A stretch of 37,320 bases of DNA from Candidatus Woesearchaeota archaeon (GTDB taxonomy: Archaea > Nanobdellota > Nanobdellia > SCGC-AAA011-G17 > JACQNH01). Under the pieces are notes generated by a model, which was not told the origin of the DNA, made no database searches, and saw nothing but the letters and a program-made list of their open reading frames with translations. Position 1 is the stretch's first letter. Every line of letters begins with the position of its first letter. Position numbers and translations under genes: made by a program. This document shows positions 1 through 37,320 of this stretch, one piece after another. The DNA is taken from contig JAHFIJ010000007.1 in NCBI GenBank assembly GCA_023246445.1, forward strand, positions 1 through 37,320. Direction: 5' to 3'.

Positions 1-192
1 ATAGATTACTGCAAAAGAGCGATTGAGATGTGTGATGAATTATGGATTTTCGGATTGTCTAAAGGTACAATAGAGGAAATGAACCATGCAATTAGGATTA
101 AAAAACCAGTTAAAGCAATAAAAGAATTTGATGAGGATTGGGAATCAGAAAAAGACAATTTTAAAGAAACTCCTTCCTTTCACATGCTGTGA
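1..192 (+). CDS. C-terminal end of a nucleoside 2-deoxyribosyltransferase-like / DUF4406-type protein (5' partial)
   Basis: The frame is open from base 1 to a TGA at 190-192, giving 63 residues of a protein that begins outside the window. The segment IEMCDELWIFG followed by SKGTIEEMNHAIRIKKPV resembles the C-terminal part of the nucleoside 2-deoxyribosyltransferase-like fold (DUF4406 and relatives), where a hydrophobic strand ending in W-x-F-G precedes an acidic helix (T-x-E-E-M) and a K-K-P-V strand. Family members act on deoxynucleosides or are uncharacterised. The last 13 bases overlap the convergent deaminase gene. The position beside a deaminase and a dTMP kinase fits a nucleotide-salvage role, but that is inference from context. 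The call is tentative because only the C-terminus is visible. Confidence 0.55.
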   Translation: MDYCKRAIEMCDELWIFGLSKGTIEEMNHAIRIKKPVKAIKEFDEDWESEKDNFKETPSFHML

Positions 193-659
193 AAAAGTTT
201 TAAGCATTCTTCCCTTAAGAACCCTCTGATTAGAAACAATTCTTCTTCTGTGTGGTCTACAATATATTGCGGACTTATATTTATCGTTCTCCATAACCAT
301 TCCTTGCTTGGATTTTGTTTCCGATAGTTATCCATATCTTCTATGTGTGTTCCTGATACAATTCCATCCAATTTAGCCCAAATAGCAACCGAAGTACACA
401 TAGGACAAGGTTCATGTGTAGTATAAAGGACTGTCCCTTCTAGGTGCCTTGAGCCAACCTTTTGGGTAGCCCTTCTTATTGCTACAATTTCAGAGTGTGC
501 TGTTGGGTCATTATCAACTTTCACTCTATTTTCGCCAAGAGAAAGAATCTCACCATCTTTTACGGTCAATGCACCAATCGTATAATCTCCTTCTCCTCTG
601 GCTAGATAAGCCATTCTTATCGCTTCTTTCATGAACTTCTCTTCTGGTCGATATTCCAT
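180..659 (-). CDS. Zinc-dependent nucleoside/base deaminase of the cytidine deaminase superfamily
   Basis: This 159-aa protein has the zinc site of the CDA superfamily: HSE at residues 55-57 (H ligand, E proton shuttle) and PCPMC at 84-88 (two Cys ligands). The C-P-M-C form and overall length resemble COG0590 enzymes (guanine deaminase, TadA-like, dCMP/cytosine deaminase); substrate cannot be fixed from sequence. The usual A in H-A-E is S here. I chose ATG at 659 rather than the TTG at 677 because a TTTATAAA box (681-688) is centred 25.5 bp upstream, as expected for a leaderless archaeal transcript. It is divergent from the dTMP kinase gene and shares that box with it. The neighbourhood points to pyrimidine/purine salvage. 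Confidence 0.85.
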   Translation of the reverse strand: MEYRPEEKFMKEAIRMAYLARGEGDYTIGALTVKDGEILSLGENRVKVDNDPTAHSEIVAIRRATQKVGSRHLEGTVLYTTHEPCPMCTSVAIWAKLDGIVSGTHIEDMDNYRKQNPSKEWLWRTINISPQYIVDHTEEELFLIRGFLREECLKLFHSM

Positions 660-680
660 AAGCCTTAGAACTTGCAAACC

Positions 681-688
681 TTTATAAA
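681..688. promoter_or_regulatory. Palindromic TATA box shared by two divergent genes
   Basis: TTTATAAA is its own reverse complement. Its centre (684.5) lies 25.5 bp from the deaminase ATG at 659 on the minus strand and 25.5 bp from the kinase ATG at 710 on the plus strand. Both distances match the usual TBP-to-start spacing for leaderless archaeal genes. On the minus strand the box is preceded by an A-rich stretch resembling a BRE; on the plus strand it is preceded by CAAACC. Confidence 0.75.
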
Positions 689-709
689 TTTTAGTAATTA
701 TAAAGTGGT

Positions 710-1363
710 ATGAATTATAGATTTGTAAGCCTTGAGGACATAGATGGGACTGGAAAATCCTCTATTGCAGAGAGAATTTGTACTGAACTAACAGCTGTTG
801 GTAAAATCCCTTATTTAACAAGAGATCCTATACGCAACATTGAGCCATGGCAAAGCCTTTATGAATTATTTGAAAAATCAGACAAGATTGACAAGGTAAG
901 TGAGGCTTTGCTCCTACTATCTGCTAGAGTAGACAATTCTCAAAAAAGACTTGAACCTGCTCTTTCTGATAGCAAAGTTATAATAGCAGATAGATATGTC
1001 GATAGCTGGTTTGCATACCAAAGTGTTAGATTGGCAGATTATTTTGGAAGTGAAGAAAGTGCCCTTGATTATCTTGTATCAACTCATGATACCCTTGTGA
1101 AGAGAGGAGTTTTACTGGAGCCTGACAAAACCGTTCTCTTAAGAGTTCTTCCTGAGACTTCAATGAAAAGAGTTGATAAAAGGGCAACAGGAACAACAAA
1201 ATCCAAGTATGAAGTTTCTGAATTTCAGAGAAAAGTTGCTGCACAATACGACTTTATTGCACAAAGATTTTCTGGTAGAATAACTATTATTGATACAGAG
1301 AATAAAGACTTAGATACAGTTTGTAATGAAACGATTAGTGTTTTAGGATTCTCCCAAGATTAG
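710..1363 (+). CDS. tmk: Thymidylate kinase-like P-loop kinase (copy 1)
   Basis: This 217-aa protein is a dTMP kinase-like NMP kinase. The P-loop reads EDIDGTGKSS near residue 9, where most Tmk proteins have E-G-x-D-G-x-G-K-S/T. A DRYVDSWFAYQ segment supplies the conserved D-R-Y/S motif that positions the dTMP phosphate. A basic segment follows (KRVDKRATG), at the place of the LID region. Length is normal for Tmk (about 200-230 aa). The start is leaderless from the shared TATA box at 681-688. The 3' end overlaps the convergent glycosylase gene by 29 bp. A second, clearly different Tmk-like gene lies at 27326-28051, so this copy may have another deoxynucleotide as substrate. Confidence 0.82.
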   Translation: MNYRFVSLEDIDGTGKSSIAERICTELTAVGKIPYLTRDPIRNIEPWQSLYELFEKSDKIDKVSEALLLLSARVDNSQKRLEPALSDSKVIIADRYVDSWFAYQSVRLADYFGSEESALDYLVSTHDTLVKRGVLLEPDKTVLLRVLPETSMKRVDKRATGTTKSKYEVSEFQRKVAAQYDFIAQRFSGRITIIDTENKDLDTVCNETISVLGFSQD

Positions 1364-1967
1364 TTTTTTTATCCCCCGAAACATATGCATTTCCAGCGAT
1401 GATATATCGTTGTTTCCAGTCAGAATGCTTAGTTATCCCTATTCTTGTTGTAACCATTATGTCAAACGGAGCAATTTCTTCTGGTTCTATAATATATAAT
1501 TCAGAATCTAAACTTCTAAGATTTGCACCATATTGTGCTAAATCTATTTTGAATGCCTGGCAAAGTTTTCCAGGGCCATTACACAAGTCTTTTATATTGG
1601 AATCTTTTGCTTTTCTCCTATTCTTTTTTAGATAGTCATGATGATTAAGAGGCTCTAAGGCTCGTACTAAAACGCAGCCTGGCGAATCTTGAGGCTCTGC
1701 CACTACATTAAGACAATGATATGCTCGTAACTGAAAAACATAAGAATGTCCTGAAGGTCCGTATAAAACTTTAGTTCTATCTGTCCTTCCTGCTGCTGCA
1801 TGGGCGGATTTGTCATATTCCCCAAGATACGCTTCTACTTCAACAATCTTTCCACGTAATCTTTTACCATCTACCTTTCTTACAAGTATCTTTCCAAGCA
1901 AGTCGATAGCAACTTCCTCAGTTTTTCGATCGTAAAATTCCTTAGATAGCAAGATTTCTTTAGTCAT
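1335..1967 (-). CDS. Alkyladenine (3-methyladenine) DNA glycosylase, AAG/MPG family
   Basis: The protein has 210 residues and matches the AAG/MPG (Pur_DNA_glyco) fold, which removes alkylated purines such as 3-methyladenine from DNA in base-excision repair. The catalytic glutamate is E45 within IVEVEAY, followed by the conserved H-A motif (KSAHAAAGRT), VLYGPSGHSYVF and a C-x-L-V-R-A-L-E-P block. Length is typical of prokaryotic members. Its ATG overlaps the TGA of the degraded frame upstream (1964-2220) in an ATGA arrangement, suggesting it was once the second gene of a leftward operon. It converges on the dTMP kinase gene with a 29-bp overlap. Confidence 0.92.
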   Translation of the reverse strand: MTKEILLSKEFYDRKTEEVAIDLLGKILVRKVDGKRLRGKIVEVEAYLGEYDKSAHAAAGRTDRTKVLYGPSGHSYVFQLRAYHCLNVVAEPQDSPGCVLVRALEPLNHHDYLKKNRRKAKDSNIKDLCNGPGKLCQAFKIDLAQYGANLRSLDSELYIIEPEEIAPFDIMVTTRIGITKHSDWKQRYIIAGNAYVSGDKKTNLGRILKH

Positions 1968-2220
1968 AGCCTTGTTAAAAATAATTGATTTTTATTCTTT
2001 TCCATTCATCATTTTTGCCAATCAAGAGGTCTCTTCCGTCTCTTATTTATCTTGCTTCTACACTTAATCTAATTAAATCAAGCCATCTATTTTCTCCTAA
2101 TTCTAAATCAACATTAGCCATATCGCAAGGCACTTCATCAGTAGTAGAATGATTTTCTATAAAGTTATGTTGAAAACTATAGCAGTCATTAGAATAGGAG
2201 CAGACCAAAGAGCTTTCAAT
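1964..2220 (-). pseudogene. Decayed reading frame upstream of the glycosylase gene
   Basis: Read on the minus strand, this interval reads through as protein-like sequence (for example ANVDLELGENRWLDLIRLS, then IRDGRDLLIGKNDEWKRIK) interrupted by one TAA at 2047-2049. It ends at a TGA (1964-1966) that overlaps the glycosylase ATG. A third fragment in another frame (VIDFRGLKALWSAPILM, about 2167-2233) abuts it, suggesting a frameshift too. There is no intact start. I do not recognise the family. The composition and the ATGA junction argue that this was a coding gene, but random AT-rich sequence cannot be excluded without a homology search. This is all I see in the roughly 300-base gap 1968-2267. 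Confidence 0.35.
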
Positions 2221-2267
2221 CCTCTAAAATCTATAACCCTGTCTTTAATTTTCAAAAATTGGTAATT

Positions 2268-2876
2268 TTAGCTTTCAAATAATTCATTTACTTTCTTCCA
2301 GTTTATAATATTAAAGAAGGCTTCTACATATTCGTTCTTTCTGTTTTGTCTTAAAATGTAAAATGCATGCTCCCACATATCAATGCCTAAAATTGGAATT
2401 TTATTCTGCATTAAAGGTGAATCCTGATTTGGTGTAGAGATAATTTCTAATTTATCATTATTAATTACTAACCAAGCCCAACCTGAACCAAATAGATTTA
2501 AGGCAGTTTCTGTTAGTTTTTTCTTAAATTCTTCAAAATTCCCAAAGGTTTTATTTATTTCATCTGCTACTTTACCATTAAATTCCCTGTCTTTTTTATC
2601 CGGAGTCATAATCTGCCAATATAAAGAGTGATTTAAATGACCCCCGCCATGATTTTTTACAGCTGTTTTAATGTCTTCTGGAACTGTATTAATATTTTTA
2701 ATTAATTCTTTTAAATCCTTATTGAATAATTCAGGATGTTTCTCTAAAGCTAAATTTAATTTGTCTACATATGCTTGATGGTGTTTAGTATGATGGATTT
2801 CCATTGTTTTTGCGTCTATAAAAGGCTCTAATGCATCATAAGAATAAGATAATTTATGTAATTCGTGTTTTGCCAT
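2268..2876 (-). CDS. sodA: Superoxide dismutase, Fe/Mn family (Mn-type signature)
   Basis: The 202-aa enzyme converts superoxide to oxygen and hydrogen peroxide. The N-terminal helical hairpin carries MEIHHTKHHQAY with metal ligand H28. H83 lies in GGGHLNHSLYW, and D166 and H170 lie in GIDMWEHAFY. The second-sphere glutamine is at 151 in PNQDSPL and the GGGH stretch has glycine rather than the Fe-type glutamine; both favour a Mn or cambialistic enzyme. Length is standard. A weak TATA-like element (about 2899-2907, minus strand) lies 27 bp before the ATG, which fits a leaderless start. It implies the organism meets oxygen at least occasionally. Confidence 0.96.
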   Translation of the reverse strand: MAKHELHKLSYSYDALEPFIDAKTMEIHHTKHHQAYVDKLNLALEKHPELFNKDLKELIKNINTVPEDIKTAVKNHGGGHLNHSLYWQIMTPDKKDREFNGKVADEINKTFGNFEEFKKKLTETALNLFGSGWAWLVINNDKLEIISTPNQDSPLMQNKIPILGIDMWEHAFYILRQNRKNEYVEAFFNIINWKKVNELFES

Positions 2877-2934
2877 AAAAATAAAAAAGAGGTGTCATTA
2901 ATAAAACTTGTGAAACTGGTTTACTCTGTTAAGC

Positions 2935-3231
2935 CTATAGATATCTTTGATCTCCTAGTTGTTTTTGAGGCAAGTAAACATCTGCAAGCGATCTTAGCCC
3001 ATAACCTGAAAGCATTGTTCTTAATTGAGCAGATTGACTTTCATTTATGTTTGAACCGATTGCAATTAAGTTACTTTCAATATTCCCTAATTCAAGCAAA
3101 CATCTTGAAAGACTAATCCTAATGTTTTGAAATATACTATCCATGTTTGCATCTGTTGAAAATGTTGGATTTGCTTGAATTAATTTCCTATGTAGTTGGT
3201 CAGTTATATCTGAACTTTGAGTTGGTATCAT
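2935..3231 (-). CDS. Small protein of unknown function coupled to a winged-helix regulator
   Basis: The product has 98 residues and I do not recognise its family. It is polar and appears mainly helical, without a signal peptide or membrane segment. The start is well supported: minus-strand GAGGGG (3239-3244) lies 7 nt before the ATG at 3231, a good Shine-Dalgarno match. It begins inside the last codons of the upstream winged-helix gene (32-bp overlap), so the two are probably translated from one mRNA. Small partners of archaeal HTH regulators are often sensors or co-regulators; that is only a guess from context. Confidence 0.6.
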   Translation of the reverse strand: MIPTQSSDITDQLHRKLIQANPTFSTDANMDSIFQNIRISLSRCLLELGNIESNLIAIGSNINESQSAQLRTMLSGYGLRSLADVYLPQKQLGDQRYL

Positions 3232-3508
3232 TTTTAGTCCCCTCTATCAAAAATCTTCCTGTTTTTGTTAAGGTAATTTTACTTGAATTTTCTAACAAAT
3301 TTAATTTTCTTAAGCTTCTGATTGTTTTCCATAATGCTGAATCGGTGCATTGAAGCTCCCCTTTAAGACGCAAAACTAAACTTGAAACTGAAACGCCTTC
3401 TAAATTTTTTACCCTATTTAAGATAATTTTCTGCTTTGGATTTAGTTTTTCCAAAACTAACTGCTTCAAAGACAAGATACAGATTTCCGCTCTTAGTATT
3501 TGTTTCAT
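3200..3508 (-). CDS. Winged-helix DNA-binding protein, probable transcriptional regulator
   Basis: The 102-aa protein fits a compact winged-helix domain. A first helix (KQKIILNRVKNLEG) is followed by VSVSSLVLRLKGELQCTDSA, LWKTIRSLRKLNLLE as the recognition helix, and a two-strand wing (ITLTKTGRFLIEG). The pattern 'hydrophobic-R-x-L-x-x-L-x-L-L-E' before the wing is typical of MarR/ArsR-like archaeal regulators; the exact family is not clear. A TATA-like element on the minus strand (3531-3540) is 27 bp from the ATG. A TTGGCTTAA sequence at 3519-3527, inside the core promoter, is repeated in inverse at 3602-3610 and could be an autoregulatory site, but this is inference. Confidence 0.65.
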   Translation of the reverse strand: MKQILRAEICILSLKQLVLEKLNPKQKIILNRVKNLEGVSVSSLVLRLKGELQCTDSALWKTIRSLRKLNLLENSSKITLTKTGRFLIEGTKNDTNSKFRYN

Positions 3509-3518
3509 TTTTAGTAGT

Positions 3519-3610
3519 TTGGCTTAAGTTTGATAAAAAGTCCAGCAAAATAGATATGGTTCAAGTTTGAATTTAAACCAGAAAGAACGCTGAACTTTTA
3601 GTTAAGCCAA
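3519..3610. promoter_or_regulatory. Promoter region of the winged-helix gene with inverted TTGGCTTAA sites
   Basis: TTGGCTTAA at 3519-3527 and its exact reverse complement TTAAGCCAA at 3602-3610 flank the minus-strand TATA-like element at 3531-3540 and a small palindrome (TTCAA, GT, TTGAA; about 3560-3571). A related TTGGCTTTA occurs at 3678-3686. The spacing relative to the regulator's start would suit operator sites, but there is no direct evidence of binding. The remaining intergenic DNA up to 3762 shows no gene. Confidence 0.35.
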
Positions 3611-3762
3611 TAACGTTTATGTAACATTAAAAAAAGCATTGTGCCAACTAGACAAGAAGTATTAATCCTGCTTAATGTTGGCTTTATCATAGGGATTTTT
3701 AGATTTATCAGGTTTATAAAGCTTTTCTGGAAGAGAAATTCCAGTTAGAAAAAGAACGAAAC

Positions 3763-3770
3763 CTTTAAAT
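3763..3770 (+). promoter_or_regulatory. TATA box of leuS
   Basis: CTTTAAAT is centred 26.5 bp upstream of the leuS ATG at 3793 and is preceded by a purine-rich BRE-like stretch (GAACGAAAC). This predicts a leaderless transcript. A second TATA-like TTTATAAA lies at 3713-3720. Confidence 0.65.
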
Positions 3771-3792
3771 TTCTAGTTTTAAGGTTAAATTG

Positions 3793-6258
3793 ATGGAAAA
3801 TGATATAAATTTTAAAAAAATAGAATCCAAATGGCAAAAGAAATGGGAAGAGAAAAAAATATTTAGAATTAAAGAAGATTCAAATAAAAATAAATTCTAT
3901 TGTTTGGAAATGTTTCCGTATCCAAGCGCCAGCGGTCTGCATATGGGCCATGCTTTTAATTATACTATAGGGGATATTTATGCAAGATTTAAGAGAATGA
4001 CGGGCTTTAATGTTTTATATCCAATGGGTTATGATTCTTTTGGATTGCCAGCTGAAAATGCTGCTATAAAATTTAAATCACACCCTAAGAAATTTACTGA
4101 GGAAGCAATCAAGAATTTTATTAAACAGCAAAAAGAGTTAGGCTTAAGTTATGACTGGGATAGAATGCTGAAAACTTCAGATCCTGATTATTATAAATGG
4201 AACCAGTATTTCTTTTTAGAGTTTATGAAGGCTGGGTTGGTTTATAGAAAAAATTCAACTACTAACTGGTGTCCTGAATGTAAAACAGTTTTAGCAAATG
4301 AACAAGTGCATAATGGAAAATGCTGGAGACATAAAGAGACAGATATTCAACAAAAACAATTAGAGCAATGGTTTATTAAAATTACAAAATATGCTGATGA
4401 ATTATTAAATAATATTGCAAAATTAGAATGGCCAAACAGAATAAAAATAATGCAGGAAAATTGGATAGGAAAAAGTTTTGGAACTGAGATTGTTTTTAAA
4501 ATCAATAATGAAAACTGGAGAATATTCACAACAAGACCAGATACATTATTTGGGGTAACTTTTATGGTAGTATCTGCCTTGCATCCAAGATTAAACGAAT
4601 TAGTAACAGAAAAACAAAAGAAAGATGTTGAGAATTTCATGAAAAAATTAAAGTCTGCCAGTGAAAAAGTTTTAGGAGAAATGGAGAAAGAGGGTGTTTT
4701 TACTGGAAGTTATGCTATACATCCCTTAACCAAAGAGAAAATCCCGGTTTATACAGGCAATTTTGTAGTTGCTGAATATGGTTCGGGAATGGTAATGGCG
4801 GTTCCGGCCCATGATCAAAGAGATTTTGATTTTGCTAAGAAATATAAATTACCAATTAAAATTGTTGTTCAATCTGAAAAATTGTTAAATGAGAAATCAA
4901 TCAAAGAGGCTTATGATGGTGTTGGGAAACTAATTAATTCTGAGGCTTTTAATGATCTATTTAGTGATGAAGCTAAAGAGCATATTACCAAGGCTTTAGA
5001 ATCTAAAAATCTTGGAAAAAAATCGATTCAATATAAATTAAGAGACTGGCTAGTATCAAGGCAAAGATACTGGGGGACACCAATACCAATTGTTTATTGT
5101 GATAAATGTGGGATTGTTCAAGTGCCTGAAAATGAGCTGCCAGTTAAATTACCGGAAGATGTAAAATTTGGAAAAGGGAATCCATTAGAAACTAATAAGA
5201 ATTTCATTAATACTAAATGCCCCAAATGTAAAGGCATGGCTAGAAGAGAAACAGATACGATGGATACATTTTTTGACAGCAGCTGGTATTTCCTGAGATA
5301 TTGCGATAATAAAAATAATAAAGAGCCATTTGATAAGAATAAAGTAAAATACTGGATGCCAGTTGACCAATATATAGGCGGAGCTGAGCATGCCTGTATG
5401 CATCTAATTTATGCGAGATTTTTTACTAAAGCATTAAGAGATTTAGGATATCTGAAATTTGATGAGCCGTTTATCAGATTATTTAATCAGGGGCTGCTGC
5501 ATGGTGAAGATGGTCATGTAATGAGCAAATCAAGAGGCAATGTAATACTGCCTGAAGCTGTTTCTGGAGAATATGGGATAGATACAGCAAGATTGTTTTT
5601 AGTTTCTTTAGCTAGCCCTGATAAAGACTTAGCCTGGTCTGAAAAAGGAGCAGAAGGAAGCTTAAGATTTATTAAAAAAGTATTCGAATATTTTTCAAAC
5701 GTTAAATTTGGCAAAACAAGCGCAAGAATTGAAAGCAAATTAAATAAGACTATAAAAGATGTTACAACTGAGATTGAAGATTTAAAATATAATACTGCTG
5801 TAATAAAAATAAGAGAATTATTTGATAGTTTTGAACAAGAGATTAATAAAGAAGATTTAGGGAAGTTTGTTAAATTACTGCACCCATTTTGCCCGCATAT
5901 TACTGAAGAATTATGGGAAAAACTAGGGAATAAAAATTTTATAAGTTTAGAGAAATGGCCGAAATTTGATGAAAATAAGATTGACAAGAAATTTGATGAG
6001 ATTGATGAAACAATTGACAGAACCGTATCTGATATTGTAAACATAATAAATTTAGTTAAAGAGAAAAATGGGGAAAATATAAAAAATGTTTATTTGTATG
6101 TTATTCCAACTGAGATTAGCAATTATGATGCTGAAAAATTAAGTTCTAGGACAAATAAGGATGTTAAGGTATTTGCAGTAAATGACAAGAAGAGATATGA
6201 CCCTCAAAATAAATCTGTTAAATCTAAGCCTGGAAGACCTGCGATATTTGTTGAATAG
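3793..6258 (+). CDS. leuS: Leucyl-tRNA synthetase, bacterial type
   Basis: This 821-aa class I enzyme charges tRNA-Leu. It shows PYPSASGLHMGH (HIGH box at residues 50-53), the VMSKS loop at 577-580, a zinc knuckle region (NWCPECKTVL), and a CP1 editing domain with the T-rich FTTRPDTLFGVT loop and AVPAHDQRDFDFA. A second Cys cluster (YCDKCG and CPKCKG) precedes the DTMDTFFDSSWYF segment. These blocks are those of bacterial LeuRS; archaeal/eukaryotic LeuRS is longer (about 950 aa) and lacks this form of the catalytic entry. The ATG at 3793 was preferred to the TTG at 3790 because of the TATA spacing. The C-terminal domain ends in KPGRPAIFVE. Confidence 0.97.
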   Translation: MENDINFKKIESKWQKKWEEKKIFRIKEDSNKNKFYCLEMFPYPSASGLHMGHAFNYTIGDIYARFKRMTGFNVLYPMGYDSFGLPAENAAIKFKSHPKKFTEEAIKNFIKQQKELGLSYDWDRMLKTSDPDYYKWNQYFFLEFMKAGLVYRKNSTTNWCPECKTVLANEQVHNGKCWRHKETDIQQKQLEQWFIKITKYADELLNNIAKLEWPNRIKIMQENWIGKSFGTEIVFKINNENWRIFTTRPDTLFGVTFMVVSALHPRLNELVTEKQKKDVENFMKKLKSASEKVLGEMEKEGVFTGSYAIHPLTKEKIPVYTGNFVVAEYGSGMVMAVPAHDQRDFDFAKKYKLPIKIVVQSEKLLNEKSIKEAYDGVGKLINSEAFNDLFSDEAKEHITKALESKNLGKKSIQYKLRDWLVSRQRYWGTPIPIVYCDKCGIVQVPENELPVKLPEDVKFGKGNPLETNKNFINTKCPKCKGMARRETDTMDTFFDSSWYFLRYCDNKNNKEPFDKNKVKYWMPVDQYIGGAEHACMHLIYARFFTKALRDLGYLKFDEPFIRLFNQGLLHGEDGHVMSKSRGNVILPEAVSGEYGIDTARLFLVSLASPDKDLAWSEKGAEGSLRFIKKVFEYFSNVKFGKTSARIESKLNKTIKDVTTEIEDLKYNTAVIKIRELFDSFEQEINKEDLGKFVKLLHPFCPHITEELWEKLGNKNFISLEKWPKFDENKIDKKFDEIDETIDRTVSDIVNIINLVKEKNGENIKNVYLYVIPTEISNYDAEKLSSRTNKDVKVFAVNDKKRYDPQNKSVKSKPGRPAIFVE

Positions 6259-6275
6259 TTGCTTTTAGCTGATTA

Positions 6276-6515
6276 ATACTGAGCCAACCCCTAAATAATA
6301 ATTCTCCGATGATTGAATATAACATTGGAATTTAACGAAGTTTGATTTTCCCTCGTGAACGAAGTGAACAGAGTTGGAAAATCAAATTTGGAGAAATGTC
6401 GAGCTGAGGCATTTCTAGTTAAATTCCTGTTAGGTCTCCTGAACTCAGCAGAGTGAAAGCGCAGCGTGGCAAAATCTTTCAGATTTTGAGTTCAGAATTC
6501 TGGCGTTATCAGTAT
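6276..6515. other. Densely structured intergenic element (three-way-junction-like plus second hairpin)
   Basis: No gene is visible here, but several perfect inverted repeats nest within 240 bp. An outer pair is ATACTGA (6276-6282) with TCAGTAT (6509-6515). Stem P1 is GGAATTTAAC (6327-6336) with GTTAAATTCC (6418-6427). Inside P1 lie P2, TTTGATTTTCC (6341-6351) with GGAAAATCAAA (6376-6386), and P3, AGAAATG (6392-6398) with CATTTCT (6410-6416). Downstream, P4 is CTGAACTC (6439-6446) with GAGTTCAG (6488-6495), enclosing CAAAATCT (6470-6477) with AGATTTTG (6481-6488). Loops are purine-rich; P2 contains the tandem GTGAAC repeat. It could be a structured RNA or a miniature palindromic repeat. It does not match RNase P RNA, SRP RNA or tRNA as far as I can tell. 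Confidence 0.6.
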
Positions 6516-6545
6516 AAACTTAAGAGTAGTAAATTAACCGAAAGA

Positions 6546-6553
6546 TTTATAAA
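6546..6553 (+). promoter_or_regulatory. TATA box of the Sm-like gene
   Basis: TTTATAAA is centred at 6549.5, predicting transcription from about 6576. That leaves an 11-nt leader holding GGAG (6577-6580), six bases before the ATG at 6587, so this gene appears to use a Shine-Dalgarno start. Confidence 0.6.
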
Positions 6554-6586
6554 GACAGAGTTAAATCTATTTTCAAGGAGATTAAA

Positions 6587-6841
6587 ATGGAAGAAGAATT
6601 AAAACAAATGTATGGTCGAATAGTTATTGTTTACCATAAAACTTGGGAAACTGAAAATGGATTTACATTAACTGGACTTGAAGGAGTCTTAGAAAAAGAT
6701 ACAGAACATTTTGTTCATTTGAGAAATGTTAACATAAAAGGTTCAATAGATACAACCGGATATGCTGAAAATAGATTGGATAATAAATATGCAGTTGTAG
6801 GAAAAGACTCAATTATTCAAATTCAATTATGTAGACATTAA
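6587..6841 (+). CDS. Small protein with an Sm/LSm-like strand pattern
   Basis: The protein has 84 residues. GRIVIVYHKTWETENGFTLTGLEGVLEKDTEHFVHLRNV and then a C-terminal V-V-G-K-D-S-I-I-Q-I-Q-L strand resemble the two Sm motifs (a bent five-stranded barrel, with Sm2 usually I-R-G-x-x-I-x-x-I). An Sm-like fold would imply RNA binding or a structural role, but the similarity is by pattern only. The start is supported by GGAG six bases upstream and a TATA box at 6546-6553. The gene sits between nested inverted repeats and beside a structured element, so it may be a mobile or recently acquired cassette. Confidence 0.65.
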   Translation: MEEELKQMYGRIVIVYHKTWETENGFTLTGLEGVLEKDTEHFVHLRNVNIKGSIDTTGYAENRLDNKYAVVGKDSIIQIQLCRH

Positions 6842-6896
6842 ATCTTTCGGTTTCTATCTTTTAGCCCGAATTCTGAATTAGACATAATATGGGATT

Positions 6897-7046
6897 ATGA
6901 ATAAAAATTCTGCAACTGAATTAAAAAGATATATCTTATGGGCAATGGATTATCATATAGACCAAACAAAAAGCAGAGAAATTAATGATACTCAAATAAA
7001 TGTAATACCACAACCAAGCGAATATGTTTATTTAAGACTAATGTAG
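6897..7046 (+). CDS. Possible 49-aa protein of unknown function
   Basis: ATG at 6897 opens a 49-codon frame ending at TAG 7044-7046, one base before the convergent tyrS stop. The product is soluble and charged, beginning MNKNSATELKRYILWAMDYH. I do not recognise it. There is no clear Shine-Dalgarno or TATA box of its own, and it might be cotranscribed with the Sm-like gene 55 bp upstream. The codon choice resembles that of the neighbours. Confidence is limited because the frame is short. Confidence 0.4.
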   Translation: MNKNSATELKRYILWAMDYHIDQTKSREINDTQINVIPQPSEYVYLRLM

Positions 7047-7047
7047 T

Positions 7048-8181
7048 TTATCTTGTGATTAGTAATTCTTCCATCTCTTCTTTCATTTTTTTAATTTTTG
7101 GCATTTCAAAGTGTTTTCTAGCTGGCTCTAAAAATTTTATTAATTTTTCTGCTACTGCATTTTTTAGGTCTACAGGGTGCAACTTTTTATTCAAAAAATC
7201 CATTTCCAAATCTATATAAGAGCCATATTCAACATCGCCACCAAATTTCTTTTCCCTTTCGATTGATAACTTTGAGTCTTTATCTCTAAATAACAAGGAT
7301 TTGACCCAATCCAAGACAGGATTAAATACTGCTTCCCCTTCAGGACAAAATGCATTTGTTATCTTTCTTTTTATTTCTTCTAGAGAATCATGAACAAAAA
7401 TACAAGTGTCTGGCTTTGATTTACTCATCTTTAAACTAGACCAAAGCTCTTGTAATTGATCTTTAGGCACAGGCCACATTGTTGGTTTTCCTAATCCCAA
7501 TATTAAATGATGATGGATAGCAACAGGCTTTATTTTATTTCCTTCTTTATCTAACAAAGGTTTTATTTTTAATTTTGGTGCAACTTCTCTTGCAACTACC
7601 TGGGCTTTTCTTTGATCTAATCCTGCATGAGGCAAATTTATACCCTGAACAAAAATATCAGCAATCTGCATTGGAGGATAGATTAATTTAGCAAAATCCA
7701 CTGCTTCGCCTTCTTTTCTTCCCATTATAGTTATGCTTCTTTGTATTCTTCCTAATGTAATATTTTTACTGACTTCTATCATTGTTGCCCAGTAATCATC
7801 ATTATTATGATATAAATCAGAACCTAAGACAAATTTTAACTTATCTGGATCTCCCCCGACGCATTTTAAGCTTGCTTTCATTCCTTCTTTAAAATAGTTC
7901 ACAGCAATTTTTTTTATTATTTCCCTGTCACCACCTAATTTATCATTAATCCAAGTGTGCCAATCTGCTAAAAATATAGAGCAATCTGCGCCAACATCCA
8001 TAAAATCCTTAACTTTTAACATAGACATAGGGCCTGTGCCAAGATGTATCTTTCCAGAGATTTCAAAGCCGATATAATGCTTTAAAGGAAGCTTATTTTC
8101 AAGAAATTGAATTAAGTCCTCTTTTGTTAATACTTCTTCTGTGTTCCTTGTTATAATATCGAGTTTTGTTTCAGTATCCAT
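7048..8181 (-). CDS. tyrS: Tyrosyl-tRNA synthetase, archaeal type
   Basis: This 377-aa class Ic enzyme charges tRNA-Tyr. The signature HYIGFEISGKIHLGT (residues 35-49) combines the HIGH-equivalent with the archaeal/eukaryotic TyrRS pattern, and LKMSKSK gives the KMSKS loop. The FLADWHTWINDKLGG and HAGLDQRKAQVVARE segments are characteristic of TyrRS of this type, the latter contacting tyrosine. The archaeal form lacks the bacterial S4 tail, as here. It starts 9 bp after the cysS stop and is therefore probably the second gene of a cysS-tyrS operon. It ends next to the convergent 49-aa ORF. Confidence 0.95.
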   Translation of the reverse strand: MDTETKLDIITRNTEEVLTKEDLIQFLENKLPLKHYIGFEISGKIHLGTGPMSMLKVKDFMDVGADCSIFLADWHTWINDKLGGDREIIKKIAVNYFKEGMKASLKCVGGDPDKLKFVLGSDLYHNNDDYWATMIEVSKNITLGRIQRSITIMGRKEGEAVDFAKLIYPPMQIADIFVQGINLPHAGLDQRKAQVVAREVAPKLKIKPLLDKEGNKIKPVAIHHHLILGLGKPTMWPVPKDQLQELWSSLKMSKSKPDTCIFVHDSLEEIKRKITNAFCPEGEAVFNPVLDWVKSLLFRDKDSKLSIEREKKFGGDVEYGSYIDLEMDFLNKKLHPVDLKNAVAEKLIKFLEPARKHFEMPKIKKMKEEMEELLITR

Positions 8182-8190
8182 TTTAAGACC

Positions 8191-9588
8191 TTATTTTTTC
8201 TTTACTCTTGCACCTTTATCTGTATCTTCTAATATATAACCCTTATCTTCTATGGTTTTTCTTATTAAATCTGCTTTACTAAAATCTTTGGATTTTCTTG
8301 CTTTTTCCCTTTCTTCAATTAAATCTTCAATATATTCTGGCGGCTTGACATATTGCTCTTCTAAAATTCCCAGAACTGAATCTAATTTTTTAAAGGCCTT
8401 TCTTATCATTTCAACATTATTTTCACTTAGCTTTAATTTGTTAACTTTCCTTATAAAAATAAAAACTTCGCTTAAGGCTTCTGAACTATTCAAATCATTA
8501 TCCATTGCCTCTTCAAATCTTCCTAATAATAAATTCACTAATGTGGGGATTTTAGTATTATCTTTTTTTGATTTCTTTTCCAACGAATTATAAAAAGTAT
8601 TAATCCTGTCAACTGCATTTTGCGCATATTCCAATGATTCGAATGTAAAATTCATTGGCTGCCTGTAATTAACTGAAATAAATAAATACCTGATAGCTTT
8701 CGGCTTATGGCCTTTATCCAATATTTCCGGCAATGTAAAAAAATTTCCTAAAGATTTTGACATTTTTTCTTCGTTTATGTTTAGAAAAGCAGTATGAATC
8801 CAGTATTTAACAAATGGAATTTTTCCTGAAGATGCTTCCTGCTGCGCAATTTCTGCTTCGTGATGAGGGAATATTAGATCAACAGCACCACCATGCAGAT
8901 CATACTGCGGGCCAAAAAAATGCTCTGTTATTGCTGTGTCTTCAATATGCCAGCCAGGCCTTCCGGGAATTTTAATTTTTTTATTATCCGCTTCAAAAAC
9001 TGCATCCCAAAAAGGTTCATCTGGTTTTTGTTTTTTCCATAAAACAAAATCTTCAGGATTTTTCTTATTTTCATTTACTTCTACTCTTGCACCCTCTTTA
9101 ATCTGATCTAAAGGCTGCTGAGATAGTTTTCCATAGCCACCGAACTTGTTAACTTCAAAATAAATCCCGTCATCTGTGATATAAGCAAAACCCTTATCTA
9201 ATAATCTTTGAACCTGCTGTATTATTTCCGGGATATGCTCTGAGGCTCTTGCAAATTTGTTTATACTGTCTATACCTAATAAATCCATGTGCTCATGAAA
9301 GATTTTTTCATATTTCTTGGCTAACTCTAAAGCTTCTAATTTTTCTTCTCTAGACTTGTTAATTATTTTATCGTCTATGTCAGTAACATTCTGCAGATAG
9401 AATAAATCAAATCCTTTGTATCTTAAATATTTGGCAATGATATCAAACTGAGTAAATGTTTTTAAATTTCCTATATGTGCAAAATTATAGGGAGTAATAC
9501 CACATACAAACATATTAACCTTTCTGTCTTTAATAGGCTTAAAAACTTCAATTTTCTTTGTTAGTGTATTGAATACCTTAAATACCAT
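8191..9588 (-). CDS. cysS: Cysteinyl-tRNA synthetase
   Basis: The 465-aa class I enzyme charges tRNA-Cys. It shows MFVCGITPYNFAHIGN (a HIGH variant, HIGN, with zinc ligand C29), NVTDIDDKIINK, the block PGRPGWHIEDTAI, DLIFPHHEAEIAQQ with the H and E zinc ligands, and KMSKSLGN. In E. coli CysRS the second cysteine ligand lies in W-H-I-E-C; here that residue is D217. The C-terminal part has the DALR-like anticodon-binding helices and ends with EEREKARKSKDFSKADLIR. A TATA box at 9611-9618 is centred 26.5 bp from the ATG, giving a leaderless start and first position in the cysS-tyrS operon. Confidence 0.96.
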   Translation of the reverse strand: MVFKVFNTLTKKIEVFKPIKDRKVNMFVCGITPYNFAHIGNLKTFTQFDIIAKYLRYKGFDLFYLQNVTDIDDKIINKSREEKLEALELAKKYEKIFHEHMDLLGIDSINKFARASEHIPEIIQQVQRLLDKGFAYITDDGIYFEVNKFGGYGKLSQQPLDQIKEGARVEVNENKKNPEDFVLWKKQKPDEPFWDAVFEADNKKIKIPGRPGWHIEDTAITEHFFGPQYDLHGGAVDLIFPHHEAEIAQQEASSGKIPFVKYWIHTAFLNINEEKMSKSLGNFFTLPEILDKGHKPKAIRYLFISVNYRQPMNFTFESLEYAQNAVDRINTFYNSLEKKSKKDNTKIPTLVNLLLGRFEEAMDNDLNSSEALSEVFIFIRKVNKLKLSENNVEMIRKAFKKLDSVLGILEEQYVKPPEYIEDLIEEREKARKSKDFSKADLIRKTIEDKGYILEDTDKGARVKKK

Positions 9589-9610
9589 TAAAAGTGGGTT
9601 ATAATCGAGA

Positions 9611-9618
9611 TTTATAAA
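9611..9618 (-). promoter_or_regulatory. TATA box of the cysS-tyrS operon
   Basis: TTTATAAA is centred 26.5 bp upstream of the cysS ATG (9588) on the minus strand. The remaining gap to 9731 holds only a short GAGAT/ATCTC hairpin and no gene that I can see. Confidence 0.65.
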
Positions 9619-9731
9619 TATATTCCAGTAGCCTTTTGTAAATAGTTACTTTGTGTCTCTGTAGAATTCAATCGCTTTAACTAATTCTTAGTGAGATAAA
9701 TTAGAATCTCTTATAACCTCTAATTCGGCGT

Positions 9732-10529
9732 CTAGATTTTTTTGGCCCTTTGGGCAAATATACCCCAACCAGCACTACCCGAAAAGGCAATACCCTCGTC
9801 CCTAGCGCCGAGACCCAAGTCCCCGTCACGACCGAGAACCATTAAACCTGTTGAAGATTTCTTAGGCGGGTAAACATTTCTATCACCTTTATCTAATTGA
9901 TTTAAAAAAGGTAACCCAAATTCTAAACCATAACCCTCAAATTTAATTTCTCGTTCTTCTCTTTGAAATATTGGATGTGGATAAATTTGCGTTAATCCAT
10001 GCAAAACTGTAAAATAACCACCTAATGGCATTCCTGGGTCAGGAACAAAACCTGGATTAACTACTAAAATCCTTTCTGTTAAAATACCTAAGCTATAAGT
10101 TTCATTTGTAAATGGGTTTTTAAATAATCCAATTTTAAGATCTTCTTCTAAGGCATTATATAATCTTAAAGATTCTTTTGGATTTACGGTATCTTCCTGA
10201 ATTTGACCCTTAGGTAATCTTAAAGTTAAACCTAAATCTTCCCAATACCCCCCGAGATTTGGTAATCTATTCACTTGTAATAATTCTTCAGATTCTTGTG
10301 GCGTTATTGGAAACACATTAGAACTTCTTAAGGTTGGATCTTCCCATATAGTAGTTGTTAAAGCAGCTCTTTTAGTTACACTTAGTTGGACTTCTTGACC
10401 CTTTTGATTTTCTGGAATTCCTGCGGCTGTTTTTTCAAAAATTTTATTATGTTTTCTGATTAATTCCTCAGTAAATTCATTTCTACCGTAAGTTAAAATG
10501 TGTATATCTTCTAAAGTGCCTATTGCCAT
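9732..10529 (-). CDS. Hypothetical protein, 265 aa
   Basis: The frame is long and well promoted: a TTTATAAA box at 10552-10559 with a CGAAAGG BRE-like stretch lies 26.5 bp before the ATG. I do not recognise the family. The protein has no signal peptide or membrane segment. It contains a middle segment rich in short hydrophobic strands and G/P turns (YSLGILTERILVVNPGF, then GMPLGGYFTVLHGLTQIYPH) and a glycine-rich C-terminus (LGRDGDLGLGARDEG, then FSGSAGWG). This suggests a mainly beta, soluble cytoplasmic protein. Its neighbours (cysS, an unknown ORF, RNase J) give no clear functional hint. Confidence 0.8.
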   Translation of the reverse strand: MAIGTLEDIHILTYGRNEFTEELIRKHNKIFEKTAAGIPENQKGQEVQLSVTKRAALTTTIWEDPTLRSSNVFPITPQESEELLQVNRLPNLGGYWEDLGLTLRLPKGQIQEDTVNPKESLRLYNALEEDLKIGLFKNPFTNETYSLGILTERILVVNPGFVPDPGMPLGGYFTVLHGLTQIYPHPIFQREEREIKFEGYGLEFGLPFLNQLDKGDRNVYPPKKSSTGLMVLGRDGDLGLGARDEGIAFSGSAGWGIFAQRAKKI

Positions 10530-10551
10530 AAGATTTTAATAATTTAAAGGA

Positions 10552-10559
10552 TTTATAAA
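10552..10559 (-). promoter_or_regulatory. TATA box of the 265-aa hypothetical gene
   Basis: TTTATAAA lies 26.5 bp from the ATG at 10529 and is preceded on the minus strand by CGAAAGG, a plausible BRE. A leaderless transcript is predicted. Confidence 0.65.
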
Positions 10560-10651
10560 CCTTTCGCATTTGTTACTACTTTTAGATTAATATATTTGAT
10601 CAAACGCTTTTAAAGTATCATAGTAGTTATACTTACTGCAGTTATTGACGC

Positions 10652-11059
10652 CTATTGTATTAATTTAATTCCGCTCTCTTCTATACCCATTTTAGATTCA
10701 AACTCAAACGGCTTTTCTATCCTAATTCTTCTTGGTTTTATTTTTAACTGCATTAAACAGTTACACCAGTTCTTTACCATTTCACCACCAACATTACTAA
10801 TTTTGTAACTGGTTAGCTGTCCTGCATACTTAAGAATATATGTTTCAGTGTAAATGCGATAAAAACTGGTTTCAAGCCGAATTAAGCCATTGTTGATTTT
10901 TGAGCAAAAAAGTTTAAAAAGAAATTTGTAAAAAAACCTAAGAGGAGCGATAATGCAAAATATTACATTTAAAAGCCAAAACAAAGAAGAAGTATATTCT
11001 ACATCACAATAATGAGCTAACCAGTTATCCAGTAGCCTGATGTCCTGAAATGATGCCAC
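10652..11059 (-). CDS. Hypothetical protein with one hydrophobic segment (doubtful)
   Basis: A 135-codon frame starts at GTG 11059. It contains a hydrophobic stretch (SLFWLLNVIFCIIAPLRFF) that could be one membrane helix and a charged C-terminus (LKIKPRRIRIEKPFEFESK). I do not recognise it. The frame spans a 12-bp perfect inverted repeat (10807-10818 and 11015-11026), so part of it may be an inserted repeat element. The start codon is GTG and no Shine-Dalgarno is visible. It diverges from the RNase J gene, whose TATA box lies about 29 bp from this start. The length without stops in AT-rich DNA is the main support. Confidence 0.4.
   Translation of the reverse strand: MASFQDIRLLDNWLAHYCDVEYTSSLFWLLNVIFCIIAPLRFFYKFLFKLFCSKINNGLIRLETSFYRIYTETYILKYAGQLTSYKISNVGGEMVKNWCNCLMQLKIKPRRIRIEKPFEFESKMGIEESGIKLIQ
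10807..11026. repeat. 220-bp segment bounded by a 12-bp inverted repeat
   Basis: AACTGGTTAGCT at 10807-10818 is matched by its exact reverse complement AGCTAACCAGTT at 11015-11026. A nearly identical string (AACTGG, one extra G, TTAGCT) begins the hairpin region at 34397-34409. The segment could be a degenerate miniature element; no target-site duplication is obvious. Confidence 0.4.
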
Positions 11060-11083
11060 ACTTTAAATTTTTCTTCAGAAATC

Positions 11084-11093
11084 TATATAAAGA
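11084..11093 (+). promoter_or_regulatory. TATA box of the RNase J gene
   Basis: CTATATAAAG is centred 26.5 bp upstream of the ATG at 11115, predicting a leaderless transcript. Confidence 0.65.
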
Positions 11094-11114
11094 GACTACT
11101 TTTAAGATTTATAG

Positions 11115-12437
11115 ATGGAATTATATGCAGTTGGAGGTTATAGCGAAGTTGGCAAGAATATGACTGGTTTAAGCTTTAATAAAGAATCAGTTATATTTGA
11201 TATGGGCTTTTTTTTACCCGAGATTATAAATTTTGAAGAAGAAATAGTTGAAAAGGGCTTAATTTCAAGAGATGCAATGATTAGAAAAGGGGCTATTCCA
11301 AATGACAATATATTAGACCCTAAAACAGTAAAGGCGATATTTACCAGCCACTGTCATTTAGATCATATAGGAGCAATACCATTTTTAGCGCCGAGATATG
11401 ATGCACCTATAATCTCATCACCATATACAATAGATGTTATAAGAAGAATGATGGTAGAAGATGGCTATAATTTAAAAAATCCCTTAAAGCCAGTAAATTT
11501 AAATTCAAATTTCCAGATTAATAAAGATATTAAAGTTGAGTTAGTCGGTGTAACACATTCAACACCACATACTGCAATTTTAGCTTTGCATACTCCTGAA
11601 GGTATTGTAATATATGCAAATGATTTTAAGTTTGATAATCATCCAGTGGTTGGAAAAACAACAAATACAAAAAGATTAAAAGAATTGGGGAAAAAGGGCA
11701 TAAAAGCCTTAGTAGTTGAAAGCTTATATGCAGACCTGGACCAAAAAACACCAAGCGAAAAAGTTGCAAGAGAAATGTTAAAAGAAGTTTTGCATGGAAC
11801 TGAAAATTCTGAAAAAGCAATATTTGCAACTACATTTGCATCACATATAGCAAGACTGCAAAGCATATTGGATTTTGGAAATGAATTAAGAAGAAAGGTT
11901 GTGTTTGTTGGAAGAAGCTTTGATAAATATATAGTGTCTGCTGAGAAACAAAAATTAGTAAATTTTTCCAAGCGTGCCATGATATTAAAATATAGAAATG
12001 AGATTGATGGCTTTTTCAGGAAATTAAATAAATTAAGAGATAAATATCTAGTGATATGCACCGGCGGGCAGGGAGAGCCGAATTCTGTTTTAAGCAAGAT
12101 TGTAAATGGGCAGTTTCAGTTTGAATTTAAACCGATGGATCAGGTTATCTTTTCTAATAGAGTTATTCCAGTAGAATTAAATATTGAAAACAGGAGAAGA
12201 ATGGAAGAAAAATTAAAAGAGAAAAGAGTCAGGATTTTTTCAAATATCCATGTAAGTGGGCATAGTTCCAGAGAGGATTTAAGAGATTTAATTAATATAT
12301 TAAAGCCTAAAAATTTGATACCAACTCATGCAGGAAATGAAAAACAAAAAGCATTTGGGGAATTAGCTGAGGAAGAGGGTTATAAAGTAGGTGTTAATGT
12401 GCATTTATTAGAGAATGGGAAGAGCATTAGATTTTGA
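11115..12437 (+). CDS. rnj: Archaeal RNase J, 5'-3' exoribonuclease of the beta-CASP family
   Basis: The 440-aa protein has the metallo-beta-lactamase fold with HCHLDH at residues 79-84 (motif II), an HSTPHT segment, ANDFKFDNHP, and the beta-CASP part with CTGGQGEP and a terminal HVSGHSS then PTHAGN. Length matches aRNase J. The enzyme degrades RNA processively from the 5' end in archaea and acts in mRNA turnover. The N-terminus begins directly with the MELYAVGGYSEVGKN strand, so the leaderless ATG at 11115 is right. It lacks the KH domains found in FttA, the other beta-CASP protein in this window (23461-25359). The accessory island begins 78 bp downstream. Confidence 0.92.
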   Translation: MELYAVGGYSEVGKNMTGLSFNKESVIFDMGFFLPEIINFEEEIVEKGLISRDAMIRKGAIPNDNILDPKTVKAIFTSHCHLDHIGAIPFLAPRYDAPIISSPYTIDVIRRMMVEDGYNLKNPLKPVNLNSNFQINKDIKVELVGVTHSTPHTAILALHTPEGIVIYANDFKFDNHPVVGKTTNTKRLKELGKKGIKALVVESLYADLDQKTPSEKVAREMLKEVLHGTENSEKAIFATTFASHIARLQSILDFGNELRRKVVFVGRSFDKYIVSAEKQKLVNFSKRAMILKYRNEIDGFFRKLNKLRDKYLVICTGGQGEPNSVLSKIVNGQFQFEFKPMDQVIFSNRVIPVELNIENRRRMEEKLKEKRVRIFSNIHVSGHSSREDLRDLINILKPKNLIPTHAGNEKQKAFGELAEEEGYKVGVNVHLLENGKSIRF

Positions 12438-12502
12438 AAAATCATTAATCATGCCACACAACAACAAACAGTAAAAGCCCTGAGCAGGCTGTTAAGGAAA
12501 TG

Positions 12503-12510
12503 GGTGGGAG
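12503..12510 (+). promoter_or_regulatory. Strong Shine-Dalgarno deciding the methyltransferase start
   Basis: GGTGGGAG ends five bases before ATG 12516. It overlaps the GTG at 12504, which would otherwise extend the frame by four codons, and so supports ATG 12516 as the start. Confidence 0.6.
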
Positions 12511-12515
12511 ATAAT

Positions 12516-15500
12516 ATGAAAGCTGAAGAGTTAAAAAAAGAGATACGTGAACGCATATACCAACACATAACTAAGATAAACTCTGCTCAAGATATCTTTG
12601 ATCTTTTTAAACTATTAAATTATCCAAAAAACATTCTTTTCGACATTTCTTCAAAAAGAAAGAAAACTTCATTTGATTTCAGAAAAGAAGATGAACAAAG
12701 AATTAAAGAGGTATACTCCATATTGAGTTTTGATGATAAGCTTCCTGTTTTTTTGCTTGAGACGACAACTTTGACTCCTTCTTTTATTAGATCTGTAACA
12801 AATACATTTGATAAACAATATTTGCAGTTTCTCTTAATCTTTACAACAAGGTATTCTGAAATTATTTTTGTATTCCCTGACAGAGAAAAAGTTGAAGTTG
12901 GGAAACATAAACTTAGATTAACTAAACTAATTGTTGATAAAGAGGACGTAATAAGCAAGAAGGAATACTATAGTGTTATTGAGACGCTTGCCAATATACG
13001 CTATGAAAATGAAGCAATCTGGAGAGATGTTTGGAGAAAATGGAAAAAGGCTTTCAGTGTTGAAAGAGTAACAGAAGATTTCTTTGAAGACTATAAACAC
13101 ATATTTTTTACATTAAGGAATGATTTACACAAGCAGAATACTCCGAGAAAAGAATCTCATGAGTTTACTTTGCAACTCCTCAACAGGATAATGTTCATTT
13201 ATTTTATCTCAAAAAAGAAGTGGCTGGAACATCCAAAGTTTATTGAATGGCTCTGGACTTCTTACAAGAATCTTAGCAAATTCAGCTCAAATGAATTTTA
13301 TGATAAATGGCTCAAGCAGGTATTTCTTAAGGCATTTAACAACCGCTCAGATGAAATTAAAGGTTTGCCTGATGATATCGTAAAGGTTATTTTAAGCGCT
13401 CCTTATCTTAATGGTGGCTTGTTCAGGCAGAATAATCTGGATAGTCTGAAAATTGAGATAAATGACAGGATGTTTCAGAGAATCTTTGAGTTCTTTGAGA
13501 AGTACAATTTTACAATAAAAGAAGACATGCCTCTTGAATCAGAAGTTGCAGTTGACCCCCAGATGATTGGTTATGTTTATGAGTCATTGGCTTATGTCGG
13601 CGATGAGATTTATGACAGGAATGATTTGGGCATTTTCTATACTCCAAGAGTTGAAGTTGATTTCATGTGTAGAAGAAGTTTGGTTGAGTATTTGTCAAAA
13701 AATCTGCCAGAAATTCCAAAGGAGAAATTTTATCATTTAATTTTTGATTTACCAGAAGAAAAAGACAAAATAGAAAAATGGTTTGACAAAGGAAATTTGT
13801 GGAGAAAATTAGAAGAAACCCTTGACAACTTATCTGTTGTTGATCCTGCCTGCGGTTCTGGGGCTTTTCTTGTTGGAATGCTGAATGTTGTTGCAGAAGT
13901 TTACAGGATAATCTACAAGTATATGGACAGAAACCTGACAGATTTTCAATTGAAAAACAGGATTACCCAATATTCTCTTTATGGTGTGGATGTAATGCCT
14001 TGGGCAATTCATGCCGCTGAATTAAGATTATGGCTTCAGTTGATTGTTGAAACTGAGTTCAAGAAAGACGAATTAAGGAAACATCCTTTATTGCCCAACT
14101 TAAACCTTAACTTAAGAATTGGAGACTCTCTTGTGCAGGAAATAGGCGGAATAAGCTTTAACCTGAGAACAAATAATTTGAAGCCTCATTTAAAAAAGAA
14201 GCTGGAAGTTCTTAAGCAGGAGAAAAGAAAATACTTTGAAAATTCTCCGACTGCAAAATTCAAAACTCCTGAAGAAGTAAAGACAGAGGAGATAAGGCTT
14301 TTTGAGGAAATTATTGACGAGAGGATTGAAAGCCTTGGGACGGACATTGAAGTTTTGAAGAATGATATCCAAAAAGCCAAATCCCAAAGAACATTAACTG
14401 GAGAATATAATATAGATGAAAAGAAAGTAAAAGAAAATGAATTTAGAATTGATATTAACGAGAAAGAAATTGAAAAGCTGAAGAAAATCAAAGCATTACT
14501 GAGAGATCCTGAAAAGAAGCCATTTGTCTGGGACATTGACTTTGCAGAAATCTTTTCAGAAAAGAATGGGTTTGATGTTGTTATTGGTAATCCGCCTTAT
14601 GTCAGGCAAGAAATGATTTCTCCGCCAAACAAAATGAAGTCAGAAGTAAAGATTGAAGATAGAAAAGAATACAAAGAAAAACTTATTAGATCTGTGCGGG
14701 GCCATTTTCCTGTTATTGAAAACCTCAATAAACAGAGTGATTATTACATTTACTTCTATTTTCATGGCTTAGGCTTATTGAATAACAAAGGAACTTTTTG
14801 TTTTATTACATCCAATTCTTGGCTTGATGTTGGTTATGGTAAAGAATTACAGGAATTTCTCTGCAAATATGTTCCAATAACTGCGATTTATGATAATCCA
14901 AAAAGAAGCTTTGCTCATGCTGATGTAAATACGATAATTGCTTTATTTGGGGCTCCTGAAGTCAGACAGAGAAACTTGGGAGATTGGATTTCTGGAATAA
15001 ATGGTGGGAATGAAACAATTTGGTCAAATGTAAAACATACAGCAAAATTTGTAATGTTCAAGAAACAATTTGAAGAAGTTTTATCTACACAGAATCTTAT
15101 TGGCATTGAAAACATTAAGGCAAAAATAAAGAGAGAAGGAATCACTGAATTGGTTAAAAATGTTGTTGCAACCCAAGATTTTAGATGTTTTCCGATGATT
15201 CAGGAGGATTTGCTTGAAGATGGCTGGGAATATCCCGAAAACTACAAAAATGGCAGATTCAAGATAGGCAGTTATGAAGGCAATAAATGGGGCGGAAAAT
15301 ATATCCGAGCTCCTGATATCTTTTATACAATTTTGGAGAAGGGGAAAAATAAATTAGTTGAATTAGGAAAAATATCAAAAATTCGATTTGGTATTAAAAC
15401 TGGTGTAAATGAATTTTTCTATTTGGATGAACAAAAACAAAGAGAATGGAAAATTGAAAAGGAATTTTTGAAACCGGTTGTTAAGGGTCCAAAAGAATGC

Positions 15501-16214
15501 GAATCTATCATAATAAATCCAACAACTTTAAAATTTAAAGCTTTTATCTGCGACAAAACAAAATCGGAACTCAAAGGAACAAATGCCTTGAAATATATTG
15601 AATGGGGGGAAAAACAGAAAAATGAAGATGGGATACATTGGCTAAAAATACCAAGTGTTTCAGGAAGAATTAGATGGTATGAAATCCCCGACCTACCAAA
15701 AGCAGATATTTTATTTAATCAATTTTTTAATGAACGTTTTTTGTTTCCATGGAATAGAGAACATTTTTTGGTAGATCACGCGTACTATTATCTAATTTAC
15801 CCTGAGAATATTGAACTTCTAGTTTTTACTTTAAATTCTGTTATTAATTTCTTAATGGTAGAGATATTTGGGCGTACAGGGTTAGGAGAAGGAGCATTAC
15901 AAACTTATGCTCCAGAAATGAAGCCTCTAATCATAATAAATCCGTTAAAAATAGAGACTGACAAGAAAAAGATTATTAGTGTTTTAAAAAAATATGAAAA
16001 ACATAAACCCAGATCAATCTTCGAAGAACTTGGCATCAACTCAGACAAGCCAATTCGTGAGCAAGAGCCAAAGCCTTTTCCTGACAGGACAGAGCTTGAC
16101 AAGATTATTTTTGATGAGATTGGATTGACCAAAGAGGAGAGGAAAGAGGTTTACTGGAGTGTTTGTGAGTTAGTTAAGCAGAGGCTTGAAAAGGCGAGGA
16201 GTTTGAGGGATTAA
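12516..16214 (+). CDS. Large N6-adenine DNA methyltransferase, COG1002/Eco57I-like (restriction-modification or PglX-like)
   Basis: The 1232-aa protein contains SAM motif I DPACGSG at residues 443-449 and catalytic motif IV NPPY at 692-695, the order of gamma-class N6-adenine methyltransferases of the Eco57I/COG1002 group. Roughly 440 residues precede the methylase core and could hold a nuclease or helical recognition region; I see no certain PD-(D/E)xK triad. A coiled-coil-like insert (about 560-670) lies between the motifs. The C-terminal third resembles TaqI-type target recognition and ends with a helical EIGLTKEERKEVYWSV segment seen in many COG1002 proteins. Proteins of this kind act in type IIG R-M, BREX (PglX) and DISARM (DrmMI). 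It heads a rightward cluster; the next gene starts 3 bp after its stop. Confidence 0.88.
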   Translation: MKAEELKKEIRERIYQHITKINSAQDIFDLFKLLNYPKNILFDISSKRKKTSFDFRKEDEQRIKEVYSILSFDDKLPVFLLETTTLTPSFIRSVTNTFDKQYLQFLLIFTTRYSEIIFVFPDREKVEVGKHKLRLTKLIVDKEDVISKKEYYSVIETLANIRYENEAIWRDVWRKWKKAFSVERVTEDFFEDYKHIFFTLRNDLHKQNTPRKESHEFTLQLLNRIMFIYFISKKKWLEHPKFIEWLWTSYKNLSKFSSNEFYDKWLKQVFLKAFNNRSDEIKGLPDDIVKVILSAPYLNGGLFRQNNLDSLKIEINDRMFQRIFEFFEKYNFTIKEDMPLESEVAVDPQMIGYVYESLAYVGDEIYDRNDLGIFYTPRVEVDFMCRRSLVEYLSKNLPEIPKEKFYHLIFDLPEEKDKIEKWFDKGNLWRKLEETLDNLSVVDPACGSGAFLVGMLNVVAEVYRIIYKYMDRNLTDFQLKNRITQYSLYGVDVMPWAIHAAELRLWLQLIVETEFKKDELRKHPLLPNLNLNLRIGDSLVQEIGGISFNLRTNNLKPHLKKKLEVLKQEKRKYFENSPTAKFKTPEEVKTEEIRLFEEIIDERIESLGTDIEVLKNDIQKAKSQRTLTGEYNIDEKKVKENEFRIDINEKEIEKLKKIKALLRDPEKKPFVWDIDFAEIFSEKNGFDVVIGNPPYVRQEMISPPNKMKSEVKIEDRKEYKEKLIRSVRGHFPVIENLNKQSDYYIYFYFHGLGLLNNKGTFCFITSNSWLDVGYGKELQEFLCKYVPITAIYDNPKRSFAHADVNTIIALFGAPEVRQRNLGDWISGINGGNETIWSNVKHTAKFVMFKKQFEEVLSTQNLIGIENIKAKIKREGITELVKNVVATQDFRCFPMIQEDLLEDGWEYPENYKNGRFKIGSYEGNKWGGKYIRAPDIFYTILEKGKNKLVELGKISKIRFGIKTGVNEFFYLDEQKQREWKIEKEFLKPVVKGPKECESIIINPTTLKFKAFICDKTKSELKGTNALKYIEWGEKQKNEDGIHWLKIPSVSGRIRWYEIPDLPKADILFNQFFNERFLFPWNREHFLVDHAYYYLIYPENIELLVFTLNSVINFLMVEIFGRTGLGEGALQTYAPEMKPLIIINPLKIETDKKKIISVLKKYEKHKPRSIFEELGINSDKPIREQEPKPFPDRTELDKIIFDEIGLTKEERKEVYWSVCELVKQRLEKARSLRD

Positions 16215-16217
16215 AAG

Positions 16218-17336
16218 ATGAATGAAGTAATTGTATTTAATTTCGAGTCAAGTAGATACTTAGGGACTAATCTATTAGGCAGACAGTATACTATCCAAGA
16301 TTATAAATCTTTAATAAATACTCCTGAATTCGCAGAATTGATACGAAAAGATTTTTCTTTAATACAAAATTGGCAGGCTGCGGATAAATTTTTTCAAGAG
16401 CATACAACATTTATAATTAATTCTTTTCTCTCTGGAAGGCAAACTCTCGGAATTGAAATGTGGTTGTCTTTGCTTGAAAGGATAGAACAGATAGATTCTG
16501 GTAATTACCGCAAAATACACAAAGGAACAGCTTATTATCATGCAGGTGTTTACAGTCTTTTTGCAGGACATTACGATAAAGCCTTTCAATGGTTTGAATA
16601 TGCTTTTGAGCAAGATTTAAGACTTCAAAGAAGCGAAACTCCTTCAGTATGGATTCTAACTTTTGATATTAGAGAAAACCAACTAGAAAAAGGTAATGAA
16701 TATGAATATACCAAAAAATTACTATGTAGGATAGAGCAAATTGAAAAAGAAATAATTTTACATGACTCAAGATTTAGTTTGACAGTCGATTCTCTAAGAG
16801 GCATTGTCAAATCCAAAATCGTTTGTGACTTATCTTTCCGTTCATTAAGGTCTGCGTTGGCATCATTGTTAGCAAGTTTTTTAGAGTGTGAAGGAACTGA
16901 ACGTTTCTTAAAAATAGCACCAAATTCTAATGAAGCACAGGTCATAGTAAATAATTTCCTTGTGAATATGACTCTTATTTTAGAAACATTTATTAAAAAG
17001 TCCCCTAAAGCGCAAAATATACCTTTACAAAAAGGTGGTATTGGGGAACTTTACCAGAAAGTGATCGCACCAAATTATAATTTTAATTACACGAGTGATA
17101 AATGTTTTTTATCAAATTATCAAATAAGCAAAAATTATTCCAATATGCTTAATGAAATTAGAGATGCAGAACAATCTGAAGACAAATTAGCAGTCGCATT
17201 TACAGTCTGTCAAAGAGTTAGAAATATATCCCATCACATTTTTAACGAAGCCCATATAAATGAAGAATTGTTTAGAAATTTGACATTAAGAATGTATTAT
17301 GCCATATTTTCAGTTATAGGAAAATTATATGTTTAG
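16218..17336 (+). CDS. TPR-like protein with a C-terminal HEPN-type motif (candidate toxin/effector of the island)
   Basis: This 372-aa protein is not from a family I can name. Residues about 100-135 (GTAYYHAGVYSLFAGHYDKA, then F-Q-W-F-E-Y-A-F-E) look like a TPR helix pair. The rest is strongly helical. Near the C-terminus, TVCQRVRNISHH contains R335-N-I-S-H-H340, which fits the R-N-x(3)-H pattern (Rx4-6H) of HEPN ribonucleases. HEPN domains are common RNA-cleaving effectors in defence systems. ATG 16218 follows the methyltransferase stop by 3 bp, so the two are probably translationally coupled. The HEPN reading rests on one motif and helical context only. Confidence 0.7.
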   Translation: MNEVIVFNFESSRYLGTNLLGRQYTIQDYKSLINTPEFAELIRKDFSLIQNWQAADKFFQEHTTFIINSFLSGRQTLGIEMWLSLLERIEQIDSGNYRKIHKGTAYYHAGVYSLFAGHYDKAFQWFEYAFEQDLRLQRSETPSVWILTFDIRENQLEKGNEYEYTKKLLCRIEQIEKEIILHDSRFSLTVDSLRGIVKSKIVCDLSFRSLRSALASLLASFLECEGTERFLKIAPNSNEAQVIVNNFLVNMTLILETFIKKSPKAQNIPLQKGGIGELYQKVIAPNYNFNYTSDKCFLSNYQISKNYSNMLNEIRDAEQSEDKLAVAFTVCQRVRNISHHIFNEAHINEELFRNLTLRMYYAIFSVIGKLYV

Positions 17337-17345
17337 GAGATTAAC

Positions 17346-17417
17346 ATGTCCAAAAAATCAATCATCATTGAAGTCAAGCCCGAAGTCCTAAAATGGCTTA
17401 GAGAAAGCTCTGAATGA
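17346..17417 (+). pseudogene. 23-codon stub of an XRE/ImmA-type antitoxin or regulator gene
   Basis: A GGAG ribosome-binding site (17336-17339) precedes ATG 17346, which opens the short peptide MSKKSIIIEVKPEVLKWLRE followed by SSE and a stop at 17415-17417. The string I-x-I-x-P-E-V-L-K-W-x-R-E-S closely resembles the first residues of proteins with an N-terminal XRE helix-turn-helix and an ImmA/IrrE metallopeptidase domain, which regulate mobile elements or act as antitoxins. The body of the gene is missing, and the following 120 bp hold only a promoter. I interpret this as a truncated remnant. Confidence 0.5.
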
Positions 17418-17485
17418 AAACACCCCTTAACTTATGCCAATACTATCAATTTACTATAAAAAATCAATCAAAAGGCTTAAATAGT

Positions 17486-17507
17486 CTTATACATTAAAAT
17501 GTATAAG
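17486..17507. promoter_or_regulatory. Palindromic operator-like site before the AAA ATPase gene
   Basis: Arms CTTATACATT (17486-17495) and AATGTATAAG (17498-17507) are exact reverse complements separated by AA. The site lies two bases before the TATA box (17510-17517), over the BRE/TFB position, where a bound dimeric regulator would block initiation. The nearby XRE-type stub might be what remains of its regulator. Confidence 0.6.
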
Positions 17508-17509
17508 TG

Positions 17510-17517
17510 TTTATAAA
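17510..17517 (+). promoter_or_regulatory. TATA box of the ATPase-helicase unit
   Basis: TTTATAAA is centred at 17513.5, predicting transcription from about 17540. This start would either be leaderless at ATG 17540 or give an 18-nt leader with GGGGGA (17545-17550) before ATG 17558. Confidence 0.6.
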
Positions 17518-17539
17518 GAGATATACATAAAAAAGTACA

Positions 17540-19033
17540 ATGTTGGGGGAAGGAAAAATGGAGATAAATGAAAAAGAGCAACTGTTGAAGTACACTTTGG
17601 CAAAACTAGCTGAAGCTCCGCAACTTGTTAAAAATCACCTTGAAGAAGCAGGAAGAACTCTCAAATATAGGAGGGCTTATTTCAGAATTAAAAAATATGT
17701 TGATAATTACCTCATGGGCGAACAGTTAGGAAACATAAGCAAAAGGCTAGTTATCTTGCCAGGTTTAAGGGGTGTTGGAAAGACAACAATAGTATTCCAG
17801 ATTTATGATTATTTAAAGAATCAAAAGAAAATTGAGCAGGATAGACTTCTTTACTTTTCAACAGACGAACTCAAGGCTTATCTTGGTAGGAAGATTTTGG
17901 ATGTTACAGACACTTTTATTCAGGAAATTCATAAAACCTCTCCAATACATTTAGATAAAGAAATATTTATTTTTGTTGATGAAGCCCATTTTGATAGTAA
18001 TTGGAGCGAAACCGCAAAGATACTATTTGATAAAAGCAAAAAGATTTTCATGATATTTACAGGATCTTCTGCATTAAGTTTAGAGTTGAGTGTCGATGCT
18101 GCGAGAAGAACAACAAAAGAAATTGTCTTTCCAATGAATTTCTCAGAATACTTAACCTTAAGATATGATAGCTGGTTCCCTCCAAAAGACATGGCTGAAA
18201 GCGTAAGGGATTTAATCTTCAAAGGAGAAAATAATGCGATTGTTGAATATGCTTCCTCGAAAGAAAACGAACTCACTAAAAAGATTTTGAAGATAGAAAG
18301 GCCAATTGAAAAAGAATGGGAAGACTTTGTTTGCTATAAAGGGTTTCCATTTACTTTAAACATGTCTCAAATTGAAGCTCATGAAAAAATATTTAGTATG
18401 ATTGATAGAGTAATTGAAAAAGATATATTTTCAATACAATCATTTAACACAGAAACAAGAAACACCATATCAAGAATCTTGACTTTCTTAGCATTACAAT
18501 CTCCGGGAGGGACTTCTGATTCAAAACTTTCTGAAAGATTAGGCATATCTCCCACTTTAGTAAGAAGCATTTTGGATGTTCTAGAAAAAACACACCTTAT
18601 TTTTAGCATCAAGCCTTATGGTGGTGCTGGAAAGGTAGTTAGAAAACCTTGGAAATATTACTTCCTCTCACCTTCGATAAATACTGCAATAAGATTTAAA
18701 CTCGGAGCTTTTGATAGGAATGATAGGGGGATGTTTGGAGTTCTTATAGAGAATATGGTTGCTTCATATTTAATAAGGATGAAAGAAACAATTAATCTAC
18801 CAACAGGGATATTTTATGATGCAGATGAAGGCGGAGCTGACTTTATAATCCAAGATACAAAAGAAAATATAATCCCCCTTGAAGTTGGATATGGGAAAAA
18901 AGACAAAGGACAAATTGAAAGAGCAATAAAAAAATACAACTCTAAGTATGGTATAATCATCTGTGAATGCCAAAATATAAAAAAGGGGAATAATATAATC
19001 TATATACCAATCACAACTTTCTCTTTTGTTTAG
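17540..19033 (+). CDS. AAA ATPase of the AAA_14/DUF4143 type
   Basis: The 497-aa protein has Walker A GLRGVGKTT at residues 75-83 and Walker B IFIFVDEAHFD with D147-E148, followed by a sensor-like FTGSSAL. A winged-helix region (SKLSERLGISPTLVRSILDVL) precedes the DUF4143-like C-terminus with GADFII (D434) and PLEVGYGKK (E448). The lysine of a standard PD-(D/E)xK E-x-K is not in place (E-V-G), so nuclease activity is doubtful. Such ATPases are widespread in archaea and often linked to mobile or defence genes. Start: ATG 17540 fits a leaderless transcript; ATG 17558 with the purine-rich GGGGGA upstream is equally possible. The helicase gene begins 17 bp downstream. Confidence 0.85.
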   Translation: MLGEGKMEINEKEQLLKYTLAKLAEAPQLVKNHLEEAGRTLKYRRAYFRIKKYVDNYLMGEQLGNISKRLVILPGLRGVGKTTIVFQIYDYLKNQKKIEQDRLLYFSTDELKAYLGRKILDVTDTFIQEIHKTSPIHLDKEIFIFVDEAHFDSNWSETAKILFDKSKKIFMIFTGSSALSLELSVDAARRTTKEIVFPMNFSEYLTLRYDSWFPPKDMAESVRDLIFKGENNAIVEYASSKENELTKKILKIERPIEKEWEDFVCYKGFPFTLNMSQIEAHEKIFSMIDRVIEKDIFSIQSFNTETRNTISRILTFLALQSPGGTSDSKLSERLGISPTLVRSILDVLEKTHLIFSIKPYGGAGKVVRKPWKYYFLSPSINTAIRFKLGAFDRNDRGMFGVLIENMVASYLIRMKETINLPTGIFYDADEGGADFIIQDTKENIIPLEVGYGKKDKGQIERAIKKYNSKYGIIICECQNIKKGNNIIYIPITTFSFV

Positions 19034-19050
19034 ATATTTAGAGAATTAAC

Positions 19051-22000
19051 ATGCCAATACCAAAAGAAATCATAGACAACAGTGAAGGAAACAGGTTGAT
19101 TAGTTTCCTGAATAATACTTTGAAGGAAAATCCCAAGACAAAGTTTGATGTAGCAACAGCTTTCTTTAATATCGAAGCTTTTGCAATGATTAAGGAGAAC
19201 CTAAAAGGTGTTGAGAGGTTCAGGCTTCTTCTTGGCAAAACTCCGGAAATTCAGAATGAAAAGACTCTTGGAGATGTTTTAATTCAGGAGATAAGAAAAG
19301 AAGTTGAAGGCTTTGACTTGACAAAAGAAGCAAACCAAACAGTAAAAATATTTATTGAATTTCTAAAGAAGAAAAATGTTGAGATAAGATTGTTTGAAAA
19401 ATTCCTGCATGGAAAAGCGTATATTTTTGATGATAGAATCGTCATAGGCTCTTCAAACTTTACTGCTGCTGGATTGACAAGATATGGTGAATTGAACACT
19501 TGGCAGTTAAAATCTCAGGCAGACCATACAAGAAAAGAATGGTTTGAGAAATTCTGGGCAGAGTCAATTAATTTCAAAGATGAACTAATCAAGCTGTTAG
19601 AAGAATCCAGATTTGGGAGCAAACCCTATACTCCTTATGAAGTCTACATCAAAACCTTATACGAGTTGCAGAAAGAGGACATAAAAGAAGAGCAGAAAGA
19701 GGAAAAGGACAAACCAAGAGGGTTACCGGAAACTAAAGTAAATCTTGCACAATTCCAAGAAGATGCTATCGCAAGAATATGGACAAGAATGAAAAAATAC
19801 GGCGGGTGCATAGTTGCTGATTCTGTCGGTTTAGGGAAAACGTGGATTGCCAAAAAAATCCTTGAAAAAACAGGATATTATGAAAGAAAGAACATCCTAA
19901 TAGTTTGCCCTGCTCAATTAAGAGAAATGTGGAGAAGAGAATTGAAAAAGATTGACGTAAAAGAGAATATTCTCTCTCAAGAGGATCTGGCCTCAGAAAG
20001 TTACGTAGAAAAGGCAAAGAAAACTTTAGGTGGAAAATTTGATAATGTAGAACTTATTGTAGTAGACGAAAGCCATAATTTTAGAAATCCGTTATCAAAC
20101 AGATGGGAGAATTTCTTTACATTAGTTAATGATCACATTGCCAAATCAGGAAAAAGACCTCACATGCTTTTCTTAACAGCAACACCAATAAACAACACGC
20201 CTTGGGACTTGTATTGGCAGATTATGCTTCTTGTCTTGATGGACAGATCAGCATTCATAAAAGAGAATATATCAGATTTATTTAAATTCTTCAAGCAGGC
20301 AAAAGATAATCCCTCTTTATTGAATGATTTGCTAAATGAGATCTCCATAAGAAGAACACGAGACTACATAATAGAAAATTACCCGGATGCTTTTATTAGG
20401 GTTGAACTGCCCAACGGAGAAGGAGAAGAACAAAAGATAATCTTTCCAGACAGGGTTTTAGAGAACATCAATTATCAGCTAGATAAGGCTTACAAAGGAA
20501 TGTATAAAGAGATTGCTGACACAATCACAGAAAAGCTGACAATGGCTTATTATAAAATCTTAGAGTACAGAAAAGAAGGCTTGAAGTCAGAAGAAGAAAG
20601 ACTTGCATTGGGAAGAATGATTGCAATAGGCGGAATATTTAGAACTATTCTTCTTAAGAGATTAGAAAGCAGTGTTGATGCATTCAGGAAAAGTATTTTC
20701 AATCATATAAGATTCTTAGAAAAACTGAAAACCTATCTTAAATCAGGAAAACTTCTGACAAAAGAGACTTATTTCAAATATTTAATGAGCATTGATGAAG
20801 AACTAGAAGGAGAGGATTTAAAAGATATTTTGACGGAGTTTAGGATAAAAGAATATAATGCAGATGAATTATTTAAGGATATAGACAAGGATATTCACTT
20901 ACTTAGAAATATCTTAGAAAAAGTAAATAAAATCAAACCAGAAGATGATGCCAAACTAAAAGTCTTAAAAGACAGATTATTAAATTTGTCGAAAGACGGG
21001 CAAGTTCTCCTATTTACTTATTATGCAGATACTTTGAATTACATATCCAATGAGATAATAAAAGACAAAAGATTTTCAAAACTAAAAATAGAAGCGATTT
21101 CGGGCTCTGGGTTGACAAGCAAAAACCCTCAACAAAGGGAAAAAATTATAGAAGATTTCTCTGCAAAGAAAATAGATATTATTCTAAGTACAGATGTTTT
21201 GTCAGAGGGACAAAATCTTCAAACAGCTAAATATTTGATAAACTATGACCTTCACTGGAATCCTACGAGAATGATCCAGAGAGCGGGCAGAATAGACAGG
21301 ATTGGTTCTCCTTACAAGAAAATATTTGTCTATAACTTTTTTCCCGAAGACGAATTAGAAGAATTATTGAAATTGGTGGAGATTTTGCAAAATAAGATTA
21401 TAAATATTGACAAATCTATTGGCTTAGACCAAACTATACTTGGCGAGGAGATACACCCAAAAGTTTTCGGAATTATCAGGAGAATTAGAGGCAAGGATGA
21501 AAAGATATTTGCAGAATTAGAGCGAGACGTATTTGGCGGAGGCGAGATGTTCTATCAACCTCTAAAAGATTTCCTTAAAAATAAAGGAGTAGAAGAACTT
21601 GAAAAAATACCTTATGGAATATTTAGTGGATTAAAAAAAGACAAGATTTCAGGGATATTCTTCTATTACAAATACGGGAATGATTTCCACTTCTGGTACC
21701 TTTATGATATAAAAACAGATACAATTATAACTAATAAAACAGATATTATTGAGTTTATAAAATGTAAGCTTAAAGAAGAGCGAGTAATACCCAATTTCTT
21801 CGAGAGAGTATACGAAATCAACAAAATAGTAGTAGAAGATATAGAGAGAATATACAAAGAGATTGAATTAAGCTATACTCAAGACTCAAAATTAAAAGAA
21901 TTAAGCAAATCCAGAAGCACAAAATTTGTAAAGAAGATGATTGAGGATATTGATATTCAGATTACTTCTTATCGCAACGAATATCCTAACGATATTTCAA

Positions 22001-22233
22001 TAGAAAAAATTTGGGAGCCAATCAAGAACAAACTTATTTCTATTCCTCAGACAAGAAAGCGATTACAGACCCTAAGGAAAATATGGAGACAATATAAAAA
22101 AGACAATGACTGGAGAAAGATGATTAAAGAGTTAGGCGGATTCTTGATAGAGAAGGGAATATTCAAAAAAACAGTTGTTGAGCCTTTTGATAAGTTAAAA
22201 CTGAAATTAGTAACAATTGATTTTATTTCGTGA
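19051..22233 (+). CDS. PLD-nuclease/SNF2-RapA-like helicase fusion
   Basis: The 1060-aa protein begins with a phospholipase D-like domain: HGKAYIFD (H120, K122, D127) then GSSNFT, one HKD motif as in PLD nucleases that dimerise. From about residue 240 it is a superfamily 2 helicase: Walker A DSVGLGKT (257-264), motif II DESH (339-342), motif III LTATPINN, a regulatory insert, motif V STDVLSEGQNLQTAKYLIN and motif VI QRAGRIDRIG (from Q743). This is the SNF2/RapA (COG0553) type. The C-terminal 250 residues are helical and unassigned. Helicases with PLD domains occur with COG1002 methylases in defence islands; in DISARM the PLD protein (DrmC) and helicase (DrmD) are separate. It is transcribed with the ATPase gene. 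Confidence 0.92.
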   Translation: MPIPKEIIDNSEGNRLISFLNNTLKENPKTKFDVATAFFNIEAFAMIKENLKGVERFRLLLGKTPEIQNEKTLGDVLIQEIRKEVEGFDLTKEANQTVKIFIEFLKKKNVEIRLFEKFLHGKAYIFDDRIVIGSSNFTAAGLTRYGELNTWQLKSQADHTRKEWFEKFWAESINFKDELIKLLEESRFGSKPYTPYEVYIKTLYELQKEDIKEEQKEEKDKPRGLPETKVNLAQFQEDAIARIWTRMKKYGGCIVADSVGLGKTWIAKKILEKTGYYERKNILIVCPAQLREMWRRELKKIDVKENILSQEDLASESYVEKAKKTLGGKFDNVELIVVDESHNFRNPLSNRWENFFTLVNDHIAKSGKRPHMLFLTATPINNTPWDLYWQIMLLVLMDRSAFIKENISDLFKFFKQAKDNPSLLNDLLNEISIRRTRDYIIENYPDAFIRVELPNGEGEEQKIIFPDRVLENINYQLDKAYKGMYKEIADTITEKLTMAYYKILEYRKEGLKSEEERLALGRMIAIGGIFRTILLKRLESSVDAFRKSIFNHIRFLEKLKTYLKSGKLLTKETYFKYLMSIDEELEGEDLKDILTEFRIKEYNADELFKDIDKDIHLLRNILEKVNKIKPEDDAKLKVLKDRLLNLSKDGQVLLFTYYADTLNYISNEIIKDKRFSKLKIEAISGSGLTSKNPQQREKIIEDFSAKKIDIILSTDVLSEGQNLQTAKYLINYDLHWNPTRMIQRAGRIDRIGSPYKKIFVYNFFPEDELEELLKLVEILQNKIINIDKSIGLDQTILGEEIHPKVFGIIRRIRGKDEKIFAELERDVFGGGEMFYQPLKDFLKNKGVEELEKIPYGIFSGLKKDKISGIFFYYKYGNDFHFWYLYDIKTDTIITNKTDIIEFIKCKLKEERVIPNFFERVYEINKIVVEDIERIYKEIELSYTQDSKLKELSKSRSTKFVKKMIEDIDIQITSYRNEYPNDISIEKIWEPIKNKLISIPQTRKRLQTLRKIWRQYKKDNDWRKMIKELGGFLIEKGIFKKTVVEPFDKLKLKLVTIDFIS

Positions 22234-22256
22234 TAAAATGAAGAACCATGAAATCT

Positions 22257-22276
22257 AGTTGACGGTGCCGTCAACT
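22257..22276. terminator. GC-rich palindrome after the helicase gene
   Basis: Arms AGTTGACGG (22257-22265) and CCGTCAACT (22268-22276) are separated by TG, followed by TTG. It lies 24 bp beyond the helicase stop and is richer in G+C than its surroundings. It may terminate the island transcript or be a transposon end; the sequence does not decide. Confidence 0.35.
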
Positions 22277-22670
22277 TTGCCAACTACTGAAAAAAAAGTG
22301 TATAAGCCATAGACATATGTCGTAGGACGTTTATGTTGTAGAACATAAATGAATTTTGCTTGTAAAATCAAGCAAACAAGTGAAGATAGCAAATTTGATA
22401 AATGGTGCAGAAGAAATGGAATTAAACACATCCGTTCAGCAATTCATAGCCCAACTACTACAGGAAAGGTTGAAAGATTATTTCAGACTATGGACAGAGA
22501 AATGCCCTTTTGTAATAATGATTCCGAGTTGTTTAGAATGAGGTATAATCATTTTAGACCGCATATGAGCCTACATGAGAAAGTCCCAGCAGACATTTAT
22601 TTTGCATTCGATAAACTATTTTAAAGGGTTATGACATATGTCAGTGGATTGCACACTACTGAAAAAAAAG
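22277..22670. mobile_element. Remnant of an insertion sequence between direct repeats
   Basis: A 22-bp near-perfect direct repeat bounds the segment: TTGC, two variable bases, then ACTACTGAAAAAAAAG (16 identical bases at 22283-22298 and 22655-22670). Inside it the palindrome GACATATGTC occurs at both sides (22312-22321 and 22633-22642), and TTTATGTT/AACATAAA (22330-22337 and 22342-22349) forms a hairpin. Between them is the C-terminal end of a DDE transposase. This looks like a deletion product of a larger element; no complete transposase or terminal repeats remain. Confidence 0.6.
22349..22624 (+). pseudogene. C-terminal fragment of a DDE (rve-type, IS481-like) transposase
   Basis: The 91-codon frame encodes FDKWCRRNGIKHIRSAIHSP followed by TTTGKVERLFQT, which carries the last catalytic glutamate (the E of DDE) in the form typical of retroviral-integrase-like transposases, then RMRYNHFRPHMSLHEKVPA, the usual C-terminal block of that fold. 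The HTH region and both catalytic aspartates are missing, so the fragment cannot transpose. The N-terminal ten residues before FDKWC probably belong to the end of the domain just after the second aspartate. It separates the defence genes from psmB and marks the right edge of the island. Confidence 0.8.
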
Positions 22671-22675
22671 AAAGC

Positions 22676-22683
22676 TTTATAAA
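22676..22683 (+). promoter_or_regulatory. TATA box of psmB
   Basis: TTTATAAA is centred at 22679.5, predicting a leader of about 36 nt that includes GGTGA (22730-22734), seven bases before the psmB ATG at 22742. It lies just beyond the IS remnant, so the insertion left the promoter intact. Confidence 0.6.
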
Positions 22684-22741
22684 CAATCACTTCAATTAAA
22701 ATTTAACAAAATAAAGAGGATATTATTCTGGTGATTTGTAA

Positions 22742-23383
22742 ATGATGAAAAACGATGAAGACTATATAAAATCCGGCACTACAACTGTAGGAATAGTTTG
22801 TAAGGAGGGTGTTGTATTAGCGGCGGATAGAAGAGCCACAGCTGGATTTTTGATAGTAGACAAAAAAGCTGAAAAGGTCCATAAAATTACTGACAATTTA
22901 GCTGTAACAATAGCAGGGACTATATCAGATATTCAATTATTATTAAGAGTTGCAAGAAGCGAATTAAGCTTAAAACAAATGAGAAAGGGCGAGGAAGTAA
23001 GTGTAAAAGAGGCTGCTAATTTAATGGGGAGATTAGTATATTCAAATATAAGAAAATTCAGTGCTATTCCAGGGGTTTCACATTTTATATTGGGTGGGAT
23101 AGATTCAAATGGATTTTATGTTTATGATATTTTCCCAGATGGAACTGTAACTTTAATTGATGAATATATAAGCTCGGGTTCTGGAAGTGTTATGGCTTTT
23201 GGCGTTCTTGATACAATGTATAAGAAGAATACATCTCTGGAAGAAGGAATAAAATTAGCTATAACTGCAATAAATGCTGCTTTACAGAGAGATGCTGCTT
23301 CAGGTGAAGGCATAGATGTAATGACAGTTACAAAAGAGGGTGTTAAAAAAGTATTCGAGAAGGAAATAATTACTAAGATTTAA
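22742..23383 (+). CDS. psmB: 20S proteasome beta subunit
   Basis: The 213-aa precursor has a short propeptide of 12 residues ending in SG, with cleavage before T13 to expose the catalytic N-terminal threonine (G-TTTVG). The catalytic-site residues follow: D (ADRRAT), K (VDKKAEKVHKI) and the SGSGS/D-A-A-S-G-E-G-I-D block. Beta subunits form the inner rings of the 20S particle with the alpha subunit encoded at 35235-35948. The start is supported by GGTGA seven bases upstream. Linkage to fttA downstream recurs in archaea. Length is normal. Confidence 0.96.
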   Translation: MMKNDEDYIKSGTTTVGIVCKEGVVLAADRRATAGFLIVDKKAEKVHKITDNLAVTIAGTISDIQLLLRVARSELSLKQMRKGEEVSVKEAANLMGRLVYSNIRKFSAIPGVSHFILGGIDSNGFYVYDIFPDGTVTLIDEYISSGSGSVMAFGVLDTMYKKNTSLEEGIKLAITAINAALQRDAASGEGIDVMTVTKEGVKKVFEKEIITKI

Positions 23384-23460
23384 TGTTTTTTATGGACTAT
23401 ATTAAAGGATTTAAAATGGAATTAAGAAATATAAAATAAAAGTATTAATTAGGAGAACAT

Positions 23461-25359
23461 ATGCTAGAAATTTTAAAAGAGATATTGAACTGTATTCCGA
23501 ACAAGGAAGATATAAGTGAAACTGCTTTTGAGGGTGCGAATATTATTCTTTATACCAAAAATAAGGATTTCCTATTAAATAATAATGGGCTAATCAAAGA
23601 TATAGTGGATAAGGTTAAGAAAAGAATTGAATTAAGACCAGATCCTTCTATTACAATGGATCCTGAGGATGCCAAAAAAATTATAATGAAGGTAATCCCA
23701 AAAGAGGCGGGGATTGATAATGTAATATTTGACTATCATAGAAGTCGGGTAATCATAGAGGCTGAGAAGCCGGGATTAGCAATTGGCAAGAATGGAGATA
23801 CATTAAAAGAGATAAAAAAATTAACTTTTTGGGTGGCTTTAGTTAGAAGAACACCTCCATTAAGATCAAAATTAATCGAAAATATAAGGCAAGTATTGTA
23901 TGAAAATAATGATTTCAGGAAAAAATTCCTGCATAAGGTTGGTGAAAGGATTTATGGAGGGTTAAGAAAAAGCAGGGGGCGTGAGTGGGTGAGAATAAGT
24001 TTTTTAGGCGGTGCAAGAGAGGTGGGTAGAAGTTGTTTATTACTACAGACACAAGAGTCAAGAATTTTACTTGATTGTGGAATAAATGCTGCTGCGATTG
24101 ATGAGTCTGCTTATCCATATTTTGATGCTCCTGAATTTAACATAAAAGATTTAGACGCTGTTGTTTTATCACATCCGCATTTAGATCATTCTGCTGCTTT
24201 GCCATTATTAATTAAATATGGATATGATGGGCCAATATACTGCACTTCACCAACAAGGGATATAGCTGCATTATTAGCCTTAGATTTAATCAGCATTATG
24301 GAGAAAGAGGCTAAAAAAGTTCTTTATAGCTCTACAGAAGTTAAAGAAATGGTGAAAAGAACCATATGTTTGGATTATGAGGAAGTAACCGATATAACCC
24401 CTGATGTAAGATTAACATTTTATAATTCAGGACATGCATTAGGCGCTGCACAGGTTCATTTACATATAGGCAATGGAATGCACAATCTTCTTTATACTGC
24501 GGATTTAAATTATGAAACCTCAAATTTATTGTCTGCTGCAGTTACCAGATTTCCAAGATGTGAAACTTTGATTATTGAAGGGACTTACGGGGGGAAAGAT
24601 GATTTAACACCTACAAGAAGAGAAAGTGAAATGGGGTTATATGATATAATCAAGAAAACAGTTGCCAAAAAAGGAAAAATAATGATGCCTGTTTTAGGTA
24701 TAGGGAGATCACAAGAGGTAATGGTAGTGTTAGAAAAGGCAATGAGAGAGGGATTAATTGAAAAAGTTCCGATTTATATTCAGGGAATGGTCTGGGATGT
24801 AACGGCCATACATACGGCTTATCCTGATTTTTTTAACGTAAAGATTAGAAAGAACATATTTCATAAGAATTTAAATCCATTTATGAGCAACATATTCAAA
24901 AGAGTTGGAAGCCAGAAGGAAATGCAGGAAGTAATAAATGAGGCTGGACCTTGCGTTATAATGGCAACTTCTGGTATGATGGTTGGTGGGCCAATAGTTG
25001 AATATTTTAAGAGATTAGCGGACAATCCAAATAATGCTATAGTCTTTACATCTTATCAGGGAGATGGCTCATTGGGAAGAAGAATTTTAAATGGGGAAAA
25101 AGAGATAGCATTTCAAGATGAAGGAAAACAGATTATAGTTCCTGTTAGATGCAGTGTTTCTAATTTAAGAGGGTTTTCAGGACATTCCAGCAGAGATCAA
25201 TTAATTAAATATGTATTCAATATGGATCCTAAACCCAAAAAAATTATAGTTAATCATGGTGAGGCCAGTAAATGTTTAGATTTGGCTTCTTCTTTACATA
25301 AATTACATAAAGTTGAAACCATTGCCCCTAAAGTATTAGACGCTATTAGGTTGAGGTAG
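23461..25359 (+). CDS. fttA: Transcription termination factor FttA (archaeal KH-CPSF, aCPSF1)
   Basis: The 632-aa protein has N-terminal KH-type domains (GKNG at residues 109-112), then a metallo-beta-lactamase domain with HPHLDH at 238-243, a SGHALGAAQ histidine motif, TADLNYE, and a beta-CASP domain with IEGTYGG, SGMMVGG and FSGHSS then NHGE near the C-terminus. This order is specific to aCPSF1/FttA, which cleaves nascent RNA and terminates transcription with RNA polymerase. Length matches the family (about 630-640 aa). AGGAG at 23452-23456 ends four bases before the ATG. It follows psmB at 77 bp and is probably in the same unit. Confidence 0.95.
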   Translation: MLEILKEILNCIPNKEDISETAFEGANIILYTKNKDFLLNNNGLIKDIVDKVKKRIELRPDPSITMDPEDAKKIIMKVIPKEAGIDNVIFDYHRSRVIIEAEKPGLAIGKNGDTLKEIKKLTFWVALVRRTPPLRSKLIENIRQVLYENNDFRKKFLHKVGERIYGGLRKSRGREWVRISFLGGAREVGRSCLLLQTQESRILLDCGINAAAIDESAYPYFDAPEFNIKDLDAVVLSHPHLDHSAALPLLIKYGYDGPIYCTSPTRDIAALLALDLISIMEKEAKKVLYSSTEVKEMVKRTICLDYEEVTDITPDVRLTFYNSGHALGAAQVHLHIGNGMHNLLYTADLNYETSNLLSAAVTRFPRCETLIIEGTYGGKDDLTPTRRESEMGLYDIIKKTVAKKGKIMMPVLGIGRSQEVMVVLEKAMREGLIEKVPIYIQGMVWDVTAIHTAYPDFFNVKIRKNIFHKNLNPFMSNIFKRVGSQKEMQEVINEAGPCVIMATSGMMVGGPIVEYFKRLADNPNNAIVFTSYQGDGSLGRRILNGEKEIAFQDEGKQIIVPVRCSVSNLRGFSGHSSRDQLIKYVFNMDPKPKKIIVNHGEASKCLDLASSLHKLHKVETIAPKVLDAIRLR

Positions 25360-25530
25360 AAATTTTATTATATATTTAACTGCAGCCATGACATCATCTT
25401 TTTTAATAATCGGCTTACTATGACTTTGTGTCTATAACTATTCATATTTAATGTGATAAATTTAAATAGAATTAGTAAAGATGTAGTTTTAAGATATATA
25501 TTATTTTGATTATATTAAATGTTAGAGATA

Positions 25531-25538
25531 TTTATAAA
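25531..25538 (+). promoter_or_regulatory. TATA box of the thyX-tmk operon
   Basis: TTTATAAA lies between an upstream in-frame ATG (25519) and ATG 25564. Its centre is 29.5 bp before 25564, so transcription should begin at about 25561 and the upstream ATG would not be in the mRNA. Confidence 0.6.
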
Positions 25539-25563
25539 AGAAATAATGAAAATAAAATATAAT

Positions 25564-27339
25564 ATGTCTAATCCCATCGAACAATCCCCAGAACAAAATC
25601 CTTATGGAATTAATTTGACAAATCGTCTTGTTGTTCCTTACGCAGAAAAACTATTGTTTAGTAGAAATAATGTTCCTGGGGGGCATATCACTCTGGTAGA
25701 TTATATGGGCGGAGATGAGACGATAGCCAGAGTAGCGACTGCAGGTCATGGTTTAAGTATTTTCCCAGAAAACCCACAACTACCTGATTTTTTAGAGCAT
25801 TTAGCAGCCAAAAGTATTTTAGAACCATTTAAATCAGTTCAATTAAAATTTATGATTCAATCAGGTATTAGGGTTGCTTTGGATGTAGTATATGAGCCTA
25901 TGGCAAGTGTTAACGAATATTCTGGAAGGTATTCTGATATGCTTGATACTTCCTTTATTCCTTTACTAGAAATGTTAACTATTGCCATGAAAGGTGATAA
26001 AGAAAATAGTAATAAAGTTCTGGAATTAATGAAAGACGCTAGAGCAAAAAATTATGAAGCTTATAGAAGATTGGTGGGTGAAGAAATTGATCTTGCTAGG
26101 GAACTTGCCAGAACACCATTAGAAATTGATAATGACACAAAATATTTCTGGAAGATTGATCTACTTTCTCTTGTTGATTTTATAGTAAGAATAAGAAGCA
26201 AAAGAGAAGAATATGATCCAATACATCCTTATTTGGATAATATGGAAGAAGCAGCTAGGATAGTTGCTCCAAATGCAACACAAGCATTAATTAAATTGGA
26301 AGAAAATGATGTAAAAGCGATCGAATTAACTTTACCAAGAGATAATCTTATTGTTGATGCACTGCTTTCGCCTGCGAATTGGAAAGCTGAATTAACAAGA
26401 AGAGTAGTTGCAAGGGAATTTGATGATGAATTATTTAAAAGGATACAATTTATGGAAAATGGCTTTGTCCAACCAGTTGATTATATGGGGGATGATAAAG
26501 CCCCTGCAGACAGTGCAAGAGTAAGTTATGGTTCAGGAACTAGAAGATTAAGCACTGATGCTGGTTTAACAAGATATTTAGTAAGAAATAGGCATACGAC
26601 ACCAATTGAACAAGTAGAAGCGGCATTTGAATTTAGTGTTCCTGTTTTTGTAGATCCAAGGCAAGCAGGTAGACATAGAACTTTAGATCGTCATGGTTTT
26701 ATGGGTTATATCCCTATAGGCGATAGCTTTTTTGTTCCCCCGGTAGATCAATTAAGACATCAATCAAGAACAAACAGACAAGGAAGAGGTAATGAATTAA
26801 GTGACGAGGTAAAAAATGAGGCTATTAGTTTGTTAAAAGCTTCATATCAAAGAGAAATTGGTTTAACAGCTAAACTTAGAGAATTGGATGTTCCTGAAGG
26901 TATTGTAAGGGGAAGAAAGGGTGTTGGATTTTTTAATAGGGGTTGGAGAACAGGGGATTTACATAATTGGGGTCATTTTTTTAGTTTGAGATTGAATCCA
27001 CATGCTCAAAAAGAGATACAAGATTTTGCAAGAGTTCATTTTGATTTAATGAGAAAGTTAGCCCCAACGGTTATTGGTGCTTTCGAGGATTATTTAATGA
27101 ATTCAATAAGTTTTACTGCTTTAGAATTAAGTGTATTAGCTTCTATGATGGATATGCCCACCGAAAATATTGATATTGACGACCTTAATCTTTATAGACC
27201 TATTGGTTTTATTACGAAAAAAACATTGGGAAAAGAGGTTTTAACAAGAGAGGGAGAAGAGCTTAAAACTAAATTAAAAACTATTTTGGATTTAAAAAAA
27301 GGGTTAAACATAGAGAAGTTGAAGAATGGTAACTCATAA
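25564..27339 (+). CDS. thyX: Tandem-domain flavin-dependent thymidylate synthase (ThyX-ThyX fusion with split signature)
   Basis: ThyX makes dTMP from dUMP with FAD and methylenetetrahydrofolate. This 591-aa protein is about twice normal size. The N-terminal copy (about 30-260) carries SVNEYSGRYS at 115-124, the second half of the ThyX signature RHRxxSxNExSxRY, but the preceding R-Q-x-x-R-H-R positions read LDVVYEP (106-112). The C-terminal copy (about 295-560) carries RQAGRHRT at 366-373, but the S-x-N-E-x-S-x-R-Y half is replaced by DRHGFMGYI. It also keeps SLRLNPHAQKEI (474-485), the dUMP-binding end of ThyX. The two copies thus complement each other. ATG 25564 is chosen because a TATA box lies between it and ATG 25519. 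tmk overlaps the 3' end by 14 bp. Confidence 0.85.
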   Translation: MSNPIEQSPEQNPYGINLTNRLVVPYAEKLLFSRNNVPGGHITLVDYMGGDETIARVATAGHGLSIFPENPQLPDFLEHLAAKSILEPFKSVQLKFMIQSGIRVALDVVYEPMASVNEYSGRYSDMLDTSFIPLLEMLTIAMKGDKENSNKVLELMKDARAKNYEAYRRLVGEEIDLARELARTPLEIDNDTKYFWKIDLLSLVDFIVRIRSKREEYDPIHPYLDNMEEAARIVAPNATQALIKLEENDVKAIELTLPRDNLIVDALLSPANWKAELTRRVVAREFDDELFKRIQFMENGFVQPVDYMGDDKAPADSARVSYGSGTRRLSTDAGLTRYLVRNRHTTPIEQVEAAFEFSVPVFVDPRQAGRHRTLDRHGFMGYIPIGDSFFVPPVDQLRHQSRTNRQGRGNELSDEVKNEAISLLKASYQREIGLTAKLRELDVPEGIVRGRKGVGFFNRGWRTGDLHNWGHFFSLRLNPHAQKEIQDFARVHFDLMRKLAPTVIGAFEDYLMNSISFTALELSVLASMMDMPTENIDIDDLNLYRPIGFITKKTLGKEVLTREGEELKTKLKTILDLKKGLNIEKLKNGNS

Positions 27340-28051
27340 ATTAATTGTAATTGAAGGTTCAGATGGTTCTGGTAAAAAGACTCAAAGTGATATATTGGTA
27401 AATAAGTTAAGGCAATACAATCCAACAGCAAAATTTAGTTTTCCAGATTATGAAGGACCTTTTGGCAAACAAGTAAGACACTATTTAGATGGTGGTTTTG
27501 GAGATCCTAAAACTTTTATAAGATTGTCCTCATTTGAAGGGATAAACAATCCAGGAATTAAAGAAGCTGCTTTTCTTGGTGAACTGACCTATATAAGATT
27601 GTCCGCACTTCTTTATGCGGCAGACAGAGCAATTAATCTTCCTAAATTACAAGAAGCATTGAATAAAGGAATTGTTGTTTGCGACAGATATGATATTTCA
27701 AACTTGGCACATCAAGGTGCAAAACTTGAAGGGAAAGAAAGGCGGGATCTAATCAACTGGTTAAAAAAATTAGAAAGAGAAGATGTAGGCTTACCAATAC
27801 CTGATTTAGTTGTTTATCTTAACCTACCCACTGAAAAAGCGAGAGAAGCAATGGAAGTTCAAGGAAGAAAACTAGATCTACATGAAGCGGATTTAGATTA
27901 TTTGGTTAAAGTTAATAATCTTTATTTAGAATTAGCAAGGAAAGAAAATTGGAGTATCATTGAATGTTTAAAAGACAGTAAAAGAAAAACTAAAGAAGAG
28001 ATATCAGAAGAGATATTTTGGGCGGTAAGATCAATAATTCAATTAGAATAA
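27326..28051 (+). CDS. tmk: Thymidylate kinase-like protein (copy 2, thyX-linked)
   Basis: The 241-aa product is a P-loop kinase of the Tmk group. The P-loop is EGSDGSGKKTQ, where the usual S/T after the lysine is K; the next T may serve. CDRYDISNLAHQGAKL gives the D-R-Y motif, and VVYLNLPTEKAREAM is the strand-helix block of Tmk. Tmk-like proteins with G-K-x-T-Q P-loops occur in several lineages. The gene overlaps the thyX 3' end by 14 bp, so the pair should be co-translated and would make dUMP into dTMP and then dTDP. It differs strongly from copy 1 (710-1363). It converges on the glycosyltransferase gene with a 13-bp overlap. Confidence 0.88.
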   Translation: MVTHKLIVIEGSDGSGKKTQSDILVNKLRQYNPTAKFSFPDYEGPFGKQVRHYLDGGFGDPKTFIRLSSFEGINNPGIKEAAFLGELTYIRLSALLYAADRAINLPKLQEALNKGIVVCDRYDISNLAHQGAKLEGKERRDLINWLKKLEREDVGLPIPDLVVYLNLPTEKAREAMEVQGRKLDLHEADLDYLVKVNNLYLELARKENWSIIECLKDSKRKTKEEISEEIFWAVRSIIQLE

Positions 28052-29184
28052 ATTTCCATATATTTTTTATAAATTATGTCCCAGTCATATTTTTTAGATT
28101 TTTCAGTATTGTTTTTAGAAAATTTTAAAGTTAATTTTTTATCATCCAAGATTTTTAATATAGAATTTTTTAATCTTTCAATATCCCCATAATTAACAAA
28201 TATTCCGTTTACATTATCTTCCATTTCATAAGGAACGCCATTTACTGGAGAAGCTACTACAGGTAAACCAGATGCAAAAGCCTCAAACAAACAAAGTGGT
28301 AAGCCCTCACGAAAACTGGGTAGCACAAAAACATCTGATGATTGATACATCTTAACAACCTCTTTTCTGTCTCTTATTGGTCCTTGAATTATTATTTTAT
28401 TTTCTCCTTTAGCTAATTCCAACATTTGATTTAACATTCCTTCATCAGGGCCTACAAACAAAAAAGTAATATCTTTTCTTTCTTTTAGAATTTCTTTAGC
28501 GGCTAATATTAATTTTTCAGGTCCTTTGGTTATATTATACCTTCCAAAGAACAATACTAATTTTTCTTTTTCAGGAATTTTAAATTTTTTCCTGAAATCA
28601 TTATCTTTAACCTTAGTGAAGAATACTTTATCCATTCCATTCGGCAATACTATGATTTTAGATTCATCTTTAATCCATTTTTTTAAAGTAGGCAATTCCC
28701 ATGGTGTGATTGCTATAATCTTATCCATTAATTTAAATGCAATCCTGTTGAATATTAAATTTGTAAATAATAATGGAATTCTAACAGATAAGGGCCTGAA
28801 AGATTCTGTCCAAGGGCAATGAGTTGTGTGAACAAATCTTATTCCCTTAAGTTTAGCTATTATTCCTGCAATTAGATTATATAAATGGCCTGAAACATGG
28901 GAATGGAAAACATCAAAATCATTAAACCATAAAGTTCTGCTGAATAATAAAGTTGGCCATATAAAAGTGAAAAGAGATAATCTTAACCAATATCTATGCC
29001 TGTGAATATGAATATTATTTACTATTTCATTTAAAGGCCTGATTCTTTTGTATTTATCTGAATCAGAGCAGAAAACATGGACTTCGTGGCCTTCTTTTAT
29101 CTGCCTTAATGCTAGTTCTTCTATTACTTTCTCTACACCGCCGAAGGTGGGATAATAAAACATTGAAATATGGGCTATTTTCAT
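28039..29184 (-). CDS. Glycosyltransferase family 4 (GT-B fold)
   Basis: The 381-aa protein starts with MKIAHISMFYYPTFGGVEKV, the N-terminal Rossmann strand and G-G-x-E-x-x loop of GT4 enzymes. The C-terminal domain has LFFGRYNITKGPE and SFREGLPLCLFEAFASGLPV, the E-x7-E nucleotide-sugar site. It probably transfers a sugar from a nucleotide donor to a lipid or glycan at the membrane face; the acceptor is unknown. ATG 29184 was chosen over TTG 29187. A TATA-like ATTTAAAA (29206-29213) lies 25.5 bp upstream. No other glycan genes are adjacent. Confidence 0.92.
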   Translation of the reverse strand: MKIAHISMFYYPTFGGVEKVIEELALRQIKEGHEVHVFCSDSDKYKRIRPLNEIVNNIHIHRHRYWLRLSLFTFIWPTLLFSRTLWFNDFDVFHSHVSGHLYNLIAGIIAKLKGIRFVHTTHCPWTESFRPLSVRIPLLFTNLIFNRIAFKLMDKIIAITPWELPTLKKWIKDESKIIVLPNGMDKVFFTKVKDNDFRKKFKIPEKEKLVLFFGRYNITKGPEKLILAAKEILKERKDITFLFVGPDEGMLNQMLELAKGENKIIIQGPIRDRKEVVKMYQSSDVFVLPSFREGLPLCLFEAFASGLPVVASPVNGVPYEMEDNVNGIFVNYGDIERLKNSILKILDDKKLTLKFSKNNTEKSKKYDWDIIYKKYMEIYSN

Positions 29185-29205
29185 CAATAAAGGCTTTAAA
29201 ATTGG

Positions 29206-29213
29206 ATTTAAAA
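29206..29213 (-). promoter_or_regulatory. TATA-like box of the glycosyltransferase gene
   Basis: ATTTAAAA on the plus strand reads TTTTAAAT on the minus strand, centred 25.5 bp before ATG 29184, which fits a leaderless transcript. Confidence 0.45.
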
Positions 29214-29282
29214 GAGTTATGAAGATGGTATTTTTACTTTAAGTGGGTTAATATTAGAAAGATGATAAAAGGATTTTCAAAA

Positions 29283-29621
29283 TTAAGCTATTAAAACAAC
29301 ACCCAAAATAATAAATAAAATACCCAACAGTTTAAATAGATTTATTCTTTCATTGAGGAATTTAGCAGATAATAAAGCAACCCAGATATATGAAGTTGCA
29401 ACTACAGGATATAAGATAGATAATGGGCCAAATTTTAAAGTAATTATAAAGAAAACAGAAGATAGCCCGTAAAATAAAACCCCTATTAATAAATTTTTAT
29501 TTTTAATTGTGCCATCTAAAGTTAAATTAAAATTATTTGCAGATTTTTTTAAGTATAGAGCGCCTATGGATCCTATTAAAGTTGCAAAAATTATTACTAG
29601 GACGGGGATTAATAAGCTCAT
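29283..29621 (-). CDS. Small four-TM transporter subunit, SMR/EamA-like (second of a pair)
   Basis: The 112-aa protein is almost entirely hydrophobic with four predicted helices: residues about 4-24, 43-62, 66-86 and 92-111. YPVVATSYIWVALLS matches the same string in the upstream paralogue with one change, so the two genes are tandem duplicates. Small multidrug resistance/EamA-like half-transporters work as homo- or heterodimers, often in antiparallel orientation; a heterodimer is likely here. The ATG overlaps the stop of the first gene by 4 bp (ATGA), suggesting tight co-translation. Substrate cannot be inferred. Confidence 0.82.
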   Translation of the reverse strand: MSLLIPVLVIIFATLIGSIGALYLKKSANNFNLTLDGTIKNKNLLIGVLFYGLSSVFFIITLKFGPLSILYPVVATSYIWVALLSAKFLNERINLFKLLGILFIILGVVLIA

Positions 29622-29989
29622 TTTTTTCCCCCTAAGCCTGTTAAAGAAACTCCAATTAAGATAGCTATTATCCCTAACCAGTTTTTAGTTGTCAGGATTT
29701 CATTAAAGAAAAATCTTGATAATAAAGCAACCCAGATATATGAAGTTGCTATTATTGGATAAGCTACACTTAAATCAGAATTTTTTAATGCTATTAATAA
29801 TAATGAAGCTGCTAAAAAATAGACAATAACACCAATATAAAGATTTAAGTTTGTTATGGCTGAAATAATAAAAGAGTTAACTGAATTTAAAGTTAGTTTA
29901 TCTGAAGTATATTTAAAGAAGATCTGAGCTATGGAGGTTAATAAAGTGCAGAATACTACCAATAATATTGTTTTTTTTAAATTATGCAT
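29618..29989 (-). CDS. Small four-TM transporter subunit, SMR/EamA-like (first of a pair)
   Basis: From ATG 29989 the product has 123 residues with four hydrophobic segments and the signature YPIIATSYIWVALLS shared with its partner. I prefer this ATG to the in-frame 30004 start because a TTTATAAA box at 30012-30019 is centred 26.5 bp upstream, as in other leaderless genes here. The C-terminus ends in a short basic tail (GGKK). Function is presumably export or exchange of a small molecule or lipid-linked sugar (SMR/EamA proteins include ArnE/ArnF-like flippases); the neighbouring glycosyltransferase makes the latter conceivable but not shown. Confidence 0.82.
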   Translation of the reverse strand: MHNLKKTILLVVFCTLLTSIAQIFFKYTSDKLTLNSVNSFIISAITNLNLYIGVIVYFLAASLLLIALKNSDLSVAYPIIATSYIWVALLSRFFFNEILTTKNWLGIIAILIGVSLTGLGGKK

Positions 29990-30011
29990 TTTAAAAGAAA
30001 GCAAAAAGGCG

Positions 30012-30019
30012 TTTATAAA
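30012..30019 (-). promoter_or_regulatory. TATA box of the small-transporter pair
   Basis: TTTATAAA lies 26.5 bp before ATG 29989 on the minus strand, just after the stop of the ABC permease gene, so the transporter pair has its own promoter. Confidence 0.6.
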
Positions 30020-30022
30020 GAT

Positions 30023-31234
30023 TTACTCATATCTCAAAGCGTCTATCGGCTTTAGTTTTGAAGCTTTGTAAGCAGGGAATAAACCTGCAAAGATACCAAT
30101 TAAAAATGCAAAGATTAAACTCCCTAAAACTAACTGCCATGTAAACAACGGTGAAAATACAGAATAACCTGCTTTTGAAATTATATTGCCTGCAAGATTT
30201 GAGAGTGAATAACCTAAGAGAACACCAATTATGCCACCTGTCAAGCTTAAAATTCCTGATTCTAAAACAAATATAAACAAGATAGCATTGTTTTTAGCAC
30301 CTATAGCTTTGAAAACACCAATCTCTTTAGTTCTTTCCAAGATAGAGGCATACATTGTATTCATTATATTAACTGAAGCTACAATCAAGGATATTAAAGC
30401 AATTAAAATCACAGTTAAAGTTATAATATCCAACACAGAAGAGAATGTTGCTATTACCTGCTCAAATGTCTGGACAAAAAAATCTTCTTTTCCTTCTTCC
30501 TGATTTCTGTGCTTTCTTAATTTATCTTTAATAACCTCTGCTAATTTTGTGGGATTTTCTGACTGAGAAGACCTTATTAATATAAACTGATAATTACTGG
30601 CATTGAATAATTTTTCTACTGCTTCTTTAGCCATATATAAATGAGAATCATCAACTGGATTTCCAACCTCTTCATAAAAGCCTGCAACTTTTATATCTAT
30701 TCCATTAACTTTTATTTTATCTCTTAATTTAACTGGCTGCTTAAAAACTTTATCTTTAATCTTATAATTATAACCCAAAAGCGCTTTATCATTTTCATCA
30801 TCTAACTCTTTCCCTTCCATCAAATTTAAAGTATAAACTTCGTTTACCAAACCTTTATAATTTTTGTAGTCTGAGCCCATTAAATAAGAATATATTTTTT
30901 GCTTGTTAAATTCTACTTCGGCAGAGATCATATATATTCCTGTAGCTTCTGCAACACCATTGACTTCATTTATTTTCTTTAAGTCTGAATCATCTAAAAT
31001 AACATTGCTGTCCATTATAGGTCCTGCAATACTGAAACCTCTGGCTTGAACTATTAGTTTATCATCACCCATCTTTTTTGATATTTCTGAAACATAATCG
31101 GAGATTCCATAACCAAAGCTTATTAAAATGGTAACTGCAGTTATACCAATTAATACTGATAAAATTGTTAAAAAACTTCTTAACTTTCTTTTTCTTAAAC
31201 TTTCCAAAGAATATTTTATTAAGGCTATGTTCAT
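30023..31234 (-). CDS. ABC transporter permease, MacB/FtsX type (second permease)
   Basis: The 403-aa protein has the MacB/LolC layout: an N-terminal helix (SFLTILSVLIGITAVTILIS, about 20-40), a large extracellular domain (about 45-270), and three C-terminal helices around 275-395 with the FtsX-like block MYASILERTKEIGVFKAIGA, which is the coupling region to the ATPase. It ends with the common A-S-K-L-K-P-I-D-A-L-R-Y-E tail. MacB-like systems use ATP for mechanical work on periplasmic or envelope substrates rather than classic transport. It overlaps the first permease gene by 4 bp and is the last gene of the operon. Confidence 0.9.
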   Translation of the reverse strand: MNIALIKYSLESLRKRKLRSFLTILSVLIGITAVTILISFGYGISDYVSEISKKMGDDKLIVQARGFSIAGPIMDSNVILDDSDLKKINEVNGVAEATGIYMISAEVEFNKQKIYSYLMGSDYKNYKGLVNEVYTLNLMEGKELDDENDKALLGYNYKIKDKVFKQPVKLRDKIKVNGIDIKVAGFYEEVGNPVDDSHLYMAKEAVEKLFNASNYQFILIRSSQSENPTKLAEVIKDKLRKHRNQEEGKEDFFVQTFEQVIATFSSVLDIITLTVILIALISLIVASVNIMNTMYASILERTKEIGVFKAIGAKNNAILFIFVLESGILSLTGGIIGVLLGYSLSNLAGNIISKAGYSVFSPLFTWQLVLGSLIFAFLIGIFAGLFPAYKASKLKPIDALRYE

Positions 31235-32451
31235 TTTGCATACCTCAAGGCATCTACAGGCTTTAATTTAGAAGCTTGGATGGCAGGCAATATTCCTGCT
31301 ATTGAACCAATGATAAAAGAGAACAGTAAAGAGCCTAAAATTAAAGCAAAAGAAATTTTTACTTTTAATAATTCTGATTCTAAGAATAATTTTCCAATAA
31401 AAATTAAAGCATATGCTATTCCTATACCAAAAAGTATTCCGATTAAACCGCCTAAGAAACCCAGCAAACCTGATTCTATCAAGAATAGCGTGAAAATATC
31501 CTTGTTTTTAGCACCTATTGATTTCATAATGCCAATCTGCTTTGTTCTTTCCAAGATAGAGGTATACATTGTGTTTGAGATTCCAATCCCGCCCACAATA
31601 ATTGAAATTCCTGCAATAACATAGATGAATATCTGAACTGCAAATAATGTAGCGTCTATATTTTTTAATGTCTGCTGCGGCGATTGAACAGTAAAATCTT
31701 CTTCCCCTTCCTTAACATCTCTTTCTTTTCTTAAGTATTTTTCAATCCTTTCCTTAACTAAAGACATTTCATTTCTATTAGGAACCTTAGCGATTATTAT
31801 ATCGTAGGTATCATTTACATTAAATAAATCTTTTAACTCTTTTTCATTTATTATGATTGAATTGTCTATTATGAAGTTTCCTTTTTTCTTTAATAAGCCT
31901 ATAACGTCGAATTTCTTTGATTGAACTAAAACTTTGTCACCAGGATTTATAGCTCTACCCATTTTATCCTCTTTTCCATAATCATTGCCAAGAAGAACCT
32001 TATCAATATCACTGTCTTTCAGCATTCTTCCTTTTTCAGCTTCCAAGCCAATTACTCTCTCCATATCTTTTCTTTTTTTTCCTTCAGGGATATTTGCTGC
32101 AAATGTAAAATCAATCTTGTCATTAAATTCTATTTTTGTATCTTCTATTATCCTGCCAAAAGCAGTTTCAACGCCTTTTATATTTTCTATATCTTTAACA
32201 TAATAATCTTTTAATGGTTTTATAACTCCTGTTCCTGGTGGGCCTGCATTTAAACCTGAAGCTTGAACTGTTAATGTATCTGTGCTCAGAAAACTAAACT
32301 GGGATGAAATTGCAAATCTTAATCCTTCACCCAAGCCTATTAAAGATATAACCGCAGCTATACCAATTAAAATGCCTAAAACAGTTAACCAACTTCTTAA
32401 ACCACGGTTTTTAAAAGAAATATATGACAGTTTAAAATAATCATTTATCAT
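31231..32451 (-). CDS. ABC transporter permease, MacB/FtsX type (first permease)
   Basis: The 406-aa protein is a paralogue of the following permease, with N-terminal helix WLTVLGILIGIAAVISLIGL, an extracellular domain rich in charged residues, and the FtsX block MYTSILERTKQIGIMKSIGA, then three C-terminal helices and the S-K-L-K-P-V-D-A-L-R-Y-A tail. Two different permeases with one ATPase suggest a heterodimeric channel, as in LolCE-type complexes. It overlaps the CARDB-like gene upstream and the next permease downstream by 4 bp each. Confidence 0.9.
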   Translation of the reverse strand: MINDYFKLSYISFKNRGLRSWLTVLGILIGIAAVISLIGLGEGLRFAISSQFSFLSTDTLTVQASGLNAGPPGTGVIKPLKDYYVKDIENIKGVETAFGRIIEDTKIEFNDKIDFTFAANIPEGKKRKDMERVIGLEAEKGRMLKDSDIDKVLLGNDYGKEDKMGRAINPGDKVLVQSKKFDVIGLLKKKGNFIIDNSIIINEKELKDLFNVNDTYDIIIAKVPNRNEMSLVKERIEKYLRKERDVKEGEEDFTVQSPQQTLKNIDATLFAVQIFIYVIAGISIIVGGIGISNTMYTSILERTKQIGIMKSIGAKNKDIFTLFLIESGLLGFLGGLIGILFGIGIAYALIFIGKLFLESELLKVKISFALILGSLLFSFIIGSIAGILPAIQASKLKPVDALRYAK

Positions 32452-33290
32452 TTTTTCCTAAACTTTTTGTATATGAAAAATAAAGCAACCAGTATAATTA
32501 TTACAACTATAATATAAGTTACAGAACTGTTTTTAATCAAACCGATTTTCTTTGCTTCTTCTTCGGTTAATAGATTTAAAATTAAATTGAAATCCTCATC
32601 ATAAATTTTGTCATTTACCTCATATCTTAACTTTAATGGGATATTTACATTATGAACCTTATCATTAACATAAATGCTAAAATCTTCAGATTCTGTATCA
32701 TCTGCCTCTAAATCACCAATATAAACATAATTGCTTGTGGATAATAACTTGTAATCTTTTGACTCCAATAATTCCAGCTCTAATGCATCTATATTCTGCC
32801 TTCCAACATTTGCTATTTCTATTGTGAATTTTCCGCTGCTTCCGTGGGTTACAATATCGCTTGCAACAATATAGGGCTTAAGCTCTAATCTTTTATTTTC
32901 TACTTCAATATAAAAAGCATCTTTTAACAGCCAAACAGTATCGCCTTCATACAGCTTTAGAACAATATCATGTTTACCATCAGCAGCAGTATTATCAACT
33001 TTCAGCTTAAAATCAAAATAAACAACTTCCCTGCTGTCTATTCTTCCAAAATCCTTTGTAGAATTTTCTGAATATAAAGCAAAAGGATAATTTGGGAGTA
33101 TTTCTACCTTAACATCATTTTTAGTAAGATCCTGGGAATTATCCAGCTTGAATTTTACTTCTACTACATCCCCTGACCTTACTGGATCCGGATCCTGCTT
33201 TATTAAATCTACTCTTATTCTTTCTGCATTAACAATCACAGAAAACAAAATTAAAATGATTATTAGTATTAAAATTTTTTTCATTCTCAA
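32448..33290 (-). CDS. Secreted, membrane-anchored beta-sandwich protein (CARDB/COG1361-like)
   Basis: The 280-aa protein begins with a signal peptide (MRMKKILILIIILILFSVIV, cleavage around residue 22) and ends with a membrane helix (SVTYIIVVIIILVALFFIYK) followed by basic residues. The outside part has two Ig-like repeats with the D-x-V-R-S-G-D-x-V-E-V-x-F-x-L-x-N and S-S-G-K-F-T-I-E-I-A-N-V-G patterns of CARDB/NEW3-type domains (COG1361). It lies between the ATPase and the permeases with 4-bp overlaps on both sides, so it is probably a subunit of the transporter, perhaps binding substrate or the cell surface layer. Confidence 0.85.
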   Translation of the reverse strand: MRMKKILILIIILILFSVIVNAERIRVDLIKQDPDPVRSGDVVEVKFKLDNSQDLTKNDVKVEILPNYPFALYSENSTKDFGRIDSREVVYFDFKLKVDNTAADGKHDIVLKLYEGDTVWLLKDAFYIEVENKRLELKPYIVASDIVTHGSSGKFTIEIANVGRQNIDALELELLESKDYKLLSTSNYVYIGDLEADDTESEDFSIYVNDKVHNVNIPLKLRYEVNDKIYDEDFNLILNLLTEEEAKKIGLIKNSSVTYIIVVIIILVALFFIYKKFRKK

Positions 33291-33979
33291 CCTCTTTTTG
33301 TTATTTTTTCTATTGAACCGTCCTTTAAATATATTACTCTTTCTGCCTGATGAACTAAATCTAAATCATGTGTAACCAAGACTATTGTTTTTCCTTCATT
33401 TTTATGTATTTCTGTCAAAAAATCCATTACTTCTAAACCTGTTTTTGAATCCAGGTTTCCTGTTGGCTCATCCGCTAATATTAAATCCGGATTATTTGCC
33501 AGAGATCTTGAAATGGCAACTCTTTGAGATTGCCCGCCAGATAATTCATTTGGTTTATGATTTATTCTGTCTTTTAAACCAAATTTTGCTAATAGAGAAG
33601 TTCCAGTTTCTAATCTTAAAGCCGGATTAATGCCCTGAAACATCATTGGCAAAGTGACATTTTCTAAAGCGGTTAATGTAGGGATTAAATTAAATTGCTG
33701 GAAGATAAAACCAATGCTTCTGCCTCTCAAATTTGCTAAAGTAGACTCTGATAGTTTTGTTATATCTTTTCCGTTTAATAGAATATTTCCTTTTGTCGGG
33801 AGATCCAAACAGCCAATTAAGTTCATTAAAGTGGTTTTACCTGATCCAGAAGGGCCTACTACCGCAACAAATTCTCCTTTATCTATTCTTAATGAAACAT
33901 CCTTTAAAGCATTAATTTGATTATTACCCATTTCATAGGTTTTCCAGACATCTTTTAGTTCTATTACAGGATTTGCCAT
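33287..33979 (-). CDS. ABC transporter ATPase, LolD/MacB type
   Basis: From ATG 33979 the product has 230 residues. Walker A GPSGSGKT is at 42-49, the Q-loop in FIFQQFNLIP, the signature LSGGQSQRVA, Walker B LILADEPTGNLD, and the switch histidine VTHD. The R-S-I-G-F-I-F-Q-Q-F-N and D-L-x-L-V-H-Q-A-E-R patterns are typical of the LolD/MacB subfamily. An in-frame ATG at 34018 exists, but a TATA-like box at 34001-34010 lies 27 bp before 33979. It is the first gene of the four-gene operon ATPase-CARDB-permease-permease. Confidence 0.95.
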   Translation of the reverse strand: MANPVIELKDVWKTYEMGNNQINALKDVSLRIDKGEFVAVVGPSGSGKTTLMNLIGCLDLPTKGNILLNGKDITKLSESTLANLRGRSIGFIFQQFNLIPTLTALENVTLPMMFQGINPALRLETGTSLLAKFGLKDRINHKPNELSGGQSQRVAISRSLANNPDLILADEPTGNLDSKTGLEVMDFLTEIHKNEGKTIVLVTHDLDLVHQAERVIYLKDGSIEKITKRG

Positions 33980-34000
33980 AGAGTTACACAGATTAAAGAG

Positions 34001-34010
34001 ATTATAAATA
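34001..34010 (-). promoter_or_regulatory. TATA box of the ABC transporter operon
   Basis: The plus-strand ATTATAAATA reads TATTTATAAT on the minus strand and is centred about 27 bp before ATG 33979, arguing for that start and a leaderless mRNA. Confidence 0.55.
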
Positions 34011-34023
34011 TTTTGCAAAGAAA

Positions 34024-34350
34024 TTATTTATCCTTTTTTTCCTTTTCGACTTGCTTCTGAATTTTTTCTAATGGTCGGTCTTTGTCTTTTACTAAGCCTG
34101 CAAATAATTGTAGGTTCTGTATTGTATCTTTTAAGTTTAAGCCTTTCGTTTTTTCTGATAATTTACCTAACCAGACTGTTATAAAGACTGCCAGTATTGT
34201 AACAATAACTGCGTAAACCAATGGACCCAACTGCTTTAAATCCAGTTTTTCTATAAACTGCTTTATTACATCGTTCCATGCTAAAGCTGCGACTAATCCA
34301 AAAGCTGTTGTTATCAAAGCTGTAAACTTCTCAATTACCTGCTGTTTCAT
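34024..34350 (-). CDS. Small membrane protein of the DUF5654 type
   Basis: The 108-aa protein has two hydrophobic segments (FTALITTAFGLVAALAW, then LVYAVIVTILAVFITVWLG) joined by a short amphipathic stretch (NDVIKQFIEKLD), and a charged C-terminal tail rich in K and E. The first helix with A-F-G-L-x-A-x-L-A-W-N-D-x-I is the pattern I associate with DUF5654, an archaeal family of unknown function. The start is ATG 34350 with an AT-rich TATA-like element about 25 bp upstream (34368-34380). It follows the SBDS operon on the same strand after a 189-bp gap and precedes the ABC operon. Confidence 0.8.
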   Translation of the reverse strand: MKQQVIEKFTALITTAFGLVAALAWNDVIKQFIEKLDLKQLGPLVYAVIVTILAVFITVWLGKLSEKTKGLNLKDTIQNLQLFAGLVKDKDRPLEKIQKQVEKEKKDK

Positions 34351-34404
34351 AAAAAATTGTTGAAATAATGATATATTAAATTTTTCTGTTTTGGGTAACT
34401 GGGT

Positions 34405-34434
34405 TAGCTACTTAGGGTTTGCCTAAGTAAGCTA
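34405..34434. other. Stable hairpin between the SBDS and DUF5654 genes
   Basis: TAGCT and ACTTAGG (34405-34416) pair with CCTAAGT and AGCTA (34422-34434), leaving loop GTTTG and one bulged A. It is 105 bp beyond the SBDS stop on the transcribed strand and could mark 3'-end formation or RNA processing; no run of T follows on that strand. The left flank AACTGG-G-TTAGCT resembles the 12-bp inverted repeat at 10807/11015. Confidence 0.5.
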
Positions 34435-34539
34435 TATGTATTTAGCCCTCTTAATCTCCATGTTGCTAATACGGACATTATGATCCCCATTACAATTGCA
34501 CTTTTTCTATTCTTAACTTGCTTATCTTTCTTTGTATTA

Positions 34540-35238
34540 CTATTTCTTGTTTACAATCTTAAATTCTATATCCCCACTTGTTATGGAATTTAACTTCCCT
34601 TCAAACTCTTCGCTTATTCCAGCAGGCAATTCAACCAAAGCAATTAAGCTTCCATCATTCTGCCATTCTTCTTTTAATAGTTTATATTGTTTTAAAATTC
34701 CAAAGCTTTTAGCAGCAAAATTAGCAGGAATCTTCACAGCATATTCTCTAGTTTCAAATTTAATAGGAATTATAGCTTTAATTGCGCTTAATATCGGTTC
34801 TATCTGTTGGTCAGCTGGCTTAAACTCATCAATTCTTACCTTAGCCTGCTCCATTGCAGCTTCAATCCTGGAGGGCGGATGTGGGATTCCAGTTTGAGGA
34901 TCAATACCATTTCTATGTATTATATTTATTATTTGTAATTTCTTTTCCTTTCTTAATCTCTCCCTATATTCAGCAGTTAATGCTACTTCTCCATCATTAA
35001 CAATTATTTTGGAAACTTCCATCGGATCAGAAGTCTTAAATAATTTTTTCAAATCAGATTCAGAGGCTTCATCACCTTTTTTAACATCATAAAATATATT
35101 ATTCGTAACGACTACATCTCTTATAGAAATAGCCTGCCCATGCTTAAATTTCATAGCTAAATCACAATCAACTAAAATTTCAAATTTCTTGCCTTCTTTC
35201 TTAATATGCGCAACTACCGCTTTATCAACTGAAATCAT
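34540..35238 (-). CDS. sdo1: Ribosome maturation protein SBDS/Sdo1
   Basis: The 232-aa protein shows the N-terminal FYSH domain (FEILVDCDLAMKFKHG), the LIVD-type segment around DPMEVSKIIVNDGE and the diagnostic IHRNGIDPQTGIPHPPSRI followed by AMEQAKVRIDEF. A ferredoxin-like third domain ends the protein. SBDS cooperates with an EF-2-like GTPase to release the anti-association factor from the large ribosomal subunit. ATG 35238 overlaps the psmA stop (ATGA); the longer frame from 35268 would start inside psmA with MQQGRVAKSK and is less likely. Linkage to psmA and RNase P genes is conserved in archaea. Confidence 0.94.
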   Translation of the reverse strand: MISVDKAVVAHIKKEGKKFEILVDCDLAMKFKHGQAISIRDVVVTNNIFYDVKKGDEASESDLKKLFKTSDPMEVSKIIVNDGEVALTAEYRERLRKEKKLQIINIIHRNGIDPQTGIPHPPSRIEAAMEQAKVRIDEFKPADQQIEPILSAIKAIIPIKFETREYAVKIPANFAAKSFGILKQYKLLKEEWQNDGSLIALVELPAGISEEFEGKLNSITSGDIEFKIVNKK

Positions 35239-35948
35239 TTTGCTTTTTGCAACTCTTCCTTGCTGCATCTTCTAAATTTTTTATCTTTTGTAGATATATA
35301 AGCAACATCCAATCTATCCATATCAAATTCTTTTGCTAATACTCTTTTTAAAATACTAACCCCTAATTTCGTTGCCTCAGCTATTGTCATGGATTCCTTA
35401 TATTCCTTGTCTAACATTTGTTTTATCTCTATTTCATTCTCACCAATTCCAGTTGCCTTATATTCAAAAAATATTCCAGTAGGATCGGTTACAAATAATT
35501 GTGGCCTTCCATTTACTGCTGCAAACAATAAGCTTACTCCAAAAGGCCTTGCACCACCATATTGCGTAAATGCCTGCTTTATATTTGAAACTTCCTTAAC
35601 CAAACTCAATAAGTCTATGGCTGAATCAAACACAATTCTATGCTGCTGCGCTATTAATTGTGCCTTTTCTATTAATATTCTTCCATCCATCACTAAGCCT
35701 GTTGCAGTAGCGCCTATATGCTCATCAACCTGAAATGTTTTTTCTATAGAGCTTGGAACTATTAATTTCTCATTTATTCTTTTATCAGCAATTAAAACAA
35801 CACCATCTCTGCACACCAACCCCATAGCAGAAGCCCCCTGCTTCACGGTCTTTTTTGCATATTCCACCTGTAATAATCTCCCGTCTGGGCTGAATGTAAT
35901 AGAAGCTCTATCATACCCCATTGCCTGATTTTGATTGATTTGTTGCAT
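35235..35948 (-). CDS. psmA: 20S proteasome alpha subunit
   Basis: The 237-aa protein carries the alpha-type N-terminal signature YDRASITFSPDGRLLQVEYA (residues 12-31), which forms the H0 helix at the gate, and lacks a catalytic threonine. GGARPFGVSLLFA is another conserved alpha block. Seven copies form each outer ring of the 20S particle. A strong Shine-Dalgarno (GGAGGT, 35956-35961) ends seven bases before ATG 35948, confirming this start. It overlaps the Pop5 gene by 38 bp and the SBDS gene by 4 bp. Confidence 0.96.
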   Translation of the reverse strand: MQQINQNQAMGYDRASITFSPDGRLLQVEYAKKTVKQGASAMGLVCRDGVVLIADKRINEKLIVPSSIEKTFQVDEHIGATATGLVMDGRILIEKAQLIAQQHRIVFDSAIDLLSLVKEVSNIKQAFTQYGGARPFGVSLLFAAVNGRPQLFVTDPTGIFFEYKATGIGENEIEIKQMLDKEYKESMTIAEATKLGVSILKRVLAKEFDMDRLDVAYISTKDKKFRRCSKEELQKAK

Positions 35949-36288
35949 GCGAAGGACCTCCTTTCAAAAATCTCTTTGCCTTATTTAATATTCCAGATAC
36001 ATGGATGTTTTTAAAGATTACCTTTTTGTTATTTATCTCCTTTATTAATATTATGCCTAGTTTTACCTCATTCAAGTAACTATTTGAAAGCTTTATTATT
36101 CCTCTTTTCCCGTCAAATAGTGGCATGATTATTGGTCTTGCTATCGCTAAGCCCAAAGAACCCAGGAAATTCTTTAAATTTAAATCTACAGCCCTTTTCA
36201 CATCTTCAAATTTAAAAGCAGATTCAGACATTATTTCGTATACTAAATATCTTTTCTTCTGTTTACTTGATGGTAATACTCTTTTCAT
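35911..36288 (-). CDS. rnp2: RNase P protein component 2 (Pop5/Rnp2)
   Basis: The 125-aa protein matches Pop5: KKRYLVYEIMSE at the start of the RRM-like fold, then DVKRAVDLNLKNFLGSLGLA and a final strand pair containing RGIIKLSNSYLNEVKLGIIL and VIFKNIHVSGILNKAKRFL, the end block of archaeal Rnp2. With Rpp30 it forms a heterotetramer that activates the catalytic domain of RNase P RNA for tRNA 5' processing. The C-terminal KGGPSHATNQSKSGNG tail lies in the 38-bp overlap with psmA and may be an artefact of that overlap. The start overlaps the Rpp30 gene by 4 bp. Confidence 0.9.
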   Translation of the reverse strand: MKRVLPSSKQKKRYLVYEIMSESAFKFEDVKRAVDLNLKNFLGSLGLAIARPIIMPLFDGKRGIIKLSNSYLNEVKLGIILIKEINNKKVIFKNIHVSGILNKAKRFLKGGPSHATNQSKSGNGV

Positions 36289-36752
36289 TTTAAGTCTAAA
36301 GCTTCTTTAGCCTCCTTATTGCTTAAGCCTATCACATTTCCAAAAGCAATTAAATCATTTACAAAACGCATATCAAACATATCTTCAGCAAAAGACCCTA
36401 ATAAAATCTTAGTTTTATATTTCTTGCATAATTTAATATTCTCCTTCATTCTGGCTAATGTCAATCCCTTATTATCAGAATTTAACAAAGAAGAAAAAGC
36501 AAACCCTATTGCTATATTTTTGTCAGTTGCTATTTTGCATATAACATGATTTAACCCTGAATCAAAAAAATTTACACTATTCTTAAGAATTTTTTTCTCA
36601 GGGGATAGGAATATATCCATCTTCCTTTCAATTAATTTCCTGTTTTCTTCTAAAGAATTCTCGCCTTCAATAATCTTAAATTTGGATATATGGATAACAT
36701 CTTTAAAACCAAGATCAAACGGTTTTCCTTTAAATTTTATTATGTCTATCAT
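36285..36752 (-). CDS. rnp3: RNase P protein component 3 (Rpp30/Rnp3), short form
   Basis: The 155-aa protein has the Rpp30 TIM-barrel pattern in its second half: NHVICKIATDKNIAIGFAFS, LARMKENIKLCKKYKTKILLGS then AEDMFDMRFVNDLIAFGNVIGLS with a final helix. Archaeal Rpp30 is usually about 210-240 residues, so the N-terminal strands and helices are reduced here. It partners Pop5, encoded next in the operon with a 4-bp overlap. The short size fits genome-reduced archaea. Its own start overlaps the kinase gene upstream by 4 bp. Confidence 0.88.
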   Translation of the reverse strand: MIDIIKFKGKPFDLGFKDVIHISKFKIIEGENSLEENRKLIERKMDIFLSPEKKILKNSVNFFDSGLNHVICKIATDKNIAIGFAFSSLLNSDNKGLTLARMKENIKLCKKYKTKILLGSFAEDMFDMRFVNDLIAFGNVIGLSNKEAKEALDLK

Positions 36753-37231
36753 TTTATTTTTATCCTTTTAATCTGCTTATTAATCTTCCCTAAATCAGTT
36801 GTATCTATTTCAACTATCTTATGTTTCATTTCTAAAGCTTCTAAGTAACAAGCCATTAATATTTCTGCTTCCATATTCTCATTAATCTTATCTTTTGAAT
36901 ATTTTCTTCTTTTTAATCTTTTCAATAATGTTTTTAAATCACACTTGGTTACAATACATAATCTAACATATTCCTTAGGCAAATAATGGCTTAAATGAGA
37001 ATCAATAATTAAATTTTTAGAATCTTTAATTAAATTTATCAAAAACTTATTTAATTTTTTAACATCTACAATTCTAGTCTTAAATTTCTTGTCATACATA
37101 TCAAACAATTTATTCTTTACTATTAAATCTTTAACATTTATATACTTCAACTTTAATAGTTTAGATAGTTTTCGTGCCACTACAGTCTTGCCAGTTCCCG
37201 GTGTTCCAGTTATTATTATAGCCTTTTTCAT
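36749..37231 (-). CDS. Adenylate kinase-like NTPase, AK6/Fap7 family
   Basis: From ATG 37231 the product has 160 residues. The P-loop is GTPGTGKT near residue 7, followed by KYINVKDLIVKN (the L-I-V-K strand of AK6), LIIDSHLSHYLP and CDLKTLLKRLKRRKYSKDKI with N-M-E-A-E-I, the characteristic AK6 block near the LID. AK6/Fap7 binds ribosomal protein S11 and aids small-subunit maturation in eukaryotes and archaea. An ATG at 37264 would add eleven unusual residues, and the AT-rich stretch at about 37252-37262 looks like a TATA box for 37231. First gene of the AK6-rpp30-pop5-psmA-SBDS operon. Confidence 0.9.
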   Translation of the reverse strand: MKKAIIITGTPGTGKTVVARKLSKLLKLKYINVKDLIVKNKLFDMYDKKFKTRIVDVKKLNKFLINLIKDSKNLIIDSHLSHYLPKEYVRLCIVTKCDLKTLLKRLKRRKYSKDKINENMEAEILMACYLEALEMKHKIVEIDTTDLGKINKQIKRIKIK

Positions 37232-37266
37232 TAATATTTCATTAATAATTAGCTTAAAAAACATTT

Positions 37267-37320
37267 CTAATCAGAAATTACTTTAGTGCCATTAAATCTT
37301 CCATTATTTAACAACTTAGA
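37267..37320 (-). CDS. C-terminal end of an unidentified protein (5' partial)
   Basis: The last bases read on the minus strand as SKLLNNGRFNGTKVISD followed by TAG (37267-37269). The frame is open to the window edge. Seventeen residues are too few to name a family. The stop lies 35 bp before the AK6 ATG. Confidence 0.4.
   Translation of the reverse strand, partial: SKLLNNGRFNGTKVISD

Follow-up and report, generated by a model that had tools for sequence, protein, structure and literature searches.

The locus described here raises the question of how a flavin-dependent thymidylate synthase (ThyX) can operate when it departs from the known layout of this enzyme. In known ThyX each chain is a single domain with the full motif and the four sites are identical, whereas the protein found here consists of two unlike fused domains between which the active-site residues are split. 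The fused thyX-thyX gene occupies positions 25564-27339 of the window (the whole 37,320-nucleotide stretch of Candidatus Woesearchaeota DNA that was analysed) and lies on the forward strand, as do all the domains, motifs and the kinase gene located below. It encodes 591 amino acids, in which the initial annotation had recognized two ThyX-like domains on a single polypeptide. A profile search bore this out: within the one open reading frame PF02511 matched twice, both times above its curated cut-off, at 25690-26274 (58 bits; the N-terminal or dUMP-loop half) and at 26476-27069 (75 bits; the C-terminal or FAD-binding half). The full-length protein scored 127.7 bits against PF02511 (cut-off 24.8) and 125.5 against TIGR02170 (cut-off 87.9), and each half also passed the Pfam cut-off separately. 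An alternative in-frame ATG upstream, at 25519, would lengthen the product by 15 residues; a start equivalent to 25564 is used by several relatives, for example MTDGKNPFGVNKTKR and MAEENPFRISVTKR. The upstream neighbour (window positions 23461-25359) encodes FttA/aCPSF1, an archaeal transcription-termination factor with KH and beta-CASP domains, which identifies the contig as archaeal.

The catalytic signature had been described as divided between the two domains, and the translation confirmed this with the motifs at exactly the residues given. In the N-half, SVNEYSGRYS (residues 115-124; 25906-25935) retains the substrate loop (E86, S88, R90 and Y91; residue numbers of this kind are those of Thermotoga maritima ThyX), while LDVVYEP (residues 106-112; 25879-25899) replaces R-Q-x-x-R-H-R. 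Conversely, the C-half retains the FAD-binding RHR (R78-H79-R80) together with Q75 in RQAGRHRT (residues 366-373; 26659-26682), while its substrate loop is lost, DRHGFMGYI (residues 375-383; 26686-26712) standing in place of S-x-N-E-x-S-x-R-Y. Three further elements segregated in the alignment: R183 (26110-26112), the equivalent of R147, is kept in all ten N-halves compared below; HTTPIE (residues 344-349; 26593-26610), which holds the equivalents of H53, T55 and E58, occurs in the C-half only; and so does R476 (26989-26991), the equivalent of R174, which activates dUMP. The two halves of the window protein are just 19% identical to each other.

A search for homologues of the full two-domain architecture, proposed with the initial annotation, uncovered the same fusion in nine further genomes from several families of the same phylum (loci L051-L055 and L072-L075), with 33-48% identity to the window protein. 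These nine and the window protein (n = 10) are referred to below as type I; the protein of L075 is incomplete at its N-terminus, and L052 encodes a protein identical to that of L001 (a Candidatus Woesearchaeota record). The recurrence of the fusion bears directly on whether the gene might be a product of chimeric assembly, or of a frameshift that merged two neighbouring thyX genes. Although the source genome is fragmented (46 contigs), the same order and the same losses are found on independent contigs of nine other genomes and the reading frame is open throughout; we therefore rejected an artefact as vanishingly improbable.

To compare the halves residue by residue, all type I proteins were aligned with T. 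maritima ThyX and 61 single-domain ThyX proteins. In the N-half, E86, S88, G89, R90, Y91 and R147 were conserved in ten out of ten, and S30, H53, E58, R78 and R174 were absent, with G at position 30 and I or M at position 53; an R at position 80 occurred in one of the ten, outside any RHR. The C-half conserved S30, H53, S/T55, E58, Q75, R78, H79, R80 and R174 in ten out of ten and lacked E86, S88 and R90 just as consistently. No single domain thus carried a complete RHRx(7)S motif, RHR being confined to the C-half and SxNExSGRY to the N-half in all ten homologues, and the losses that the initial annotation had called complementary are so throughout type I. Every FAD- or dUMP-binding residue considered (S30, H53, S/T55, E58, Q75, R78, H79, R80, E86, S88, R90, Y91, R147 and R174) was present in at least one half, and neither half alone could, as far as its residues tell, form the site. 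Because the same pattern of retention and loss recurs in ten out of ten fused homologues, the complementary split is, judged from the sequences, not due to chance; the corresponding Fisher value for the residue partition was 0.001, in a test that assumes neighbouring residues to be independent, which they are not.

What the division means can be read against the published roles of the ThyX subunits. One site is drawn from three subunits, of which A supplies the RHR motif and R199 (R174 in T. maritima), B supplies S71 and R190 (T55 and R165), and C supplies S105, R107 and Y108 (S88, R90 and Y91) (PMC6514825); the matching of Mtb to T. maritima residues was made in this analysis. In the PBCV-1 enzyme, Q75 and R182 (R174) reside on one monomer and S88/Q89 on another (PMC3498832). 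H53 is contributed by a third monomer (PMC11940539). The activation of dUMP falls to R174, with S88 and Y91 aiding catalysis (PMC8316439). We placed S30 in role B and R147 in role C solely from their co-segregation with H53 and with the loop, respectively. Since the kept residues follow these roles, the type I division would correspond to roles A and B in the C-half and role C in the N-half. The division reaches beyond the loop and the RHR motif, as the share of the third subunit (H53/T55), R174 and R147 segregate too. We then enumerated the arrangements of halves under D2 (222) symmetry. For type I, complete sites, two out of four, were obtained only with the C-halves on the A-B axis, and a homotetramer of either half contained no complete site. 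As the division follows the subunit roles, type I ThyX is predicted to be a dimer of fused chains in which two of the four sites are complete, in line with the obligate pseudo-heterodimer with half the sites that the initial annotation had proposed.

The predicted structure was examined for the ThyX fold and for the packing of the halves. AlphaFold2 modelled the fused chain, on an alignment of fused proteins, with a mean pLDDT of 78.6 and a pTM of 0.73, and for the commoner doubled type introduced below (L089) it reached a pLDDT of 84.2 and a pTM of 0.83. For two domains of similar size, a pTM this high hints that the halves pack against each other in a definite way. For the fused-chain model, the top Foldseek matches were structures of ThyX (E 1e-13, target TM-score 0.85), the best matches in the PDB being Thermus and Thermotoga ThyX. 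The single-domain long ThyX proteins (Thermus thermophilus Thy1, PDB 6j61; T. maritima TM0449, PDB 1o26/4gt9) share with type I both the fold and the total of active-site residues. In the model, residues 118-124 of the N-half loop fell below a pLDDT of 50, which would fit a loop that becomes ordered only with a partner; the loop of L089 (residues 109-120) was again poorly ordered. The solved ThyX chains matching the window protein or L089 comprised none longer than 270 amino acids.

Purifying selection acts on both halves: in the two closest comparisons, dN/dS was 0.21-0.29 in the N-half and 0.13-0.15 in the C-half. The somewhat faster evolution of the N-half, together with its lack of the RHR motif, H53 and R174, could also be taken to mean that one half is decaying or purely structural, and that the enzyme works through its C-half only, in some otherwise non-canonical way, or not at all. 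We consider this improbable: the loop residues that are gone from every C-half never vary in the N-half, neither half could build a complete site as a homotetramer, and nine out of ten type I genomes gave no other thymidylate synthase match.

The genomic context points to thymidylate synthesis as well. The thymidylate kinase gene tmk (27326-28051; Thymidylate_kin, PF02223, 1e-25) shares 14 bases with the end of the fused thyX, as the initial annotation had noted, and tmk adjoins the type I gene in all nine loci with a readable flank (the window and eight others), being divergent in G091. Matches to the dCTP-deaminase family (DCD) were found in eight of the ten type I genomes. A backup enzyme elsewhere in the genome, which would have counted against the proposal, was looked for: the source genome (91% complete) yielded neither a further PF02511 gene nor a PF00303 (thyA) gene, and a thyA gene could conceivably have been missed in its unsequenced part. 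One genome, G147 (C59, C27, C2), combines a type I gene with a second doubled ThyX, different in kind, and a partial thyA match. Serine hydroxymethyltransferase (SHMT; PF00464) was not found in nine of the ten type I genomes (G000, G004, G072, G084, G091, G071, G147, G303 and G179); the supply of methylene-tetrahydrofolate is therefore doubtful, and these organisms would have to rely on salvage or on a different one-carbon donor. This doubtful folate supply, and the company the type I gene keeps in G147, would suit a protein that has moved away from thymidylate synthesis, to methylate another nucleotide or to serve another flavin function. Such a shift seems slightly less probable still than a decaying or purely structural half, given that each known dUMP- and FAD-binding residue survives in at least one half, that tmk and DCD accompany the gene as described, and that searches for a further thymidylate synthase usually found none. 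In G295, a truncated type I remnant (106 amino acids; L090, 1311-1628) directly precedes a very divergent ThyX-like reading frame (1634-2953; at least 440 amino acids, extending past the end of the locus). The type I gene has apparently been replaced in place there, an intact copy being present in G303 of the same genus.

The scenario originally proposed, in which ThyX was duplicated and fused and an interface site was divided, is thus the best explanation of the type I gene, because the losses track the subunit roles, the split is conserved in ten proteins, both halves are under selection and no other thyX or thyA was found. We infer with high confidence that the product of the gene is an active flavin-dependent thymidylate synthase in the form of a fused pseudo-heterodimer, an inference that covers its activity, its arrangement and its number of sites. 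In the proposed mechanism, the C-half would be the FAD-holding unit, with the RHR motif, R174 and the helix of H53/T55/E58, and the N-half the substrate-loop unit, with ExSGRY and R147. Two chains would form a pseudo-tetramer whose C-halves pair across the A-B axis of the normal tetramer and share two FADs, and each N-half would deliver its loop to a C-half, so that two of the four canonical sites are completed and two are dead. Within one site, the loop and the RHR motif could belong to a single chain or to two different ones.

The fused ThyX described by the initial annotation is real and far from unique: doubled ThyX proteins are numerous among DPANN archaea and Patescibacteria, and this wide spread rules out a lineage-specific oddity. 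ThyX was present in 177 of 371 genomes of the window's phylum, in 87 of 240 of the phylum of L015 (a Dojkabacteria record) and in 104 of 146 of the phylum of L022 (a Micrarchaeota record). By approximate counts, made by hand from the match tables, about 112 genomes of the first phylum had two or more ThyX matches, mostly within one reading frame of 420-620 amino acids, and clear single-domain thyX genes were found in only about 21; about 56 genomes of the second phylum had two or more matches and about 75 of the third had two. No thyA match was obtained in 38 of 40 genomes, nearly all with a doubled ThyX, the other two giving partial matches. The doubled form hence seems to be the usual one in the window's phylum, Micrarchaeota and Patescibacteria.

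Clustering of the doubled proteins of the window's phylum gave groups with 57, 10 (type I), 9, 5 and 3 members, besides two singletons. The commoner doubled ThyX (c0, c2, c3 and c4; for example L089 and L230) is a fused pair whose N-half holds the substrate loop and R147 and whose C-half holds RHR and R174, as in type I, and the smaller non-type-I clusters deviate from this split at single positions. The two kinds differ in the share of S30, H53 and S55. In the N-half of c0, S30 was present in 55, S55 in 54 and H53 in 41 of 57 proteins; in c2 and c4 the H53/S55 helix and position 30 (C instead of S) likewise belong to the N-half, as does H53 in c3. In type I, by contrast, S30 and H53 reside in the C-half in ten out of ten. 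Patescibacterial c0 proteins had S30 and S55 in 18 of 18 N-halves, H53 in 5 of 18 (otherwise D), and RHR in nearly all C-halves; R165 was present in both c0 halves and is uninformative there on the division of roles. By its residues, then, the commoner type would hold role A in the C-half and roles B and C in the N-half. In the D2 enumeration this division requires the C-halves to lie on the A-D axis, unlike type I, which would imply two differing arrangements of the halves.

The origin of the two types was addressed phylogenetically. Both type I halves were placed in a clade with T. maritima ThyX and the long single-domain proteins (support 99); the remaining doubled halves lay outside this long-ThyX clade. 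AU tests rejected a single clade of all doubled halves, and with it one origin (p 6e-5), as well as one clade of all N-halves (p 0.005) or of all C-halves (p 0.02), in each case with long branches and post hoc grouping weakening the test. One clade for the type I N- and C-halves, which are 19% identical, was not rejected (p 0.55), so that type I may have arisen by tandem duplication or by the joining of two distant ThyX. Since the tests reject one clade of doubled halves, they speak for two or more independent doublings of ThyX. A viral source of the fusion appears unlikely, as the matches from a scan of viral contigs and from a tblastn search of phages cover approximately the length of a single ThyX domain (roughly 230-320 codons); both query halves aligned to the same one-domain matches. 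We consider it likely, with somewhat less confidence than we attach to the type I enzyme itself, that at least two duplications and fusions of ThyX took place among ultra-small prokaryotes, its interface site being divided each time but in two different ways, with FAD held between two C-halves in type I and between a C- and an N-half in the commoner type. Half of the four sites would be lost, and the divided double would be the normal ThyX in Nanoarchaeota, Micrarchaeota and Patescibacteria.

A literature search, with subscription papers outside its scope, returned no description of a doubled ThyX and nothing linking ThyX with Woesearchaeota or DPANN; one paper mentions ThyX along with the Candidate Phyla Radiation, and the relevant passage concerns dCTP deaminase. 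A doubled ThyX with a divided site is thus seemingly undescribed, although entries for the two-domain architecture may exist in domain databases. ThyA (PF00303) makes the same product as ThyX and also has an interface active site, but its fold and chemistry are unrelated. The doubled proteins amount to a natural, repeated experiment in which a symmetric enzyme became asymmetric, with losses predictable from the subunit roles and two outcomes. They make it testable which residues of a three-subunit site cooperate, and whether all four sites are ever required. Should the doubled form be usual in three phyla whose microbes have small genomes and often depend on a host, a plain 'ThyX' annotation conceals the doubling, and searches for a complete RHRx7S would overlook or misjudge such proteins.

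Several variant architectures were observed alongside the main clusters. Patescibacterial triple fusions tmk-ThyX-ThyX of 736-776 amino acids (L242, 277-2598; L244, 1337-3544; L247, 331-2658) link tmk in one polypeptide, whereas in type I it overlaps within the operon, and unlike type I they carry c0-type halves. At the other extreme, L199, L206 and L212 (cluster c4) encode compact doubled ThyX proteins of about 380-395 amino acids with the same complementary split. A doubled ThyX outside all other clusters (L188, 1773-3416; G110) has RHY and RHH at the RHR positions, and G110 also carries a separate, shorter ThyX (L134). Finally, the Gemmatimonadetes ThyX of L047 (3995-6124) contains an insert of about 370 residues directly after RHRTA, which resembles an intein with an endonuclease part and ends in HN before SINEYSGRYS.
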